Positions 1-60,331 of a DNA stretch of 60,331 nt are shown here, piece by piece. The translations under genes and the position numbers were made by a program. Source of the stretch: Bacteroidia bacterium (GTDB lineage Bacteria > Bacteroidota > Bacteroidia > M30B66). The notes under the pieces are model-generated. The model searched no databases. It was not told the DNA's origin and saw nothing but the letters and a program-made list of their open reading frames with translations. How positions within the stretch are numbered: the stretch's first letter is position 1; each line of letters begins with the position of its first letter. Where the stretch lies: positions 1-60,331 of the forward strand of contig JAIBAI010000011.1 in the NCBI GenBank assembly GCA_019695235.1, in the 5' to 3' direction.

Positions 1-85
1 TGTCAATTATTAACTTCCTAATGTTTTGCAAAATTTCCTGAACATTGTTGGGAAACTGCTTTATGTATGTTTCAATTTCGTTCAT
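1..85 (-). CDS. DUF1801 (YdhG-like) protein, N-terminal fragment cut by window edge
   Basis: Reading leftward from an ATG at 85, the minus strand is open to the window edge (28 codons). The peptide begins MNEIETYIKQFPNNVQEIL and continues with an NIRKLI segment. This is the characteristic start of DUF1801/YdhG-family proteins, small alpha/beta proteins sometimes called iron chaperones, whose function is not established. The match rests only on this opening helix, so the family call is reasonable but not certain. The rest of the gene lies outside the window. Confidence 0.6.
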   Translation of the reverse strand, partial: MNEIETYIKQFPNNVQEILQNIRKLIID

Positions 86-239
86 AATTATCTGATGGTT
101 GTCTCGTCTGTTACAATGACCGCTAACTTACTTATATCCGAAGTTTTTTCACCAATCGTTTCGCATACAGAACACATGGGTGCGAAATTGGCGAAGTTCT
201 TCAATTGCGTGTTGCGGTTTATTTTTCATCTAGATTGAG

Positions 240-604
240 GCCCTTATTGCTAAAAAATACCTAACAGCAATTATACAAATTTTGTCAATTGAAAAATATT
301 TCAAGAATATTTCCTGATGGCATTTTGATATAGTTTCTTATTAATGAGGCAAATACCAATTTTGTACTTATCGCTTGTTGCATTTTTTTGATTATTTCAA
401 TCTTTTTCTTACCTGATTCTTTTAGTGGTTGCAACTTGAAAGTAGCACATAATCAGCATGGTATGATATTTTTTTTTGAAATTTTCCATCCTGAGTTGTA
501 AATAGTTCCCTTTTCTTACTACGCTATATGAAGCGGGCCGTAACCTCTAAAGTCTGTTTGCGTCTAATGCTTTTGAAACCAACCTACCTTAACTTTTGAA
601 TCCT
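240..604. other. AT-rich intergenic region
   Basis: About 360 bases without a convincing gene on either strand. It contains T-rich and A-rich runs and no stem-loop followed by a T-run that I would call a terminator. A loosely promoter-like AACTTTTG at 591-598 sits just before the ATG at 605, too close for a normal leader. Confidence 0.5.
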
Positions 605-820
605 ATGGAAACGCTCAATCAAAACGCAGAACCTACCTGGTCAGCATCGAAAAGAAAGAAATTCACAGTTACCCTTGCCGGGGTCTTCTTTATTTTCATT
701 GCTGTATTCTTTATCAGCCTCGATATGTTTATGCATACCGAAGCACAGGCAGCTGACAAAATACCATGCAACCCCCCGCACTGCATTGATACGCATGTGT
801 CAAAAAACCTTGCTAAATAG
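605..820 (+). CDS. Small single-pass membrane or secreted protein, unknown function
   Basis: 71 residues from the ATG at 605. The reading frame also opens at a TTG nine bases earlier, which is less likely. A polar, basic N-terminus of about 20 residues precedes one strong hydrophobic segment (roughly residues 22-41), then a short polar tail with two cysteines in a CNPPHC pattern. The layout fits a small membrane-anchored or exported peptide with its tail outside the cytoplasm. I recognise no family. It lies 59 bp before a T9SS cargo gene on the same strand, with a weak stem-loop between them, so partial co-transcription is possible. Confidence 0.45.
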   Translation: METLNQNAEPTWSASKRKKFTVTLAGVFFIFIAVFFISLDMFMHTEAQAADKIPCNPPHCIDTHVSKNLAK

Positions 821-833
821 CTTTTGAATGATG

Positions 834-865
834 ACCCGAAAGCTGCGTTTGCCATCGGGTTTTTG
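834..865 (+). terminator. Weak stem-loop with short T-run between the small gene and the T9SS gene
   Basis: ACCCGA (834-839) pairs with TCGGGT (855-860) across a 15-base loop and is followed by further T residues. A six-base stem with a short T-run would be a weak terminator or attenuator, limiting read-through into the gene at 880. Confidence 0.3.
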
Positions 866-879
866 ATTTATTCCGGCGA

Positions 880-2580
880 ATGAAAATGAAAAGTACTTCA
901 AGATTAAGAGTCACCACAAAGTTAAAAACGAGCCTTCGCCGTAGATTAATCATTGGTGCCGTTGGCTTTTGCATAGCAATTGCCACTTGCACAACCCTTA
1001 TTTTGAATTTTAATGCCGGTGATAGCCGGGCTTCTGAAATTGACGATGAACAACAGGAAATCGCATTGCAACTATTGCCTGTATGCTCTGAAAATCCTCT
1101 GACCCAGAAACGTTGGAAAATCATCAACCCAAATACCTACGACCTCCCTATTCAGTGGGATGTGTACCCTGAACTGCAAACTGGACTCCTGATTGCTCAT
1201 CCGGGTGAAAATTTTATCATTACCAATACCATCGAAGGCAGCAATGTGCTGCGCATACGCTGGCAAAATAAAAGTGGTGAATGGTTCGATTTGATGCAGC
1301 CTGCTTCTGCTGAAACCTGCCCTTCTTCTGGTTGCTACGCTACCGAAGTGGTGTCGTATTTCCCTGCAAAACGAAACGACGGAACTACCCTCCCGGCTGA
1401 ACAGCAAATGGTGTCTAAAGCCATCGGTGTACCACAGGGTAATGATGCCGCCGAATACGTTTCTCTTGGTTTCGGAGGCGAAATTACACTCAAATTTGCT
1501 GACCCAATTGCAAACGGACCCGGTGACGACCTTATGATTCATGAGTCTACCATGGGTGCAAAATCCTGCGAACGCTATCCGGAAAAAGCAATGGTATTTG
1601 CATCACAGGATGGATGCCATTTTATTTACCTCGGCGAAGCTTGCCAGGATGCCAGCTTCGACCTGGGTGCAATGAGCTGGATACGCTTTGTGAAACTGAA
1701 AGATATCAGCCCGGTAACTTATCCTTATGGCAATCAAACTGCTGATGGTTACGACCTTGATGCAATTCAATGCCTCAATGGCACCGCTAATACAACTCCT
1801 GATGATGGACTTGTTGCCGGATCTGCCCAAGAGGTAAGCCAATATGTTCAGGGTACCCGGAAAAATGGAACCAATATCCACCCCTCCAGAACAAACCCCG
1901 AAATGGCTTTGGGTGTACCACAAAACGACGACCTGGGTATCAACTTCGTTTCGCTCGGCTTTACAGGCATGATCGCACTGAAATTTGATTATGTTGTTTT
2001 TAACCGCGAAGGCAACGACCTGCAAGTAATCGAAACTTCTTATGGTATTGCTGAGTGTCAAATATACCCTGAGCAGGCTTTCTTTGAAGGCTCTCTCGAT
2101 GGCGAATCTTGGTTCGCAATGGGCGAGGTATGCCTCGATGGTGAACTCGACCTGGGAGCCGGTGTTTATGCAATTCAATATATAAGAGTTACTGACCGCT
2201 CTGCTGCAAGCAATTTCCCCAACTCTGCCGATGGCTTCGACCTCGACGGAATTATTGTACTCGATGATTGCCCCGGTCAGGCACGTATCCAAGCATTTGA
2301 TAATATTACTACCCCTGATGAAATAGCCGAAATTAAAATGTCGCCCAACCCATTCCGCGACATCAGTACCCTTGAATACGAAACAGGCTCTGTTGACGAA
2401 AGGGTGAATATCGCATTCTATAATTATGTCGGCCAAATGGTGCATAGCGAAAGAGTGAAAATTCCTAAAAATACCCGCTATCAGCACCCTATAAATGGCG
2501 GCGATTTGCCTAAAGGGGTGTATATCGTATCAGTCGAATCCGGCGGACAAAAACAAAGCATCAGGGTGATTAAAAACTGA
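880..2580 (+). CDS. Secreted protein with two tandem surface-protein domains and a T9SS type A sorting domain
   Basis: 566 residues. A basic N-terminus and hydrophobic segment (about residues 23-43) look like a signal peptide or anchor. The body holds two homologous domains of about 145 residues each (about 148-300 and 318-465). Both share an ALGVPQ/AIGVPQ opening, a YVSLGF or FVSLGF strand, a GDDL/GNDL turn and a closing DGYDLDAI or DGFDLDGI motif. The last 80 residues (from MSPNPFRDIS to the terminal RVIKN) form a type A T9SS sorting domain, so the protein should cross the outer membrane and be attached or released. The repeated domain is also present in the cobalamin-locus protein at 27471-28469. 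Its ligand is unknown. Confidence 0.85.
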   Translation: MKMKSTSRLRVTTKLKTSLRRRLIIGAVGFCIAIATCTTLILNFNAGDSRASEIDDEQQEIALQLLPVCSENPLTQKRWKIINPNTYDLPIQWDVYPELQTGLLIAHPGENFIITNTIEGSNVLRIRWQNKSGEWFDLMQPASAETCPSSGCYATEVVSYFPAKRNDGTTLPAEQQMVSKAIGVPQGNDAAEYVSLGFGGEITLKFADPIANGPGDDLMIHESTMGAKSCERYPEKAMVFASQDGCHFIYLGEACQDASFDLGAMSWIRFVKLKDISPVTYPYGNQTADGYDLDAIQCLNGTANTTPDDGLVAGSAQEVSQYVQGTRKNGTNIHPSRTNPEMALGVPQNDDLGINFVSLGFTGMIALKFDYVVFNREGNDLQVIETSYGIAECQIYPEQAFFEGSLDGESWFAMGEVCLDGELDLGAGVYAIQYIRVTDRSAASNFPNSADGFDLDGIIVLDDCPGQARIQAFDNITTPDEIAEIKMSPNPFRDISTLEYETGSVDERVNIAFYNYVGQMVHSERVKIPKNTRYQHPINGGDLPKGVYIVSVESGGQKQSIRVIKN

Positions 2581-2691
2581 TGAATTGATTCACGCAGCCC
2601 CCTGTCAGTAAAATATAACCGGAAATGTAAAATATTTTTGGTTGGTCAGGCGTATTTGCGTAGGTTTGATGCAGTTTTCAAACTTACAATT

Positions 2692-3066
2692 ATGCTTTTC
2701 TCACGCGATAAAACAGAGCATTATACTATCCTGAAAGTTCAGACAGATAAGCTCGACAGCACAGTTGCCCCTGAGTTGAAATCAGAAATGCTGCTTATCA
2801 ACAAAGAAGGCGTAGTAAACATTATTCTCGACCTGAGCGATGCGCGCTATTGCGACTCATCCGGCCTTTCTTCAATCCTTGTAGGTAACAGACTTTGCAA
2901 AAATGGCAACGGAATCCTTGTGCTTGCCGGATTGCAACCCTCTGTGATGAAACTCATTACCATCTCTCAACTCAGTCCGGTACTCACCATTACGCCAACC
3001 GTAAGCGAAGCCATTGACTACCTCTTCATGGAGTCAATCGAAAAAGATATCACCCAAAACGACTAA
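2692..3066 (+). CDS. STAS-domain protein (anti-sigma factor antagonist type)
   Basis: 124 residues from the ATG at 2692; a TTG 54 bases upstream keeps the frame open but would add an atypical extension. The sequence is a single STAS domain: a beta strand ending in a KSEM helix, then the signature DLSDARYCDSSGLSSIL. There the serine pair after the aspartate is the place where SpoIIAA-like antagonists are phosphorylated. Proteins of this type bind anti-sigma kinases or act in partner-switching modules. No kinase or phosphatase partner is adjacent, so the pathway is unknown. It lies between two T9SS cargo genes on the same strand, 12 bp before the next one. Confidence 0.8.
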   Translation: MLFSRDKTEHYTILKVQTDKLDSTVAPELKSEMLLINKEGVVNIILDLSDARYCDSSGLSSILVGNRLCKNGNGILVLAGLQPSVMKLITISQLSPVLTITPTVSEAIDYLFMESIEKDITQND

Positions 3067-3078
3067 ATAAACCACAAA

Positions 3079-3963
3079 ATGCAAAAACAACTCCTACTTA
3101 TCTTCCTTTCTGTTTTCGCCGGATACAATCTGGCAATTGCCCAATGTACCCCTAACCCCCAATACGCCGATTCATCTTCCGGAGTATGGCCAAGTATTCA
3201 ACAAAATCTGCCTTGCGCTTTTGCTGATAATCCGAACGGATATTCAACTACGATCGACCTCAAAACAATAAGCGATACAACCATTTCATACATGAGCATG
3301 TCTGCCAGTGTTCGCGTGAAAGCAGTTAAAATTGTGAGTGTAAGCGGTATGCCGGATGGATTTACATTTTCTCCCGATAAACCAGTTTGGGAAAATGGGG
3401 GAGTTAGACCTGACTTTACCCCGGTTCAGGGATGTATCCAAATCGCTGCCCCCGCAGCTGCCGTTCAACAGGCAAGCATGGCAAATCCGGGTGGCCACGA
3501 CTTTAACCTTACTATCGTAGTAGATATGCTCGTTGATACAGTAATCGGCCTCCCAATTCCACTGCCTGTAAACAACAAATGGCTGTCTGAAATAAACCAG
3601 GCCCCTTTGAAACCTATTGACGTGGTGGGCTATCAAATCAGAGTGCGCAGCACAACAAGCGAATGTGGCCCCCAAATACCCAGCGCCCTCAGTGAAGTGC
3701 TTGCAGCAGGTCAAATGAAAGTATTCCCAAATCCGGCACATAACAATACTGCTATTAGCTTTAACAGTGCAACTGCTGGAAATACAACTGTTTCAGTTTT
3801 TAATGCCGCCGGAAGCCTTGTTGAACAACGTACCGTAAATGCAAGCCAGGGCCAAAATACACTGAACCTGCAAACACAGCAGTACGCTAACGGATTCTAC
3901 CATTTCATTGTAAACACCCCGACCAACGTAATGCATGGCTCTTTTGTAAAGTCAGCCAACTAA
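3079..3963 (+). CDS. Secreted protein with T9SS type A sorting domain
   Basis: 294 residues. It starts with a clear signal peptide (MQKQLLLIFLSVFAGYNLAI, then a likely cut after AQ). The middle (about 25-205) is an all-beta domain that I cannot place in a functional family. It contains several Pro-rich turns and two cysteine-containing segments. The final 80 residues begin at MKVFPNPAHNNTAISF and contain SVFNAAGSLV and GFYHFIVNT, the usual strand pattern of a type A T9SS sorting domain. Export through the T9SS to the cell surface or medium is therefore expected; what it binds or cleaves is not visible. A strong terminator follows. Confidence 0.75.
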   Translation: MQKQLLLIFLSVFAGYNLAIAQCTPNPQYADSSSGVWPSIQQNLPCAFADNPNGYSTTIDLKTISDTTISYMSMSASVRVKAVKIVSVSGMPDGFTFSPDKPVWENGGVRPDFTPVQGCIQIAAPAAAVQQASMANPGGHDFNLTIVVDMLVDTVIGLPIPLPVNNKWLSEINQAPLKPIDVVGYQIRVRSTTSECGPQIPSALSEVLAAGQMKVFPNPAHNNTAISFNSATAGNTTVSVFNAAGSLVEQRTVNASQGQNTLNLQTQQYANGFYHFIVNTPTNVMHGSFVKSAN

Positions 3964-3978
3964 TTATTTGAATACCCT

Positions 3979-4020
3979 AAAAAAGAGGCCGTTTTCGTAC
4001 AGAAAACGGCCTCTTTTTTA
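3979..4020. terminator. Strong bidirectional terminator
   Basis: AAAGAGGCCGTTTTC (from about 3981) pairs perfectly with GAAAACGGCCTCTTT across a five-base loop, flanked by A and T runs. It sits between convergent genes (T9SS protein on plus, MATE exporter on minus) and can serve both. Confidence 0.9.
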
Positions 4021-4087
4021 TTGCTTAACGCATGCTGTCTGCTATGCCGAACCAGGCCTGAGGCCCTAAACTGGCAGAATGCTGCTA

Positions 4088-5434
4088 CTACACACCGCTG
4101 CCACGCCGCCACCTCCCCGAAGCCATATACCAGTACGATACCAAGCCCAATAGTAAAAAATACAAAACCTCCGTCAGCCAAACCTCATGTACTTTTGCTC
4201 CGGGCCTGCTGCCAACATACCAGGCAAACAAAACATAAATGGCAATGGTGATGCTCTCTGCCAGCAAGGCAAAACGCGTGTTCCCACTGCCGGTAACTCC
4301 GCTGAAATAGGTCATTGACCAGGCGAAAAGTACCAGTGAACAACTTATTACCTGTAAGGTCGGCACACTGTTGGCAATGAAACCAGCGTCTAAGGCCTTC
4401 CCGGCTGCCAGACCAACAATCCATTCGGGGAAAAATAGGTTCGGAATAATTAATACAAGTGACGAGCCAAATGAAAGCAGAAATACCTTGCGTAAACTCG
4501 GCATAACACCACTGCCGGCACCACTTCCGATGAGATAACTCACAACAGTATTGGCTGCCGCATTGAAACCCCAGAATGGCACCATCTCAAACATGTATAT
4601 TATCCTTATTATCACCGAGATGGCTAATGCCTGCTCGCCCAAACGCTCAATCACCAGAAAAAATACAAACCATCCGGCATGTGAAAGAAAAAACTGAAAC
4701 ATCACCGGCGATGCAATCCTGCTGACCTGCCTGATTACTGCCTCCTTGAGCTTCATGTCACGGAAAAGCGAAAACTCCTTTGCAGAACCTTTGTACCACA
4801 TATACCCCACAAAACTCACAGCACCAATGGCTTCGGCTATTGAACTGGCCATGCCTGAACCACTGATGCCCAATGCCGGAAAACCAAAATGACCAAAAAT
4901 CAAGGCATAATTGAAAAATACATTGGCCACAGCAGTAATAATCGTGGTCAGGGTTATCACCAGCGCACTTGATACACCAATATATAACGACCTGAATGCC
5001 AAGCCGAAAAATGCAAAAACAATGCCCCATGCCCGCTGATCAAGAAACGCAATGGTTTGCCCGTACACCGCCTCAGAATGAATAATCAGGCGCAATAAGG
5101 TCGGACTAAACACCTCCATCACCGCCCAGAGCAACAAACTCATCGCCATTAAAATTTGAAGACTGCTATTAAATACCTGCCCAATAGCCGGTAAGTTCTT
5201 CTCACCATGCCTGCGGGCAATTAATATCTGCACCCCGGTAGAGAAACCAAAGCCCAATACAAACAAGGTGTTGTAATACAGACCTCCCAAACCAACCGCA
5301 TCTAACGACACCGCATCAACCCCTGCCATAAACAGCGCATCAGTGGCTAATATCACATTTTGGGCTATGGCACCAATGATAATCGGAATGGCTAAATGAA
5401 GAATGTGACGGTACGAACCGGCTGTGAATTTCAT
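4088..5434 (-). CDS. MATE family multidrug/cation antiporter
   Basis: 448 residues from the ATG at 5434; the frame also opens at a TTG at 5449, less likely. About twelve hydrophobic segments are arranged as two related halves. The N-terminus has the MATE pattern (HILHLAIPIIIGAIAQNVI, then TDALFMAG). Members use a Na+ or H+ gradient to export cationic drugs and metabolites across the inner membrane. The gene is convergent with the upstream T9SS gene and divergent from the lipoprotein at 5497. Substrate cannot be read from the sequence. Confidence 0.85.
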   Translation of the reverse strand: MKFTAGSYRHILHLAIPIIIGAIAQNVILATDALFMAGVDAVSLDAVGLGGLYYNTLFVLGFGFSTGVQILIARRHGEKNLPAIGQVFNSSLQILMAMSLLLWAVMEVFSPTLLRLIIHSEAVYGQTIAFLDQRAWGIVFAFFGLAFRSLYIGVSSALVITLTTIITAVANVFFNYALIFGHFGFPALGISGSGMASSIAEAIGAVSFVGYMWYKGSAKEFSLFRDMKLKEAVIRQVSRIASPVMFQFFLSHAGWFVFFLVIERLGEQALAISVIIRIIYMFEMVPFWGFNAAANTVVSYLIGSGAGSGVMPSLRKVFLLSFGSSLVLIIPNLFFPEWIVGLAAGKALDAGFIANSVPTLQVISCSLVLFAWSMTYFSGVTGSGNTRFALLAESITIAIYVLFAWYVGSRPGAKVHEVWLTEVLYFLLLGLVSYWYMASGRWRRGSGV

Positions 5435-5462
5435 CCTGCAAAGAAACAACCTTCCGGCGGCT

Positions 5463-5470
5463 TATCTTTG
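5463..5470 (+). promoter_or_regulatory. Bacteroidota -7 box TATCTTTG
   Basis: Exact match to TAnnTTTG, 26 bases before the ATG at 5497, giving a leader of about 20 nt. Confidence 0.6.
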
Positions 5471-5496
5471 ACGAAATTTTTTACAAAATCGCCTTC

Positions 5497-6549
5497 ATGA
5501 AAGTTAATACTTGCAGTAAAATAAATAGATGGATTATTGGCCTTGCTTTTTTGCTGTTACCTGTACTCAATGCCTGCAAGAAAGAAACGCCCGAAACACC
5601 CATTGAACAGGCCAAGTCAGGAAAGTCGGTGTTCGTACTCAATGAAGGTACATTTAACTGGGGAAATGCCAGCCTTGACCTGATTAATACCGAAACAGGT
5701 ACTTTGACCGAAGATGTTTTCATGACAGCTAACAAACGTCCACTGGGTGATGTGTTGCAATCTTTGACTTTTATTGACAAACAGGCATGGCTGGTGGTCA
5801 ATAATTCAATGAAAATCGAAAGAATCAATCCCGAAAATTTTATATCTACCGGAATAATTCAGCCGCTGACATCACCACGCTACCTGTTGCCTTTAGAAAA
5901 TAAAGTATATGTTAGTGACTTATACGCCGATAAAATTCATATCCTCAACCGACAAACAGGAGCAATTACCGGAGGTGTCAAATGTAGTGGATGGACGGAA
6001 GAAATGCTGCTTGTAAATAACCAGGTGTGGGTATGTAATGTACGCAAAGCAAAGGTCTATGTGATTGACCCCCAGGCTGATGTTATTACAGATTCAATCA
6101 CCGTAGGCGATGCCCCACGCTCAATTGTACAGGATAATAAAGGGCAGGTATGGGTTTTATGCGAAGGTAAAATCCCACCGGGCGAAACAACCGGCAGCCT
6201 CTGGAAAATTGATGCCCAAAGCCGGATGGTCTTGTCCTCTTTTACCTTTCCGGCGAAAAGCCACCCTTCGGCTTTGTGTACCAATGCTGATAAATCAAGC
6301 CTGCTGTTCCTGCTAAACGGACTTTATCAAATGCCGGTGGATGCAGCAAACCTTCCCGACAAACCCTGGATTGAACAAGAACAACGCTTATTCTATGGCC
6401 TTGCAGTGAACCCCGCTGATAATACCATCTGGCTGAGTGATGCAAAAGATTATGTGCAAAAGGGTGAAGTAATACAATTGAACCCCGAAGGCACCATCAA
6501 AGCAAGCTGGAAAGCAGGCGTTGCCCCGCGTGCTTTTTATTTCTATTAA
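5497..6549 (+). CDS. Surface or periplasmic lipoprotein with YncE/DUF5074-like beta-propeller
   Basis: 350 residues. The signal peptide ends in a lipobox (PVLNAC, Cys at residue 27) followed by Lys-Lys-Glu, so the mature protein is lipid-anchored. The rest consists of repeating beta strands typical of a YncE-like propeller. It opens with VFVLNEGTFNWGNASLDLIN, the style of DUF5074 proteins. In gut Bacteroides, the cobalamin-binding surface lipoprotein BtuG is a propeller of this general kind. This gene is not in the riboswitch-controlled cobalamin operon 22 kb away and has no riboswitch of its own, so a BtuG role is only a hypothesis. It has its own -7 box and is convergent with kup. Confidence 0.7.
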   Translation: MKVNTCSKINRWIIGLAFLLLPVLNACKKETPETPIEQAKSGKSVFVLNEGTFNWGNASLDLINTETGTLTEDVFMTANKRPLGDVLQSLTFIDKQAWLVVNNSMKIERINPENFISTGIIQPLTSPRYLLPLENKVYVSDLYADKIHILNRQTGAITGGVKCSGWTEEMLLVNNQVWVCNVRKAKVYVIDPQADVITDSITVGDAPRSIVQDNKGQVWVLCEGKIPPGETTGSLWKIDAQSRMVLSSFTFPAKSHPSALCTNADKSSLLFLLNGLYQMPVDAANLPDKPWIEQEQRLFYGLAVNPADNTIWLSDAKDYVQKGEVIQLNPEGTIKASWKAGVAPRAFYFY

Positions 6550-6561
6550 ACCACTCTTAAC

Positions 6562-8514
6562 TCAACCAATCCGCTTCAGATGGATGTCGCGGGTAGGAGC
6601 GATGATCATTGGTACCTTCTCAATATAAACCGAGCTGGTATCCAGACCAAATGCCCGCTCTTCTGATAAGCTGATATTCTTTAAGAAGAAGTATATGTCT
6701 AACACAATCTTCTCGTAAAAGGGCAACTCGTTCTCATTCGAAAGAAAACGCTCCAATACAATAAACTTGAAATCGCCAATCACCTGATTCTTGTTCAACG
6801 ACTCGTACCGGCTTACAATGTCAACCTCCCCGGCCTTTACCATGTCAGATACTACCTGCCTAAACATCAGATTGATACGGGGGGCTACCCTGAAACCTAA
6901 ATTGAAATCAACCCTGATAACCGTGTCTTCTACAATCTCTGTCACCTTGTAATCCATCCGGTGCGGCTCATCTACCAGATTTACATGCAGAAACCAATAG
7001 ATGTCAGCACGTTTGGGCTGCTTTTGTAATATTGAATAAATAATCTTCGATTCAACCTGCTCACGAATATTGGCGCTGGTAAGAAATACCAGATGGGTGG
7101 CGTATTTCGGAATGCTAAGATCCTGCTTGAGGTCTTTCAGCATCGGTAAATAATCATACAAATCAGCAAACTCAACATAACTGTTCCTGATCTTCCGGGC
7201 ATCATACCAAATCCACATTATCAACGCCAGTACCGAAGCAATCATCAATGAAATCCATGCGCCTTCGGTAAATTTACTCATGTTGGCAATTAAGAATGAA
7301 AATTCAATCATAAAGTACAAACCGATGAAACCATAAATGATTACCGGACTGTATTGCCGCATACCCATGAAATAAATAAGTAAAGTTGACGACATCATCA
7401 TCCCGATGATGATGGTTAACCCATAGGCCGCCTCCATGTGCCCTGAATCTTTAAAATAGAGCACCACTGCCGTGCATCCGGCAAAAAGCAACCAGTTTAC
7501 TGAAGGTATATATAGTTGCCCACGTAATTCAGTCGGATAATTGATGCGAACTTTTGGCCATAAATTCAACCTGATTGCCTCGTTTATTAATGTAAACGAA
7601 CCACTGATAAGCGCCTGACTGGCAACAATCGTGGCAATGGTCGAAATAACAAAACCTGTATAGAAAAACCACGAAGGCATAATCTCATAAAATGGGTTAA
7701 GGCCTTCGGCAATATGTTGACCATTCAAATGTTGAAGCAACCAGGCCCCCTGCCCGAAATAATTAAGTAACAATGAAGTCTTCACAAATACCCAAGTGGC
7801 ACGTATATTGCGCTTACCACAATGCCCCAAATCAGAATAGAGTGCTTCGGCTCCGGTGGTACACAGAAAAACTGCCCCTAAAATCCAGAACCCATGAGGG
7901 TAAGCTACCAACAAATGGTAGGCATAGGCCGGATTGATGGCTTCAAAGATTTCCGGCATGCCTGCTATCTGGTTGATGCCAAGCATACTTAACATTGAAA
8001 ACCAAATGAACATCACCGGCCCAAACATCTTGCCAATTGACTTGGTGCCAAACTGCTGAATGGCAAAAAGCAAAAATAATATCCCGATAATGATGGGTAC
8101 AGTATTGATTCCGGGATAAGGCTCACGCAAACCTTCAATGGCTGATGCCACCGAAATGGCCGGAGTGATGATGCCTTCACCCAATAAGGCCGCCCCCCCG
8201 ATTATTGCCGGAAATAACAACCATTTAACCTTGGTACGCCGCACTAAAGTGTACAACGAAAAAATCCCGCCTTCACCCTTGTTGTCTGCTCTTAAGGTGA
8301 GAACAATGTATTTTAAGGTGGTTTGAAGCGTCAATGTCCAGAATATACACGAAATAGCCCCCAAAACCAATTCATGGCTGATGGTGCGCTCACCCACAAT
8401 CGCTTTCATAACATACAGGGGCGAAGTGCCGATATCACCGTAAATGATACCCAGTGTCACTACTAATCCCGCTAATGTGATACGGTTTATCTTCGAATGT
8501 TGTACCCCTGCCAT
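6562..8514 (-). CDS. kup: KUP-type low-affinity potassium transporter
   Basis: 650 residues, the usual length for Kup. The N-terminal membrane part carries the hallmark GIIYGDIGTSPLYVM in the first transmembrane helix and GEGGIFSLY in the loop after the second, with about twelve helices to residue 455. A soluble C-terminal domain of about 190 residues follows. These proteins import K+ with protons across the inner membrane. The ATG at 8514 follows a TAATTTTG -7 box on the minus strand (8535-8542). It is monocistronic and convergent with the lipoprotein gene. Confidence 0.93.
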   Translation of the reverse strand: MAGVQHSKINRITLAGLVVTLGIIYGDIGTSPLYVMKAIVGERTISHELVLGAISCIFWTLTLQTTLKYIVLTLRADNKGEGGIFSLYTLVRRTKVKWLLFPAIIGGAALLGEGIITPAISVASAIEGLREPYPGINTVPIIIGILFLLFAIQQFGTKSIGKMFGPVMFIWFSMLSMLGINQIAGMPEIFEAINPAYAYHLLVAYPHGFWILGAVFLCTTGAEALYSDLGHCGKRNIRATWVFVKTSLLLNYFGQGAWLLQHLNGQHIAEGLNPFYEIMPSWFFYTGFVISTIATIVASQALISGSFTLINEAIRLNLWPKVRINYPTELRGQLYIPSVNWLLFAGCTAVVLYFKDSGHMEAAYGLTIIIGMMMSSTLLIYFMGMRQYSPVIIYGFIGLYFMIEFSFLIANMSKFTEGAWISLMIASVLALIMWIWYDARKIRNSYVEFADLYDYLPMLKDLKQDLSIPKYATHLVFLTSANIREQVESKIIYSILQKQPKRADIYWFLHVNLVDEPHRMDYKVTEIVEDTVIRVDFNLGFRVAPRINLMFRQVVSDMVKAGEVDIVSRYESLNKNQVIGDFKFIVLERFLSNENELPFYEKIVLDIYFFLKNISLSEERAFGLDTSSVYIEKVPMIIAPTRDIHLKRIG

Positions 8515-8534
8515 GTTTTGAGCAAATAAGGCCG

Positions 8535-8542
8535 CAAAATTA
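8535..8542 (-). promoter_or_regulatory. -7 box TAATTTTG for kup
   Basis: Exact TAnnTTTG on the minus strand, 20 bases before the kup ATG. No good -33 TTTG was found at the usual distance. Confidence 0.5.
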
Positions 8543-8713
8543 TCTGCTTTTGGCCTTTACTTGTTAGGTATTTGCAAATATTTCAAATGCGCTATAATAC
8601 ATTACCAAAACTTAACAATTTTAAATAGCTGATAGTCAAGTTGATATGTGCAAATCATACCTCATATCATCGCTAATGTTAAGCCAATGTTAACATTTAG
8701 TAAATAAATTGTG

Positions 8714-8721
8714 TAACTTTG
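8714..8721 (+). promoter_or_regulatory. -7 box TAACTTTG for the MORN-repeat gene
   Basis: Exact TAnnTTTG match, 27 bases before the ATG at 8749. The TTG at its end opens a longer reading frame but lies inside the promoter, which argues for the downstream ATG as the true start. Confidence 0.65.
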
Positions 8722-8748
8722 CGTTATTCAATTCAGTTTAACAAGAAA

Positions 8749-9159
8749 ATGTGTGCTATGAGAAGTCTGATTGTTTTAGCGTTTTTTATCATGTCGCTGG
8801 GCCTGACAGCCCAAAACAGAGAAGTACGTACCTATTATGACAATGGTACCCTCAAATCAACCTATCGTTATACCAGCGCAAGCAATTACGAGGTTACAAA
8901 TTACTATCCTTCCGGCAAAATCATGGAATCCGGCCGCTTTATCAACGGAAAAATGGATGGCGCATGGACAAGCTATGCAGTTAACGGCATACGTACCAGC
9001 GAAGGCCTGTATAAAAACGGTGAAAAAATTGGCGAATGGAAACTTTACGACGATAACGGTAGCCTGCGCCAAAAACTTGTCTATGAAGCCAATCGCGTCA
9101 TAAACAGTACACCCTACCACAGACCTGCTAACGCTGTCGCAGAGTCACATATTCATTGA
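8749..9159 (+). CDS. Exported MORN-repeat (YwqK-like) protein
   Basis: 136 residues from the ATG at 8749; the ATG at 8758 is an equally good start. A signal peptide (hydrophobic run ending SLGLTAQ) precedes about four MORN-like repeats of the form YxNGxxKxxxxY..G (YDNGTLKSTY, YPSGKIMESG, YKNGEKIGEW, YDDNGSLRQK). Such repeats are frequent in Bacteroidota exported proteins and are often labelled YwqK-family antitoxins, but no toxin partner is visible here. Function is unknown. It is followed at once by a terminator. A second protein of this type is at 31736-32161. Confidence 0.75.
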   Translation: MCAMRSLIVLAFFIMSLGLTAQNREVRTYYDNGTLKSTYRYTSASNYEVTNYYPSGKIMESGRFINGKMDGAWTSYAVNGIRTSEGLYKNGEKIGEWKLYDDNGSLRQKLVYEANRVINSTPYHRPANAVAESHIH

Positions 9160-9177
9160 GCTAATCAATAAAATTTT

Positions 9178-9209
9178 AAACGCCTCCCGCAAAGAGGCGT
9201 TTTTTTTTG
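9178..9209 (+). terminator. Rho-independent terminator after the MORN-repeat gene
   Basis: ACGCCTC pairs with GAGGCGT across a seven-base loop, followed by nine T residues. The T-run ends in the TTTG that also serves as the -33 element of the serC promoter. Confidence 0.85.
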
Positions 9210-9237
9210 CCCCTCGCTGATATTCATCATACCTTTG
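9206..9237 (+). promoter_or_regulatory. serC promoter: -33 TTTG and -7 TACCTTTG
   Basis: TTTG at 9206-9209 and TACCTTTG at 9230-9237 are 20 nt apart, close to the Bacteroidota housekeeping-sigma consensus. The predicted start is near 9243, giving a leader of about 16 nt to the ATG at 9259. Confidence 0.75.
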
Positions 9238-9258
9238 AGCCCTTACAAAATAAAGGAA

Positions 9259-10323
9259 ATGAAGAAGCACAATTTCAGCGCCGGCCCCGGCATACTCCCG
9301 GCAGAGGTTCTCCAAAAAGCAGCAGAAGCTTGTATCAACTTTAACCAGTATGGCTTATCACTGCTCGAAATCTCACACCGTGGCAAAAATGTTATCGAAG
9401 TATTTGACCGCGCTGAAGCCTTAGTGAAGAAACTTCTCGGGCTGGGCGACGATTATCGTGTAATCTTCCTCCAAGGCGGTGCCAGCAGCCAGTTTGCAAT
9501 GGTGCCAGCCAATTTCCTGAACACCAAAGCAGCTTACCTCAATACCGGGGTATGGGCCAACCGGGCAGTTAAAGAAGCACGGTTCTACGGCGAAACAGAA
9601 GTGGTGGCCAGCTCAGAGGCTGAAAACTTCAACTTCATCCCGAAAAATTACCAAATTCCGGCAAATGCCGACTATTTTCATATCACCTCCAACAATACCA
9701 TCTATGGTACCCAGATGCACAGCTTCCCCGAAAGTCCCGTGCCACTGATTTGCGATATGTCGTCAGATATTTTCAGCCACCGCTTTGATGCCACTAAGTT
9801 TGATATGATTTACGCCGGAGTTCAAAAGAATATGGGCCCCGCCGGCGCTACTATGGTGGTGCTGAAAAAAGAAATGCTCGACCGTATCACACGCAAACTG
9901 CCAACCATGCAGAACTACCGTACGCATGTTGACGCTGATTCAATGTACAACACGCCCCCGGTATTCGCAGTGTACGTGTCAATGCTTACCCTCGAATGGC
10001 TCGAACGCAACGGAGGTATAGAATGGGCAGAGAAAAGAAATGCTGCCAAAGCTGAATGCTTCTACAATGAACTCGACCGCAATTCAATGTTCCGCGGTAC
10101 TGTAGCCAAAGAAGACCGCTCATGGATGAACGCCAATTTCGTACTGAACAACCCTGAAAAAGAAAGTACCTTTAGCGATATGCTCAAAGAAGCCGGTATC
10201 ATTGGCCTTGCCGGGCACCGCTCGGTAGGCGGTTTCCGCGCTTCTATGTACAACGCCATGGAGCTTGATAGTGTAAAGGTACTTACCGATGTTATGAAAT
10301 CATTTGAACAAAAACACGCCTGA
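9259..10323 (+). CDS. serC: Phosphoserine aminotransferase
   Basis: 354 residues from the ATG at 9259; an earlier TTG in frame lies inside the promoter. SerC is a PLP aminotransferase that turns 3-phosphohydroxypyruvate and glutamate into phosphoserine, the second step of serine synthesis. It can also act in pyridoxal phosphate synthesis. Typical segments are HNFSAGPGILP at the N-terminus, LLEISHRGK, FLQGGASSQFA, and DMSSDIFS followed by YAGVQKNMGPAG, which contains the PLP lysine. It ends GLAGHRSVGGFRASMYNAM. The gene is followed three bases later by serA, making a serine operon. Confidence 0.97.
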   Translation: MKKHNFSAGPGILPAEVLQKAAEACINFNQYGLSLLEISHRGKNVIEVFDRAEALVKKLLGLGDDYRVIFLQGGASSQFAMVPANFLNTKAAYLNTGVWANRAVKEARFYGETEVVASSEAENFNFIPKNYQIPANADYFHITSNNTIYGTQMHSFPESPVPLICDMSSDIFSHRFDATKFDMIYAGVQKNMGPAGATMVVLKKEMLDRITRKLPTMQNYRTHVDADSMYNTPPVFAVYVSMLTLEWLERNGGIEWAEKRNAAKAECFYNELDRNSMFRGTVAKEDRSWMNANFVLNNPEKESTFSDMLKEAGIIGLAGHRSVGGFRASMYNAMELDSVKVLTDVMKSFEQKHA

Positions 10324-10326
10324 GAA

Positions 10327-11295
10327 ATGAAAAGAATTCTTGCCAACGACGGAATTGATGCAGCAGGAAAAGCGATGCTCGAAAAAGCCGGCTTTTTCGT
10401 CGAAACAACCAAAGCAGCCGATAACCACCTGGCTGAAACTATTAACAATGAAAACTTTGATGTGCTGCTCGTACGTAGTGCCACAAAAGTTACTGCAAAC
10501 CTGATGCAGGCCTGCCCTAGACTGAAACTTGTCGGTAGAGCAGGGGTAGGGCTCGATAATATTGACCTTACCTACGCAGCAGCCAATGACATCAAAGTAG
10601 TTAATACCCCCGCCGCTTCTTCGCAGTCGGTGGCCGAACTGGTCTTTGCCCACCTCTTTAGTGGCGCCCGCTTCCTGCAGGATGCCAACTTCCGCATGCG
10701 CACCGAAGGGGATACAAAGTTTGCTGCCCTGAAAAAAGCCTATTCCGCTGGTATAGAACTGCAAGGAAAAACAATCGGTATCGTTGGATTCGGCCGTATC
10801 GGTCAGGCTGTTGGTTCAATGGCATTAGGCCTTGGCATGACGGTGGTCGCCTCTGACCCATACATCCAGGAAGCTACCCTCCACGTACATATCCCCCAGG
10901 CGAAAGCTGATATCCCCGTGAATATCAAAACTGAACCGCTTGAAATGGTCATCCGTAAAGCCGACTTCATTACGCTGCACGTTCCAGGGAAAATTAATGG
11001 AAAAGCAGTCATCGGCGCAACAGAAATAAAACACATGCAAACCGGCACCGTGTTAATTAATGCCAGTAGGGGAGGGGTGATTGACGAAGATGCACTGCTG
11101 GTTGCTCTTGACCAGGGTAAAATTCGTTTTGCCGGATTGGATGTGTTCGAGAACGAACCAACACCACGCACTGAGCTACTTACACATCCGGCCATTAGCC
11201 TTAGTCCGCACATCGGGGCATCTACGAATGAAGCCCAGGAACGTATCGGCCTCGAAATGGCAAACGCAATCATCGGATTCTTTAAAGAAGATTGA
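10327..11295 (+). CDS. serA: D-3-phosphoglycerate dehydrogenase, short form
   Basis: 322 residues, the short form without ACT/ASB regulatory domains, so no serine feedback site is visible. It oxidises 3-phosphoglycerate to 3-phosphohydroxypyruvate with NAD, the entry step of serine synthesis. Seen in the sequence: LVGRAGVGLDNID, an NAD-binding GIVGFGRIGQAVG, an INASRGGVIDEDAL block, and the catalytic His in the PHIGAST motif near the C-terminus. It starts three bases after serC and is followed five bases later by the DUF1015 gene. Confidence 0.95.
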   Translation: MKRILANDGIDAAGKAMLEKAGFFVETTKAADNHLAETINNENFDVLLVRSATKVTANLMQACPRLKLVGRAGVGLDNIDLTYAAANDIKVVNTPAASSQSVAELVFAHLFSGARFLQDANFRMRTEGDTKFAALKKAYSAGIELQGKTIGIVGFGRIGQAVGSMALGLGMTVVASDPYIQEATLHVHIPQAKADIPVNIKTEPLEMVIRKADFITLHVPGKINGKAVIGATEIKHMQTGTVLINASRGGVIDEDALLVALDQGKIRFAGLDVFENEPTPRTELLTHPAISLSPHIGASTNEAQERIGLEMANAIIGFFKED

Positions 11296-11300
11296 GCTGA

Positions 11301-12554
11301 ATGGCTGCAATTTTTCCTTTCAAGGCTTATTTGCCCGCAAATAACCTGGAAGAGCAGGTGGTTTCTAAACCTTTTGACAAATACACCCTCCAGGAGGTGG
11401 AACAAATCGTTAAGGCAAACCCCCGTTCATTCTTGAATGTGATAAAACCTGACCTCGCTGCAGGAGTGCATCGGAACCCAACTGACCCTGCCGGCCTTCA
11501 ACGCAGCCGGGAACAGTTTTTGCAATTCGCTCATGAAAATATCCTTGAAAGACAGGAAAAACCAGCGTTTTATATCTACCGACAAGAAAAACCTGATTTT
11601 ACATACACGGGTATCATCGCCACCATCGCTTCAGCCGACTACCGCAACGATACCATCAGGATTCATGAGCAAACCCTCGCCCTGAAAGAGGAAAAACTGA
11701 AAGATTATCTTCAGGTCGTAGGTATCAACGCTGAACCTGTAATGTTTACCTATCCGCATACCGCCGAAATTGACGAACTGATGAATCGGCTGACGGCAGC
11801 CCCACCAAAGGCTGATTTTATAGCTGATGGCAAACGGCAAATGCTCTGGCTGGTTGACAAATCAGAAGATATTCGTCAAATACAAACAGCCTTTGAGCAG
11901 GTAAACCATGTTTATGTTGCCGACGGACACCATCGCTCAGCATCTTCGGTGCTGCTGAGTGAAGAATTGGCCCATAAACATCCGCAAGCTTCAAAAGATG
12001 CACCCTGGCGCTCGTTTATGGGTGTGTTCTTTCCCGACCACAACCTCCAGCTCTTTGCTTTTAACCGCCTGCTAAAAGATACCGGAGGCCTCAGTAAAAA
12101 CCAGATTCTTGAAAAACTCTCCCTGCGCTTTCATGTCGAAGAACATCTGTCAAATGCCGTGGAACCACAGAAAAAACAAGAGTTTAGCATATTCATTGAC
12201 AATTGCTGGTACCTGCTTAGCTTCAAAGAAGAGCCACCCGCAGCTGCACAGCAATTAGATGCCGACTTGCTGAATGCCTATATCCTGGCACCGGTGTTTA
12301 ATATCCACGACCTGCGCAATGACCACCGCATTGATTTTGTTCCTGGTTTGAAAGGGCCTGATGCACTCTGCAAAAAAGTACAGAGCGGCAAAGCAGCCAT
12401 CGCATTCGGACTGTACCCCGTTAGCTTTGAGCAATTCTTTGCATTTAGCGACCAGGGAAGAATGATGCCGCCAAAATCAACATGGTTTGAACCGAAACTC
12501 CTGAACGGATTAGTAGTGTACGACCTGGAAATACCCGAAGATGACCGTCGCTGA
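11301..12554 (+). CDS. DUF1015 family protein
   Basis: 417 residues. It matches the DUF1015 family (conserved, uncharacterised) by the opening AAIFPFKAYLPA, a YIYRQE strand, the VADGHHRSASS motif near residue 215 and KAAIAFGLYPVS near the C-terminus. The family is often linked to serA in Bacteroidota and Firmicutes. A metabolic or kinase-like role has been proposed from such linkage but is not established. Here the gene sits tightly after serC-serA and its last 14 bases overlap the start of yggS, so all four are probably one transcript. Confidence 0.85.
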   Translation: MAAIFPFKAYLPANNLEEQVVSKPFDKYTLQEVEQIVKANPRSFLNVIKPDLAAGVHRNPTDPAGLQRSREQFLQFAHENILERQEKPAFYIYRQEKPDFTYTGIIATIASADYRNDTIRIHEQTLALKEEKLKDYLQVVGINAEPVMFTYPHTAEIDELMNRLTAAPPKADFIADGKRQMLWLVDKSEDIRQIQTAFEQVNHVYVADGHHRSASSVLLSEELAHKHPQASKDAPWRSFMGVFFPDHNLQLFAFNRLLKDTGGLSKNQILEKLSLRFHVEEHLSNAVEPQKKQEFSIFIDNCWYLLSFKEEPPAAAQQLDADLLNAYILAPVFNIHDLRNDHRIDFVPGLKGPDALCKKVQSGKAAIAFGLYPVSFEQFFAFSDQGRMMPPKSTWFEPKLLNGLVVYDLEIPEDDRR

Positions 12555-13206
12555 GAACCTTCATGCCATCCGGCAAAAATTACCCGATAAGGTAAAACTG
12601 GTAGCTGTAAGTAAAACCTATCCGGCAAATGTGCTTATGGAAGCCTATCACGCCGGACAACGTATTTTTGGCGAAAACCGCGTGCAGGAAATGGTTGAAA
12701 AGTATGCCCAAATGCCCGCAGATGTGCAATGGCACCTTATTGGCCACCTGCAGAAAAACAAGGTCAAATACATCGCTCCCTTTGTGAGCATGATTCATGC
12801 AATTGATAGCACCGAACTGCTCCAGGTGGTAAACCGTGAAGCAGCAAAAGCCCAAAGAACCATCCCTTGCCTGATTCAAATACATATCGCTCAGGAAGAA
12901 TCAAAATTTGGCTTCTCCTATCCTGAAGCAAAAGAATTTTTTCTGAACAAACCCTTCAGCTCTCTTGAAAATATCCGTATTGCCGGCCTGATGGGTATGG
13001 CAAGCCTTACAGATAACCCTGACCAGGTACGGCAAGAGTTTAAAAAACTGGCATCCTTCTTTAACGAGGTCAAATCAGGCCCTATGCACACAGAGACCGG
13101 ATTTACCGAGCTTTCAATGGGTATGAGCAGCGATTATCCTATTGCCATTGACCAGGGGGCTACCATCATTCGTGTTGGTTCGGCTATCTTTAAAAGCTCC
13201 CGCTAA
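12541..13206 (+). CDS. YggS/PLPBP family pyridoxal phosphate homeostasis protein
   Basis: 221 residues with the usual single alanine-racemase-like barrel. The PLP lysine is in LVAVSKTYPA near residue 23. Other family blocks are FGENRVQEM, WHLIGHLQKNK, IQIHIAQEESKFGF, GLMGMASLTDN and ELSMGMSSDYPIAIDQGATIIRVGSAIF. The protein binds PLP without known catalysis and helps keep vitamin B6 and amino-acid pools balanced. The start overlaps the end of the DUF1015 gene by 14 bp, indicating translational coupling; the link with PLP-dependent SerC is sensible. Confidence 0.92.
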   Translation: MTVAENLHAIRQKLPDKVKLVAVSKTYPANVLMEAYHAGQRIFGENRVQEMVEKYAQMPADVQWHLIGHLQKNKVKYIAPFVSMIHAIDSTELLQVVNREAAKAQRTIPCLIQIHIAQEESKFGFSYPEAKEFFLNKPFSSLENIRIAGLMGMASLTDNPDQVRQEFKKLASFFNEVKSGPMHTETGFTELSMGMSSDYPIAIDQGATIIRVGSAIFKSSR

Positions 13207-13211
13207 TCTGC

Positions 13212-13219
13212 TATCTTTG
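13212..13219 (+). promoter_or_regulatory. -7 box TATCTTTG directly ahead of ruvB
   Basis: Exact TAnnTTTG only four bases before the GTG start of ruvB. If used, the transcript would begin at or just after the GTG. Confidence 0.5.
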
Positions 13220-13223
13220 AAAA

Positions 13224-14255
13224 GTGAAGAACCCGCACCTTGACCCCGATGCCGACAACCTCTCCCCACGCGAGAAGGAGTTCGAAAGGGTTTTAAGACC
13301 TGCCAGCTTTGATGATTTTACCGGACAAAAACAGGTGCTTGAAAACCTGAAAGTATTTGTTGAAGCTGCACGTATGCGCGAAGAGGCACTCGACCACGTC
13401 TTGCTGCACGGCCCCCCGGGGCTCGGAAAAACCACCCTTGCAAATATCATCGCCAACGAACTGGGAGTGGGCTTTAAAGTTACTTCAGGCCCGGTGCTTG
13501 ATAAACCAGGCGACCTTGCCGGCCTGCTTACTAACCTTGAACCCTGCGATGTGCTCTTTATTGATGAGATTCACCGCCTCAGCCCGGTTATCGAAGAATA
13601 CCTCTACTCAGCAATGGAGGACTATAAAATTGATATCATGATCGAAACAGGGCCCAACGCCCGTTCTATTCAGATAGCTTTGAACCCCTTTACCCTTATC
13701 GGCGCTACAACACGCTCGGGCCTGCTTACTTCACCACTCAGGGCCAGATTCGGCATCAACGCCCGCCTGGCATACTACGATATGAACGTGCTTTCAGGTA
13801 TTGTAAAACGCGCAGCACGCATTCTTCAAATGAAAACATCTGAAGATGCCGCACGTGAAATTGCCCTCAGAAGCAGAGGAACCCCCCGGATCGCCAATGC
13901 CCTGCTCAGACGTGTGCGCGACTTTGCTATGGTAAAAGGCGACGGTACAATTACCAAAGAAATTACCAGTGTTGCACTCGATGCACTGAATGTTGACCGG
14001 TTCGGCCTCGATGAAATGGACAATAAAATACTCCATACCCTCATACATAAATTCAAGGGCGGTCCGGTAGGTATGACCACCATCGCAACGGCCTGCGGCG
14101 AAGATGCAGAAACTATCGAAGAGGTCTATGAACCCTACCTGATTCAGGAAGGATTCCTGGTTAGAACACCCAGGGGTCGTGAAGTGACCGACCTTGCCTA
14201 CAAACACCTCGGCATCATTCGACCAGGCAGAACCGGAGGCCTCTTTACTGAATAA
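13224..14255 (+). CDS. ruvB: Holliday junction branch migration ATPase RuvB
   Basis: 343 residues from a GTG at 13224. RuvB is the hexameric AAA+ motor that drives branch migration with RuvA. It shows Walker [12 protein letters not shown], Walker [10 protein letters not shown], sensor [18 protein letters not shown] and a C-terminal winged helix ([17 protein letters not shown]). The GTG was chosen because the upstream bases are intergenic and other RuvB proteins start at about this position. A perfect -7 box overlaps this area, so either the mRNA is almost leaderless or the box is fortuitous and ruvB is read from upstream. ruvA and ruvC are not in the window. Confidence 0.96.
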
Positions 14256-14271
14256 ACTGCATGAAAGCCAG

Positions 14272-15453
14272 ATGCATCACCCTGCGCCTGTCAACCCGAT
14301 GACTGCATACCAGACAAGCTACATTTATTCGCCCGAGGGAGTGGCGAACATGGTTGAATTCCTCGCAAACGCTGATGAACTCGCACTTGATGTTGAGTTT
14401 GACCGCGAACGGTTCAGCTATGGCACTACCATCTGCCTGATCCAGGTATTTGCCAACGAACACTGCTTTCTCGTTGACCCGATGCAGGGGCCTCCCCCCG
14501 AAGCACTTTACCGGCTTTTTGAAAATCCGGCAATACAGAAAATTATGCACGCCCCCGGAGAAGACCTCCAAGTGCTGCACCTGCAAAAATGCTTCCCACT
14601 GAATGTGTTTGACACCGAACGAACGGCACGCTTATTGAACTATGAATCGTTTTCTCTGGCCGCTTTGCTCAAAGAAACCAATGGAATCAGCCTGAATAAA
14701 GCCATACAGAAAACAAACTGGACGCAGCGCCCCCTTAGTGAATGGCAGATTCAGTATGCCGGTGAGGATGTGATTTCATTGCCCGGTTTACGCAATACTT
14801 TGATTAAACAGGTGCATGAAAAGAATATAGACAAGTGGGTGAATGAAGAAAATAAAGCCTGGGATACTTACAGGGCAATTGAAAAACCACCCGGGGTATA
14901 TACGCACCGTGATGACGAAAAAAAATACAGCCAATTTGATTTGTTCCGGCTCAACGAATTACTGGCTTTTAGAGACCATTTCGCACGAAAACTCAACAAA
15001 CCGGGCTACATGGTTTTGGTGCGCGAGCTGATTGACCAGATGATTGCCGAACCAACAATTCTGCGCCAATGGAATACCCTGAAAGGAATTCATCCATCCT
15101 TGCGCAATGACCACTGTATGAACGAATTACAGAACCGTTTAAGGCGGGCAACTGAAAAAGCCGAAAAGCTAAACCTGAGCAAAACCCATCCGGCGAAAAA
15201 AAGAAGAGATGCCGGTTCGTATCCTCAGATTTCACTTGAACAACGACAGATAAACGAAGAAATACTCCTGGCAATCAAAGCTGAAATTGCCCTACGTTGG
15301 GGCACGCATACCGCCGCTTACATCCTTAGCCAAAAAGCAATCCGTGAAATGGCTGCCGGAACAATGAAATTAGCTGACCTGCCTTTTGCATACCGCCAAA
15401 CATTGATCAGAGAAATTGCTGCTGAGCTAAAACCCGGCTTTTTGCTGCCCTGA
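14272..15453 (+). CDS. rnd: Ribonuclease D family 3'-5' exonuclease with HRDC domain
   Basis: 393 residues from the ATG at 14272; the ATG at 14299 is an alternative, and a TTG at 14194 would overlap ruvB by 62 bp. The exonuclease domain carries LALDVEFDRE (metal-binding Asp and Glu), MHAPGEDLQVL and the closing YAGEDVISL. An HRDC-like helical region follows with FRLNELLAFRDHFARKLNKPGYMV. RNase D trims tRNA precursors. It follows ruvB by 16 bp on the same strand. Confidence 0.88.
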   Translation: MHHPAPVNPMTAYQTSYIYSPEGVANMVEFLANADELALDVEFDRERFSYGTTICLIQVFANEHCFLVDPMQGPPPEALYRLFENPAIQKIMHAPGEDLQVLHLQKCFPLNVFDTERTARLLNYESFSLAALLKETNGISLNKAIQKTNWTQRPLSEWQIQYAGEDVISLPGLRNTLIKQVHEKNIDKWVNEENKAWDTYRAIEKPPGVYTHRDDEKKYSQFDLFRLNELLAFRDHFARKLNKPGYMVLVRELIDQMIAEPTILRQWNTLKGIHPSLRNDHCMNELQNRLRRATEKAEKLNLSKTHPAKKRRDAGSYPQISLEQRQINEEILLAIKAEIALRWGTHTAAYILSQKAIREMAAGTMKLADLPFAYRQTLIREIAAELKPGFLLP

Positions 15454-15536
15454 ATTCAGACTTTCACCCGACCCTTTGCGCTCGAATACAGCCGAATACC
15501 TATCTTGCAACGGCAAATATTCAGTTGCCTGCAAGC

Positions 15537-16949
15537 ATGTTAAGTATTGAAAAAATTGGTGGAACCTCCATGTTGCAAATGGAGGCAGTGCTACAAAATA
15601 TTGTATTTTATGGACAAACCCCACAACTGACGCAACGCATTTTTGTTGTTTCAGCCTATGCCGGTGTTACCGATGAACTGCTTGAAAACCGGAAAACAGG
15701 CGCCCCTGGCATCTATACCGCCTTTTGTGAAAGCCGTGATTGCAAACCGCTGCTTGAAAATCTCAGAAGCCATCTGGTGAAATTAAATGAGCAGTTTGCG
15801 CCTCTTGGTTTAGACCTGCACCTGGCAAAAAATTTTATTGAAAATCGAATTGCCCTGCTAACACATTACCTGAAAAGCCTTTCAGAAGTGCTTGCCTCTG
15901 GCTATGTGCCATCTGCAAACCTGTATGCGGCTGCACGCGAAATGCTGGCATCTGTCGGCGAAGCACATGCAGCATTCAATATGGTTAACATGATGCAACA
16001 TAGAGGTGCGCAAACAAGCCTGGTTGACCTGAGTGGCTTTGACGACCAACATCCATTCACCATTGACCAACGCATCGTACATACATTTAAAAATATTGAC
16101 CTGAACACCGGAATGGCCGTCGCTACCGGATATTGCAAAGGCGTAGAAGGGATTATGCGCGAATTCGACCGGGGCTACTCAGAAGTTACTTTCAGCAAGG
16201 CAGCTGTTGCACTAAATGTGAACCAGGCAATTATCCATAAAGAATACCACCTTTCTTCTGCTGACCCTGAAATAGTGGGTGTAAACAACTGCCTCCCGGT
16301 GAAGGTACTCAACTACAATATCGCCGATCAACTCGCAGATATCGGTATGCAGGCTATCCACCCAAAAGCCTCTAAACCACTCGAACTGGCAGGAATTGAC
16401 CTGCGGATAAAAAATACCTTCCAGCCTGAACATGATGGAACGCTTTTCTCAGCGAATGCACAGGCACAGGAAGGTAAAGTTGACCTGGTTTCTGGCTCTG
16501 ATAAAGTGTTCATCTTCGAAATTATTGACCCGCTTATGGTCGGCGCCGTAGGTTTTGACGAACGTATCATGGGCGTACTTAACCAGTTCAAAGTGAGTTA
16601 TATACTCAAAACCACCAGTGCCAATTCGATTTCAATGGTGGTCTTTAAGAAGGATGTAAGCCAAGCATTTCTCGATACCCTGCGTGCGCAATTCATGGAG
16701 GTACGAAGCCAGGACTGTGCCCTGATTGCTATCCTCGGTATGAGCCTGAAAAAAACAGGTATTCTGGCTGCAAGTGCCGGATGGCTGGCACAAAAGAACA
16801 TCGCAATTCTCAGTATCGGACTGGCTTACAGTCAGGTGAACCTACAACTGGTTGTCGAAAAAGACGATTACCAGGAAGCCATCAAAGCCTTACACCGTGG
16901 ATTTTTTGAAACTGATAATGCCCCTGTAACCTATAACGCCTTCGCATGA
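15537..16949 (+). CDS. Aspartokinase-family protein with C-terminal ACT region
   Basis: 470 residues from the ATG at 15537 (an in-frame TTG lies 12 bases earlier). It begins IEKIGGTSM, the nucleotide-binding opening of amino-acid kinases. It later has a VATGYCKG strand and EFDRGYSEVTFSKAA where classical aspartokinases have a GRGGSD motif, then QAIHPKASKPLELAGIDLRIKNTF. The C-terminal 140 residues look like paired ACT domains. The family phosphorylates aspartate in the first step of lysine, threonine and methionine synthesis. The altered GRGGSD block marks a divergent subgroup. The stop overlaps the lysA ATG by four bases, supporting a lysine role. Confidence 0.8.
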   Translation: MLSIEKIGGTSMLQMEAVLQNIVFYGQTPQLTQRIFVVSAYAGVTDELLENRKTGAPGIYTAFCESRDCKPLLENLRSHLVKLNEQFAPLGLDLHLAKNFIENRIALLTHYLKSLSEVLASGYVPSANLYAAAREMLASVGEAHAAFNMVNMMQHRGAQTSLVDLSGFDDQHPFTIDQRIVHTFKNIDLNTGMAVATGYCKGVEGIMREFDRGYSEVTFSKAAVALNVNQAIIHKEYHLSSADPEIVGVNNCLPVKVLNYNIADQLADIGMQAIHPKASKPLELAGIDLRIKNTFQPEHDGTLFSANAQAQEGKVDLVSGSDKVFIFEIIDPLMVGAVGFDERIMGVLNQFKVSYILKTTSANSISMVVFKKDVSQAFLDTLRAQFMEVRSQDCALIAILGMSLKKTGILAASAGWLAQKNIAILSIGLAYSQVNLQLVVEKDDYQEAIKALHRGFFETDNAPVTYNAFA

Positions 16950-18199
16950 TTAGTGATGAAATTTTTAATTCAGGCAGCATTGCTGGCTTGTCAGTAACTG
17001 CGCTTGCAAAAGAATACGGCACGCCTCTTTATGTTTACGATGCAGCTACCATCCGTACCCGCTATCAGTTGCTTAGCAAGGCTTTTGAAGGTTATCCGGC
17101 AAAATTACATTACGCTGCCAAGGCCTGTACAAATCTGCATATCATGCAATTGCTCCGCCTTCAGGGTGCTGCACTTGATACCGTTTCACTCAACGAAGCC
17201 CGTGCAGGGCTGCTGGCCGGTTTTGAACCTTCGCAGATGCTCTATACCCCCAGCAGCGTTTCAATGATTGAAATGCAACAGGCGGTTGAATTGGGCATCC
17301 ATCCGGTAATAGACAACCTTGCGTTGCTTGAACAATTTGGCAAAACCTATGGTAAAAGCTACCCTTGCAGTATTCGCCTGAATCCGGATATTCTTGCCGG
17401 AGGCCATGCCCGCATTCAGGTAGGGCACAAAGAATCAAAATTCGGTATTCCGGCATACCAGATTGATGAAATTACAGCAATCACAGGCCGCTATAATATG
17501 CAAATTCAAGGACTGCATTGCCATGTAGGCTCTGAAATTGCCGGTAAAGAACCTTTTTTGCGCATTGTTGACTTGCTGCTCAGCCTGCTCCACTTGTTTC
17601 CTGAACTGCAATTTATTGATATTGGTTCCGGATTTAAGGTGCCCTATTACCGCAACCATCCGGAAGAAGATATATTGGGCCTTGGTAAAGCGGTAACCGA
17701 CCGGATGAATGCCTATGCTAACGAGCACCAGCGTAAACCTATACTATACCTCGAACCCGGAAAATACCTTTTGGCGGATGCCGGTTATCTGGTGGCAAGT
17801 GTGCGGAGTGTTAAACCTATTCAAAATCAACTGATTGTGGGCCTGAATACCGGATTTAACCATCTGCTGCGCCCCATGTTTTACGATGCGTTTCATGAAT
17901 TAATTAATGTGTCAAATATGCAGGGGCCAATTAAAGAGTACACCCTCGTAGGAAACATCTGCGAGACTGATTTCTTCGCCCGGAACCGCGAACTGAATGA
18001 GCTACGCGAAGACGATCTGCTTGTTTTTCTCCATGCAGGAGCCTATGGATTCTCTATGAGCTCAAACTATAACCTGCATGAACGACCGGCTGAAGTGTTG
18101 GTTGACCAGGGCAAGGCACAACTCATCAGACGACGCGAAACATTCGAAGACCTTATGGCCACACAAACTGCCTTTTTCAGGCTGAAAAATAACAACTGA
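16946..18199 (+). CDS. lysA: Diaminopimelate decarboxylase
   Basis: 417 residues of the fold III PLP decarboxylase type. It makes lysine from meso-diaminopimelate. Seen: TPLYVYDAATIR, LHYAAKACTNLH with the PLP lysine, ESKFGIP, GLHCHVGSEI, IDIGSGFKVPY, LEPGKYLLADAGYLV, and the C-terminal GNICETDFF plus HAGAYGFSMSSNYN, which bind the second substrate end. It starts inside the stop of the aspartokinase gene (ATGA overlap). In some bacteria these two activities are fused in one polypeptide, so the pairing is meaningful. Confidence 0.93.
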   Translation: MISDEIFNSGSIAGLSVTALAKEYGTPLYVYDAATIRTRYQLLSKAFEGYPAKLHYAAKACTNLHIMQLLRLQGAALDTVSLNEARAGLLAGFEPSQMLYTPSSVSMIEMQQAVELGIHPVIDNLALLEQFGKTYGKSYPCSIRLNPDILAGGHARIQVGHKESKFGIPAYQIDEITAITGRYNMQIQGLHCHVGSEIAGKEPFLRIVDLLLSLLHLFPELQFIDIGSGFKVPYYRNHPEEDILGLGKAVTDRMNAYANEHQRKPILYLEPGKYLLADAGYLVASVRSVKPIQNQLIVGLNTGFNHLLRPMFYDAFHELINVSNMQGPIKEYTLVGNICETDFFARNRELNELREDDLLVFLHAGAYGFSMSSNYNLHERPAEVLVDQGKAQLIRRRETFEDLMATQTAFFRLKNNN

Positions 18200-18200
18200 A

Positions 18201-19139
18201 ATGCCCATTCAAGTTGTTGTTCTGGGTAGTGGCTCTGCTGTACCTACCCTTCAAAGAAACCCCAGCGCACATTGGTTGCGTATTCACGATTGTGATATGC
18301 TGATTGACTGCGGCGAAGGTACCCAGCTGCAAATGACCCGCCTTCAACTGCGCTCTGCCAAATTAAGGGCAATTTTTATCAGTCACCTTCATGGCGACCA
18401 TTACCTTGGTCTGCCCGGCCTTATTTCATCAATGCACCTGATGGGTCGCAAAGCACCGCTGCAACTCTTTGGCCCGCCACCGTTGATAGAACTGCTCGAA
18501 CAACAATTCAAGGCTTCAGAAAGTATCATCAATTTCCCTATTGAGTTTAACCCTCTTTTTGCTGACGAACCCCGCTACATTGGTGCATTTGAGCACTTTA
18601 CGGTTCAGTCATTTCCCCTGAACCACCGGATAGCCTGCACCGGATTTCGCTTTGACGAAAAACCCGGTTTACGAAACATCCGGAAAGATGCAATAAAGCA
18701 ATACCAGCTACCTGTTGAACAGTTACATGGTATTCGTCAAGGCAACGATTTTATTACCCCTTCAGGCAAACGCATCCCCAACAAAGAAATTACAAAGGCT
18801 TCAAAGCACCTGGCATCTTATGCCTACTGCTCAGATACAAGCCCTGACCCTGCGTACATTCAGACAATTCAACAGGTTGATTGCCTTTACCATGAAGCAA
18901 CTTTTGCCGAAAACCTTGTCGGCAGGGCAAGAGATACCTTTCATAGCACCGCCGCAGAAGCTGCCCTGACAGCCCTGACAGCCCGGGCAGGGCACCTGCT
19001 GATAGGTCATTTCTCTGCAAGATACCGTGATGTAGCCCCTCTTCTCGCTGAGGCAAGAGAAATTTTTCCGAATACCCATGCCGCAATTGACGGGATGGCG
19101 CTGGAAATTCATTCAGACAAGCACCTGATAATTAGCTGA
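18201..19139 (+). CDS. rnz: Ribonuclease Z (tRNA 3' processing endonuclease)
   Basis: 312 residues, the short bacterial form. A metallo-beta-lactamase protein that cuts tRNA precursors after the discriminator base. It shows LGSGSAVPTLQRNPSAH, the zinc motif ISHLHGDHYLGLPG, SYAYCSDTSPDP, LYHEATF and LLIGHFSARY near the end. It follows lysA by one base, so it probably belongs to the same transcript, although the function is unrelated. Confidence 0.95.
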   Translation: MPIQVVVLGSGSAVPTLQRNPSAHWLRIHDCDMLIDCGEGTQLQMTRLQLRSAKLRAIFISHLHGDHYLGLPGLISSMHLMGRKAPLQLFGPPPLIELLEQQFKASESIINFPIEFNPLFADEPRYIGAFEHFTVQSFPLNHRIACTGFRFDEKPGLRNIRKDAIKQYQLPVEQLHGIRQGNDFITPSGKRIPNKEITKASKHLASYAYCSDTSPDPAYIQTIQQVDCLYHEATFAENLVGRARDTFHSTAAEAALTALTARAGHLLIGHFSARYRDVAPLLAEAREIFPNTHAAIDGMALEIHSDKHLIIS

Positions 19140-19200
19140 TAGGGCCCCTTCAGGTAAGAATTTACGAACCTATCGTTTTTTTTCATACATTTACATCCGG

Positions 19201-19950
19201 ATGACCATCACCAAAGATTTAACCGTACTAACCATTGTACAGGATAATCCCCTGTTGGCCTCAGTGATTGATCGCTTTGGTATTCCGTATGCCAAATGGG
19301 TACTTTCACTTGAACAGGCCTGTCTGCAGGAAGATGTTGACATCAGTCTGGTGCTCGAAATGCTCAGGGTGTTTTCAAATCAAACCAATTTTCCGCGAGA
19401 AGCCCTCAATAATCTCCCGCTTGAATCATTGATTGAGTACCTGATTAAATCGCACGTTTATTACATCAATTCAAGGCTGCCACGCATTGAGCAGTTTATT
19501 GATTTACTGGTTGACCATTACGGTAAATTCGATATGCAATTGTACTTATTGAAAGACTATTTCAACGATTACAAGCGCGACCTGCTTGCGCATATCTGCA
19601 TCGAAGAACGTGAACTTTTCCCCTATGTGCTTAACCTGATTAGAACAGTTGAGCAACAACCCGGGCAGATAGAATTATACAACCTGCTCGAGAAGAACTC
19701 CATCACCCGCTTTATCAATGAACATTACCACGTTGAAGATGAACTGGGCGAAATTAAACGTCGGCTAAATGCCTATTCTGAGGCAAATAGCCATAAAGTA
19801 CAGATTACTACCTTGTTTTTTGAGTTGAGGCTCTTTGAATTAGACCTGCTTACACATAGCAGGGTAGAAGATGAAATACTGGTACCGCGTGCCCAGGAAA
19901 TAGAAACCCAGCTTAGGCGCTCTTTATTGCGCAAGGCTACACTTTGTTAA
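19201..19950 (+). CDS. Hemerythrin-like protein related to RIC/ScdA iron-sulfur repair proteins
   Basis: 249 residues. The first 80 resemble the N-terminal domain of RIC (YtfE/ScdA) proteins (TIVQDNPLLASVIDRFGI) but lack the paired cysteines usual there. The rest is a four-helix hemerythrin-like bundle with candidate di-iron ligands in SHVYYIN, HICIEERELFPY, NEHYHVEDEL and THSRVEDEILVPR. RIC proteins deliver iron to repair clusters damaged by nitric oxide or oxidants. The next gene, a ferritin, overlaps in reading frame and starts nine bases after this stop, which suits an iron-storage or delivery pair. Confidence 0.78.
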   Translation: MTITKDLTVLTIVQDNPLLASVIDRFGIPYAKWVLSLEQACLQEDVDISLVLEMLRVFSNQTNFPREALNNLPLESLIEYLIKSHVYYINSRLPRIEQFIDLLVDHYGKFDMQLYLLKDYFNDYKRDLLAHICIEERELFPYVLNLIRTVEQQPGQIELYNLLEKNSITRFINEHYHVEDELGEIKRRLNAYSEANSHKVQITTLFFELRLFELDLLTHSRVEDEILVPRAQEIETQLRRSLLRKATLC

Positions 19951-19958
19951 CCCATTTT

Positions 19959-20486
19959 ATGCTTAAAAAAAACGTCGAAAAGGCACTGAACCAACAGATC
20001 GCCACCGAGGCTCATGCTTCATTTCTCTATCTTTCAATTGCCTCCTGGTGTGATACAAAAGGCTTTGAAGGCGCTGCCGCCTTTATGTACCGCCACTCTG
20101 ATGAAGAGCGGATGCACATGCTTAAATTGTTTCATTATATCAACAATTCGGGGGGCTATGCCCTTGCACCTAAAATTGAACAACCAAAATACGAGTATAA
20201 GTCGCTCGCTGAAGTGTTTCGCACTGTGTATGCAAGCGAACTGAAAGTTACCGATTCAGTGAATGAGCTGGTTGAGTTATGCACCAAAGAAAGAGATTTC
20301 AGTACCCTTAACTTTATTCAATGGTACGTTGCAGAACAACACGAAGAAGAAGTGCTGTTTCGCTCGGTAATTGACAAGATTGAACTCATTGGCGACGACG
20401 GCAAAGGCTTGTTCATGCTCGACCAATACCTGAAAACACTGAACCCGGAGAAGAACACAGGTGGCGAAAAGGCCGAAGAGGTCTGA
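19959..20486 (+). CDS. Ferritin (non-heme, FtnA type)
   Basis: 175 residues from the ATG at 19959 (an upstream TTG at 19944 overlaps the preceding gene). It is a four-helix ferritin with ferroxidase ligands visible in IATEAHASFLYLS, RHSDEERMHMLKLF and EQHEEEVLFRSVI. There is no haem-ligand methionine pattern of bacterioferritin. It stores iron as ferric mineral in a 24-mer shell. It follows a RIC-like hemerythrin protein closely, probably on one transcript. Confidence 0.94.
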   Translation: MLKKNVEKALNQQIATEAHASFLYLSIASWCDTKGFEGAAAFMYRHSDEERMHMLKLFHYINNSGGYALAPKIEQPKYEYKSLAEVFRTVYASELKVTDSVNELVELCTKERDFSTLNFIQWYVAEQHEEEVLFRSVIDKIELIGDDGKGLFMLDQYLKTLNPEKNTGGEKAEEV

Positions 20487-20491
20487 GCCTA

Positions 20492-21199
20492 TTAAATTTC
20501 CTGACGAAAACGGTCAAACAAATCCCTGAAAACCCAGCTGTTAAAGCGGGCAATGCTATACCAGCAACTTGCTACTGCATCCAGTTGTTTTAATGGTTTT
20601 ACCTGATAGGGATATTTGCTTTCAAACAGGCCGGCATAAGCCACTTCATCAGGTACACCATGCCCTGTCAGTATTACCCGCCTTCCGGTTTTTAACAAAC
20701 CGGGCTGCCTGGTTAATTCTTTTAAACCCTGAATAACGCCTTCGTTGTTGCTCAGTACAATGCCGTAATAAGGGTCGTACATCTGCCAATGCTTGTTGAT
20801 GTATAGTTCAGCCACGCTGTGTTTTGAAACTGAATCAGCACCGTACAAAAAAACCAAACGACCACTGATACCGTATGCCCGGGCAAGTTCAATGAGCAGC
20901 CAGGCCTGTTGGTCACATGAACCCATCCGGCTATTGTAAACTGACATCCAGTTAGTATCATTTACCTTTTCGCCAAATTCAGGATTGCGTACGCGCAAGG
21001 CAATAAATCTCCATAAATGCCTGGCCAGCGAATCTTCTGTCAAACCACTTAACTTGCCCGACTCACGGTAAAGAAACAGGTGTTGATTTACCGCCTCACG
21101 GGTGTCATGCGAGGTATAGCGAACACCAAATGGCAGTATAAAAACAAAACCCACCAATGCCACAGGCAAAAATACCAGAAGGCAATGGCGCAATTTCAT
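20492..21199 (-). CDS. Membrane-anchored transglutaminase-like cysteine protease-fold protein
   Basis: 235 residues. An N-terminal hydrophobic segment (about residues 7-25) is an uncleaved anchor or signal peptide. The core holds a transglutaminase-like triad: Cys in SRMGSCDQQAWLLIELARA, His in VSKHSVAELYI, and Asp in WQMYDPYYG. Such domains act as peptidases, amidases or crosslinking enzymes; the substrate is unknown. It starts four bases after the stop of the S46 peptidase on the same strand, so the pair are probably co-expressed and may both work in the periplasm. Confidence 0.75.
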   Translation of the reverse strand: MKLRHCLLVFLPVALVGFVFILPFGVRYTSHDTREAVNQHLFLYRESGKLSGLTEDSLARHLWRFIALRVRNPEFGEKVNDTNWMSVYNSRMGSCDQQAWLLIELARAYGISGRLVFLYGADSVSKHSVAELYINKHWQMYDPYYGIVLSNNEGVIQGLKELTRQPGLLKTGRRVILTGHGVPDEVAYAGLFESKYPYQVKPLKQLDAVASCWYSIARFNSWVFRDLFDRFRQEI

Positions 21200-21203
21200 T
21201 GTT

Positions 21204-23393
21204 TTAGCCGTTACGCTTGACTTCTTTGCCGCCGCGCATCAACTTCATCTCATCAACGATATGGCCTGCTCCGGCTAATTTGTCAATTAAAAACAATACA
21301 TAGCGGATATCTACCGAAATGGTGCGCTGAATATTTTTTTCAAAAAAGATATCTCCACTCATGGCTTCCCAATTACCATCAAACGCACAGCCAATCAATT
21401 GACCTTTGCCATTTATCACCGGGCTGCCAGAATTGCCACCTGTAATGTCGTTGGTAGATATAAAACAGGTGTTGATTTCGCCTTGTTTGTTGGCATAAAT
21501 ACCATAGTTTTTCTGTTGATACAGCTCTTTTAATTTTGCCGGAACAATAAACTCGTCGTTATTCGGGTCTTCCTTTTCCATCACGCCTTTGAGTGTGGTT
21601 GACTCTTCATACATCACCCCGTCTCTTGGTATATAATCTTTCACCTGTCCGTAGCTTAAACGCATGGTTGAATTGGCATTCGGGTAAAATTTCTTCTCTG
21701 GCTGCATCTCACGCAATCCGGCAACAAACAAACGATTGCCTTTCTCTATCCGGCTTTGAATTTCAGTAATCACCGGTTTGAACTTTGTAAGGTAATTGTT
21801 CAGAAAATTGCTGCTGGTCTGCAAGCCTAAATCTTTCTCAAGCACAGAAGCTTCGGGCTTATCAAGAAATTTAAGAAATGCATCTTTTGAAGCAAAAATT
21901 GATTTAGCATAAACATCATTGGCATAAGCCTCAATACTACCATTGTACTTAACCCTGATAGTATCATAAACAGAAGGACGGTGCTCAGCAGGAATATCCT
22001 GCTCAAACATCTTTAGCATAGCTATAAAAAGCTTCTTGTCTGTGGCCTGGTTGTAATCTTTGTAGAATGTCTCTCCTTCTGCCTTTAGATTGTCGGCCAT
22101 TGCCATTACCTGCGCACGCTTTACCGAATCAGCCAGCATTGGCTTGAGCGCCTCAAACTGATAGGCAAACATGAGTATTGCCGGACCTTGCAAAATGGCT
22201 TCGTTGAGGTACGTACGGTTAAGGTTGTATTTTCTTAATTCATTATACCCTTTTTCTATTTCCTGCAAGGCAGTACCATATTTCGCCTGACGTTGAGGGT
22301 CCTGGCCTGCCCAGCTGCGGAACTGATTTTCTAAATCTACCTTCTTTCCAACTACACCATTGCCTTTTAACTGCTTGCTTTGCCCGATGAAATACTTCCA
22401 GTAATTGGCTGTTTGTGCATAAGTAGAGGCATATTTGATACGCACTTCCTTGCTTGCATCCATGTCTTCTTTCATGATATCAAGCTTTTTGCCCCTGATT
22501 TTTACTACCGCCGGATTGCTTAAGTCTAAGGCCATCTGAACACCATAAGATGTAAGATAACGGTCGGTACGCCCGGGATAGCCCATTACCATTGTGAAAT
22601 CATTGTCTTTTACACCATCTAATGAAATAGGAAGAAAATGACGTGGTTTGTAAGGCACATTCTCAGGTGAAAACTCAGCAGGCTTGTTGTCGGGACCTGC
22701 ATATACACGAAGCAAACAAAAATCACCGGTCTGACGCGGCCACATCCAGTTGTCAGTGTCGCCTCCGAATTTCCCAACCGACTCAGGAGGAGCACCTACC
22801 AAGCGTACGTCTTTGAAAGTTTCATAAACAAAAAGATAATATTCATTTCCATCAAAGAACGATTTAACCGCTGCGTTGTAGGTAGTTCCTGAAACTGCCT
22901 CTTTCTCAATGGTTTGGCTTATTTGGCGCACTTTTGCGGTGCGTTCACTTTCACTCATGGAAGGATTGACTTCCGCAAGCACTTTTGCACTTACGTCTTC
23001 TATGCGCACAAGGAATGATGCGGTGATGCCGCCACTTGGCAATTCATCGGCACGGGTCTTTGCCCAGAAACCATCAGCAAGGTAATCGTGACTAACTGTA
23101 CTATTTGTCTGAATAGCTTCGTAGCCGCAATGGTGATTTGTGAGCAACAAGCCTTCATTTGAAATAGCTTCGGCCGAACATGAACCCCCACTCAACATCA
23201 CCACTGCATCTTTCAGGCTCGAACGATTTATATCGTAAATTTCTTCAGCCGTGAGCTTACAGCCGAGCTTCTTCATATCAGTATGGTTGAGGCGCTTTAC
23301 TAACAGGGGCAGCCACATGCCTTCGTCGGCCTTTACTGTATTCAACAACAATACCGGCAGCAACAGAGCAATAACAATGCGTTTCATGTTCAT
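21204..23393 (-). CDS. S46 family dipeptidyl peptidase, DPP7-like
   Basis: 729 residues from the ATG at 23393 (ATG at 23387 equally possible). After a signal peptide the mature protein begins DEGMWLPLLV, typical of S46. Catalytic residues are visible: His in LLTNHHCGYEAI, Asp in FGGDTDNWMWPRQTGDF and Ser in TGGNSGSPVING. Eighteen residues after this serine there is Gly (FDGNWEAM). In Porphyromonas enzymes Gly here (673) marks DPP7, which prefers hydrophobic P1 residues, and Arg marks DPP11, which prefers acidic ones. The enzyme should release dipeptides from peptides in the periplasm. Confidence 0.93.
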   Translation of the reverse strand: MNMKRIVIALLLPVLLLNTVKADEGMWLPLLVKRLNHTDMKKLGCKLTAEEIYDINRSSLKDAVVMLSGGSCSAEAISNEGLLLTNHHCGYEAIQTNSTVSHDYLADGFWAKTRADELPSGGITASFLVRIEDVSAKVLAEVNPSMSESERTAKVRQISQTIEKEAVSGTTYNAAVKSFFDGNEYYLFVYETFKDVRLVGAPPESVGKFGGDTDNWMWPRQTGDFCLLRVYAGPDNKPAEFSPENVPYKPRHFLPISLDGVKDNDFTMVMGYPGRTDRYLTSYGVQMALDLSNPAVVKIRGKKLDIMKEDMDASKEVRIKYASTYAQTANYWKYFIGQSKQLKGNGVVGKKVDLENQFRSWAGQDPQRQAKYGTALQEIEKGYNELRKYNLNRTYLNEAILQGPAILMFAYQFEALKPMLADSVKRAQVMAMADNLKAEGETFYKDYNQATDKKLFIAMLKMFEQDIPAEHRPSVYDTIRVKYNGSIEAYANDVYAKSIFASKDAFLKFLDKPEASVLEKDLGLQTSSNFLNNYLTKFKPVITEIQSRIEKGNRLFVAGLREMQPEKKFYPNANSTMRLSYGQVKDYIPRDGVMYEESTTLKGVMEKEDPNNDEFIVPAKLKELYQQKNYGIYANKQGEINTCFISTNDITGGNSGSPVINGKGQLIGCAFDGNWEAMSGDIFFEKNIQRTISVDIRYVLFLIDKLAGAGHIVDEMKLMRGGKEVKRNG

Positions 23394-23533
23394 GGTTCTA
23401 AAAAAGAAAGCAAAGAAACTCAGAAAAAATTCAACTGCCAAATGCACCGGATGAAACTACTGAAACGCCTTCTGTACCGCTGTAGTCAGACATTATACAC
23501 GCATACCGGGCACGGTGAAAGATAAAATTCATT

Positions 23534-23541
23534 TATCTTTG
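23534..23541 (+). promoter_or_regulatory. -7 box TATCTTTG upstream of the antiporter gene
   Basis: Exact TAnnTTTG on the plus strand, 120 bases before the ATG at 23662. The otherwise gene-free stretch 23394-23661 holds nothing else that I can identify. Confidence 0.4.
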
Positions 23542-23661
23542 GCTGCTTAGGGCTTGGGCGAACCAACATTTCAGGCATGCTAATTGAGCCTGAATAACAA
23601 TCAGCACTAATTATTAGGGCGGGCACAAGCAATCTGTATAATTGAAGAGCACTGTAAATGT

Positions 23662-25809
23662 ATGAATGAAGTATTTGCGCATCTGTTACATGAATTTGAA
23701 TTACCGCTGAAAAGTCCGGTACTGGTTTTCTCGTTAATCCTGTTTATCATATTATTGTCTCCTATCCTGCTGCGGAAAATCAATATTCCGGGCATTATCG
23801 GCTTGATTATTGCCGGAGTTATTATCGGACCTCATGGTCTTTTTCTGTTGGAAAAAAATTCAGCGATTGACCTGTTTTCGACAATTGGCTTGCTGTATAT
23901 CATGTTTATTGCCGGACTTGAATTAGATTTAAATGAGTTTAAATCGCACCGGAACAAAAGCTTTTTATTTGGCTTCTTTACTTTTATTATACCCTTGGGG
24001 ATTGGCTTTCCGGTATGTCATTATCTTTTGAATTACGACCTCAATGCAAGTATATTAACGGCAAGTATGTTCGCCACTCATACCTTGGTGGCATATCCGA
24101 TAGTGAGTAAATTCGGGGTTTCAAAAAACCAGGCGGTTGCAATTACTGTCGGGGGAACCATTTTAACTGATACGGCTGTGCTGATTATTCTGGCTGTTAT
24201 CATGGGCAACAGCCAGGGAAACCTCAATCAGGAGTTCTGGATTAGAATGGGTCTGTCGCTGGCCATCTTTACTGCCATAATGTTCATTGTTATTCCACGC
24301 ATCGCCAAATGGTTCTTCCGTAAGCTCGAAAGTGAGAAACACTCTCATTACATCTTCGTTTTATCAGTTGTGTTCTTCGCGGCATTTTTGGCTGAGGTGG
24401 CTGGGGTGGAAGCCATTATCGGGGCATTTGTCGCCGGTTTGGCCCTGAATCGCCTCATACCACATTCGTCGGCCCTGATGAACCGCATTGAGTTCATCGG
24501 TAATTCATTGTTCATTCCTTTCTTCCTGATTAGCGTTGGTATGCTCGTGGATGTGCGGGTACTGCTGAACGGCCCTATGGCTTTGATAATTGCCGGAACT
24601 TTATCAGTGGTGGCACTCACCGGAAAATGGCTGGCTGCGTGGCTGACACAACTTATATTCAGGTTCTCTGGGGCACAACGACAACTAATATTTGGACTAA
24701 GCGGAGCACATGCAGCTGCCACACTTGCCGTTATTCTGGTTGGTTATCGTGCTGGTATCCTCGATGAAAATATCCTTAACGGAACTATCATCCTTATTCT
24801 GATTACTTGCGTGGTGGCTTCCTTTGCCACCGAAAGAGCTGCTAAGAAAATTCTTGTTGAAACTGAGAACGATTCAAACGGAAATGCAATACCTGGAGCG
24901 GTACAAAATGAACATATCCTGCTTCCTATTTCAGAGTTAGCCAGTATGGAAAAACTGCTTGACTTTGCCATTTATATAAAAGATAAAAAATCTGCCAACC
25001 CGGTTTCTATTCTTTCAGTGGTGTCTGATAACAATGAGGCGGAAATGAACGTGCTGAAAGCCAAAAATAAACTTGAAGAATTCGTGAAAATGGCCTCAGG
25101 CAGTGAAACGAAAGCAAATGTTATTGCTACAATTGACCACAATACCGCCAGCGGAATTACACGCATCTCTAAAGAGATTATGGCTGATATCATTGTGCTT
25201 GAATGGCACAAAAGGTCGGGATTTATTGATAAACTCTTCGGTGAACAACTTGATACGATTCTAAACAATACCGATAAAACAACCTACGTTTGCCACCTTG
25301 CAAAACCCCTGGTACTGCACAAACGCATGGTGCTGGCAATACCTTCTTTGGCAGAGCATGAAAATGGCTTCTCACTTTGGTTGTTAAAATTGGCAAAGCT
25401 TGCACAGGAGCTGAGCATCCCCATGCACCTGTTTTGTAATGAAGCTACTGAAAAGGCAGTGAAGAAGCTGTTCAGCCGTACAAAAACAGCAGTGCCCAAT
25501 AGCTATACCCAATTTAACGACTGGGATGACTTTCTGATCCTATCGCGTGAAATTCATGATTACGATATTTTTGTGTTGATCTCTGCACGAAAAGGAGCTA
25601 CCTCATACACCAGTGTTCTTGAAAACCTGCCAAAAAAACTCGAAAAGCATTTTGCATCCAATACCCGCATTGTAGTTTATCCACAACAGTTCGATAACAG
25701 CTTGCTTGCCGAAGCCTACCATGATATCTCCACAGAGCCTATCAGCAAAGGGATTGAAGTGGTGCAAAAAATAGGAAAGGAAATTGGTTCATTGTTGAAG
25801 AAACAATAA
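23662..25809 (+). CDS. CPA2-type cation/proton antiporter with C-terminal UspA-like domains
   Basis: 715 residues. The first 400 form about twelve membrane helices of the CPA2 family, with ILLRKINIPGIIGLIIAGVI, the GLELDL segment of the transport core and HTLVAYPIVSKFG. The remaining 300 residues are soluble and resemble two universal-stress-protein modules (HILLPISELASMEKLLDFAI; a second begins RMVLAIPSLAEH). These proteins exchange K+ or Na+ for H+ across the inner membrane and the soluble part probably regulates activity. It is followed 28 bases later by a Nudix gene. Confidence 0.88.
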   Translation: MNEVFAHLLHEFELPLKSPVLVFSLILFIILLSPILLRKINIPGIIGLIIAGVIIGPHGLFLLEKNSAIDLFSTIGLLYIMFIAGLELDLNEFKSHRNKSFLFGFFTFIIPLGIGFPVCHYLLNYDLNASILTASMFATHTLVAYPIVSKFGVSKNQAVAITVGGTILTDTAVLIILAVIMGNSQGNLNQEFWIRMGLSLAIFTAIMFIVIPRIAKWFFRKLESEKHSHYIFVLSVVFFAAFLAEVAGVEAIIGAFVAGLALNRLIPHSSALMNRIEFIGNSLFIPFFLISVGMLVDVRVLLNGPMALIIAGTLSVVALTGKWLAAWLTQLIFRFSGAQRQLIFGLSGAHAAATLAVILVGYRAGILDENILNGTIILILITCVVASFATERAAKKILVETENDSNGNAIPGAVQNEHILLPISELASMEKLLDFAIYIKDKKSANPVSILSVVSDNNEAEMNVLKAKNKLEEFVKMASGSETKANVIATIDHNTASGITRISKEIMADIIVLEWHKRSGFIDKLFGEQLDTILNNTDKTTYVCHLAKPLVLHKRMVLAIPSLAEHENGFSLWLLKLAKLAQELSIPMHLFCNEATEKAVKKLFSRTKTAVPNSYTQFNDWDDFLILSREIHDYDIFVLISARKGATSYTSVLENLPKKLEKHFASNTRIVVYPQQFDNSLLAEAYHDISTEPISKGIEVVQKIGKEIGSLLKKQ

Positions 25810-25837
25810 TACCACTGTTGAGTACTAATACAGGATA

Positions 25838-26260
25838 ATGATGTCATCTAATTTAAACCCTGTCAATGTTACCTGCGCAATAATCGAAAAAGGTAACGAT
25901 GTACTGGTAGTGCAAAGGAGCGAAACCATGAAGCTGCCTCTCAAATGGGAGTTCCCGGGAGGTAAGATGGAAGCAGGTGAGTCAGAAATAGCATGTATCC
26001 ATCGGGAAATACGTGAGGAATTATGTATTGACATAGAACTGATAGCAAAGCTTACACCTTCGGTACACACCTATCCTTTAGGTACTGTTTTAATGATTCC
26101 TTTTGTTGCCAGACAAATAGGAGGTGAATTGCGCCTTGCTGAACATAAACAGTACCTGTATCTTCCAAAGCAGCAATTAGAAGCCCTTGATTGGGCTGAA
26201 GCTGATATACCTGTGCTTCGTGAGTACCTTCAATGGTGTGAAGGTAAGAGGGCGCTCTGA
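25838..26260 (+). CDS. Nudix hydrolase, MutT/8-oxo-dGTP diphosphatase type
   Basis: 140 residues. It has a complete Nudix box: GGKMEAGESEIACIHREI followed by REELCI, which holds the metal-binding glutamates. Upstream is KWEFPG, usual in MutT-type enzymes. The family hydrolyses oxidised nucleotides such as 8-oxo-dGTP, preventing mutation, or related pyrophosphates. Length and the KWEFPGGK context favour the MutT class, but substrate is inferred only. Same strand as, and 28 bp from, the antiporter. Confidence 0.85.
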   Translation: MMSSNLNPVNVTCAIIEKGNDVLVVQRSETMKLPLKWEFPGGKMEAGESEIACIHREIREELCIDIELIAKLTPSVHTYPLGTVLMIPFVARQIGGELRLAEHKQYLYLPKQQLEALDWAEADIPVLREYLQWCEGKRAL

Positions 26261-26294
26261 ATTTCTGACGATTTAGAACTACCTTCGTGCCCTT

Positions 26295-27464
26295 ATGAAA
26301 TATCCGCTGATTTTTCTCAAACCTGGTAAAGAAGGCCCGCTATTGCGTAAACATCCCTGGGTGTTTTCTGGTGCTGTAATGCGTACTGAAGGAAATCCGG
26401 GAAATGGAGATATCGTTCATGTACTCAACAGTTCGGGTGAAATTTTAGCTACCGGACACTATCAGGAAGGCTCAATTAGGGTAAGAATACTCATTGCTGG
26501 TGAAACCCTCATTAATCAAGCATTTTGGGATAATGCAATTGCTCGGTGTTTTGCCAATAGATCAAGGGTTCATTTACCCTCTGTTGAAACTAATATGTTC
26601 AGATTGGTGCACGGGGAAGGAGATCAGCTTCCGGGCCTTATTGTTGATGTTTATGGCTCTACTGCTGTTGTTCAGTGCCATTCAGCAGGTATGCATAAGT
26701 GCAGGGAGCAAATTGCGAACGCCTTGTTAGGCACATCAGGAGGGATTGTCAGCCAGGTGTACGATAAAAGTTTTGATACGCCTGCAGGGATAGATACCCA
26801 TTTGTTTCTTGCAGGAACCGGCATTGAAGAAGTATGTCGTGAGAATGGATTGCTTTTTAAAGTTGACTATGAGCAAGGGCAGAAAACGGGCTTCTTTGTT
26901 GACCAACGTGAAAACAGAGCTTTGCTTAAGCAATATGCTTCTAATCGAAAGGTACTTAATACCTTTTGTTATACCGGAGGTTTCTCGGTTTATGCCTTAG
27001 CAGGGGGCGCCCAAAAAGTTGTTTCAGTTGATAGCTCTGCGGCAGCGCTTGAATTAACGGATGCGAATGTACTTTTAAACTTCCCTGATTCAGGCAGACA
27101 TTCAAGTGTCAAGGCTGACGTTACAGAGTGGTTAAAAAGTATAGCGCCTGATTTCGACCTGATAATTCTTGACCCACCAGCATTTGCTAAGCACATTGAT
27201 GCACGGCACCGTGCGGTACAGGCCTATAAACGCCTGAACCTTACTGCTATGAAAAAGATTGCCAAAGGGGGCATTCTGTTTACCTTTTCATGTTCACAGG
27301 TGGTTGATCGTGAGCTTTTTAGGCATACCATCACCTCTGCGGCAATTGAAAGCGGACGGCAGATACGTATCCTGCACCAGTTAACACAAGGCCCTGACCA
27401 TCCGGTGAATATTTTCCATCCGGAAGGGGAGTACCTCAAGGGATTAGTATTACAGGTAGATTGA
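26295..27464 (+). CDS. rlmI: RlmI-type 23S rRNA m5C methyltransferase
   Basis: 389 residues with the RlmI layout: an N-terminal PUA domain (LRKHPWVFSGAV), an EEHR-like middle part with GEGDQLPGLIVDVYG, then a Rossmann methyltransferase. That last domain shows DYEQGQKTGFFVDQRENR, NTFCYTGGFSVYALAGGA for SAM binding, LDPPAFAK, and a motif with catalytic cysteine in FTFSCSQVV. The E. coli enzyme methylates C1962 of 23S rRNA. A TACCTTCG close to the -7 consensus lies at 26280-26287, just before the ATG. Confidence 0.9.
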   Translation: MKYPLIFLKPGKEGPLLRKHPWVFSGAVMRTEGNPGNGDIVHVLNSSGEILATGHYQEGSIRVRILIAGETLINQAFWDNAIARCFANRSRVHLPSVETNMFRLVHGEGDQLPGLIVDVYGSTAVVQCHSAGMHKCREQIANALLGTSGGIVSQVYDKSFDTPAGIDTHLFLAGTGIEEVCRENGLLFKVDYEQGQKTGFFVDQRENRALLKQYASNRKVLNTFCYTGGFSVYALAGGAQKVVSVDSSAAALELTDANVLLNFPDSGRHSSVKADVTEWLKSIAPDFDLIILDPPAFAKHIDARHRAVQAYKRLNLTAMKKIAKGGILFTFSCSQVVDRELFRHTITSAAIESGRQIRILHQLTQGPDHPVNIFHPEGEYLKGLVLQVD

Positions 27465-27470
27465 TTGTAT

Positions 27471-28469
27471 TTACGCTGTAATTAAAATTTTCTTTCTGTA
27501 CGAATTTCCTGCGGCTAACTGTAATTCAAAAATATACAATCCTGAAGGTAAGCCAGTTAATTGCAAGGCGTTGATGCCGTCTGCCATTGCTTGAACACTG
27601 TGGCGTTGTACAATACCGCCGCTGGGTGCGTAAATGCGAATTGTTGCATTTCCGCTCTGAGGGGTACTAAAGTATACGACTCCCCTGGCAGGTTGAGGCC
27701 AAAGCCTAATGCCGTCGTGCACATCAGAAGGGATACTTGCTGAAGCTTCATTTTGATGAATTACCCCAACAGCATCCAGGTCGAAACCACCCTGCGGAAA
27801 AGGTGTTGGCCAGGGGTCGCGTACAATACGCCCTGATGCATCCCTGCTACAATATGCGGGCTGCTTGGTTCCCACAACATCCACAATCCGTATGTGCGTG
27901 ATGTTGCCGAGGTCAAGGCCGGATGAATCCTTCAATTCGTCAAGATCAAAGGGAGTGCCATACAAGGCCGGATATTTGCCGGCGAGATTGTTCAGGTGCT
28001 CAGGGTACAAGGTGTCAAAGCCTGTAAGTACAGCATTCGTGTCGGTTAAGGAAGCTGAGGGGAAGCGCACATAGCGCTCCCCGTCAGAACTTACTTCCAC
28101 AAAAGCCAATTCAAGGAACAGGCCATCGAAACTGTTTTCAAAAACAGCAAAATCCCATCCTTCTCCATTGCGGACCGGTAAGGCAAACTGTAGAACAGCT
28201 GCGCCCCCGTCACCCAAACTTACGATACCGTTTGCACCTGCTTTACCCAGGGCAAAATCAGGGGTACCAGTTGTGACATAACCAAGACTGTCGGCGTCAA
28301 TTTGCATTGGCCCGCGCTGCACTTCTGCTTTGGTGGCCCAGGCAATAAAGGCACTGCTGTCTTTGTGCATGGCTGTTGTACCTTCCTGGCCTACCCCCGG
28401 CGCATATTGACCGTACAGGGCACCCTGAATGCACATCAGGAAAAGGAAAATTGAGCTGCTGTTTTTCAT
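27471..28469 (-). CDS. T9SS-exported surface protein of the cobalamin locus
   Basis: 332 residues with an N-terminal signal peptide (FLFLMCIQGALYGQ). The main domain (about 50-245) has FALGKAGANGIVSLGDGGAAV, an NGEGWDFAVFENSF turn and PQGGFDLDAVGVI. These are the same landmarks seen twice in the protein at 880-2580. The last 80 residues (IRLWPQPARG onward) are a type A T9SS sorting domain. It starts four bases after the end of the DUF4465 gene and is third in the riboswitch-led operon, so a part in binding or handing over cobalamin at the surface is inferred. No direct binding motif is recognisable. Confidence 0.8.
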   Translation of the reverse strand: MKNSSSIFLFLMCIQGALYGQYAPGVGQEGTTAMHKDSSAFIAWATKAEVQRGPMQIDADSLGYVTTGTPDFALGKAGANGIVSLGDGGAAVLQFALPVRNGEGWDFAVFENSFDGLFLELAFVEVSSDGERYVRFPSASLTDTNAVLTGFDTLYPEHLNNLAGKYPALYGTPFDLDELKDSSGLDLGNITHIRIVDVVGTKQPAYCSRDASGRIVRDPWPTPFPQGGFDLDAVGVIHQNEASASIPSDVHDGIRLWPQPARGVVYFSTPQSGNATIRIYAPSGGIVQRHSVQAMADGINALQLTGLPSGLYIFELQLAAGNSYRKKILITA

Positions 28470-28473
28470 GTTT

Positions 28474-29448
28474 TTATTTTGTCAGAACCACTCTTTGCAG
28501 GCGGGCTTCTTTCTCTGATGCAAGGCGGATGAAATAAATGCCCGAAGCATGCGAAGAAATATCCATTGTGGTTTGCCCCTTTGCAATAGTGAAACGCGAA
28601 ACAACTAAACCTTGTAAATTGATAACTTCAACATTACCTGAATACGGTGCTGTGAAGTGCAAAATTCCGGAAGATGGGTTAGGGTAGATGTTCAGCTCGG
28701 GTTGAGTGCTATGCTCTGCAATGCCTTGTGCTGCTCCGGCTGTGATAAGATTGTCAATGCAAAAATACAAAGGTGTATTGATGCCAAAATCTCCAACATC
28801 GCTTGATTCAAAATAATAAGCAACACTGTCAACATTGCCAAGGGCAGTGAAATCAACCCAGGTCCAGTCTTTGATGATATAATTTGGTGCTTCTGTTGAA
28901 TAATCTGCCAAATAGAAGATAACGCTGTCTTCTTTTGCATTGCCATCCAGGTATCCTTTAAATATTACCCGGAAGAAATCAGAATCAAAGCCACCATCGC
29001 CACCGAATTTTTTTGAAAATGCATTGCCGTTTAACATTGTCATATAGGCATTGGTGGTGTTGTTGATAAATGCACCCTGCACCGGTTGACCTTTTGCATC
29101 ACCTTGTAAAAGAAAATATCCATTGGTAGTATTTACAGCGTATGTAGCTGAACCATTATAGCCAGAACCACTGATAGCACTGTACATATTGGTGTAATCA
29201 CCGTTGATGGTGTCTTTCATGGTACTCAGCGCAAAGCCTGATGACCAAAACCCACCGTAGGATGTATCCCATACAGTAGGGAACCAGGCATTACCGCTTG
29301 TGAATCCTTTGGCCGAATCGCCTGAGCCATTCCAGTAAGAATCTGCTGCAAGTTCGCGCTCTTCAAAGTCTGAAGTAACCTGGGCCATAGCACTGTGACT
29401 GAAAATAGCAAGAAGAAGAATTGTTGAAATTTGTTTTAAGTGTTTCAT
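28474..29448 (-). CDS. DUF4465 protein with T9SS sorting domain, cobalamin locus
   Basis: 324 residues from the ATG at 29448; the frame extends further upstream but the signal peptide (MKHLKQISTILLLAIFSHSA, then MAQ) begins here. The body matches DUF4465: FEERELAADSYWNGSGDSAK, GGFWSSGFALS, NYTNMYSAISGSG-like strands, and KDWTWVDFTALGNVDSVAYY with PLYFCIDNL. The last 75 residues are a T9SS type A sorting domain. It lies 13 bp after the TonB-receptor gene, on the same riboswitch-controlled transcript. A surface cobalamin-capture role is inferred from position only. Confidence 0.85.
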   Translation of the reverse strand: MKHLKQISTILLLAIFSHSAMAQVTSDFEERELAADSYWNGSGDSAKGFTSGNAWFPTVWDTSYGGFWSSGFALSTMKDTINGDYTNMYSAISGSGYNGSATYAVNTTNGYFLLQGDAKGQPVQGAFINNTTNAYMTMLNGNAFSKKFGGDGGFDSDFFRVIFKGYLDGNAKEDSVIFYLADYSTEAPNYIIKDWTWVDFTALGNVDSVAYYFESSDVGDFGINTPLYFCIDNLITAGAAQGIAEHSTQPELNIYPNPSSGILHFTAPYSGNVEVINLQGLVVSRFTIAKGQTTMDISSHASGIYFIRLASEKEARLQRVVLTK

Positions 29449-29461
29449 GGGTTTGTTTTGT

Positions 29462-31369
29462 TTATGATGTTTGTTTAGAGATGAAAAATTGTATTCCTGC
29501 ATGCCATGATCTTAGCGGCATCGGACGCCATGCCACCACTTCATAAGTGCTGTTAAGTAAATTGCGGCATGAGAAAAATAGCTGATTCGAAAAATTTCCG
29601 GTTTTTATATTTATTCGAATACCTGCATCTGCCAAAAAATACCCCGGCAAGCGCTGCGTGTTGTCACTCAGGGTATAACGTATACCGGTATAATTCGACT
29701 GAACAAACACAGTAAGTGAAGCCCTGGAGTATTCAATGTGTCCGGCGGCCAGCCATGCAGGTGTATATATGAGCTGATGTTCGGGCAAACTGTACCATTT
29801 GTCTGTGTCAGTAATTTCTCCGGCTAATACATGCTGAGCGTTCAGTGAAACCACCCATCTGTTTGAACCATTCTGATAAGCATATTTTAGGGAGGTTCCC
29901 AAGCCCATGCTTCTTGCTTGTTTGATGTTTTCAGGAGCCCAGTAAGAGGCACCAGGAATCCATAAAATCCGGTTGTTAATTTGATTCTGAAATACCTCCC
30001 CTGACCATGAAATAGTGCTTTTTGAAAACCTGGTAACATACTCAAGTGAAAGCTCGGCTGAATGCCCACGTTCTGGTTTTAATTCCGGATTACCTCCCGG
30101 TATCCAATACAAATCGTTCAAGGTCGGAATCCTAAAAATACCTGCAACTTGTGAACGTAATTTGAGTGAGCTATTTAGCGCCCATGAGGCCGACAGCGAA
30201 GGGGTCAGTGGGGCAAAGGTGCCATCAAACCATTCCTGCCTGAATGATAAGAGACTTACAAGTCTTTTATTTAACCAAAAACTTTGTATTGAAGTAAATA
30301 AAGCTGCTCTTTGCTGGGTACGCAAGGCTACCTGATAGCCATCAACATTTGCTGTATTGAATGTGTGGTTTATCCCGGCCTGAAGCCAATGCCTTCCATT
30401 GTTAAAAGGTGATTTCCACTCAGCTTCCTGCACGAGTGAATAGGCGTTATTTTGTGCATATAATCCACTAAGTGAATCGTTAAAATGAATCTTTTCACTG
30501 AAATAACCTGAACGAACATAGATTTCGCCCCTGCCTGCCTGAGCCTTCCAAAGAACAGAGGCTCTGATGAAATAATCAAATTGATGGGCAAATGCCATCG
30601 GGGTTGTAACCAAAGGAGGAATGTCGCGGTTGCTATGCTGGTGCCAGACAGATGCCTTCAGCAATTGCTGTTTGCCGAGAGAAATGTTTACGTTTCCACT
30701 TATCGCTGTTTGGCTGATGCCAGCATGCTGTTGAATTGTCAGCGGAAGACCTGGCAGAGCTGTATTACGGTATTGGTAATTGTTTGCAAAGTCCTGGTGA
30801 AAAGCCCTCAATGATACCGTAATGCGTTTTTTTACCAGGCTGCTTCTGATAAAGGTGGTACGGTTGTTCCATGAGCCATTTTGCTGACCTATTTGCAACG
30901 AGCTGATACTATCATTACTCGAAAGGTGCAGGGTGCCTCCTGCTGCGCTGCTACCCCAAAGGGCAGAGCCTGCCCCCGGTTGCAGGGTGAAACGATCAAA
31001 AAGTATGGGTGAAACAAGGTTCAGGTCTGATTGGCCATTCATGCTGCTTTGAATGTTAAATCCGTTCCATATAAGGGCCGTATGCGCTGCACCCATCCCG
31101 CGAAGAGAAGGGGAAGCCAAACTGCCATTGCTGTTCATCCGGATAAACATATTGCCTGATTGCGACAGCAATTCTCCCAGACTGAAGCTACCTGTATAAC
31201 GAATGTCTTTGCTGTCGAAATGGTACTGTGCTAAACCAGGGTTGGAGGAGGGGTGACGGTTTTGAAACACCTCAAATAATGGTAACGTGTCACGACGAAG
31301 CACTTGTGCATAAGAGAACCTTACACAAAACACAAAAACAATTAAAGGTACAAAAACTGTCCTGTTCAT
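29462..31369 (-). CDS. btuB: TonB-dependent outer-membrane receptor, BtuB-like (cobalamin uptake)
   Basis: 635 residues from the ATG at 31369 (an in-frame TTG at 31381 is less likely). A signal peptide is followed by a plug domain with GSFSLGELLSQSGNMFIR, SLRGMGAAHTALIWNGF and QPGAGSALWGSSAAGGTLHL, then a 22-strand barrel pattern. There is no N-terminal carboxypeptidase-like domain, unlike SusC proteins. It imports a ligand using TonB energy. The ligand is taken to be cobalamin because a cobalamin riboswitch covers the 5' leader. Two exported accessory proteins follow. No ABC transporter (btuCDF) is in the window. Confidence 0.9.
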   Translation of the reverse strand: MNRTVFVPLIVFVFCVRFSYAQVLRRDTLPLFEVFQNRHPSSNPGLAQYHFDSKDIRYTGSFSLGELLSQSGNMFIRMNSNGSLASPSLRGMGAAHTALIWNGFNIQSSMNGQSDLNLVSPILFDRFTLQPGAGSALWGSSAAGGTLHLSSNDSISSLQIGQQNGSWNNRTTFIRSSLVKKRITVSLRAFHQDFANNYQYRNTALPGLPLTIQQHAGISQTAISGNVNISLGKQQLLKASVWHQHSNRDIPPLVTTPMAFAHQFDYFIRASVLWKAQAGRGEIYVRSGYFSEKIHFNDSLSGLYAQNNAYSLVQEAEWKSPFNNGRHWLQAGINHTFNTANVDGYQVALRTQQRAALFTSIQSFWLNKRLVSLLSFRQEWFDGTFAPLTPSLSASWALNSSLKLRSQVAGIFRIPTLNDLYWIPGGNPELKPERGHSAELSLEYVTRFSKSTISWSGEVFQNQINNRILWIPGASYWAPENIKQARSMGLGTSLKYAYQNGSNRWVVSLNAQHVLAGEITDTDKWYSLPEHQLIYTPAWLAAGHIEYSRASLTVFVQSNYTGIRYTLSDNTQRLPGYFLADAGIRINIKTGNFSNQLFFSCRNLLNSTYEVVAWRPMPLRSWHAGIQFFISKQTS

Positions 31370-31477
31370 TTTCCTGTTCAAACCGGGAAATTGGCTGAAA
31401 CAGGGATACGGAATGAAGCAATCCGGACTTGCCCGTTGCAGCGCCTTTTTTCCCGAAAGCGTGAAACATCTGGCCTA

Positions 31478-31632
31478 AGGCAGGTCTTCTGACTTGATTC
31501 AACCCGGATGGCCTTCCCTTCAACAGAAAGTGGCCTTTGTATATCCGGGTTCTATACGAACCTTACAGCAGCGGGCACTGTTCCTGATTTTAACAGGATT
31601 CCCTTTTCATCACCCGAAGGTGAACCTGAAGC
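31478..31632 (-). promoter_or_regulatory. Cobalamin riboswitch in the btuB leader
   Basis: Read on the minus strand, the leader shows the B12-box layout. From 5' to 3' it has a CAGGTT P1 strand, AAGGGAATCC, a stem CCTGT/ACAGG region, AACAGTGCCCGC, GCTGCTGTAAGG, AAGGCCACT, GGGAAGGCC and finally AAGTCAGAAGACCTG. The CAGGTT and GACCTG strands close P1. It ends about 110 nt before the btuB ATG, leaving room for an expression platform. High cobalamin should switch the operon off. Confidence 0.92.
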
Positions 31633-31636
31633 CGGG

Positions 31637-31644
31637 CAAATGTA
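31637..31644 (-). promoter_or_regulatory. -7 box TACATTTG of the btuB operon
   Basis: Exact TAnnTTTG on the minus strand, placing the transcription start near 31631, right at the 5' end of the riboswitch aptamer. Confidence 0.7.
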
Positions 31645-31735
31645 AAAATTATTTGCTTAACCCTCAATTCAAATATTGCAAATTGATGTTTAAAATTCTG
31701 TGTAAATATTTGAAATTAGAGAGTTTGTTTGTTGC

Positions 31736-32161
31736 CTAATTCTTGGGTTGACCATTGCTAAGATAGTATTGGGCACTTACCAGCTGATCGTCAATATATT
31801 CACCTTCACTTTCAAGCACTCCGCTGCTGTACCAGCGGCTAAATTTGCCGTTTAATTTGTCGTCCTTATAGGTGCTTTCACTGATTTTTACCCCCTTGGC
31901 ATCCCAGATAGTCCATAACCCGTCACGTTTACCATGAACAAAATTTCCCTGCATTTGCTTTTTCCCATTTTCGTAAAACCATGTCCATTGACCTTCGTCC
32001 TTCCCGTTAACATGTTGACCACTTATCCTAATTTGTCCGTTCTCGTATTGTGGCTGCTCAGTATTGTATTTATAGGTAACCCAAATAGATGTCAGTACTA
32101 TCGCCAAAACAACGAGACGGTGGTAGCGCAGATTTTTCTTGAAAATGGAGCGGTCGGCCAT
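31736..32161 (-). CDS. Membrane-anchored MORN-repeat protein
   Basis: 141 residues from the ATG at 32161 (a TTG at 32188 is less likely). One hydrophobic segment (LVVLAIVLTSIWVTY, about residues 17-31) precedes five MORN-like repeats such as GKDEGQWTWFYENGKKQMQG, HGKRDGLWTIWDAKG, KLNGKFSRWYSSG and a final YLSNGQPKN. The repeat region should lie outside the cytoplasm. Function is unknown. It is last in the apparent molybdenum-cofactor operon, 23 bp after a small unknown gene, but may be an unrelated passenger. Confidence 0.7.
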   Translation of the reverse strand: MADRSIFKKNLRYHRLVVLAIVLTSIWVTYKYNTEQPQYENGQIRISGQHVNGKDEGQWTWFYENGKKQMQGNFVHGKRDGLWTIWDAKGVKISESTYKDDKLNGKFSRWYSSGVLESEGEYIDDQLVSAQYYLSNGQPKN

Positions 32162-32184
32162 TTGAACTCGTACTGTAGGATTAA

Positions 32185-32568
32185 TCAATTGTCGTACATT
32201 CTCAAATCCTTTGTCTTGTCCATCTCTAAAACATAAACGCTTGTAGGGTGTATCACATGAATATCAATGCCAAAATGAATGATTTTTTCATCCTGAAGCG
32301 CTTTCAAATCATTGTGGTGCTTATCGTTATACGAAAATACAAAAAATTGTTTGTCGTTAAAATAGTCTAACAATTTTGATACAGTCATTGATAAAGGCTC
32401 GTTGAAACTGCCCTTTTCTTGTAACGCTGCGTAGGAGTCTTTATACTCTTTTTCGAATATTTCCTGCATGCTTTCATGCGCTTTAAACAAATCGTCAATG
32501 CTTTTTATTTCCCAGATTGACATATTGTCATACATCCGGTAATTGTTGCGAAAATCAGTAATAGTCAT
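32185..32568 (-). CDS. Uncharacterised small soluble protein at the end of the Moco operon
   Basis: 127 residues with no signal peptide or membrane segment. Acidic and helix-rich in the first two thirds (IDDLFKAHESMQEIFEKEY), then a beta-rich part (KIIHFGIDIHVIHPTSVYVLEM). The pentapeptide RMYDN occurs near both ends (residues 11-15 and the C-terminus). I recognise no family. The ATG lies 11 bp after the moaC-moaB stop, so it is probably on the same transcript. Confidence 0.6.
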   Translation of the reverse strand: MTITDFRNNYRMYDNMSIWEIKSIDDLFKAHESMQEIFEKEYKDSYAALQEKGSFNEPLSMTVSKLLDYFNDKQFFVFSYNDKHHNDLKALQDEKIIHFGIDIHVIHPTSVYVLEMDKTKDLRMYDN

Positions 32569-32579
32569 CGTTGGTTTAT

Positions 32580-33491
32580 TTAAAAGTGTTGTGCCCCTTC
32601 AAGTACCCTGAAGATGTGTAAGACGGAAGGAAAGAGTGCATCCATTGTTTCGCGGGCTCCCTTGGTTGAACCTGGCAGGGCAAGCACAAGCGTATTGCCT
32701 TTCATGCCGGCCAGGCTGCGCGAGAGCATAGAGAATGGGGTACGTTGCTGCCCGTAACTCCTTGCCGCTTCCATGATGCCTGGTATTTCCCGGTCGAGCA
32801 ACGGCCTGATTGCTTCGGGAGTCACATCCCGTGGCGAAAGCCCTGTACCGCCGGTAAACAAAATTATATCAATGTTTGCATTAACAGCCTGCATCAGTTG
32901 CTCTTCAATCTGCACCTGCTCATCCGGGATGATGACATAGCCGTCAATCTGAACTCCACAAGTTTCAAGCTTACTAATAATCGCTTTGCCTGCCTTGTCT
33001 TCCTTTTTCCCTGAGGAAATACTGTCTGAACATACTACCACACTTGCCTTTAACTCTCTGCTGAGGAAATCTTTGAAATCTGATTTGCCCCCTTTCTTTT
33101 GCAATAATTTGATGGTGCTAATCTCAATCTCTTTGTCAATGGGCTTTAGCATATCGTACATCGTTAGGGCGACTACTGATACGCCATGCATGGCTTCTAC
33201 TTCAACCCCCGTTTTGTAAATGGTATGCACTTCCATTTCTATATGTATCTCCAGTTCATGTATTGCATAACTTACGGCAGTATACTCTACCGGCAATGGA
33301 TGGCAATCAGGAATCATATCGCTGGTACGTTTTACCGCGAACAGCCCGGCGGTCTTGGCCATCTCAAAAACATCGCCTTTAGGTACCGTTTTGTTTTTTA
33401 TAGCTGCGATGGTTTCAGGGCGACTCACCTTTACAATAGCCTGGGCAACGGCTTGCCGGAGACTGTCAGCTTTATGGGTAATATTTACCAT
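32580..33491 (-). CDS. moaC: Bifunctional molybdenum cofactor protein MoaC-MoaB fusion
   Basis: 303 residues from the ATG at 33491, 11 bp after moaE; a TTG at 33521 would overlap moaE. The first 145 residues are MoaC (cyclic pyranopterin monophosphate synthase), with KGDVFEMAKTAGLFAVKRTS, DCHPLPV and TGVEVEAMHGVSVVALTMYD. From about residue 153 to the end is a MoaB/MogA domain (molybdopterin adenylyltransferase type), with FTGGTGLSPRDVTPE and LPGSTKGARETMDAL. The fusion thus covers an early and a late step of the pathway. Confidence 0.93.
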   Translation of the reverse strand: MVNITHKADSLRQAVAQAIVKVSRPETIAAIKNKTVPKGDVFEMAKTAGLFAVKRTSDMIPDCHPLPVEYTAVSYAIHELEIHIEMEVHTIYKTGVEVEAMHGVSVVALTMYDMLKPIDKEIEISTIKLLQKKGGKSDFKDFLSRELKASVVVCSDSISSGKKEDKAGKAIISKLETCGVQIDGYVIIPDEQVQIEEQLMQAVNANIDIILFTGGTGLSPRDVTPEAIRPLLDREIPGIMEAARSYGQQRTPFSMLSRSLAGMKGNTLVLALPGSTKGARETMDALFPSVLHIFRVLEGAQHF

Positions 33492-33502
33492 AGTAAAATC
33501 AA

Positions 33503-33958
33503 TTATTGGTTCACCTTCCACGAATGGGTATTGTCATGGTATATTTCTTTCCCGAATACGGGTACCTTTGCTTTTATCTCCTCTACTATCCAACGACAGG
33601 CTTCAAATGCCTGCTGACGGTGGCGGGCAGAAACAAACACAAAAAGACAAATCTCTCCTGCATTTACAGTGCCAATACTATGATAAATATGCATGCAGAT
33701 GATTTCAAATTTCTTGAAAGCAGCCTCACGAATCGTATGAAACTGCTCTTCTGCCATTTCCTCGTACACTGAAAACTCGATGGAACTCACCTGCGACGAC
33801 CCGGATACATCGCTTCTAACCTGCCCGAGAAAAATATCGTGTGCACCTATGCTTGTCTTTGTACTATGCTTTGCAATCGAATTGGCAATTGCATCAGGTT
33901 GGATAGCCCCCTGAACCAGTACCTTTCCGGACTTCTTATTTGCATTTGTTTTATCCAT
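33503..33958 (-). CDS. moaE: Molybdopterin synthase catalytic subunit
   Basis: 151 residues. MoaE transfers sulfur from MoaD thiocarboxylate to cyclic pyranopterin to make molybdopterin. Family blocks: FLGQVRSD, SIEFSVYEEMAEEQ, IYHSIGTVNAGE, VFVSARHRQQAFEACRWIVE, and KAKVPVFGKEIY with the catalytic lysine near the C-terminus. Its first eight bases overlap the end of the moeB-rhodanese gene, indicating tight coupling. Confidence 0.95.
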   Translation of the reverse strand: MDKTNANKKSGKVLVQGAIQPDAIANSIAKHSTKTSIGAHDIFLGQVRSDVSGSSQVSSIEFSVYEEMAEEQFHTIREAAFKKFEIICMHIYHSIGTVNAGEICLFVFVSARHRQQAFEACRWIVEEIKAKVPVFGKEIYHDNTHSWKVNQ

Positions 33959-35084
33959 AAACCGCTGTATTAAAAATTGAATTTATACCACCCTCAAGAT
34001 TGAATAAATTATTATATTGAAATTCTTCCTGTAAAATTTTAATAGCTCTCTGCGAGCGTTTGCCACTTTGACAAAAAATAACCACCTGATGCTCTTTTGA
34101 AATGTCAATTGCCCGCTCCCGGATTTCACCTAAAGGAATCTGAACAGCGTTCCACTCAGCCATCCTGGGTAATTCATCATGTTCTCTCACATCAATTATC
34201 TGAACAAACTGCCCTTGTGATAACAGCTGTTTGAACGCTGAAAATGAAATGTTTTTTATTGTTTGAAATGTATTGTTGCTGCATGAAAGGTCATAGTTAT
34301 ATTGCTTAAAAGTTTCTGCCGTATTCGGAACTTCAGGTCCGATACTTCCAGGGGTGTCAATCAAAAAACATTCAATACTTAAGTTAAGGGCATTTACCGT
34401 TAGAATTTTTCCGGATAGCACTTCACCTATATCTGCAATAATTTTTATCACTTCATTTGCCTGAAGCATTCCGATTATTCCGGGCAAAATGCCTAAAACA
34501 CCGTTCTCTGAACAGTTTCTAATTGCATCAACGCTTGTGGCATCCGGAAAAAGATGTCGGTATTGAGGACCTCGTTGTCCTTCATTCTCATTGAAGTTAA
34601 AAACCGCAACCTGCCCCTCAAACCGATGTACTGAGCCGTAAACCATCGGTCGCCCCGTAATTACACTGGCATCATTGACCATGTACCGTGTTGCAAAATT
34701 GTCTGTGCCGTCAACTATAACATCATAATTGCCTAAAATGTCAAGGGCATTGTCGGTAGTCAGTCGCACCGGAAACCCCTTAAAGTGAATATTTGGGTTC
34801 TGCTGACTTAGTCTGCTAATAGCTGCTTCGACCTTTGTGCTACCAATATCGTGGGTAGTATAGAGCACTTGCCTTTGTAAATTCGACAATGCTACTATAT
34901 CGTTATCCACAATCCCAATATGCCCCACGCCAGCAGCTGTGAGATACTGCAATACCGGGCATCCAAGTCCTCCGGCACCAACCACCAACACCCGCCCATT
35001 TTTGAGTTTTTCCTGACCGTCTATCCCGAATGAAGGCAGGAGCAAATGGCGGCTGTATCTGGTTATTTCTTCTGTGCTAAACAT
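33951..35084 (-). CDS. moeB: MoeB/ThiF-type adenylyltransferase fused to a rhodanese domain
   Basis: 377 residues. The E1-like part (about 1-245) adenylates the MoaD C-terminus: GAGGLGCPVLQYLTAAGVG, SNLQRQVLYTTHDIGSTK and GTDNFATRYMVND are clear, with NCSENGVLGILPG further on. The zinc-binding CxxC pairs of E. coli MoeB are missing; QYRHLFPD stands where CYRCLFP is usual. The C-terminal rhodanese domain (about 270-377) has IDVREHDELPRM and an active-site cysteine in VVIFCQSGKRSQRA, so it may supply the sulfur. The ATG directly abuts the moaD stop. Confidence 0.9.
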   Translation of the reverse strand: MFSTEEITRYSRHLLLPSFGIDGQEKLKNGRVLVVGAGGLGCPVLQYLTAAGVGHIGIVDNDIVALSNLQRQVLYTTHDIGSTKVEAAISRLSQQNPNIHFKGFPVRLTTDNALDILGNYDVIVDGTDNFATRYMVNDASVITGRPMVYGSVHRFEGQVAVFNFNENEGQRGPQYRHLFPDATSVDAIRNCSENGVLGILPGIIGMLQANEVIKIIADIGEVLSGKILTVNALNLSIECFLIDTPGSIGPEVPNTAETFKQYNYDLSCSNNTFQTIKNISFSAFKQLLSQGQFVQIIDVREHDELPRMAEWNAVQIPLGEIRERAIDISKEHQVVIFCQSGKRSQRAIKILQEEFQYNNLFNLEGGINSIFNTAVYG

Positions 35085-35321
35085 TTATCCTCCGGCAAAT
35101 GGTGGCAGGAAAGCAACTTCACTACCAGGTTGAAGTTGTACGTTACCCTGAATAACTTTCATGTTAACTGCCAGCCGGTATGGACTTTGTTTCAGTTCAG
35201 GAAAAGTCTTATTTATACTTTGTATCAGCGCTGTTGTGTCGGCAATGAATGGGATATGTAAATCTGTTACCCCGGTTATTTCTACCAATTGGCCAAAAAA
35301 TTTCAACTTAATATTTTCCAT
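35085..35321 (-). CDS. moaD: Molybdopterin synthase sulfur carrier subunit
   Basis: 78 residues from the ATG at 35321 (a TTG at 35348 would overlap mobA further). It is a ubiquitin-like beta-grasp protein: IKLKFFGQLVEITG at the start and VAFLPPFAGG at the end, with the free Gly-Gly C-terminus that becomes the thiocarboxylate. It abuts moeB, its activating enzyme, with no gap, and its start overlaps the mobA stop by 14 bp. Confidence 0.95.
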   Translation of the reverse strand: MENIKLKFFGQLVEITGVTDLHIPFIADTTALIQSINKTFPELKQSPYRLAVNMKVIQGNVQLQPGSEVAFLPPFAGG

Positions 35322-35895
35322 AAAACTTTGTTTGTGTGTTAAGTTCAAAGGGGGTATTTAGGTTGATAAAGTTTTCATGAAAATTCTCCTGGGTGCTCAC
35401 ATCAATTCTTTTGGTATCGAAGCTGTTTATGGCAACATTCATCTTCCATTCTTTAAGGTCTATGAGCTGTTTCAACATACCGGTACATTGCTTTGAATAA
35501 TAGGCACACAACGGCTCCGGCACGTTATGATGAATCGGTAGGGCAATGTCAGTATTATCTGAATGTTTTAAGATATATTGAAGCATCTTTGTACTGATAA
35601 AGGGGATGTCACAACTAAGGACAAAATTGTCTTTTGTATTGCTATTCATAAGCCCGGTGTAAATACCGCCGATGGGGCCGCAGGGTGCTACTAAATCACT
35701 AAAGACACGATAACCCAGGTTATCATAGTGGTTTGAGTTGGCGATAATAATGATCTGCGAAACCAAAGGTGAAACGGCATCAATAACATGTTGAATAAGT
35801 ATCTTGTTGTTTAAAACAATAAGCCCCTTTTCTTGCCCCATTCTTGAGCTTTTGCCGCCTGCCAAAATAATACCGGTGGTTTTCATTCTATTCAT
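35308..35895 (-). CDS. mobA: Molybdenum cofactor guanylyltransferase
   Basis: 195 residues. MobA attaches GMP to the cofactor, giving the bis-MGD form that NarG needs. The nucleotide-binding opening TGIILAGGKSSRMGQEKGL is complete; further blocks are APCGPIGGIYTGLMNS and FVLSCDIPFIS. ATGs exist at 35895 and 35886; the first overlaps the TSUP stop by four bases and is preferred. Same operon as moaD and moeB. Confidence 0.94.
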   Translation of the reverse strand: MNRMKTTGIILAGGKSSRMGQEKGLIVLNNKILIQHVIDAVSPLVSQIIIIANSNHYDNLGYRVFSDLVAPCGPIGGIYTGLMNSNTKDNFVLSCDIPFISTKMLQYILKHSDNTDIALPIHHNVPEPLCAYYSKQCTGMLKQLIDLKEWKMNVAINSFDTKRIDVSTQENFHENFINLNTPFELNTQTKFYGKY

Positions 35896-36638
35896 CGGCC
35901 TATTGTTAAAAGTTTAACACTGGCAATTACTAACACAATGGATAGAAGCATCCGAAGAAATTTTGTGCTGAATTGTTTGCGTGCAAGGTAGGCACCTGCA
36001 AACCCTCCGGCAAGTGCTATGAGCAACCAGGTATAGATTTCATTATTGATGCTTACCCCGCTGAGTAGTAATCCACTAAAGCCTGAAACTGAATTTACAA
36101 AAATGAACAATGCCGATACAGCCGCTGTTTGTTTCATGTTACCCCAATGCATTAATAGAATCAGTGGACTTAAAAGTATTCCTCCACCAATGCCAATCAT
36201 TCCGGAAAAAAAACCAATGAAGGCACCTGAGACCAATGCCAGAGGTAAATTTACCTTTTGAATCTTATCTGTTTCTACCCCGAAAATTCCGAACAAACGC
36301 AGTATCGGAAAAATCAATAATACACCAAGAATACGCTGATAAACCAGCGGGTCAGGTTTGATAAATGCCCCTAAAAATGCTGCGGGCACGGATGTTACGA
36401 TGAACGGTAAAAACAGCGACCACTTAAAATGGCCACCTTTTAAATATTGCCAGAACGAAACTAACGAAACAAGCATGTTCAATATTAATGCCGATGATTT
36501 CATGTCGGCAGCGGGAAAACTAAAAATGGCCATTAGGGCCAGGTAGCCACTAGCACCACCATGCCCTACTGAAGCATATAAAAATGCCACGGTAAATAAC
36601 AAAGGTGCAAAAACCCATATTGAATCAAAGTAGTTCAT
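35892..36638 (-). CDS. TSUP (TauE/SafE) family membrane transporter
   Basis: 248 residues, about eight membrane helices in two halves. The family pattern is seen in FLYASVGHGGASGYLALMAI near the start and FFSGMIGIGGGILLSPLILL in the second half. TSUP proteins move sulfite, sulfonates or other small sulfur anions. Within this operon it could supply or remove a sulfur species, or carry an oxyanion such as molybdate. No modABC system is in the window, but this is inference only. The stop overlaps the mobA start by four bases. Confidence 0.85.
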   Translation of the reverse strand: MNYFDSIWVFAPLLFTVAFLYASVGHGGASGYLALMAIFSFPAADMKSSALILNMLVSLVSFWQYLKGGHFKWSLFLPFIVTSVPAAFLGAFIKPDPLVYQRILGVLLIFPILRLFGIFGVETDKIQKVNLPLALVSGAFIGFFSGMIGIGGGILLSPLILLMHWGNMKQTAAVSALFIFVNSVSGFSGLLLSGVSINNEIYTWLLIALAGGFAGAYLARKQFSTKFLRMLLSIVLVIASVKLLTIGR

Positions 36639-36680
36639 GAATCGTTATGAGTATTTTAAAATAGCGCATGGTAAAAAAAA

Positions 36681-37013
36681 CTAAAGTTTTAACTTCCGGC
36701 TTTCTCTTGCGTTGAACAAATGGAAACGCTTCTGAAGCGCCCGGTACTGCTTAATTGCCTGTTCGCCTTCATTGGTAAGCCGGGTGCCTCCTCCACCTGC
36801 TCCCCCTGCTGAGGTTGCAATGAGTGGTTTTGCAGATTGCGTATTCATCGAATTTACCAGTTCCCATGCCTGACGATACGACATCTTTAGTGCCTTGGCA
36901 GCAAGAGTAATCGAACCATGTTTTTTAATCATTTCAAGCAAGTGAATACGACCGCTTCCGATGAATGCAACATCGTCATTTTCAATCCAGATACTTCCTT
37001 TTACTTTATACAC
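36681..37013 (-). CDS. ModE-like winged-helix regulator without molybdate-binding domain
   Basis: 110 residues from the GTG at 37013. The frame is open to a GTG at 37046 (121 residues). I prefer 37013 because the -7-like box implied by the operator upstream lies inside the longer version, and the family usually starts just before a GSIWIE-type strand. The protein is the ModE DNA-binding domain: SGRIHLLEMIKKHGSITLAAKAL, MSYRQAWELVNSMN and TSAGGAGGGGTRLT. The C-terminal molybdate (TOBE/MOP) domain is absent, so metal sensing cannot be intrinsic. It heads the Moco operon. Confidence 0.85.
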   Translation of the reverse strand: MYKVKGSIWIENDDVAFIGSGRIHLLEMIKKHGSITLAAKALKMSYRQAWELVNSMNTQSAKPLIATSAGGAGGGGTRLTNEGEQAIKQYRALQKRFHLFNARESRKLKL

Positions 37014-37063
37014 TTTTCGGCTTATACGGTAGGTAAAGGTCGCCACTCATTGAAAGATAAAAA

Positions 37064-37077
37064 ATGATATAAATCAT
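37064..37077 (-). promoter_or_regulatory. Fnr/Crp-type operator upstream of modE operon
   Basis: Perfect palindrome ATGAT-ATAA-ATCAT. Twenty-two nt downstream on the minus strand is GACCTTTA (37034-37041), a degenerate -7 box, which predicts a start near 37028. Confidence 0.75.
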
Positions 37078-37130
37078 ATCATGAGAGGGTAATGATGCCT
37101 TGTGAAGAAGTAGGTGTGTGCTGTAAATGC

Positions 37131-38324
37131 TTAATACAGTCCTGGAAGCAGATGAACTTCTACCATTTCTCCTACTTTCAGATTTTTTCGGTCAGCATGG
37201 AGGTATATGATACAATCGGCCTGAGAAAATGAACTAAGAATGTATGATTCCTGTCCTTCAAGCGGCAGCACAGATTCATTAGTGATACGCCCCTTTAAAA
37301 ACAGTGCCAGTCCGGCTTTCTTTGGATAATTTATTGAAATAGGAAGGGATAATTTCTTTAAGAACAGATCCTTTTTTCCCATCATTTTATTGATAGCGGG
37401 AAACACATATTCATAGAAACAACTTAAAACTGCCGCCGGATTTCCCGGAAGGCCAAACAGGATTGTTTCGTCTTTCTTACCAAAGAATAATGGCTTTCCA
37501 GGTTTCTGATTTATCTTGTAAAAAATGTTTTTTACTCCCAGTTGATGTAATGCTTTCCCTACGTAATCATATTCGCCTACTGAAATTCCTCCTGTAATTA
37601 GTACCATGTCAGATTGAGCAATAGCACGCTGAATGGTTTTGAGCGTGAGTTGTAGGTTGTCTTGTACTGAGTATATTTTAAAAGCTTGCAACCCAATTGA
37701 ATGCATTGCAGCTTTTAAGGTATATGAGTTTGATTCATAAATCTGCCCGTTTCCAAGCGCAGCACCCGGTGGAACTAATTCACTGCCAGTAATAATCACT
37801 GAGATTTTTGGTGTTGAAATTGTCTGAATGCTGGCAATACCCATTGCCGCCAAATACCCAACTCCCCCGGGATTGATGAGGGTGTTTTTTGGAAGCGCAG
37901 TTTGTCCTTTTTTTACCTGCGACCCGAGCTGCCTCACATTGGCCCCTTTTTGTATTTCGATATCTTCAATAATCAACTGCCGCCCATTTGTTTTAGCCCT
38001 TTCCTGAATTACAACTGTGTCAGCTCCTTCAGGCAATGAAGCGCCAGTAAAAATACGCACGGCCTGCCCTTTTTTTAACTTTTCGGTATGGGTATACCCG
38101 GCAGCAACTTCAGCAACAATATTTAATGAGATTTTCTTCTGAAAATCTAAAAACCTGAAGGCATAACCGTCCATTGCACTCTGATGAAAAGGAGGAAGAT
38201 TGACCGGTGAAGAAATGCCGGCAGAAATAACTTTCCCCACCGCCAGTTCTATTGGTGTATTGGTGGCAGGTAAAGTTTTCGAATGTCTGCTTACCAACCT
38301 TTTAGCATCTTCAACAGATATCAT
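37131..38324 (-). CDS. moeA: Molybdopterin molybdenumtransferase
   Basis: 397 residues from the ATG at 38324. MoeA inserts molybdate into adenylated molybdopterin. Family blocks: PPFHQSAMDGYAFR, VRIFTGASLPEGADTVVIQE, a MoCF-like domain with ISVIITGSELVPPG and LITGGISVGEYDYV, then FFGKKDETILFGLPGNPAAV and a C-terminal beta domain. It is transcribed alone, divergent from a Crp/Fnr gene, with its own operator 46 bp upstream. Confidence 0.95.
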   Translation of the reverse strand: MISVEDAKRLVSRHSKTLPATNTPIELAVGKVISAGISSPVNLPPFHQSAMDGYAFRFLDFQKKISLNIVAEVAAGYTHTEKLKKGQAVRIFTGASLPEGADTVVIQERAKTNGRQLIIEDIEIQKGANVRQLGSQVKKGQTALPKNTLINPGGVGYLAAMGIASIQTISTPKISVIITGSELVPPGAALGNGQIYESNSYTLKAAMHSIGLQAFKIYSVQDNLQLTLKTIQRAIAQSDMVLITGGISVGEYDYVGKALHQLGVKNIFYKINQKPGKPLFFGKKDETILFGLPGNPAAVLSCFYEYVFPAINKMMGKKDLFLKKLSLPISINYPKKAGLALFLKGRITNESVLPLEGQESYILSSFSQADCIIYLHADRKNLKVGEMVEVHLLPGLY

Positions 38325-38369
38325 TTGCTTCTTTTTCGACAAATGTGAAACATGTCTGTTGAATTATTC

Positions 38370-38383
38370 ATGACAAAAATCAG
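38370..38383 (-). promoter_or_regulatory. Fnr/Crp-type operator for moeA
   Basis: Reads ATGAC-AAAA-ATCAG on the plus strand, one mismatch from the palindrome. Twenty-two nt downstream on the minus strand is CACATTTG (38340-38347), implying a leader of about 10 nt. Confidence 0.7.
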
Positions 38384-38454
38384 CTAATGAAATTCATGCC
38401 TCATTCAAAGCTTGAATTGAGAAATGTATTGCTGACAATTGTCCAATTTGTACT

Positions 38455-38468
38455 ATGACTGCCATCAT
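38455..38468 (+). promoter_or_regulatory. Fnr/Crp-type operator for the regulator at 38516
   Basis: ATGAC-TGCC-ATCAT, a full match. Exactly 22 nt further is a perfect -7 box TAATTTTG (38491-38498), with predicted start near 38504. Confidence 0.8.
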
Positions 38469-38515
38469 TGTTTTTTTGAACAGCTATGGATAATTTTGTG
38501 CTTCTTGTTAAATGA

Positions 38516-39238
38516 ATGTATCATAAAAAGTATAATAATGGGGATTTCCCAAAGCATGAGTTTTGTTCAATTTGTTGGATGAAAAACCTCACATCAGCAA
38601 ATATGTCTTGTTTCAGACAAGATAGCTTGGCTTGTGGTACAAATGTTAAAAGATTTGATAAGGGAGATTTGCTATTTGGTGAAAAAACTTCAAAGCGAAC
38701 AATTTGGTGCATACAAAAAGGTGTTGCGAAGGTTTCAACGCCCGCAAAAAAAAATAATGAATTCATTCTATGGCTTGCAGGAGCCGGGGATATGATTGGT
38801 CTGGAAGCTTTCCTAAATCAGGAGCCTGGAACAAGTACTGCTATTGCAGTGACCCCTGTAGTGGCATGTGCTATACAAGTTGAATACCTGGAAAATGTTT
38901 TGAATACTGATCCGGAGGCATCATTAATTTTAATGCAGGGCTTATGCCAGAAATTAAATTTTCTTGAGCACCGGATTGCCAGTATTTCAAAGAAAACCAT
39001 CAAAGAACAGTTGGCCGAAATGCTTGTGTTTGTTGCCGGAACAGAGCGAAGAAAAGACAAACCACAGATGGTCAATTACACCTTACATGACTTGGCAAGC
39101 CTTTTAGGTACCAACAAACATTATCTCTATAAAGTACTTCCTGAATTCGTTGAAGAAAACATTCTTAAGGTCATCCATCGAAGAATCTACATTCAGGATT
39201 TTAAAGCGCTTCAAAGAGTTGCCTGCATTGCAAAATAG
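38516..39238 (+). CDS. Crp/Fnr family regulator with N-terminal cysteines
   Basis: 240 residues. The N-terminus carries cysteines at 17, 20, 32 and 40 (HEFCSICWMKN and onward), a possible iron-sulfur or redox-sensing site. A cyclic-nucleotide-binding-like beta roll follows (KGDLLFGEKT, WCIQKGVAKV), then a long dimer helix and a winged helix-turn-helix. The recognition helix (LGTNKHYLYKVL) lacks the Glu and Arg that Fnr and Crp use to read TGA half-sites, so this protein may bind a different sequence. It is preceded by an operator of the island and is probably controlled by one of the other two regulators. Confidence 0.88.
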   Translation: MYHKKYNNGDFPKHEFCSICWMKNLTSANMSCFRQDSLACGTNVKRFDKGDLLFGEKTSKRTIWCIQKGVAKVSTPAKKNNEFILWLAGAGDMIGLEAFLNQEPGTSTAIAVTPVVACAIQVEYLENVLNTDPEASLILMQGLCQKLNFLEHRIASISKKTIKEQLAEMLVFVAGTERRKDKPQMVNYTLHDLASLLGTNKHYLYKVLPEFVEENILKVIHRRIYIQDFKALQRVACIAK

Positions 39239-39261
39239 AGCACTTCCGGCAATAAATACAA

Positions 39262-39888
39262 TTACGGAGCAACAACTTCTTTGTTAAAACATTCCTGAAC
39301 TAATTGTTCGAAATCATGCTGAATCGCACGTCCACCATCTTTTGCGTACCATAAGTGAAGGTTCTTAACAAACGTGTCATGGTCAACGCCGGGATTTTGT
39401 TGCATAAAATCTTCCTTCATTTTAACAATACCTGCCGGACGTGGCCCCCAGGTACCCAACACTTTGCCAGACTCTCTGTCTTTACATATCAGCTTGGGGA
39501 TTGACCTTGAACCATTTGTGAGATATGCATCCATTATTTCAGGGTTTTCATCCCTTAAAATAATCTTTAGGTCAATTGTTTCAGGTGAAATAGCTGCAAT
39601 TTTAGCAATTACCGGAATAATTTGCGCCCCATCACCACACCATGCTTCTGATAATATGGTCCATTCAACAGCTTGCTGATTCTCCTGTATCAACTGATGA
39701 AGCGGTGCATTAATTTGTACCTGCTTGTCAATACGCTTCATCCTTTGGGCATTGATTTTAGTCGCTTCAATACGTTCCTGGCTGGGGTCACTGCCGGTGG
39801 TAGTTTGTTTATCAGCACACTCCAACACCAAATCTTTGTATTCCTGATAGCTATAAACTTTTGCTTCCGAGCGCTTGGATAATTCCAT
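39262..39888 (-). CDS. Thioredoxin-like protein with single active-site cysteine
   Basis: 208 residues, no signal peptide. After a helical N-terminal region of about 80 residues comes a thioredoxin-like domain with TILSEAWCGDGAQIIPVI, where WCGD replaces WCxxC. It continues with LKIILRDENPEIMDAYL, the cis-proline segment SRSIPKLIC and VLGTWGPRP. The family (thioredoxin-like, DUF-type) is widespread in Bacteroidota and Firmicutes without a firm role; it may bind a thiol or reduce a small molecule. It has its own operator (39944-39957), placing it in the nitrate regulon. Confidence 0.8.
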   Translation of the reverse strand: MELSKRSEAKVYSYQEYKDLVLECADKQTTTGSDPSQERIEATKINAQRMKRIDKQVQINAPLHQLIQENQQAVEWTILSEAWCGDGAQIIPVIAKIAAISPETIDLKIILRDENPEIMDAYLTNGSRSIPKLICKDRESGKVLGTWGPRPAGIVKMKEDFMQQNPGVDHDTFVKNLHLWYAKDGGRAIQHDFEQLVQECFNKEVVAP

Positions 39889-39943
39889 TATGGTTGAGTT
39901 TTATTTACCGCTGCAAAGGTCGTTGATTTTTGAAGCCTAAATT

Positions 39944-39957
39944 ATGATTCAAGTCAT
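39944..39957 (-). promoter_or_regulatory. Fnr/Crp-type operator for the thioredoxin-like gene
   Basis: ATGAT-TCAA-GTCAT, full match. GACCTTTG (39914-39921) lies 22 nt downstream on the minus strand; leader about 20 nt. Confidence 0.75.
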
Positions 39958-39964
39958 ACCTCTA

Positions 39965-40951
39965 TTAGCCACCTATTGCTACCATAGCCCGGTTCTGGTT
40001 ATGATATAAGGCATTTGAAAATTGGTCAAAACTATTCAAACCACCCCTTTGTGCTTTTTTATCCCAAATTGAATCCAGAATCAATTGCTCAATGTATTCA
40101 CCTCTCCTAAACGCTGAAAGCAAATCTGTTTCTGTTCCTGAAAACAAACAATTCTTTAGCTTACCATCGGCCGTCAGCCTAATGCGGTTGCAACTGTCAC
40201 AGAAAGGATTGGTCACTGATGTAATTACAGCAAAAGTTCCTTTGTAGTCAGAAATTCGGAAATTTTTTGCAGTATCGTTTTTTGCATCCGCAAGTCGTTC
40301 AATACGACTTCCATACCGCGCTCCAATTTGGGTCATAATTTCCTTGTACGACAAACCCTTCTCCCAGTTCCATGAATTGCCATTAAATGGCATAAACTCA
40401 ATAAAGCGGTAATGAAGCTTTTGATGTTTTGTCAACTCAATAAAATCAATTAACTCGTCGTCATTTACCCCTTTAATTAATACTGCATTTAATTTTACAT
40501 GGAAACCACTGTGCAGTAATAGGTTAATATTAGCAATAATTCTGTCGAAATAATCTCGCCGTGTTATTTGATTAAATTTTGCTTTTTGAAGCGAATCAAG
40601 ACTGACGTTTATTGCATTTATACCTGCGGTTTTAAAGGTGTCAATAAATTCGTCAACCAAAATACCATTCGTTGTGATAGCTAACTCAACAGGCAATCCG
40701 GCTAAAGCTTCAATAATCTCTCTGGCATCTTTTCTTACCAGTGGTTCGCCTCCGGTAAGCCTTATTTTTTTCACCCCATGCCGAACAAATTCTGACGCAA
40801 TTGCAAAAACCTCATGCTGTGTCATAAAATGACTTTTCGGACGTAGTTCAATGCCATCTGCCGGCATACAGTAGGTACAGCGCAAGTTGCACCGCTCGGT
40901 TAACGAGATGCGCAGATAATCATGCACTCTGCCAAATTTGTCCTTTAGCAT
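39965..40951 (-). CDS. moaA: GTP 3',8-cyclase (molybdenum cofactor biosynthesis protein A)
   Basis: 328 residues. A radical SAM enzyme that starts cofactor synthesis by rearranging GTP. The first cluster is in CNLRCTYCMPADG; the second uses the cysteines in CDSCNRIRL and KNCLF. Other blocks are IRLTGGEPLVRKD, VSLDSL and KLNAVLIKGVND. The C-terminus ends in Gly-Gly, needed for activity in the family. It begins nine bases after the hemerythrin gene, and the two are probably one transcript driven from 41756. Confidence 0.97.
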   Translation of the reverse strand: MLKDKFGRVHDYLRISLTERCNLRCTYCMPADGIELRPKSHFMTQHEVFAIASEFVRHGVKKIRLTGGEPLVRKDAREIIEALAGLPVELAITTNGILVDEFIDTFKTAGINAINVSLDSLQKAKFNQITRRDYFDRIIANINLLLHSGFHVKLNAVLIKGVNDDELIDFIELTKHQKLHYRFIEFMPFNGNSWNWEKGLSYKEIMTQIGARYGSRIERLADAKNDTAKNFRISDYKGTFAVITSVTNPFCDSCNRIRLTADGKLKNCLFSGTETDLLSAFRRGEYIEQLILDSIWDKKAQRGGLNSFDQFSNALYHNQNRAMVAIGG

Positions 40952-40960
40952 CTTTGTTTG

Positions 40961-41707
40961 TTAAAAAGCATTCATTTCAACTGCAATAAGATCAAAATCC
41001 TCGCTGGATAATAATTTCTGTGCCAAGGGAAATAGGGTATAGTCTTCTCGGTATATATGCAGTTTCAGCAGCTCTATCAGTTCCCTAGAATTTTCATAAG
41101 CAGTGTCAAGAACAAATATTCTTGAAGTGGGATCGCTTATTCGTGTCGCAAGCCCCATAAGATTGAATGAAAGCGTACCAAGCTGAATAAATTTCACATG
41201 ATCGTCTTCCATTATATCAATCGCAGTCATTGGCTTTTCGCCGGTACTGTGCTCCCCGCTTTGAATTAGTTTTTTATGCAATACCGGAAACAAGAATTTC
41301 TCTTCCTTGCTATTGTGTGCCAGCAATTCATTGTCGAAAAACTTAAAAAATGCTCCAAATGTTTCGTTGATCTTTTGATCAAGCTTGTACCCATTGGTTT
41401 TAAATTGCAGGAGGGCTTTCTCAAAATCGTCAATTTGTGCTAAAGCTTTTTTGTGTTCTTCTACCAAAGTATGAATAGGTGCGGCAAACTCCGAAGAGGC
41501 AATGGATACCGCTCCCGGTAAGTTATAAGCAGACGGCGGATCCATTGGTGTATGTTCGATCTGCTCAAGACCTTTTTCTTCCTGCTTGCGTACGGGATCG
41601 TTTTTCTGAAGCAGTTTTATTTGCGCCCTTTTTACCGCTTCTTCTTTGAGTTTCTCAAGGTCTTGTGCTTCATCACCCTTGGCAGATGTTTCTTGAAAAT
41701 TATCCAT
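40961..41707 (-). CDS. Hemerythrin-domain protein in the nitrate regulon
   Basis: 248 residues from the ATG at 41707. The first 75 residues are charged, Lys/Glu-rich and probably disordered or coiled. The rest is a hemerythrin-like four-helix bundle with candidate di-iron ligands in IHTLVEEHKKAL, NELLAHNSKEEKFLFPVL, MEDDHVKFIQ and LHIYREDYTLFPLA. Such proteins bind O2 or NO, or move iron. Being first in an operon with moaA and carrying an island operator suggests protection against NO or help with iron supply during nitrate respiration; this is inference. Confidence 0.85.
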   Translation of the reverse strand: MDNFQETSAKGDEAQDLEKLKEEAVKRAQIKLLQKNDPVRKQEEKGLEQIEHTPMDPPSAYNLPGAVSIASSEFAAPIHTLVEEHKKALAQIDDFEKALLQFKTNGYKLDQKINETFGAFFKFFDNELLAHNSKEEKFLFPVLHKKLIQSGEHSTGEKPMTAIDIMEDDHVKFIQLGTLSFNLMGLATRISDPTSRIFVLDTAYENSRELIELLKLHIYREDYTLFPLAQKLLSSEDFDLIAVEMNAF

Positions 41708-41755
41708 GACCGTTATGCCTTTACGCAAATTACGGCACGTACATTTTCTTAAAGA

Positions 41756-41769
41756 ATGATCTTTATCAT
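41756..41769 (-). promoter_or_regulatory. Fnr/Crp-type operator for hemerythrin-moaA
   Basis: Perfect palindrome ATGAT-CTTT-ATCAT. GTAATTTG (41726-41733) lies 22 nt downstream on the minus strand. Confidence 0.78.
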
Positions 41770-41775
41770 ACTTTG

Positions 41776-43080
41776 TTACATTTTCAAACCGACCTTAGGC
41801 CATTTTACCTTTCCGGGGCGCACAATCACCATCAGGTATGCCCAGTTACTTGTTTCCCGCGTATTGCCACCTTTCAGCATCATCATTGTAGAGCTGCCAA
41901 ACATTTGCGAGTAGCCGGCCTGAAGCGATATTTCATCAGCTACTTTACATCCAATGGTAATATCAAGCTCAGTGCCCAGGTACGAAGGCATTGAACTGTT
42001 GGGAGCTGCTGCCTTCGTGTTACGCACTTTCTCGGCAGTATCAAAGAAATGAGCATTCAGGCCAAGGAGAAATTGCTTGTAACTAAAGTTCAACTTGGCA
42101 TATTTGTCAAACAAACCTACTGTATTCAGATGATTGCCGAGATAGAAATAGTCCATATACCCATTATGCCGGTGGTTGGTGCCGTAAAATGGTGTAAATG
42201 AGCGATTGGTGGTACTCTTACTTAACTGACTGGTACCTGAAAGTATTTCTGCTCCAAGGGTGAATGAAACAAGTTTTCCGAGTTTGCAAGAGGCCTCTGC
42301 CGAAGCACAATATGCACTGAGGGGGTTATTATTCCCATCTTTCCCGAATTGATAATAGCCATATACAACGCCACTGAATATATCACCCTTGTATGTTGCA
42401 CGTATTCCTGTTGTTTGAGAGAACACAGTTATTGTATCCGGTTTGCTTACTGTATCTTTTTTGCCAAACTGCAACCCATTGTTGAGTACCAACAAACTTA
42501 CATCTGACTTTTTGAATTGCTTGTTAGCCCATAGATATTGAAAAGTCTTGTAATTTGCCTGAACAGTGTAAATCGTTGTTTTAAATTGCTCTTTGTCTTG
42601 ATTAAATGCGAAACCTCCATGCAGCGTCAAAGTGCTGTCTTTGTATTGCAAAAGAGCCAAATCATGCCTTCGTGATTGCATGGCCCAGTCTAAACTACCA
42701 ATGATTCGGTCATCATCGTATGCGAGTATTTGCCTGCCGAGTCTTGCTAAAATTTTCCGGCTGAGGTTAATTTCTGCATAAGCTTCTGAAACCGACATAA
42801 GCCCTTTCGTATCAATGGCTGCATTTCCCACACTGCCCCAAGTTCTGATATCCTGTATGCCTATTACAATCTTGTAGCGTTCAGCTTTGTATTCTCCAGT
42901 TAAGCGCGTGCGCTGGGAAACAAATGCAGCGGCTTTTTGACCGGTATCTGCAAGCGACTGGTAGCCATGCCGGTATTCCGCACGATTCATGTATTGAGGT
43001 GTAAAGTTCAACTGAGCCTTTGCCTGTATGCTGCATAACATTCCCAGGCCGACAATTAAGAATCGGAAAAATGATTTCAT
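41776..43080 (-). CDS. Outer-membrane porin of the alginate-export type
   Basis: 434 residues from the ATG at 43080, where a clear signal peptide starts (MKSFFRFLIVGLGM, ending AKAQ). The mature part resembles alginate_exp-type barrels: FTPQYMNRAEYRHGYQSLAD, VSQRTRLTGEYKAERYKIVI, LGRQILAYDDDRIIGSLDW and SRRHDLALLQYKD, with alternating strands to a terminal aromatic-rich region. It follows narK by 19 bp, so an anion (nitrate/nitrite) porin role is likely rather than alginate export; no alginate genes are near. Confidence 0.82.
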   Translation of the reverse strand: MKSFFRFLIVGLGMLCSIQAKAQLNFTPQYMNRAEYRHGYQSLADTGQKAAAFVSQRTRLTGEYKAERYKIVIGIQDIRTWGSVGNAAIDTKGLMSVSEAYAEINLSRKILARLGRQILAYDDDRIIGSLDWAMQSRRHDLALLQYKDSTLTLHGGFAFNQDKEQFKTTIYTVQANYKTFQYLWANKQFKKSDVSLLVLNNGLQFGKKDTVSKPDTITVFSQTTGIRATYKGDIFSGVVYGYYQFGKDGNNNPLSAYCASAEASCKLGKLVSFTLGAEILSGTSQLSKSTTNRSFTPFYGTNHRHNGYMDYFYLGNHLNTVGLFDKYAKLNFSYKQFLLGLNAHFFDTAEKVRNTKAAAPNSSMPSYLGTELDITIGCKVADEISLQAGYSQMFGSSTMMMLKGGNTRETSNWAYLMVIVRPGKVKWPKVGLKM

Positions 43081-43099
43081 GTTTTTTGAATTTAAATGG

Positions 43100-44443
43100 T
43101 TAACAGGGCCGTTCGCAGCCCCGACGATGATAAAAGTGCCAGTTGACCCAGGTGGCGATGGCAACAAATACCAACAAGCCCCAGAAGAATGCATTGGCAT
43201 TTGATGTCGCACCTATTACAGAACCAATTATAATGGAGAAGATAAATGGGCCGTATGCAGCTACTGCTGCTGTCCACCCTATTACACCTGCTGCCTGCCG
43301 CTGATTGTGCTGAAAAATTATGGGGTATTGTCTAAACGTAGCTGCATTACCTATACCTGCAAAAAAGAACATAGCAAGCATAACGCCAACAAAGAGAGGA
43401 AAGGTGTCAAGGGATGTTGGGGCTACCAAGCCCATTGTTGCCATCATCACACAACCTGCCATTAGGCCAATACCAGTCAGCGTGGTTAATACGCCTCCGC
43501 CGGTTCTATCAGATACAAACCCAAATAATACCCGGCTTGCCGAGCCAATTAATGGCCCGTAGAATGCGTACTGCAAGGGGTCAGGAGCGCCTTCAAAATT
43601 TCCGTACAGGCTTTTCATCATCATAGGAAACGCAGCAGAAAGCCCTGAAAAGGTACCAAAAGTCATCAGATAGGTAATAGTACAATACCAGGTATGCTTT
43701 TCTTTGAAAATATCTAATTGCTCTTTAAATGATGCTTTTACCGGAATACTCCTTAACATCCACCAGCACAACAAGGCCGTAATGAGCAACAAAGGCACAT
43801 ACCATAATGCAGCGTTTTGCAGGTAAATTTCTGAGCTGCTGATGACTTCTTTGGTTTTAGGATTGATTTTTGTAAAGGTTTCCGAAGAACCATACAAGGC
43901 AATTCCAATGATTGCAGGAGTCATAAACTGAGCCAGACTTACTCCGAAATTTCCAATACCGGCCTGAATGCCTAATGCTGTACCTTTTAGGCGCCTTGGG
44001 AAAAATAGATTTGTTGAAGGCATGAAGGACGAAAAATCTCCTCCACCAAAACCTGCCGTAAAGGCAAGTACCATAAATACCCAAAAAGGGGTGCCGGGGT
44101 CCATCACCGCAAAAGCAAAACCAACGCAGGGTATTAATTTAATCAGCGTGGCAATGGTAAGAACATGCCTTGTACCGTATATGGGAAGTAGAAAGGTATG
44201 TACTATACGCAGGGTGCCCGCAGCCAAACCAGGCATTGCAGCAAGCCAAAAAAGTTGTTCCTGGCTGAAATTAAAACCTATGCCCGGTAGTTTAACTACG
44301 ATGGCACTTACCATAAACCATGTAGCAAACGACAGTGTGAGCGCAATGGTCGTAATCCAAAGTGTCTTCCAGGCAAGCCGCTTACCACCTGATTCCCAAA
44401 AATTGGAATCTTCTGGTTCCCATTTTGTTAGATATGTTGCCAT
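43100..44443 (-). CDS. narK: NarK-type nitrate/nitrite transporter
   Basis: 447 residues from the ATG at 44443. About twelve membrane helices of the major facilitator superfamily. Two Gly-rich nitrate-signature-like stretches are present: FTAGFGGGDFSSFMPSTNLF in the first half and FFAGIGNAATFRQYPIIF in the second. A hydrophilic N-terminus of about 25 residues (KWEPEDSNFWESGGKRLAW) is typical of one NarK subgroup. It is the second gene after the MFS-UspA fusion, 22 bp away, and precedes the porin. Confidence 0.88.
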   Translation of the reverse strand: MATYLTKWEPEDSNFWESGGKRLAWKTLWITTIALTLSFATWFMVSAIVVKLPGIGFNFSQEQLFWLAAMPGLAAGTLRIVHTFLLPIYGTRHVLTIATLIKLIPCVGFAFAVMDPGTPFWVFMVLAFTAGFGGGDFSSFMPSTNLFFPRRLKGTALGIQAGIGNFGVSLAQFMTPAIIGIALYGSSETFTKINPKTKEVISSSEIYLQNAALWYVPLLLITALLCWWMLRSIPVKASFKEQLDIFKEKHTWYCTITYLMTFGTFSGLSAAFPMMMKSLYGNFEGAPDPLQYAFYGPLIGSASRVLFGFVSDRTGGGVLTTLTGIGLMAGCVMMATMGLVAPTSLDTFPLFVGVMLAMFFFAGIGNAATFRQYPIIFQHNQRQAAGVIGWTAAVAAYGPFIFSIIIGSVIGATSNANAFFWGLLVFVAIATWVNWHFYHRRGCERPC

Positions 44444-44465
44444 TTGTCGTAAATTTTGTTTGTGA

Positions 44466-46187
44466 TTATCGTACAACGCGAAGTACAGGGCAGGGGGCGT
44501 CTTTAAATACATGATACGTCCTGCTGCCCATCAGTAATTTTCCCAGCGGAGATGCCAAGTGGCTCGCAAGAATGATTAATTCGGCACTTCGATCTTTAGC
44601 GATGCTAACAATTTCAGAAGCAACATCACCGTGGCTTATCACCAAATCAAGGTTATCAACCTGCATGGCCTTCAGTTTTTCAGCTTCTTTTATCAGCAAT
44701 TGTTTGCCTTCTTCATCCCATGCTTCTCTTATACCTTCCCATTCATGTGCATCAGATGCGAGCACGCCGGTCTGGTGTAATTTCTCATTTACATACAACA
44801 AAACCAGTTTTGAGCCGGATGTTTTTGCAAGATAAGCCGCCTGTTCACGCGCCTTGTCAGCAAGTGCAGAGTTCCCTACCGGATAAATAATTGTGCGGTA
44901 TGCAAAGCCATTTGTATGTTGAGGAGGCATGGCGGTAAGCCCTGGTCTGTGAATAATAATATCGCGTGAAGCTGCCGTTTGCCGGATACGGGCTTTCCCA
45001 CCTTTTTCTACCCAGCTTTTTGTCCATTTTCTTTGTGCAATTCTTAATACAACAAATGCTACAACACCGAGAATTGCAAAGGCTAAAAAGCCCCATGCAA
45101 ATGAACCTGTGCTTTGTTTGGATATGCCCATTGCATTTGGAATAAAGCTTCCACCCAATGCTCCAATTTCTCCAATCATACTCCCTGCAACAGCAGTGGT
45201 TAATGGCCAACGTAGTGGAACTAATTGAAACAATGCCCCATTGCCTGCACCCAGTGCTGCAAAACATAGCATAAACAAAATGGTTGTTACAACAAGTGAG
45301 AGCTGGAATGAGGCCAGCACCATCGTTAAAATGACAATCCCGAAAATTCCGCTAAGTGTGTTAATGCCACCCCAGCGATCAGATGCCCAGCCACCTACAA
45401 TGCGTATTGCACTCCCCATGAGGGCTGCAAGCATAGTTAATTGACCGGCTTCTACTTTCGAAACATGAAACTGGTCGTAATAGTAGGTAGGCAGGAAGTT
45501 CGACAGTCCGATAAACCCGCCAAATGTGATGATGTAAATAAGATTGAATGTCCAGCCATCTTTTTCGAACAGACACGACAAATGCTCTTTCAGGCTTTGC
45601 CTTTCTCTGTCAGGAGGTTCTTTGGCAAAAATCAACATCACAAACATCGGAAGTAACATAAACAAAGCCCCAAAGCCATAAATTGCCTGCCAGCCGAATT
45701 TTTCTGCAAGGGGAGGAGCAAACAACATGGCCAGTACAGTTCCGCTGTTTCCGGCACCGGCAATGCCCATAGCGAGCCCTTTGTATTTTGGGGGAAACCA
45801 GCCAGAACCTAAAGAAAGTGCAACACCGAAACTTGCCCCTGCAATACCAAGTAAAATACCCATGTTGATTACTTCTGAATAGGTGTCAACCATGAAGTAA
45901 CCATAACAAAGTGCGATGAAAATGAGCCCCATTTCAACCATAGCAGCCCACTTCCTGCCAATATACTGAGCGAGTACACCCAGTGGAAAACGCATAATCG
46001 CACCTGCCAGGATAGGCACTGAAATCATAAAGCCTTTCTGGGCCGGACTTAACTGAAAGCTTTCACTTATGAAGGGTGCCATGGCGCCATTCAATACCCA
46101 AATGGCAAAACAAAAATCAAAGTATATAAATGCTGAGAAAAGGGTGGGGGCGTGCCCTGATTGTAAAAATTCCTTGAACTTATTCAT
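44466..46187 (-). CDS. NarK-like MFS transporter fused to a UspA domain
   Basis: 573 residues. Residues 1-400 form twelve helices of the NarK branch: FDFCFAIWVLNGAMAPFI, SLGSGWFPPKYKGLAMGIAG and ALGAGNGALFQLVPLRWP match the nitrate signatures. After a linker (about 400-425) there is a universal-stress domain (YRTIIYPVGNSALADKAREQ, DLVISHGDVASEIVSIA, ending GSRTYHVFKDAPCPVLRVV). The UspA part may bind ATP or AMP and couple transport to energy state. Two operators lie upstream, at 46249 and 46293. Confidence 0.9.
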   Translation of the reverse strand: MNKFKEFLQSGHAPTLFSAFIYFDFCFAIWVLNGAMAPFISESFQLSPAQKGFMISVPILAGAIMRFPLGVLAQYIGRKWAAMVEMGLIFIALCYGYFMVDTYSEVINMGILLGIAGASFGVALSLGSGWFPPKYKGLAMGIAGAGNSGTVLAMLFAPPLAEKFGWQAIYGFGALFMLLPMFVMLIFAKEPPDRERQSLKEHLSCLFEKDGWTFNLIYIITFGGFIGLSNFLPTYYYDQFHVSKVEAGQLTMLAALMGSAIRIVGGWASDRWGGINTLSGIFGIVILTMVLASFQLSLVVTTILFMLCFAALGAGNGALFQLVPLRWPLTTAVAGSMIGEIGALGGSFIPNAMGISKQSTGSFAWGFLAFAILGVVAFVVLRIAQRKWTKSWVEKGGKARIRQTAASRDIIIHRPGLTAMPPQHTNGFAYRTIIYPVGNSALADKAREQAAYLAKTSGSKLVLLYVNEKLHQTGVLASDAHEWEGIREAWDEEGKQLLIKEAEKLKAMQVDNLDLVISHGDVASEIVSIAKDRSAELIILASHLASPLGKLLMGSRTYHVFKDAPCPVLRVVR

Positions 46188-46248
46188 TCGTCAGGAAGTT
46201 TATTGCATTATTACCTGACAAAGGAACATCTGAAATGCCCACTAAATA

Positions 46249-46262
46249 ATGATGTAAATCAG
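46249..46262 (-). promoter_or_regulatory. Fnr/Crp-type operator for the MFS-UspA gene (proximal)
   Basis: ATGAT-GTAA-ATCAG, one mismatch. TTCCTTTG (46219-46226) lies 22 nt downstream on the minus strand; leader about 25 nt. Confidence 0.72.
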
Positions 46263-46292
46263 TGCAAAGCTGCTTTTTTGTCAGCCGGAAAT

Positions 46293-46306
46293 ATGATTTA
46301 TGTCAT
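46293..46306 (-). promoter_or_regulatory. Second operator (distal), overlapping the stop of the Crp/Fnr gene
   Basis: ATGAT-TTAT-GTCAT, full match, 44 bp centre to centre from the proximal site (about four helical turns). It covers the last codons and stop of the gene ending at 46298. Confidence 0.6.
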
Positions 46307-47047
46307 GCGAATATGGCGGGCTTCACCTAAGGTTTCCCTATTCGGCGGTGAAGGGAAATAGGGCGCAACTAACTTATACAAAGCATCAGGGTTTAACAAG
46401 GTAATTGCCTTGCCGCTGACCTGGATAAAGCCTTCTTTTTTAAATTCTGATAAGCTACGAGTGATTTGCTCCGGACTCATACCAACAAGCTCGGCAATGT
46501 CTTTCCGGCTAAGGGAATTGTCAAGTACAATCTCACGCTGACTACGTGAGCCGAAAACCTGCTTGATGAGCAGGAGCGCCTCGGCAGATTTTTCACGAAC
46601 TGTCATCTGGGCAAGGTTTTTCATTCTTGACTCAGCCAGTCGAAGCTCATTTGCAAAAAATAACATTAGTTGGTATGAAAGTATTGCATCGTTTTGAAGA
46701 ATCTGTGTGAATGTTTCAGTTTCAATAAAACACAAAGTTGCATCCTCCAACGCGATGGCAGAAATCATATAATGTGCCGCACCAAGCCCGCGAAAACCCA
46801 ATAAATAACCCGGTCTGGCAAGCCTTATTATCTGTGTTTTTCCATTGTATCCGGTACTAATTACTTTCACTTTTCCGGTTTGAATAATATATATGCCATA
46901 TACCAAATCACCTTCGTGAAAAATATATTGTCCTTTTTTGTAGCGAATAGTTGAAGTTAGATATTGGCGCTCACCAGAGGCATCTGATGAACAAAACCGC
47001 TTTAGCAAACTGTCTTCTGTGATTTGACTATTTTCGAACAGATTCAT
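46298..47047 (-). CDS. Crp/Fnr family regulator
   Basis: 249 residues from the ATG at 47047, which overlaps the narK-type gene stop by 20 bp. It has a sensor beta roll (KKGQYIFHEGDLVYGIYII, TGKVKVISTG), a dimer helix and a helix-turn-helix with SRKDIAELVGMSPEQITRSLSEF. The recognition helix has Glu and Arg at the places Fnr uses to read TGA, so it can plausibly bind the island operator. Only one N-terminal cysteine is present, so an iron-sulfur sensor like Fnr is unlikely; it may respond to another ligand, for example via haem and NO as in DNR. Co-transcribed with the transporter upstream. Confidence 0.9.
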   Translation of the reverse strand: MNLFENSQITEDSLLKRFCSSDASGERQYLTSTIRYKKGQYIFHEGDLVYGIYIIQTGKVKVISTGYNGKTQIIRLARPGYLLGFRGLGAAHYMISAIALEDATLCFIETETFTQILQNDAILSYQLMLFFANELRLAESRMKNLAQMTVREKSAEALLLIKQVFGSRSQREIVLDNSLSRKDIAELVGMSPEQITRSLSEFKKEGFIQVSGKAITLLNPDALYKLVAPYFPSPPNRETLGEARHIRMT

Positions 47048-48545
47048 AGATGTACATTTTTTTATACTCAATATCTTTTGAAATATGTGGTGCCCCCTTT
47101 TTCATTATACGATGCACCACTCTTTGCATCCATATCAAACAAATGGCTGAAACAATAAACATCAACATCCAACTGCTTGTCCATAAGCCTGAACCCTGGA
47201 GCAAATATCCAAAAAGAATCGGACAAAAAAAGCCTCCCAGACCACCAATTACACCTACCATGCCGCCTACCACACCAACTTCATCCGGGAAATACTCCGG
47301 AATGTATTTGTAAACCGCTGCTTTACCAATTCCCCATACTATGCCTATTAAAATAACCAAAAATGTAAATACCCAGATATTGGCCTGAAAGAAGATTTTT
47401 GTGGTTGCCTTGGCAAGTAATTGCTTCTTTTTCACCTGCTCGTTAAGCTTAACAACAGGTTCCTGCCATACTTCCTTCGTCGGAAAGATGAGTGCGTCGT
47501 CCTCTATTGTTTTTTTTGTATTCCTCACCTGAACAGGATACGAAATACCTCCTACAATAATGAGTGAATCAGAAACATAAGTTACGCTACCTCCTTTTTC
47601 CGCCATAATACCCTGCCCCGGAGAATAAATATCCATTCTCGGAATTACTAACATAAAACTCAATACGAGCGATGCCCCAAGTACCCAGTACATGACCTTA
47701 CGTGGCCCCCATTTATCCGACAACCACCCACCAAGTGCCCTGATAATTCCTGACGGAAAACTAAATAAAGCTGAGAAAAAACCTGCACTTACCAAAGTAG
47801 TAGTATATACATTTACATAATATGGAACCAACCATTGTGAAAAGGCAACAAAACAACCAAATACCAGAAAGTAATATAGCCCGAAACGCCATACACGAAT
47901 GTTGCTTAACGGACTTATAAGCTGGCTTAATGGTCGCTGAACCGGACGTGCTTTTTTATTTTCTGTAAATAAAATAAATGAAATGCCCATTACAACCATG
48001 GCAGCCGCATAAATTTGCGGTAAATAACGCCATCCTTCTAAGTCGGTACCGTTATTTGTAAGTTTTAAAAGAAGGGTAGGGGCAAAAATTGCCGTGATGG
48101 ATGCCCCTGCATTTCCTGCTCCAAATATACCTAATGCAGTTCCCTGCCACCTCTTTGGAAACCAAACCGATGTATTAGCTACTCCGATGGAAAAACCTGA
48201 ACCTACCAGACCATAAAAAAAACTCATTACGGCAAACCCGGTGAATGAATGTACACTACTTAAAAAATACATAGGTATAGCACAACCAATCAATAACAAG
48301 CCAAATACCCAACGACCTCCATATTTGTCAGTTAAAATCCCTGCAGGCAACCTGAACAAAGCCCCTGTTAATACAGGTATCCCCAACAACCATCCTACTT
48401 CAACAGCTGACCAGTTAAAAACACCATTGTCAACCAGAAATGTTACCAATACACCGTTGAGCATCCATGCAGCAAAACAGGTGATAAATGCTAAAGTGTT
48501 AAAGAATAAAATACGGTGCGATTTGTAACTTACCTGCTCTTCCAT
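47028..48545 (-). CDS. NarK-type MFS transporter with large central loop insert
   Basis: 505 residues. The helices match NarK: FAAWMLNGVLVTFLVDNG, VANTSVWFPKRWQGTALGIF and GAGNAGASITAIFAP, then GIGKAAVYKYIPEYFPDEVG in the second half. Between the helix ending MLVIPRMDIYSPGQG (about residue 315) and NIWVFTFLVILIG (about 388) there is an inserted hydrophilic stretch of some 75 residues (MAEKGGSVTYVSDSLIIVGG and a Lys-rich tail). This is not usual in NarK. It is divergent from the nar operon and carries an operator 115 bp upstream. Confidence 0.88.
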   Translation of the reverse strand: MEEQVSYKSHRILFFNTLAFITCFAAWMLNGVLVTFLVDNGVFNWSAVEVGWLLGIPVLTGALFRLPAGILTDKYGGRWVFGLLLIGCAIPMYFLSSVHSFTGFAVMSFFYGLVGSGFSIGVANTSVWFPKRWQGTALGIFGAGNAGASITAIFAPTLLLKLTNNGTDLEGWRYLPQIYAAAMVVMGISFILFTENKKARPVQRPLSQLISPLSNIRVWRFGLYYFLVFGCFVAFSQWLVPYYVNVYTTTLVSAGFFSALFSFPSGIIRALGGWLSDKWGPRKVMYWVLGASLVLSFMLVIPRMDIYSPGQGIMAEKGGSVTYVSDSLIIVGGISYPVQVRNTKKTIEDDALIFPTKEVWQEPVVKLNEQVKKKQLLAKATTKIFFQANIWVFTFLVILIGIVWGIGKAAVYKYIPEYFPDEVGVVGGMVGVIGGLGGFFCPILFGYLLQGSGLWTSSWMLMFIVSAICLIWMQRVVHRIMKKGAPHISKDIEYKKMYIYESVRK

Positions 48546-48659
48546 AAAAGAGATATTTAGTCTTACTCATTGCAAATTCAAGTAGTGTTTATTTCAATAA
48601 TTGACCAGATGCAACAGGAAAATAAAACACAAAATCACGCATTATAGAACCTTATTGCA

Positions 48660-48673
48660 ATGATGTAAATCAT
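48660..48673 (-). promoter_or_regulatory. Fnr/Crp-type operator for the narK-type gene
   Basis: Perfect palindrome ATGAT-GTAA-ATCAT. TGATTTTG (48630-48637) lies 22 nt downstream on the minus strand. Confidence 0.78.
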
Positions 48674-48813
48674 AATTTCATTCAATCATTTCAGGAAAAA
48701 TATTAAAACATTTTCAAGGTGCTTTATTTATGTCATTTTGTTTTCGCCCTGCTTATTTAGAATGAGTCTTAAGTAATTGAAATGCATTGATATACGTGCA
48801 TTTTAGGCGACTT

Positions 48814-48827
48814 ATGATGGTCGTCAT
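48814..48827 (+). promoter_or_regulatory. Distal operator of the nar operon
   Basis: ATGAT-GGTC-GTCAT, full match, 22 bp centre to centre from the proximal site, on the same helix face. Confidence 0.65.
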
Positions 48828-48835
48828 AATTCACA

Positions 48836-48849
48836 ATGAGGTGTATCAT
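48836..48849 (+). promoter_or_regulatory. Proximal operator of the nar operon
   Basis: ATGAG-GTGT-ATCAT, one mismatch. CAAATTTG (48872-48879) follows after 22 nt, with predicted start near 48885 and a leader of about 33 nt. Confidence 0.75.
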
Positions 48850-48917
48850 ATTTTGTACAGTTTAAACCTGTCAAATTTGTCAGATAAACTCAAATAGGTA
48901 GATGTTAAACATCCGTT

Positions 48918-49832
48918 ATGAGGACAAAAATAGCAGCCATTAAAATCGAACCCATGTTAATACCATCGAAAAAACCGGTACTGCAAATTATTGCACTTGC
49001 CGCATATTTTTTGTTCATGCTTCCCAATGGATTGTCAGCTCAGGATGGAGAAGCTATCTTTAAACAAAACTGCGCTGCCTGTCATAAGGTTGGGGGAGGT
49101 CGAATGGTGGGCCCCGATTTGATGGGGGTTACTACAAAGCGCTCGGAAGAATGGTTAATTAAATGGACCAAAAGCTCACAGTCACTTATTAAAAGTGGAG
49201 ATGCTGATGCAAAAGCAATATTTGAGGAGTTTAATCAAACTCCAATGCCCGATCAGGCACATCTTTCTGATGCTGATTTAAAAGCATTGTATGCCTATGT
49301 AGCCAGTAAAAGTGAGCCAGCTACTGCTGCAACAGCTGGAACTAACGAACCAGCTATCGCAACTGATGCTTCTAAAAATGCGACAGCCGAAGATATCGAA
49401 TATGGGAAAGGCTTGTTTATTGGGAGTCAGGCATTGGTAAACGGAGGACCAGCCTGCATTTCATGCCATAATGTAAATTATGCAGACGTAATTCCCGGAG
49501 GCTTATTAGCAAAAGACCTTACCAATGCATTTAGTAGGTTGGGTGGTGATGCAGGAATTCATGGAATGCTTGGTGCACCACCATTTCCCGCTATGACTGA
49601 GGCCTACAAAAACAAAGCCATCACCGATAAAGAAATCGCAGCAATAACTGCTTTTTTATATAAGGTTGATAGCGACAAGGCAAACCAACAGGTTGCATCA
49701 TTTAATTACCTGCTCTATGGTGGTTTTGGTGGCGCTGTAATGCTGCTGGCACTTATCTTCCTTATTTGGAACAATCGTAAAAAATATACAGTCAAGAAAT
49801 CAATCTACGACCGTCAGATCAAGTCAATTTAA
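48918..49832 (+). CDS. Membrane-anchored diheme cytochrome c of the nar operon
   Basis: 304 residues from the ATG at 48918 (ATG at 48954 possible). A signal peptide ends near GLSAQ (residue 42). Two haem c motifs are present: CAACH at 52-56 and CISCH at 180-184, in two cytochrome c domains joined by an Ala/Thr-rich linker. A hydrophobic helix near residues 260-283 (LLYGGFGGAVMLLALIFLIW) anchors the C-terminus, with a basic cytoplasmic tail. It heads the narGHJI operon, 29 bp before narG. It may carry electrons to or from the NarI haems, as NarC does in Thermus; this is inference. Confidence 0.9.
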   Translation: MRTKIAAIKIEPMLIPSKKPVLQIIALAAYFLFMLPNGLSAQDGEAIFKQNCAACHKVGGGRMVGPDLMGVTTKRSEEWLIKWTKSSQSLIKSGDADAKAIFEEFNQTPMPDQAHLSDADLKALYAYVASKSEPATAATAGTNEPAIATDASKNATAEDIEYGKGLFIGSQALVNGGPACISCHNVNYADVIPGGLLAKDLTNAFSRLGGDAGIHGMLGAPPFPAMTEAYKNKAITDKEIAAITAFLYKVDSDKANQQVASFNYLLYGGFGGAVMLLALIFLIWNNRKKYTVKKSIYDRQIKSI

Positions 49833-49861
49833 GCTTTTAACCGAACAATAAATCATTTGTC

Positions 49862-52800
49862 ATGAGTTGGATAGAAGACATCATCTCCCCACAAACAAGA
49901 AAATGGGAAGAATTTTACAGAAATCGCTGGCAGTACGATAAAGTCGTTCGCAGTACCCACGGTGTAAACTGCACCGGAGGTTGCTCCTGGAACATTCATG
50001 TGAAGGATGGTATCGTTGTTTGGGAAACACAGGCACTCGACTATCCCCTGCTTGAAAATTCACTCCCACCGTATGAACCCCGCGGTTGCCAAAGAGGTAT
50101 TTCCTACTCATGGTATTTATACAGCCCCATCAGGGTTAAATATCCTTTGATGCGTGGTGCGCTGATGGACTTGTTTAACCGCGAGAAACAAGCCGCCGGA
50201 GGTGATCCGGTAAAGGCTTGGGAGAATCTCCAGAGTGATCCGGAAAAAAGAAAACGCTACCAAAGAGCCAGAGGTAAAGGGGGCTTCAGAAGAGCCAAAT
50301 GGGATGAAGTGCTTGAATTGATTGCAGCTGCAAACATTTACACCATAAGAAAATATGGGCCCGATCGGGTAATCGGATTTTCTCCGATTCCGGCTATGTC
50401 AATGCTCAGCTATGCAGCCGGTGCCCGCTACCTACAGTTGATTGGTGGCGTAAACCTGAGCTTCTATGATTGGTATTGTGACCTGCCAAATGCCTACCCT
50501 GAAATTTGGGGTGAGCAAACCGACGTTTGTGAAAGCGCCGACTGGTATAATTCAAAGTTCTGTGTGTCAATGGGGGCTAACCTCGGTATGACACGTACGC
50601 CGGATATTCACTTCTTCTCTGAATCAAAACATAACGGGACAAAAACCGTGGTGATGTCACCCGACTTTAGCATGGTTGCCAAACATGCTGATCAATGGAT
50701 TCCCTGCCACGCTGGTTCTGATGGTGCATTCTGGATGGCTGTTACGCATATTATTCTGAAAGAATATCATGCCGACAGACAAGTGCCTTATTTTATTGAA
50801 TACACCAAGCGCTATACTGATTGTCCGTTTTTAGTTGAATTAGAAAAAGATGGCGATCACTATAAACCAGGCCGGATGCTGCGTGCCAACAGGGTAGCCA
50901 AATACAAAGACGTAGAAAACGGCGACTGGCAATTCCTGAATGTAGACTCCGGTTCTGGAAAACTGGTATGTCCGAAAGGAACGATGGGGAGCAGATGGGC
51001 AAAAAATGCAGGCAACTGGAATCTGAAATACGAAGACCTGCTCGATAACAGTGCCTACGACCCAACACTTACACTGCTTGGTAAAAGCGATGATGTGTTA
51101 CAGGTTGATTTTGTTGAATACGGCATGAATAAAACAGTGCAGCGTGGTGTGCCTGTACGGTTTGTTGAAACAGTTGACGGACAAAAAGTGCCGGTTGCGA
51201 CAATCTACGACCTCACAATGGGCCAGTATGGTGTTGGAAGAGGCCTGGCAGGCGAATATCCTGCTTCGTACGACGATGATAAGCAAGCATACACCCCCGC
51301 ATGGCAGGAAATTTTTACCGGTATCGGTAGAAATACAGTAATAAAGTTCGCACATGAGTGGGCTGATACCGCCGAGATTACCAAAGGAAAATGTATGGTA
51401 ATTGTGGGTGCAGCAATTAACCACTGGTTTCATGGAAACCTCATGTACCGTGCAGCTATTATGGCACAAATGCTTACAGGCTGCAATGGCGTGAATGGCG
51501 GAGGAATGAACCACTATGTTGGTCAGGAAAAACTGGCCCCCGTTGACTCCTGGGGAACCATCATGGCCGCAAAAGACTGGGTGCCTGCAAACAGACTCCA
51601 GCAAGGGCCGATTTGGCATTATATCAATTCAGACCAGTGGCGCTATGACAACAACCAGGTGGAGTACAACAGCGTTCCAAAAGACAATAAGTTTGCGAAA
51701 ATGCACTCAGCCGACTGGACAGTGATGTCTGTCAGAAACGGTTGGATGCCTTTTTACCCCCAGTACAATAAAAGCAATCTTGATGTGGTAAAAGATGCAA
51801 TTGCATCTGGTGCCAGCGACGATGACGCAATTAAAAAATATATAGTCGAAAAAATAAAGTCAAAAGAACTCCTCCATTCTGTGGCCGACCCCGACGATGA
51901 TATCAATTTCCCGAGAAATTGGTTCATCTGGAGAGGAAATGCACTCATGTCGAGCGCCAAAGGCCATGAATACATGCTCGACCATTACCTCGGTACGCAT
52001 AACAATAAAATTGCCGACGAGGTAGCGCAGCCACATGTACAGGATATCATTTGGAGAGAAGCTCCAAAAGGTAAAATGGACCTTGTGGTAGATATTAATT
52101 TCCGGATGGATACCTCGGCACTCTACTCTGATGTTGTGTTACCTACGGCATCCTGGTACGAAAAAGCCGACCTGAATTCCACCGACTTGCATTCGTTTAT
52201 TCATCCATTGTCGGCTGCCGTACCACCTGTTTGGGAAGCAAAAAGTGACTGGCAAATCTTCCAGGCAATTGCTAAAAAACTTAGTGAATTGGCACAAACT
52301 CACCTGCCTACACCAGTGAAGGATGTGATCAATGCACCATTGTCGCATGACTCCGCTGATGAAATTACCCAGCCAAGAATGTTAGACTGGGCAAAAGGTG
52401 AATGTGAACCCATTCCGGGGAAAACAATGCACAAATTAGTCATCGTAGAACGTGACTATACCCAGATTTACAATAAGTATATCTCACTCGGGCCGAATTT
52501 GAATAACAATAAGCTGGGAGCACACGGGGTGTCTTATATGGCAGATGACGTGTACCGTGAAATGGCCGAAGATAAACGACATGTACAGAAAATAAATGGG
52601 GTTGATTATCCTTCTCTGAAAGAAGATGTTGAAGCCGTTAACGCCGTACTCACATTGTCAACTTTGACCAATGGGGTACTCAACGACAGGGCATATAAAA
52701 TCATGGAAGAAAAGACTGGCCTCGCATTGGCCGATCTCGGTGAAGGCAGCAAGGATGTACGTATTGATTACAAAGACCTACAATCACAACCAAGACGATA

Positions 52801-53482
52801 CAATACATCGCCTTTGTGGTCAGGTCTGATGAATAACGGAAGGGCCTATTGTGCCTACACCTATAACGTTGACAGGTTAGTGCCCTGGCGAACTTTGACC
52901 GGAAGGCAGCATTTCTACCTTGACCATGACGGTTATATCGCCTTCGGTGAGCACCTGGCTACCTATAAGCCTTCGCCAACCCCGCAAGTATATGGCGATT
53001 TACGCAAGACCGTAAACGATGGCAAGGCGAAAATGCTCAATGTGCTTACACCGCACGGTAAATGGCACATTCACTCAACCTATGGAGATACGCTGCGAAT
53101 GCTTACGCTTTCAAGAGGTATCGAACCCTGCTGGATGAGTGAAGAAGATGCTGCATCTATTGGGGTCAAAGACAATGACTGGGTAGAGGTGTACAATGAC
53201 CATGGCGTGTATTGTACCAGAGCCTGCGTGAGTGCAAGGATTCCAAACGGTGTTTGTATCGTATACCACTCACCTGAAAGAACCTATACAGTGCCGAAGT
53301 CGCAGGTACGAGGTAACAGAAGAGCTGGCGGACATAACAGCTTCACCAGGGTACACCTGAAGCCCAACCTGATGACTGGAGGGTATGGTCAGTTCTCATA
53401 CCATTTCAACTATTGGGGGCCGGTTGGTGTGAACCGTGATACACACGTTTTGGTAAGAAAAATGGACAAAGTAGTATTCTAA
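49862..53482 (+). CDS. narG: Respiratory nitrate reductase, alpha (catalytic) subunit
   Basis: 1206 residues, close to the family length. NarG reduces nitrate to nitrite at a bis-MGD molybdenum centre. The FS0 cluster ligands are His33, Cys37, Cys41 ([13 protein letters not shown]) and Cys76. The molybdenum-ligand aspartate is D203 in [19 protein letters not shown]. Later blocks include [30 protein letters not shown]-like and [20 protein letters not shown]. There is no twin-arginine signal, so the active site should face the cytoplasm and nitrate must be imported, in agreement with three NarK-type proteins nearby. Confidence 0.98.
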
Positions 53483-53495
53483 AAAAATTGTAACC

Positions 53496-54986
53496 ATGGA
53501 TATAAGATCTCAAGTTTCAATGGTTTTTCACCTCGATAAATGTATCGGGTGCCACACCTGCTCAATTGCCTGTAAAAACATCTGGACCGACCGAAAAGGC
53601 GCCGAGTACATGTGGTGGAACAATGTTGAAACAAAACCAGGTACCGGCTACCCTACCAAATGGGAAAATCAGGATATCTACAAAGGTGGTTGGGAGAAAA
53701 ACGGAGATTCGGTGTCCCTGAAAGGGGCTGGAAAATTCCGGGGCTTGAAAAATATCTTCCACAACCCGCACATGCCTGTTCTGGATGATTATTATGAACC
53801 GTGGACTTATAAATACCAGGACCTGTTTACCGCTCCTGAAGGAGATGATCAGCCTACTGCACGCCCGGTATCATTGGTGACTGGTGAGCACATGGACGTA
53901 CAGTCAGGACCTAACTGGGATGATGATCTGGGGGGCTCGCCTGATTACGCAAGACAGGATGTAAACCTTCAAAGTTTGTCGGAAGCAGAACAGGAGGCCA
54001 TGTTCCAGCTTGAACGCATGACATTTTCGTACCTCCCACGTATTTGTAATCACTGCCTGAATCCGGCATGTGTCGCTTCCTGCCCCTCTGGTGCACTGTA
54101 TAAAAGAGGAGAAGATGGTATTGTATTAATTAATCAGGAACGCTGCCGTGCATGGAGAATGTGTGTTACCGCATGCCCCTATAAGAAAAGCTATTACAAC
54201 TGGCACACAGGTAAATCTGAGAAATGTGTCCTTTGTTACCCTCGTCTTGAATCTGGTCAGGCCCCCGCATGCTTCCATTCATGTGTTGGAAGAATTCGCT
54301 ACCTGGGTGTACTGCTTTATGATGCAGATAAAATTAAGGATGCTGTTTCAGTTCCGGATGATCAATTGGTTGATGCGCAATTAGACATCTATCTCGACCC
54401 ATTCGATCCGGAAGTGATTAAACAAGCGCGCTTAAATGGTATCGCAGATTCAACTATTGACGCAGCACAGAAATCGCCTGTTTACAAGTTCGTTAAAGAA
54501 TGGCGACTTGCTTTACCACTTCACCCCGAGTTCAGAACATTACCTAACCTGTTTTATGTACCTGCCTTGTTACCTACAATGGCAACAGTTGCAAACGGGG
54601 TATATGATTCTACCAGTAAATCTTTATGGAATGGCGTGGAAAGTAATCGCCTTCCCATGAAATATCTGGCTTCGTTGTTCTCTGCCGGAAGTACAGGGAA
54701 AATTGTGGAAGTGATGAAACGGCTTATGGCTGTGCGTTTACACCGCAGAGGAGTTACTGTTGGTGATTTGAACGTTGCAGAAATATCTTCAGCGATGAGC
54801 GAAGTACAAATGGATGCTGAAACTGCTGACGCTATCTTCAGACTCACTTCCTTGGCAACATTTGATGAACGTTTCGTCATCCCTCCGGCACATCGTGAAG
54901 AATCAATTGAAATGCTCGAAAACACTGCCGACGTAAAAGGAAATACCGGGTTTGGCTTCAAGGAAAAACCTGCACGTGGGTTATAA
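53496..54986 (+). CDS. narH: Respiratory nitrate reductase, beta (iron-sulfur) subunit
   Basis: 496 residues. NarH passes electrons from NarI haems to NarG through four clusters. Ligand groups are visible: CIGCHTCSIACKNIW (Cys 16, 19, 22, 26), CNHCLNPACVASCPSGA, CRAWRMCVTACPYKKSYYN and KCVLCYPRLESGQAPACFHSC. The Trp in CRAWRMC marks the [3Fe-4S] site typical of NarH. It follows narG by 13 bp. Confidence 0.98.
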   Translation: MDIRSQVSMVFHLDKCIGCHTCSIACKNIWTDRKGAEYMWWNNVETKPGTGYPTKWENQDIYKGGWEKNGDSVSLKGAGKFRGLKNIFHNPHMPVLDDYYEPWTYKYQDLFTAPEGDDQPTARPVSLVTGEHMDVQSGPNWDDDLGGSPDYARQDVNLQSLSEAEQEAMFQLERMTFSYLPRICNHCLNPACVASCPSGALYKRGEDGIVLINQERCRAWRMCVTACPYKKSYYNWHTGKSEKCVLCYPRLESGQAPACFHSCVGRIRYLGVLLYDADKIKDAVSVPDDQLVDAQLDIYLDPFDPEVIKQARLNGIADSTIDAAQKSPVYKFVKEWRLALPLHPEFRTLPNLFYVPALLPTMATVANGVYDSTSKSLWNGVESNRLPMKYLASLFSAGSTGKIVEVMKRLMAVRLHRRGVTVGDLNVAEISSAMSEVQMDAETADAIFRLTSLATFDERFVIPPAHREESIEMLENTADVKGNTGFGFKEKPARGL

Positions 54987-54997
54987 TCTATCACAAA

Positions 54998-55696
54998 ATG
55001 TATAAGCACTATCTCCTTTTCGCTGGCTTGCTTCGATATCCGGATGAACATTATCCGGAAATAGCCTCGAAGTGTTTAGGAATGCTGAGGCAATCTTATC
55101 CGGATACTGCCAGTGAATTAGAACCATTTGTGGAGTTTATGCAAACTCACAACCCTGATGAAATCGAAGAACTCTACACACGTACATTCGATGTGCAGCC
55201 GATTTGTTACCTCGACCTTGGCTATGTGATTTTTGGAGAGGACTATAAAAGGGGGGCATTCCTGCTGCACATGCAACAGGAGCAAGCAAAAGCCAACAAC
55301 GATTGTGGAACAGACCTGCCTGATAATATCAGTAATATGCTGGTGCTATATACCAAAACCGAAAACCAAGATTTGCTGAATGAGCTTGCTGTGAAAATTT
55401 TGATCCCAGGTCTGGAGAAAATGATTGCTGAATTTGCACAAGCCCGAATGGACCTGAAAGTGAAAATACTTAAGAAAATGCATCGCGCAATCATTCAGGA
55501 GGAACTCAACCAGGGAAATGTCTATCGCAACTTATTTTCATCCTTGCTGAATGTTGTTAAGAAAGATTTCGACGGAATAAACTACACAGCAGCTCTCAAT
55601 CCGATAATAAACATGCAACATCATCAATCATTCTTCGGAAAACATAGCGTGAATATTGAAACAAACGAACTGATTAACAATTATAAACTCGACTAG
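54998..55696 (+). CDS. narJ: Nitrate reductase molybdenum cofactor assembly chaperone
   Basis: 232 residues, all-helical, of the NarJ/TorD family. It binds apo-NarG and helps insert the cofactor before membrane attachment. Recognisable parts: YLLFAGLLRYPDEHYPEIAS, EELYTRTFDVQPICYLDLGY and FGEDYKRGAFLLHM. It starts 11 bp after narH and ends two bases before narI. Confidence 0.93.
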   Translation: MYKHYLLFAGLLRYPDEHYPEIASKCLGMLRQSYPDTASELEPFVEFMQTHNPDEIEELYTRTFDVQPICYLDLGYVIFGEDYKRGAFLLHMQQEQAKANNDCGTDLPDNISNMLVLYTKTENQDLLNELAVKILIPGLEKMIAEFAQARMDLKVKILKKMHRAIIQEELNQGNVYRNLFSSLLNVVKKDFDGINYTAALNPIINMQHHQSFFGKHSVNIETNELINNYKLD

Positions 55697-55698
55697 CC

Positions 55699-56424
55699 AT
55701 GACTAACTTTCTTTTATTCATTGTTCTCCCGTATGCATGCCTTGCGGTGTTTCTCATTGGCTCAATTTACCGGTACAAAAGCCGAGGGTTTACAGTTTCT
55801 TCCATCTCTTCTCAGTTTCTTGAAGGCCGGAAATTATTTTGGGGAAGTCAACCATTCCACTGGGGGCTATTTGTTCTGTTTTTCGGGCACTTAATTGCTT
55901 TTCTGTTTCCACGCGCGGTGCTTGCATGGAATGGGCAGCCAGTGAGACTGCTGATTCTTGAAATCGTTGCCTTTGCATTTGGCGTCTGTGCTTTACTCGG
56001 ATTAGTGCTATTAGTGAACCGTCGCCTTACTTCAAGAAGAGTACAGGTGGTTACCAGCAAAATGGACGTATTGGTTTTTGTTATCCTTCTTACACAAATC
56101 ATCTCCGGCCTATTAGTAGCTTACCATAGCCGTTGGGGTTCTTCATGGTTTGCTGCGTTCTTAACCCCTTATTTGCGCTCCATCTTCGTCTTTGACCCGC
56201 AAATGGATGCTATCGCTAGCGTTAACTCTTTATCGTTAAAGGTACACGTGATTTCTGCATTTACGCTTATCGGGGTAATTCCATTTACCCGGTTTATCCA
56301 CTTCCTCGTTTATCCGGTTGACTATCTATGGAGAAGTTATCAGCAGGTAATTTGGAATTGGAACCGCAAAAGCATTCGTACCTCCAGAGCTCATTCAGAA
56401 GGGCATAAATCGAAGAACAACTAA
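55699..56424 (+). CDS. narI: Respiratory nitrate reductase, gamma (cytochrome b) subunit
   Basis: 241 residues with five membrane helices. NarI takes electrons from quinol through two b haems. Histidines suited as haem ligands are in QPFHWGLFVLFFGHLIAFLF (helix 2) and LKVHVISAFTLIGVIPFTRFIH (helix 5). The N-terminal LLFIVLPYACLAVFLIGSIY is family-typical. It is immediately after narJ. Confidence 0.96.
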   Translation: MTNFLLFIVLPYACLAVFLIGSIYRYKSRGFTVSSISSQFLEGRKLFWGSQPFHWGLFVLFFGHLIAFLFPRAVLAWNGQPVRLLILEIVAFAFGVCALLGLVLLVNRRLTSRRVQVVTSKMDVLVFVILLTQIISGLLVAYHSRWGSSWFAAFLTPYLRSIFVFDPQMDAIASVNSLSLKVHVISAFTLIGVIPFTRFIHFLVYPVDYLWRSYQQVIWNWNRKSIRTSRAHSEGHKSKNN

Positions 56425-56465
56425 TCCTCCGGGTAGAACAAACGTTCATTTTTAATCAAAACACT

Positions 56466-56825
56466 ATGAAAATCATTGAACATTTTTTCGCACTTGCCAG
56501 CAGCGGAAAAACAAATTGGAGAAGTAGGATTACTCTTGGCTTTTGTATGTTAGCAGCTACAATGCAAGGATTTGCACAGAATGATTCTGGTGCTGCAGAT
56601 GTTCGGTCAACGCTGAACAATTGGTTGCTGGGTGGGCTGTTGGTACTTTTTACATTTGCGACAATCTACATCCTGCGATCAGCACTGATGGTGCTTGATG
56701 AGCATGGTAAATCTGTTCAGTTCTCGTTTCCTATGTTTAGAAGGATGTCACAGAACTCAAAAACCGTTGCCATCGTCATCCTGGTTTTGGCCATCTGCGG
56801 AATCATTTGGGCAATAAACTTTTGA
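56466..56825 (+). CDS. Small membrane protein after narI, unknown
   Basis: 119 residues. A signal-like segment (about 24-37, ending MQGFAQ) is followed by two hydrophobic helices (about 53-73 and 97-117) joined by a basic/polar loop with LDEHGKSVQFSFPMFRRM. I recognise no family. It vaguely recalls small subunits of membrane oxidoreductases. It lies 41 bp after narI on the same strand and is probably in the nar operon. Confidence 0.6.
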   Translation: MKIIEHFFALASSGKTNWRSRITLGFCMLAATMQGFAQNDSGAADVRSTLNNWLLGGLLVLFTFATIYILRSALMVLDEHGKSVQFSFPMFRRMSQNSKTVAIVILVLAICGIIWAINF

Positions 56826-56873
56826 CATTTTTTCAAAAGAATTTTCAGTTGTTAGGTCTAATAAAACCTTCTT

Positions 56874-57104
56874 ATGAACTTACAAAGACTCTTTCTTATC
56901 TCACTTGGAAGCTTAGCTGGAACTCTGATGCTGGTGAATGTGTTTTTTGATTTGACAACTTCGTCTGCAGCAAACCAGTATTTCTTGAGTTGGAGAAGCC
57001 CCTATTTTGTTCTTTTGCTTCTTGTGACAGTGCTTTTGTTTGCCTGTGTCAAACAACTTTTCACTATTAGCAATTTGTCGAAAAAAATTAAAAGGGGTAC
57101 CTGA
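56874..57104 (+). CDS. Small two-helix membrane protein, unknown
   Basis: 76 residues, nearly all hydrophobic: helices at about 5-25 and 42-63, short basic tail (LSKKIKRGT). No family recognised. It follows the preceding small membrane gene by 48 bp and could be the last gene of the nar operon. It is convergent with the regulator ending at 57179. Confidence 0.5.
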   Translation: MNLQRLFLISLGSLAGTLMLVNVFFDLTTSSAANQYFLSWRSPYFVLLLLVTVLLFACVKQLFTISNLSKKIKRGT

Positions 57105-57178
57105 GAAACTGGTTCGTTTTGCCCCGGAAATTGGAGATTCAAATGCTAATTTGGTTCTTACAATGATTGGCGAAACAC

Positions 57179-57901
57179 CTATTCAGAAAGATTGGCAATA
57201 CGAATTAATTCAGCATTGTTAACAATCTTTATTTTCTTCCCAATCAGATTTACAATCTTATTTTTCTGTAATTCAGAAAGAACACGAATGGCGGTTTCGG
57301 TGGTCGTTCCTGCAATATTACCAATACTCTCCCTGGTAAGTGGAGTGTTAATGGTTTGCTGGTCTTGCTCTAACCCAAAAAATTCTTTGAGCATCAGGAT
57401 GGTTTCTGCAATGCGCTCACGTACCAGTTTCTGAACCATATTCACTGCTTTTTGTTCCGCTGATTTTAAATCTAACGACAAAAGCTTGATCATTTGCATG
57501 GCTAATATTGGATTAGCTATGATTTGCGCCTGGTATACTGATTTAGGGAAAAAGCAAATTAAAGAATCTTCAATGGCAGTTGCAGAGGCATGATAAGTGT
57601 CACTGCTTAATAATGACCTGTATCCGATAATATTGCCCCTTTTGGCTAGCCGCAATATCTGATCCTTGCCATCATGACCAATCTTGTGAATTTTCACCTT
57701 CCCAGAGTAGATACAATATAGCCCCTGTGGATGATTCCCCTCGTAAAAGATCATTTGACCTTTTGCATAGCTTATATAAGACTTGCTTTGTGAAAGTGAA
57801 TTAAGTTCAGATTTGTTGAGGGCACAGAAGATAGACTGCTCTGAACAATCACATTCATCGCATGATGGAGCCTCATTTATTTTATTTGCTGAACTCTTCA
57901 T
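57179..57901 (-). CDS. Fnr-type Crp/Fnr regulator with N-terminal cysteine cluster
   Basis: 240 residues. The N-terminus has Cys 14, 17, 19 and 26 (SCDECDCSEQSIFC), a strong candidate for an oxygen-labile iron-sulfur cluster. The beta roll (AKGQMIFYEGNHPQGLYCIY, SGKVKIHKIG) and dimer helix follow. The helix-turn-helix TRESIGNIAGTTTETAIRVLSELQ has Glu and Arg where E. coli Fnr reads TGA. It is therefore my best candidate for the protein that binds the island operator. A perfect copy lies 46 bp upstream of its own start, implying autoregulation. Confidence 0.92.
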   Translation of the reverse strand: MKSSANKINEAPSCDECDCSEQSIFCALNKSELNSLSQSKSYISYAKGQMIFYEGNHPQGLYCIYSGKVKIHKIGHDGKDQILRLAKRGNIIGYRSLLSSDTYHASATAIEDSLICFFPKSVYQAQIIANPILAMQMIKLLSLDLKSAEQKAVNMVQKLVRERIAETILMLKEFFGLEQDQQTINTPLTRESIGNIAGTTTETAIRVLSELQKNKIVNLIGKKIKIVNNAELIRIANLSE

Positions 57902-57947
57902 CTTATGCTATCCTTAACAAAATTGGCACTTTAAATCATAGAATAAC

Positions 57948-57961
57948 ATGATAAAAATCAT
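57948..57961 (-). promoter_or_regulatory. Fnr/Crp-type operator of the Fnr-like gene
   Basis: Perfect palindrome ATGAT-AAAA-ATCAT. CAATTTTG (57918-57925) lies 22 nt downstream on the minus strand. Confidence 0.8.
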
Positions 57962-57999
57962 AAAAAAATTAAAATGCCAAAATTTGAATAAAAATATAT

Positions 58000-58140
58000 A
58001 AGACAAGGACTGGAGTAACCGAAGCAACGCAAAAGGCATATAATTGCCTTGCTGTGTCTTGCCAAACTCTACCTTCCTACTTATACCCTGCCTTCCGCTG
58101 GCAGAACTACAAGAAAAATACCAGCGTTGCTTCTGCAATA
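58000..58140. other. Structured intergenic element with nested inverted repeats
   Basis: GAAGCAACGC (58021-58030) and GCGTTGCTTC (58124-58133) are perfect 10-base inverted repeats. Between them are AAGGCA/TGCCTT (58033-58050) and CTGCC/GGCAG (58088-58103). This suggests a folded RNA of about 115 nt or a small mobile-element remnant. No protein gene is seen in 57962-58170. Confidence 0.4.
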
Positions 58141-58170
58141 GGTAAAGGCACAATAAGCTTCTAAAATAGC

Positions 58171-59556
58171 TTACTTAAGCCGCTCAAATCTTGCCTGGAA
58201 GAAGCGGAGATATTTGGGCTCGTACACCATCTTAAGGCCTTTTATTGATTTACGCTTATCATAAACCGCCGCTGCTGATTCAGCAATTACATCCATGTGC
58301 GCTTGGGTGTATACCCGCCGCGGAATTGTAAACCGTACCAACTCTAACTTGGGATAATAGTTCTCTCCATTGGGCTTTCTTCCGGCTGAAACGATACCAC
58401 GTTCCATTGTGCGAACACCTGAGTCAATATACAGTTCGGCTGCCAGGGTTTGAGCCGGAAATTGATCCTGACTTAATTGGGGTAGAAAAGCCTTTGCATC
58501 CACAAATATTCCATGCCCCCCAATTGGTTTTACAATGGGTATATTGTACTCTAACATTTTTTGCCCCAAATAAAGCACCTGACCTACACGTGCCCTTTGG
58601 TGGTTGTCGTCAAGACTCTCAACTATACCAACAGCGATAGCTTCCATATCTCTCCCTGCAAGCCCACCATAAGTGTGAAGTCCTTCGTATACCACAACTA
58701 AATTTCTGGCCTCTTCAAAAACATCCCAATCATTGATGGCCATAAAACCACCAATATTCACCAGTGCATCCTTCTTGGCACTCATGGTAGCACCATCAGT
58801 GTATGAGCAGATCTCTTTCACAATCTGCTGAATGCTTTTCTTCTCATAGCCTTTCTCTCGCTGTTGAATGAAATATGCATTCTCGGCAACCCTGGTCATG
58901 TCATGGATGATGCGTATGCCATGTTTCTTTGTAAACGCACGCAACTCTTTTAAATTGGCCATGCTCACCGGTTGCCCGCCTGCCATATTGACATTGGTGG
59001 CTACGCAAACATAGGGTATCTTTTTTGCGCCATGCTTCTTTACTAACTTCTCAAGCTTAACAATATCTACGTTGCCTTTAAATGGATGCTCATTTAATGG
59101 GTCATGGGCCTCATCAATAATCACATCTACAAACGTTCCACCAGCCAGTTCCTGATGCAAACGTGTTGTGGTAAAATACATGTTGCCCGGAACAATGTCG
59201 CCTTTCTTAATTAATATCTGTGAAAGAATATTCTCAGCCGCCCGCCCCTGATGTGTTGGAACAACATACTTATAGCCATAATATTTCTGAATCGTTTCCT
59301 CCAAAATAAAATAACTCTTACTGCCAGCGTATGCCTCATCACCCGTCATAAATGCGCTCCACTGACGATCACTCATCGAATTGGTGCCACTATCAGTAAG
59401 CAAATCAATATAGACATCTTCTGAATTCAATAAAAAGGTGTTAAAGCCCGCATCTTTAATGGCTTTTAATCGTTGCTGACGGGTGGTCATTTTTAATAAC
59501 TCGACCATCTTCATCTTATATGGCTCAGCCCAGGAACGTTTTGTGATTGCTTTCAT
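58171..59556 (-). CDS. tpl: Tyrosine phenol-lyase (beta-eliminating PLP lyase)
   Basis: 461 residues of the tryptophanase/tyrosine phenol-lyase family. PLP lysine is in MSAKKDALVNIGG. Three positions that separate the two enzymes favour tyrosine phenol-lyase. NMYFTTTR has Thr where E. coli tryptophanase has Asp. TMERGI has Arg (residue 386) at the TPL Arg381 place, against Val in tryptophanase. LRFFQARF has Phe (452) at the TPL Phe448 place, against His463. The reaction would split tyrosine to phenol, pyruvate and ammonia. It follows the split-barrel gene by 56 bp. Confidence 0.88.
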   Translation of the reverse strand: MKAITKRSWAEPYKMKMVELLKMTTRQQRLKAIKDAGFNTFLLNSEDVYIDLLTDSGTNSMSDRQWSAFMTGDEAYAGSKSYFILEETIQKYYGYKYVVPTHQGRAAENILSQILIKKGDIVPGNMYFTTTRLHQELAGGTFVDVIIDEAHDPLNEHPFKGNVDIVKLEKLVKKHGAKKIPYVCVATNVNMAGGQPVSMANLKELRAFTKKHGIRIIHDMTRVAENAYFIQQREKGYEKKSIQQIVKEICSYTDGATMSAKKDALVNIGGFMAINDWDVFEEARNLVVVYEGLHTYGGLAGRDMEAIAVGIVESLDDNHQRARVGQVLYLGQKMLEYNIPIVKPIGGHGIFVDAKAFLPQLSQDQFPAQTLAAELYIDSGVRTMERGIVSAGRKPNGENYYPKLELVRFTIPRRVYTQAHMDVIAESAAAVYDKRKSIKGLKMVYEPKYLRFFQARFERLK

Positions 59557-59612
59557 CGTTGTATTTTAAAAATTTAAATTCATTGAAATTGCTTGAAATT
59601 TTGTCTTTATTT

Positions 59613-60065
59613 TTATTGGTCGCTTGATAGAAAATCCTCCTCGTTGGTACGCTGCCAATGCACCTTTCCGCCAAAACCAAAAGTGTTGTCTGTCATTTTT
59701 ATTTCCATTAGTGAAATAACCCAAAGGTCTCCACGCATGGTAAGAGCCATTGGATGCCGCGAATAATAGGCCTTCTTTGCAACATCCACTTTTTTGCCGG
59801 AAACTGCACAAAATTTCCCGGTGAACTGGATTCCCTGAATGCTACCAATCTTCCCAAGGTCCGGTAAAATAGTGCCTGCAACATGTGGATTCTTCAGGGC
59901 ATGCTGTATATGCCTAGTGCTTTGGTTTGATTTAAATACCAAACATTGCCATTGTTCTACAAAGGCATAAAAACAGTTTGAGCAATACGGAATGTTCTCT
60001 TCTGAGGTACAAAAAGTCAGGTTTTTTTGCGCCTTGATAAATGAAGAAATCCGTTGGTCCATCAT
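59613..60065 (-). CDS. Pyridoxamine-phosphate-oxidase-like flavin split-barrel protein
   Basis: 150 residues (ATG at 60065 or 60062). The fold is suggested by ISSFIKAQKNLTFCTSEENI, a CLVFKSNQSTRHIQHALKNP segment and IQGIQFTGKF, as in PNPOx-like and YhbP-type proteins that bind FMN or haem. Substrate unknown. It precedes the tyrosine phenol-lyase gene on the same strand. Confidence 0.75.
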   Translation of the reverse strand: MMDQRISSFIKAQKNLTFCTSEENIPYCSNCFYAFVEQWQCLVFKSNQSTRHIQHALKNPHVAGTILPDLGKIGSIQGIQFTGKFCAVSGKKVDVAKKAYYSRHPMALTMRGDLWVISLMEIKMTDNTFGFGGKVHWQRTNEEDFLSSDQ

Positions 60066-60205
60066 AAAGTCTTACCCATTGTTGTTTTATCTATACAGCG
60101 TAAATTGCTTGTATTGCGTTGCCGGCAACTTGGCTTAATGGTATTTTCGCACCTATTCACTATTGAAATTCTTGGCGAAATTGCTCGTTATACAATAATA
60201 ATAAT

Positions 60206-60219
60206 ATGATTTAAGTCAT
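60206..60219. promoter_or_regulatory. Fnr/Crp-type operator near the right edge
   Basis: ATGAT-TTAA-GTCAT, full match. Facing left, a weak CAATTTCG (60176-60183) is 22 nt away; facing right, TGGCTTTG (60243-60250) is 23 nt away. It could serve the split-barrel/tpl pair or a gene beyond the window. Confidence 0.6.
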
Positions 60220-60241
60220 TAAATACCTAATACCCACCGCG

Positions 60242-60331
60242 ATGGCTTTGCGCCTGTCAGAAGTGGTGAAGACAATAGACCTTGCCTGTGCCATTGTTTC
60301 ACAATCAATACGCATGAAAATCACCCAATCC
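60242..60331 (+). CDS. Possible start of a gene running off the right edge
   Basis: Thirty open codons from an ATG at 60242 to the end of the window; a second in-frame ATG is at 60314, followed by Lys-Ile-Thr. If the operator at 60206 drives rightward transcription, the start at 60314 would fit better because the -7-like box overlaps 60243-60250. No family can be called from so few residues. Confidence 0.2.
   Translation, partial: MALRLSEVVKTIDLACAIVSQSIRMKITQS

Follow-up and report, generated by a model that had tools for sequence, protein, structure and literature searches.

We analyzed a window of 60,331 nucleotides from a Bacteroidia bacterium (assembly GCA_019695235.1, contig JAIBAI010000011.1), in which a cobalamin riboswitch on the minus strand is followed by three genes, which encode a BtuB-like receptor, a DUF4465 protein, and another exported protein (the third protein) whose main domain we call D1. 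The coordinates under which an earlier, sequence-only reading had described this locus (27471 to 31644) are correct. The features considered below are as follows.

31637-31667, minus strand: promoter-like sequence of the Bacteroidota type, read from the sequence (TTG at 31667-31665, 20 nucleotides, TACATTTG at 31644-31637)
31462-31644, minus strand: cobalamin riboswitch aptamer, RF00174 (99.8 bits, E value 9e-24, full model 1-189)
29462-31369, minus strand: btuB-like TonB-dependent receptor, 635 amino acids from the ATG at 31369 (alternative TTG start at 31381)
28474-29448, minus strand: DUF4465 (BtuJ-like) exported protein, with the DUF4465 domain at 28747-29259 and a T9SS type A sorting domain at ∼28486-28689
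27471-28469, minus strand: third exported protein, with the D1 domain at 27750-28409 and a T9SS type A sorting domain at ∼27480-27704
28125-28136, minus strand: Asn-containing part of the D1 ENSF motif, in which the Asn is residue 112 of the protein and corresponds to BtuH2 Asn399, and the Phe corresponds to Phe401
5497-6549, plus strand: BtuG-like DUF5074 protein (PF16819, 65.5 bits) with a lipobox-like signal (LNAC)

The riboswitch scores well above the RF00174 gathering score of 31.5 bits, and no other Rfam match was found in the window. Bacteroidota promoters follow the consensus TTG-N19-21-TAnnTTTG. The TTG-N20-TACATTTG sequence on the riboswitch's 5′ edge fits this pattern and is a putative promoter; an alignment of 13 riboswitches gives the consensus TACnTTTGCA for this position. 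Folding of the leader RNA gave a z score of −2.2, with no clear expression platform found and no T-run terminator seen. Downstream, the intergenic gaps are ∼13 nucleotides (receptor to DUF4465 gene) and 4 nucleotides (DUF4465 gene to third gene), and because they are so small, co-transcription of the three genes is likely, as is a leader common to the receptor and both small proteins. The neighboring gene at 26295-27464 is convergent, and the operon therefore ends before it. The proposal that a riboswitch-led cobalamin locus occupies this position is thus borne out by the RF00174 score and the three packed genes.

The receptor and its host genome

The receptor consists of a TonB plug (PF07715) and a barrel (PF00593). 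Its only sequence matches in the PDB were four Bacteroides BtuB chains (8p97, 8p98, 8bmx, and 8blw; best E value 2.6e-38), which makes BtuB1-3 of Bacteroides its sole solved relatives. Since it scored 72.4 bits against the NCBIfam BtuB equivalog TIGR01779, far below the cut-off of 599.7, we use the name BtuB-like. The locus differs from the BtuB loci of Bacteroides in that btuG is not adjacent; the BtuG-like gene, which is the only DUF5074 locus in the genome, lies 21 kb from the operon, whereas in most relatives a btuG-like gene directly follows D1.

The genome is ∼100% complete. It encodes the SprA translocon (1263.7 bits, on two contigs) and proteins with B12-binding domains, and CbiC, the sole biosynthesis marker examined, had no match in it. 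The host, which has a T9SS, probably depends on external B12 because it lacks corrin ring synthesis, i.e., it is probably a B12 auxotroph. A genome-wide search with RF00174 found one riboswitch besides that of the window, at 39 bits. This second riboswitch (G000:C34:89463-89608, equivalent to L144:7464-7609) precedes the gene for the small subunit of a class I ribonucleotide reductase, followed by a 4HBT thioesterase gene and then that for the large subunit; a similar thioesterase adjoins D1 in loci L062 and L033.

The DUF4465 protein and the sorting domains

The DUF4465 protein matched PF14717 with 142 bits (gathering score 25), and its PDB matches were the BtuJ1-type chains 9fct and 9qpm (1.4e-16), 9hmu, and 9i2l. 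DUF4465 is the BtuJ family; B12 binding has been shown for eight divergent members, and structures with bound B12 have been solved (PMC13398666); B12 binding by DUF4465 is also reported in PMC12751083. The window's protein has in common with BtuJ1 and BtuJ2 of Bacteroides thetaiotaomicron (BT_1491 and BT_1957; PDB 9FCT and 9I2L) the domain, the type of locus with a riboswitch and BtuB, and the HI-loop Tyr. The hallmark NTPxY motif of this loop is present as NTPLY, and its Tyr228 aligns with BtuJ1 Tyr245. In the DE helix, the position of BtuJ1 Tyr146 is occupied by Asn133 in the alignment, with Tyr135 two residues on; Tyr146 is a binding-site residue, not a domain-defining one, and its position varies among relatives. 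B12 binding by the window's protein would follow from the published family work. Among 35 DUF4465 open reading frames in the fetched loci, about half of the proteins in which the HI-loop motif was found have NTPxF instead of NTPxY, in contrast to the reported Tyr in 97% of homologues.

Both accessory proteins are T9SS-tagged and have no lipoprotein signal, as the sequence-only reading had stated. The sorting domain of the DUF4465 protein scored 43.5 bits with PF18962 and 41.9 bits with TIGR04183 (cut-off 23), and that of the third protein scored 26.9 bits with TIGR04183, above the NCBIfam cut-off and just under that of Pfam, 27. Neither signal sequence, read by eye, contains a lipobox cysteine. 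BtuJ1 and BtuJ2, in contrast, have lipoprotein signals. Many other DUF4465 proteins carry IPR026444, which we take to be the secretion-system C-terminal sorting domain. This entry was assigned to 229 of 824 DUF4465 proteins in the B. thetaiotaomicron study, which proposed an extracellular role (PMC12751083); T9SS-exported B12 capture by DUF4465 is already published and is not new here.

D1 and its relation to BtuH

D1 (∼220 residues) matched no Pfam or NCBIfam family above the cut-off, and in the literature on BtuH, or on T9SS with B12, we found no description of this family. Within the literature searched, both this family and the anchoring of D1 by T9SS are new here. The AlphaFold model of D1 had a pLDDT of 93.2 and a pTM of 0.92. 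When this model was compared by Foldseek with 350,542 PDB chains, BtuG1/BtuGH (8blw_B) ranked second (E value 7.5e-4), and BtuH2 (7biz) ranked seventh and eleventh, among galactose-binding-like domains, with TM-scores of ∼0.48. Resemblance to F5/8-type and CBM32 carbohydrate-binding domains was also seen.

The D1 profile found the BtuGH orthologue of a Bacteroides-type locus (E value 7.5e-9), an identity confirmed by comparison with 8blw and 7biz. In profile-profile comparisons with BtuH, the narrow D1 profile alone reached 54%, D1 with its intermediates 91.5% (E value 9e-7), and the intermediates 94.4%. BtuH was not found when the D1 profile was run against PDB sequences, and a single BtuH2 sequence gave 4% against the D1 profile, which is too weak. 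As a control, we used repeats from T9SS-type proteins of the same genome for which a B12 link is not known; these matched D1 at >99% and BtuH at 87.8%. The data support a single superfamily comprising D1, BtuH, and the paralogous repeats, and we do not claim membership of D1 in the BtuH family. Because the superfamily also holds repeats that match BtuH nearly as well, similarity to BtuH alone is no proof of binding, and we rejected D1-BtuH homology as such a proof. Taken alone, the link between D1 and BtuH is weak, considering the 54% of the narrow profile, the TM-score of 0.48, the lack of a PDB sequence match, and the 87.8% reached by the repeats. The repeat proteins are encoded at 880-2580 (plus strand) of the window and on G000:C26, C43, and C66; they are of the T9SS type and lack the Asn that contacts the B12 phosphate in BtuH2.

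BtuH is known from published work to bind B12, and in BtuH2 the B12 phosphate is contacted by Asn399 and the lower ligand by Phe401 (PMC8941943). Once the offset of 100 in BtuH2 numbering had been checked on named residues in the alignment, the ENSF motif of D1 was seen to provide counterparts of both residues. The Asn of this ENSF/GNAF motif was present in 91/91 D1 sequences, 15/15 intermediates, and 18/18 scored BtuH sequences, but in 0/13 paralogous repeats, all 13 of which have Ser or Thr at the same position. With BtuH1, BtuH2, and BtuGH (BT_1488, BT_1956, and BT_1490; 7BIZ and 8BLW), D1 shows similarity of predicted fold and of profile, and it shares the equivalents of Asn399 and Phe401 and the setting in a riboswitch-BtuB operon. 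It differs from them in several respects. BtuH2 and BtuGH are anchored as lipoproteins and have a PKD or propeller part at the N terminus, whereas the D1 protein is T9SS-tagged; the sequence similarity is remote; and D1 appears to lack a BtuH2 segment of roughly 60 residues with corrin-contacting aromatics. This segment contains His476, Tyr510, and Trp511, and no evident D1 counterpart was seen for it by eye, without structural superposition.

Association of D1 with B12-uptake genes

D1 was the only query in a scan of 84,980 species genomes, which gave 167 relatives; we kept 80 loci, chosen independently of their context. A cobalamin riboswitch lies upstream on the same strand in at least 53 of the 80 loci, or 54 if L084 is included, whose riboswitch falls inside an over-extended open reading frame start. 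Such riboswitch counts are lower bounds, as Rfam was applied to part of the loci and the regular expression missed several riboswitches that Rfam found. With two riboswitches in the 2.8 Mb of the window's genome, chance matches should amount to well under one in 80 upstream windows. A BtuB-like receptor gene was present in 53/80 loci, a BtuG-like (DUF5074) gene in 56/80, and a DUF4465 gene in 33/80, three of which (L051, L057, and L065) have DUF4465 fused to D1 in one reading frame. At least one of riboswitch, DUF4465, and BtuG was found in 66/80 loci; the 14 loci with none of the three include some that owe this to contig ends. A frequent gene order is riboswitch-btuB-DUF4465-D1-btuG, and the genes after D1 in L062 are cobT and cobS.

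The T9SS tail is equally regular, being present in 79 of the 80 D1 proteins, with the remaining one cut by a contig end; the curated TIGR04183 model detected it in each of the 15 full-length proteins in alignment A1. The association extends to D1 homologues of remote lineages (∼30 to 44% identity), where RF00174 matched in 8/10 neighborhoods and the D1 homologue is surrounded by BtuB- and BtuG-like genes, the latter called by profile similarity or by eye. The B12 linkage that had been noticed in the window thus recurs and is widespread in the surveyed loci, contrary to the absence of linkage elsewhere that the sequence-only reading had named as a refutation; across Bacteroidota, the D1 family goes together with B12-uptake genes. 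A plasmid search found nothing. Whether D1 and BtuH exclude each other across 395 genomes was also considered and set aside as uninformative, the observed overlap of 0 between 9 genomes with strong D1 and 11 with BtuH comparing with an expected overlap of ∼0.25. In L177, the gene adjoining D1 (6197-6757) starts like a corrinoid adenosyltransferase (HLYYGYGKGKTTS...), as recognized by eye only.

Other exported families in D1 operons

A second unnamed T9SS-exported family occurs in D1/B12 operons and consists of two tandem repeats of ∼150 residues (YWxGxG...AWG). Its members are listed here by locus.

L104:6733-7947, and in L105, L106, L069, L075, L061, L067, L074, L078, L088, and L107: tandem-repeat family members

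In L084, this family is fused to D1 as the N-terminal part of the protein encoded at 6522-8906. Pfam gave no match except for the sorting domain. The AlphaFold model (pLDDT 85, one good model of five) was used for a Foldseek search, in which the leading ranks were nearly all transcobalamin (best E value 1.3e-3), with haptocorrin and intrinsic factor lower. Judged from this model, these proteins are possibly bacterial B12 binders resembling the transcobalamin beta domain.

In several operons, the first gene after the riboswitch encodes a ∼430-residue relative of the BtuG-like DUF5074 propellers with a T9SS tail, and these operons also hold a separate BtuG-like protein.

L076:6629-7906, L044:3530-4816, L101:6646-7926, L112:459-1784, and others: T9SS-tailed DUF5074-related proteins

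Discussion

Taken together, we think it quite probable that the locus is a B12-scavenging riboswitch operon that encodes BtuB and two T9SS-exported cobamide binders, one BtuJ-like and the other with a D1 domain of the BtuH superfamily. When B12 is scarce, the riboswitch would leave the operon on, and BtuB would be produced alongside the T9SS-exported, BtuJ-type DUF4465 jelly-roll protein and the D1 protein. These two proteins would bind cobamides on the cell surface or farther out and hand them to BtuB, probably with the participation of the BtuG-like lipoprotein whose gene lies 21 kb away. The whole would amount to the capture set of Bacteroides, anchored through T9SS and not through lipid. 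T9SS-exported B12 capture, as put forward in the sequence-only reading, can be inferred with good support, although the DUF4465 half of that proposal had already been published. The contrast drawn there with the lipoproteins of gut Bacteroides holds for the anchor, but the protein set is alike: because DUF4465 is BtuJ and D1 is remotely related to BtuH within one superfamily, the main difference is the anchor.

Going beyond this locus, we somewhat favor the reading that D1 is an unrecognized, T9SS-displayed B12-binding family of Bacteroidota and neighboring lineages. It would belong to a capture layer of interchangeable or fused parts, namely, DUF4465, D1, BtuG-like propellers, and tandem domains similar to the transcobalamin beta domain of animals, in many environmental Bacteroidota. 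D1 could instead be a non-binding accessory or structural protein, such as a spacer, a protein that pairs with DUF4465 or BtuB, or an anchor that binds polysaccharide, which would leave DUF4465 as the sole T9SS capture protein. The superfamily does include repeats from T9SS proteins for which no B12 link is known, the model resembles carbohydrate-binding domains, the corrin-contacting aromatic segment of BtuH has no evident D1 counterpart, and BtuL of B. thetaiotaomicron, although encoded in a B12 operon, bound nothing when tested (PMC12751083). However, many riboswitch operons have D1 but no DUF4465, D1 also adjoins cobT and cobS, and the Asn399 equivalent is invariant in members from B12 loci while absent from the paralogous repeats. 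We therefore regard an accessory role as unlikely.

Both exported proteins could also be released as soluble or vesicle-borne B12 scavengers, serving as shared goods instead of being held at the cell, a reading to which we assign a similarly low likelihood. T9SS cargo may be either released or anchored, but proteins with a type A sorting domain are usually anchored on lipopolysaccharide by PorU. In favor of release, the BtuJ proteins of B. thetaiotaomicron end up in extracellular vesicles (PMC12751083). It is highly improbable that the receptor imports a substrate other than B12 and that the cargo proteins are unrelated adhesins; the TIGR01779 score would allow this, but the PDB matches of the receptor are to BtuB only, the riboswitch is a 99.8-bit match, and BtuG and DUF4465 are recurrent neighbors.

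Surface capture of B12 is understood from gut Bacteroides, in which the known capture proteins are lipoproteins. Under the favored reading of a T9SS-exported capture set, exported proteins of this type seem to do the same in free-living, sediment, and rumen Bacteroidota. The set includes in D1 a component without a family entry, which is a candidate for a second surface B12 binder beside DUF4465, and naming the D1 family would provide an annotation for one gene in many B12 loci. A question that arises is why one nutrient is captured with lipid anchors in some lineages and with T9SS anchors in others.

The Leptospira LIC_13355 family (NF033170), a remote relative of the D1 proteins from B12 loci, shows similarity to D1 below the cut-off and stronger similarity to distant relatives of D1 (L174:6551-7531, L172, L171, and L175; best E value 7.5e-12). 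LIC_13355 is a lipoprotein that has been studied as a binder of host components (PMC11891782). From this sequence similarity, a nutrient-binding role for the family might be worth considering.
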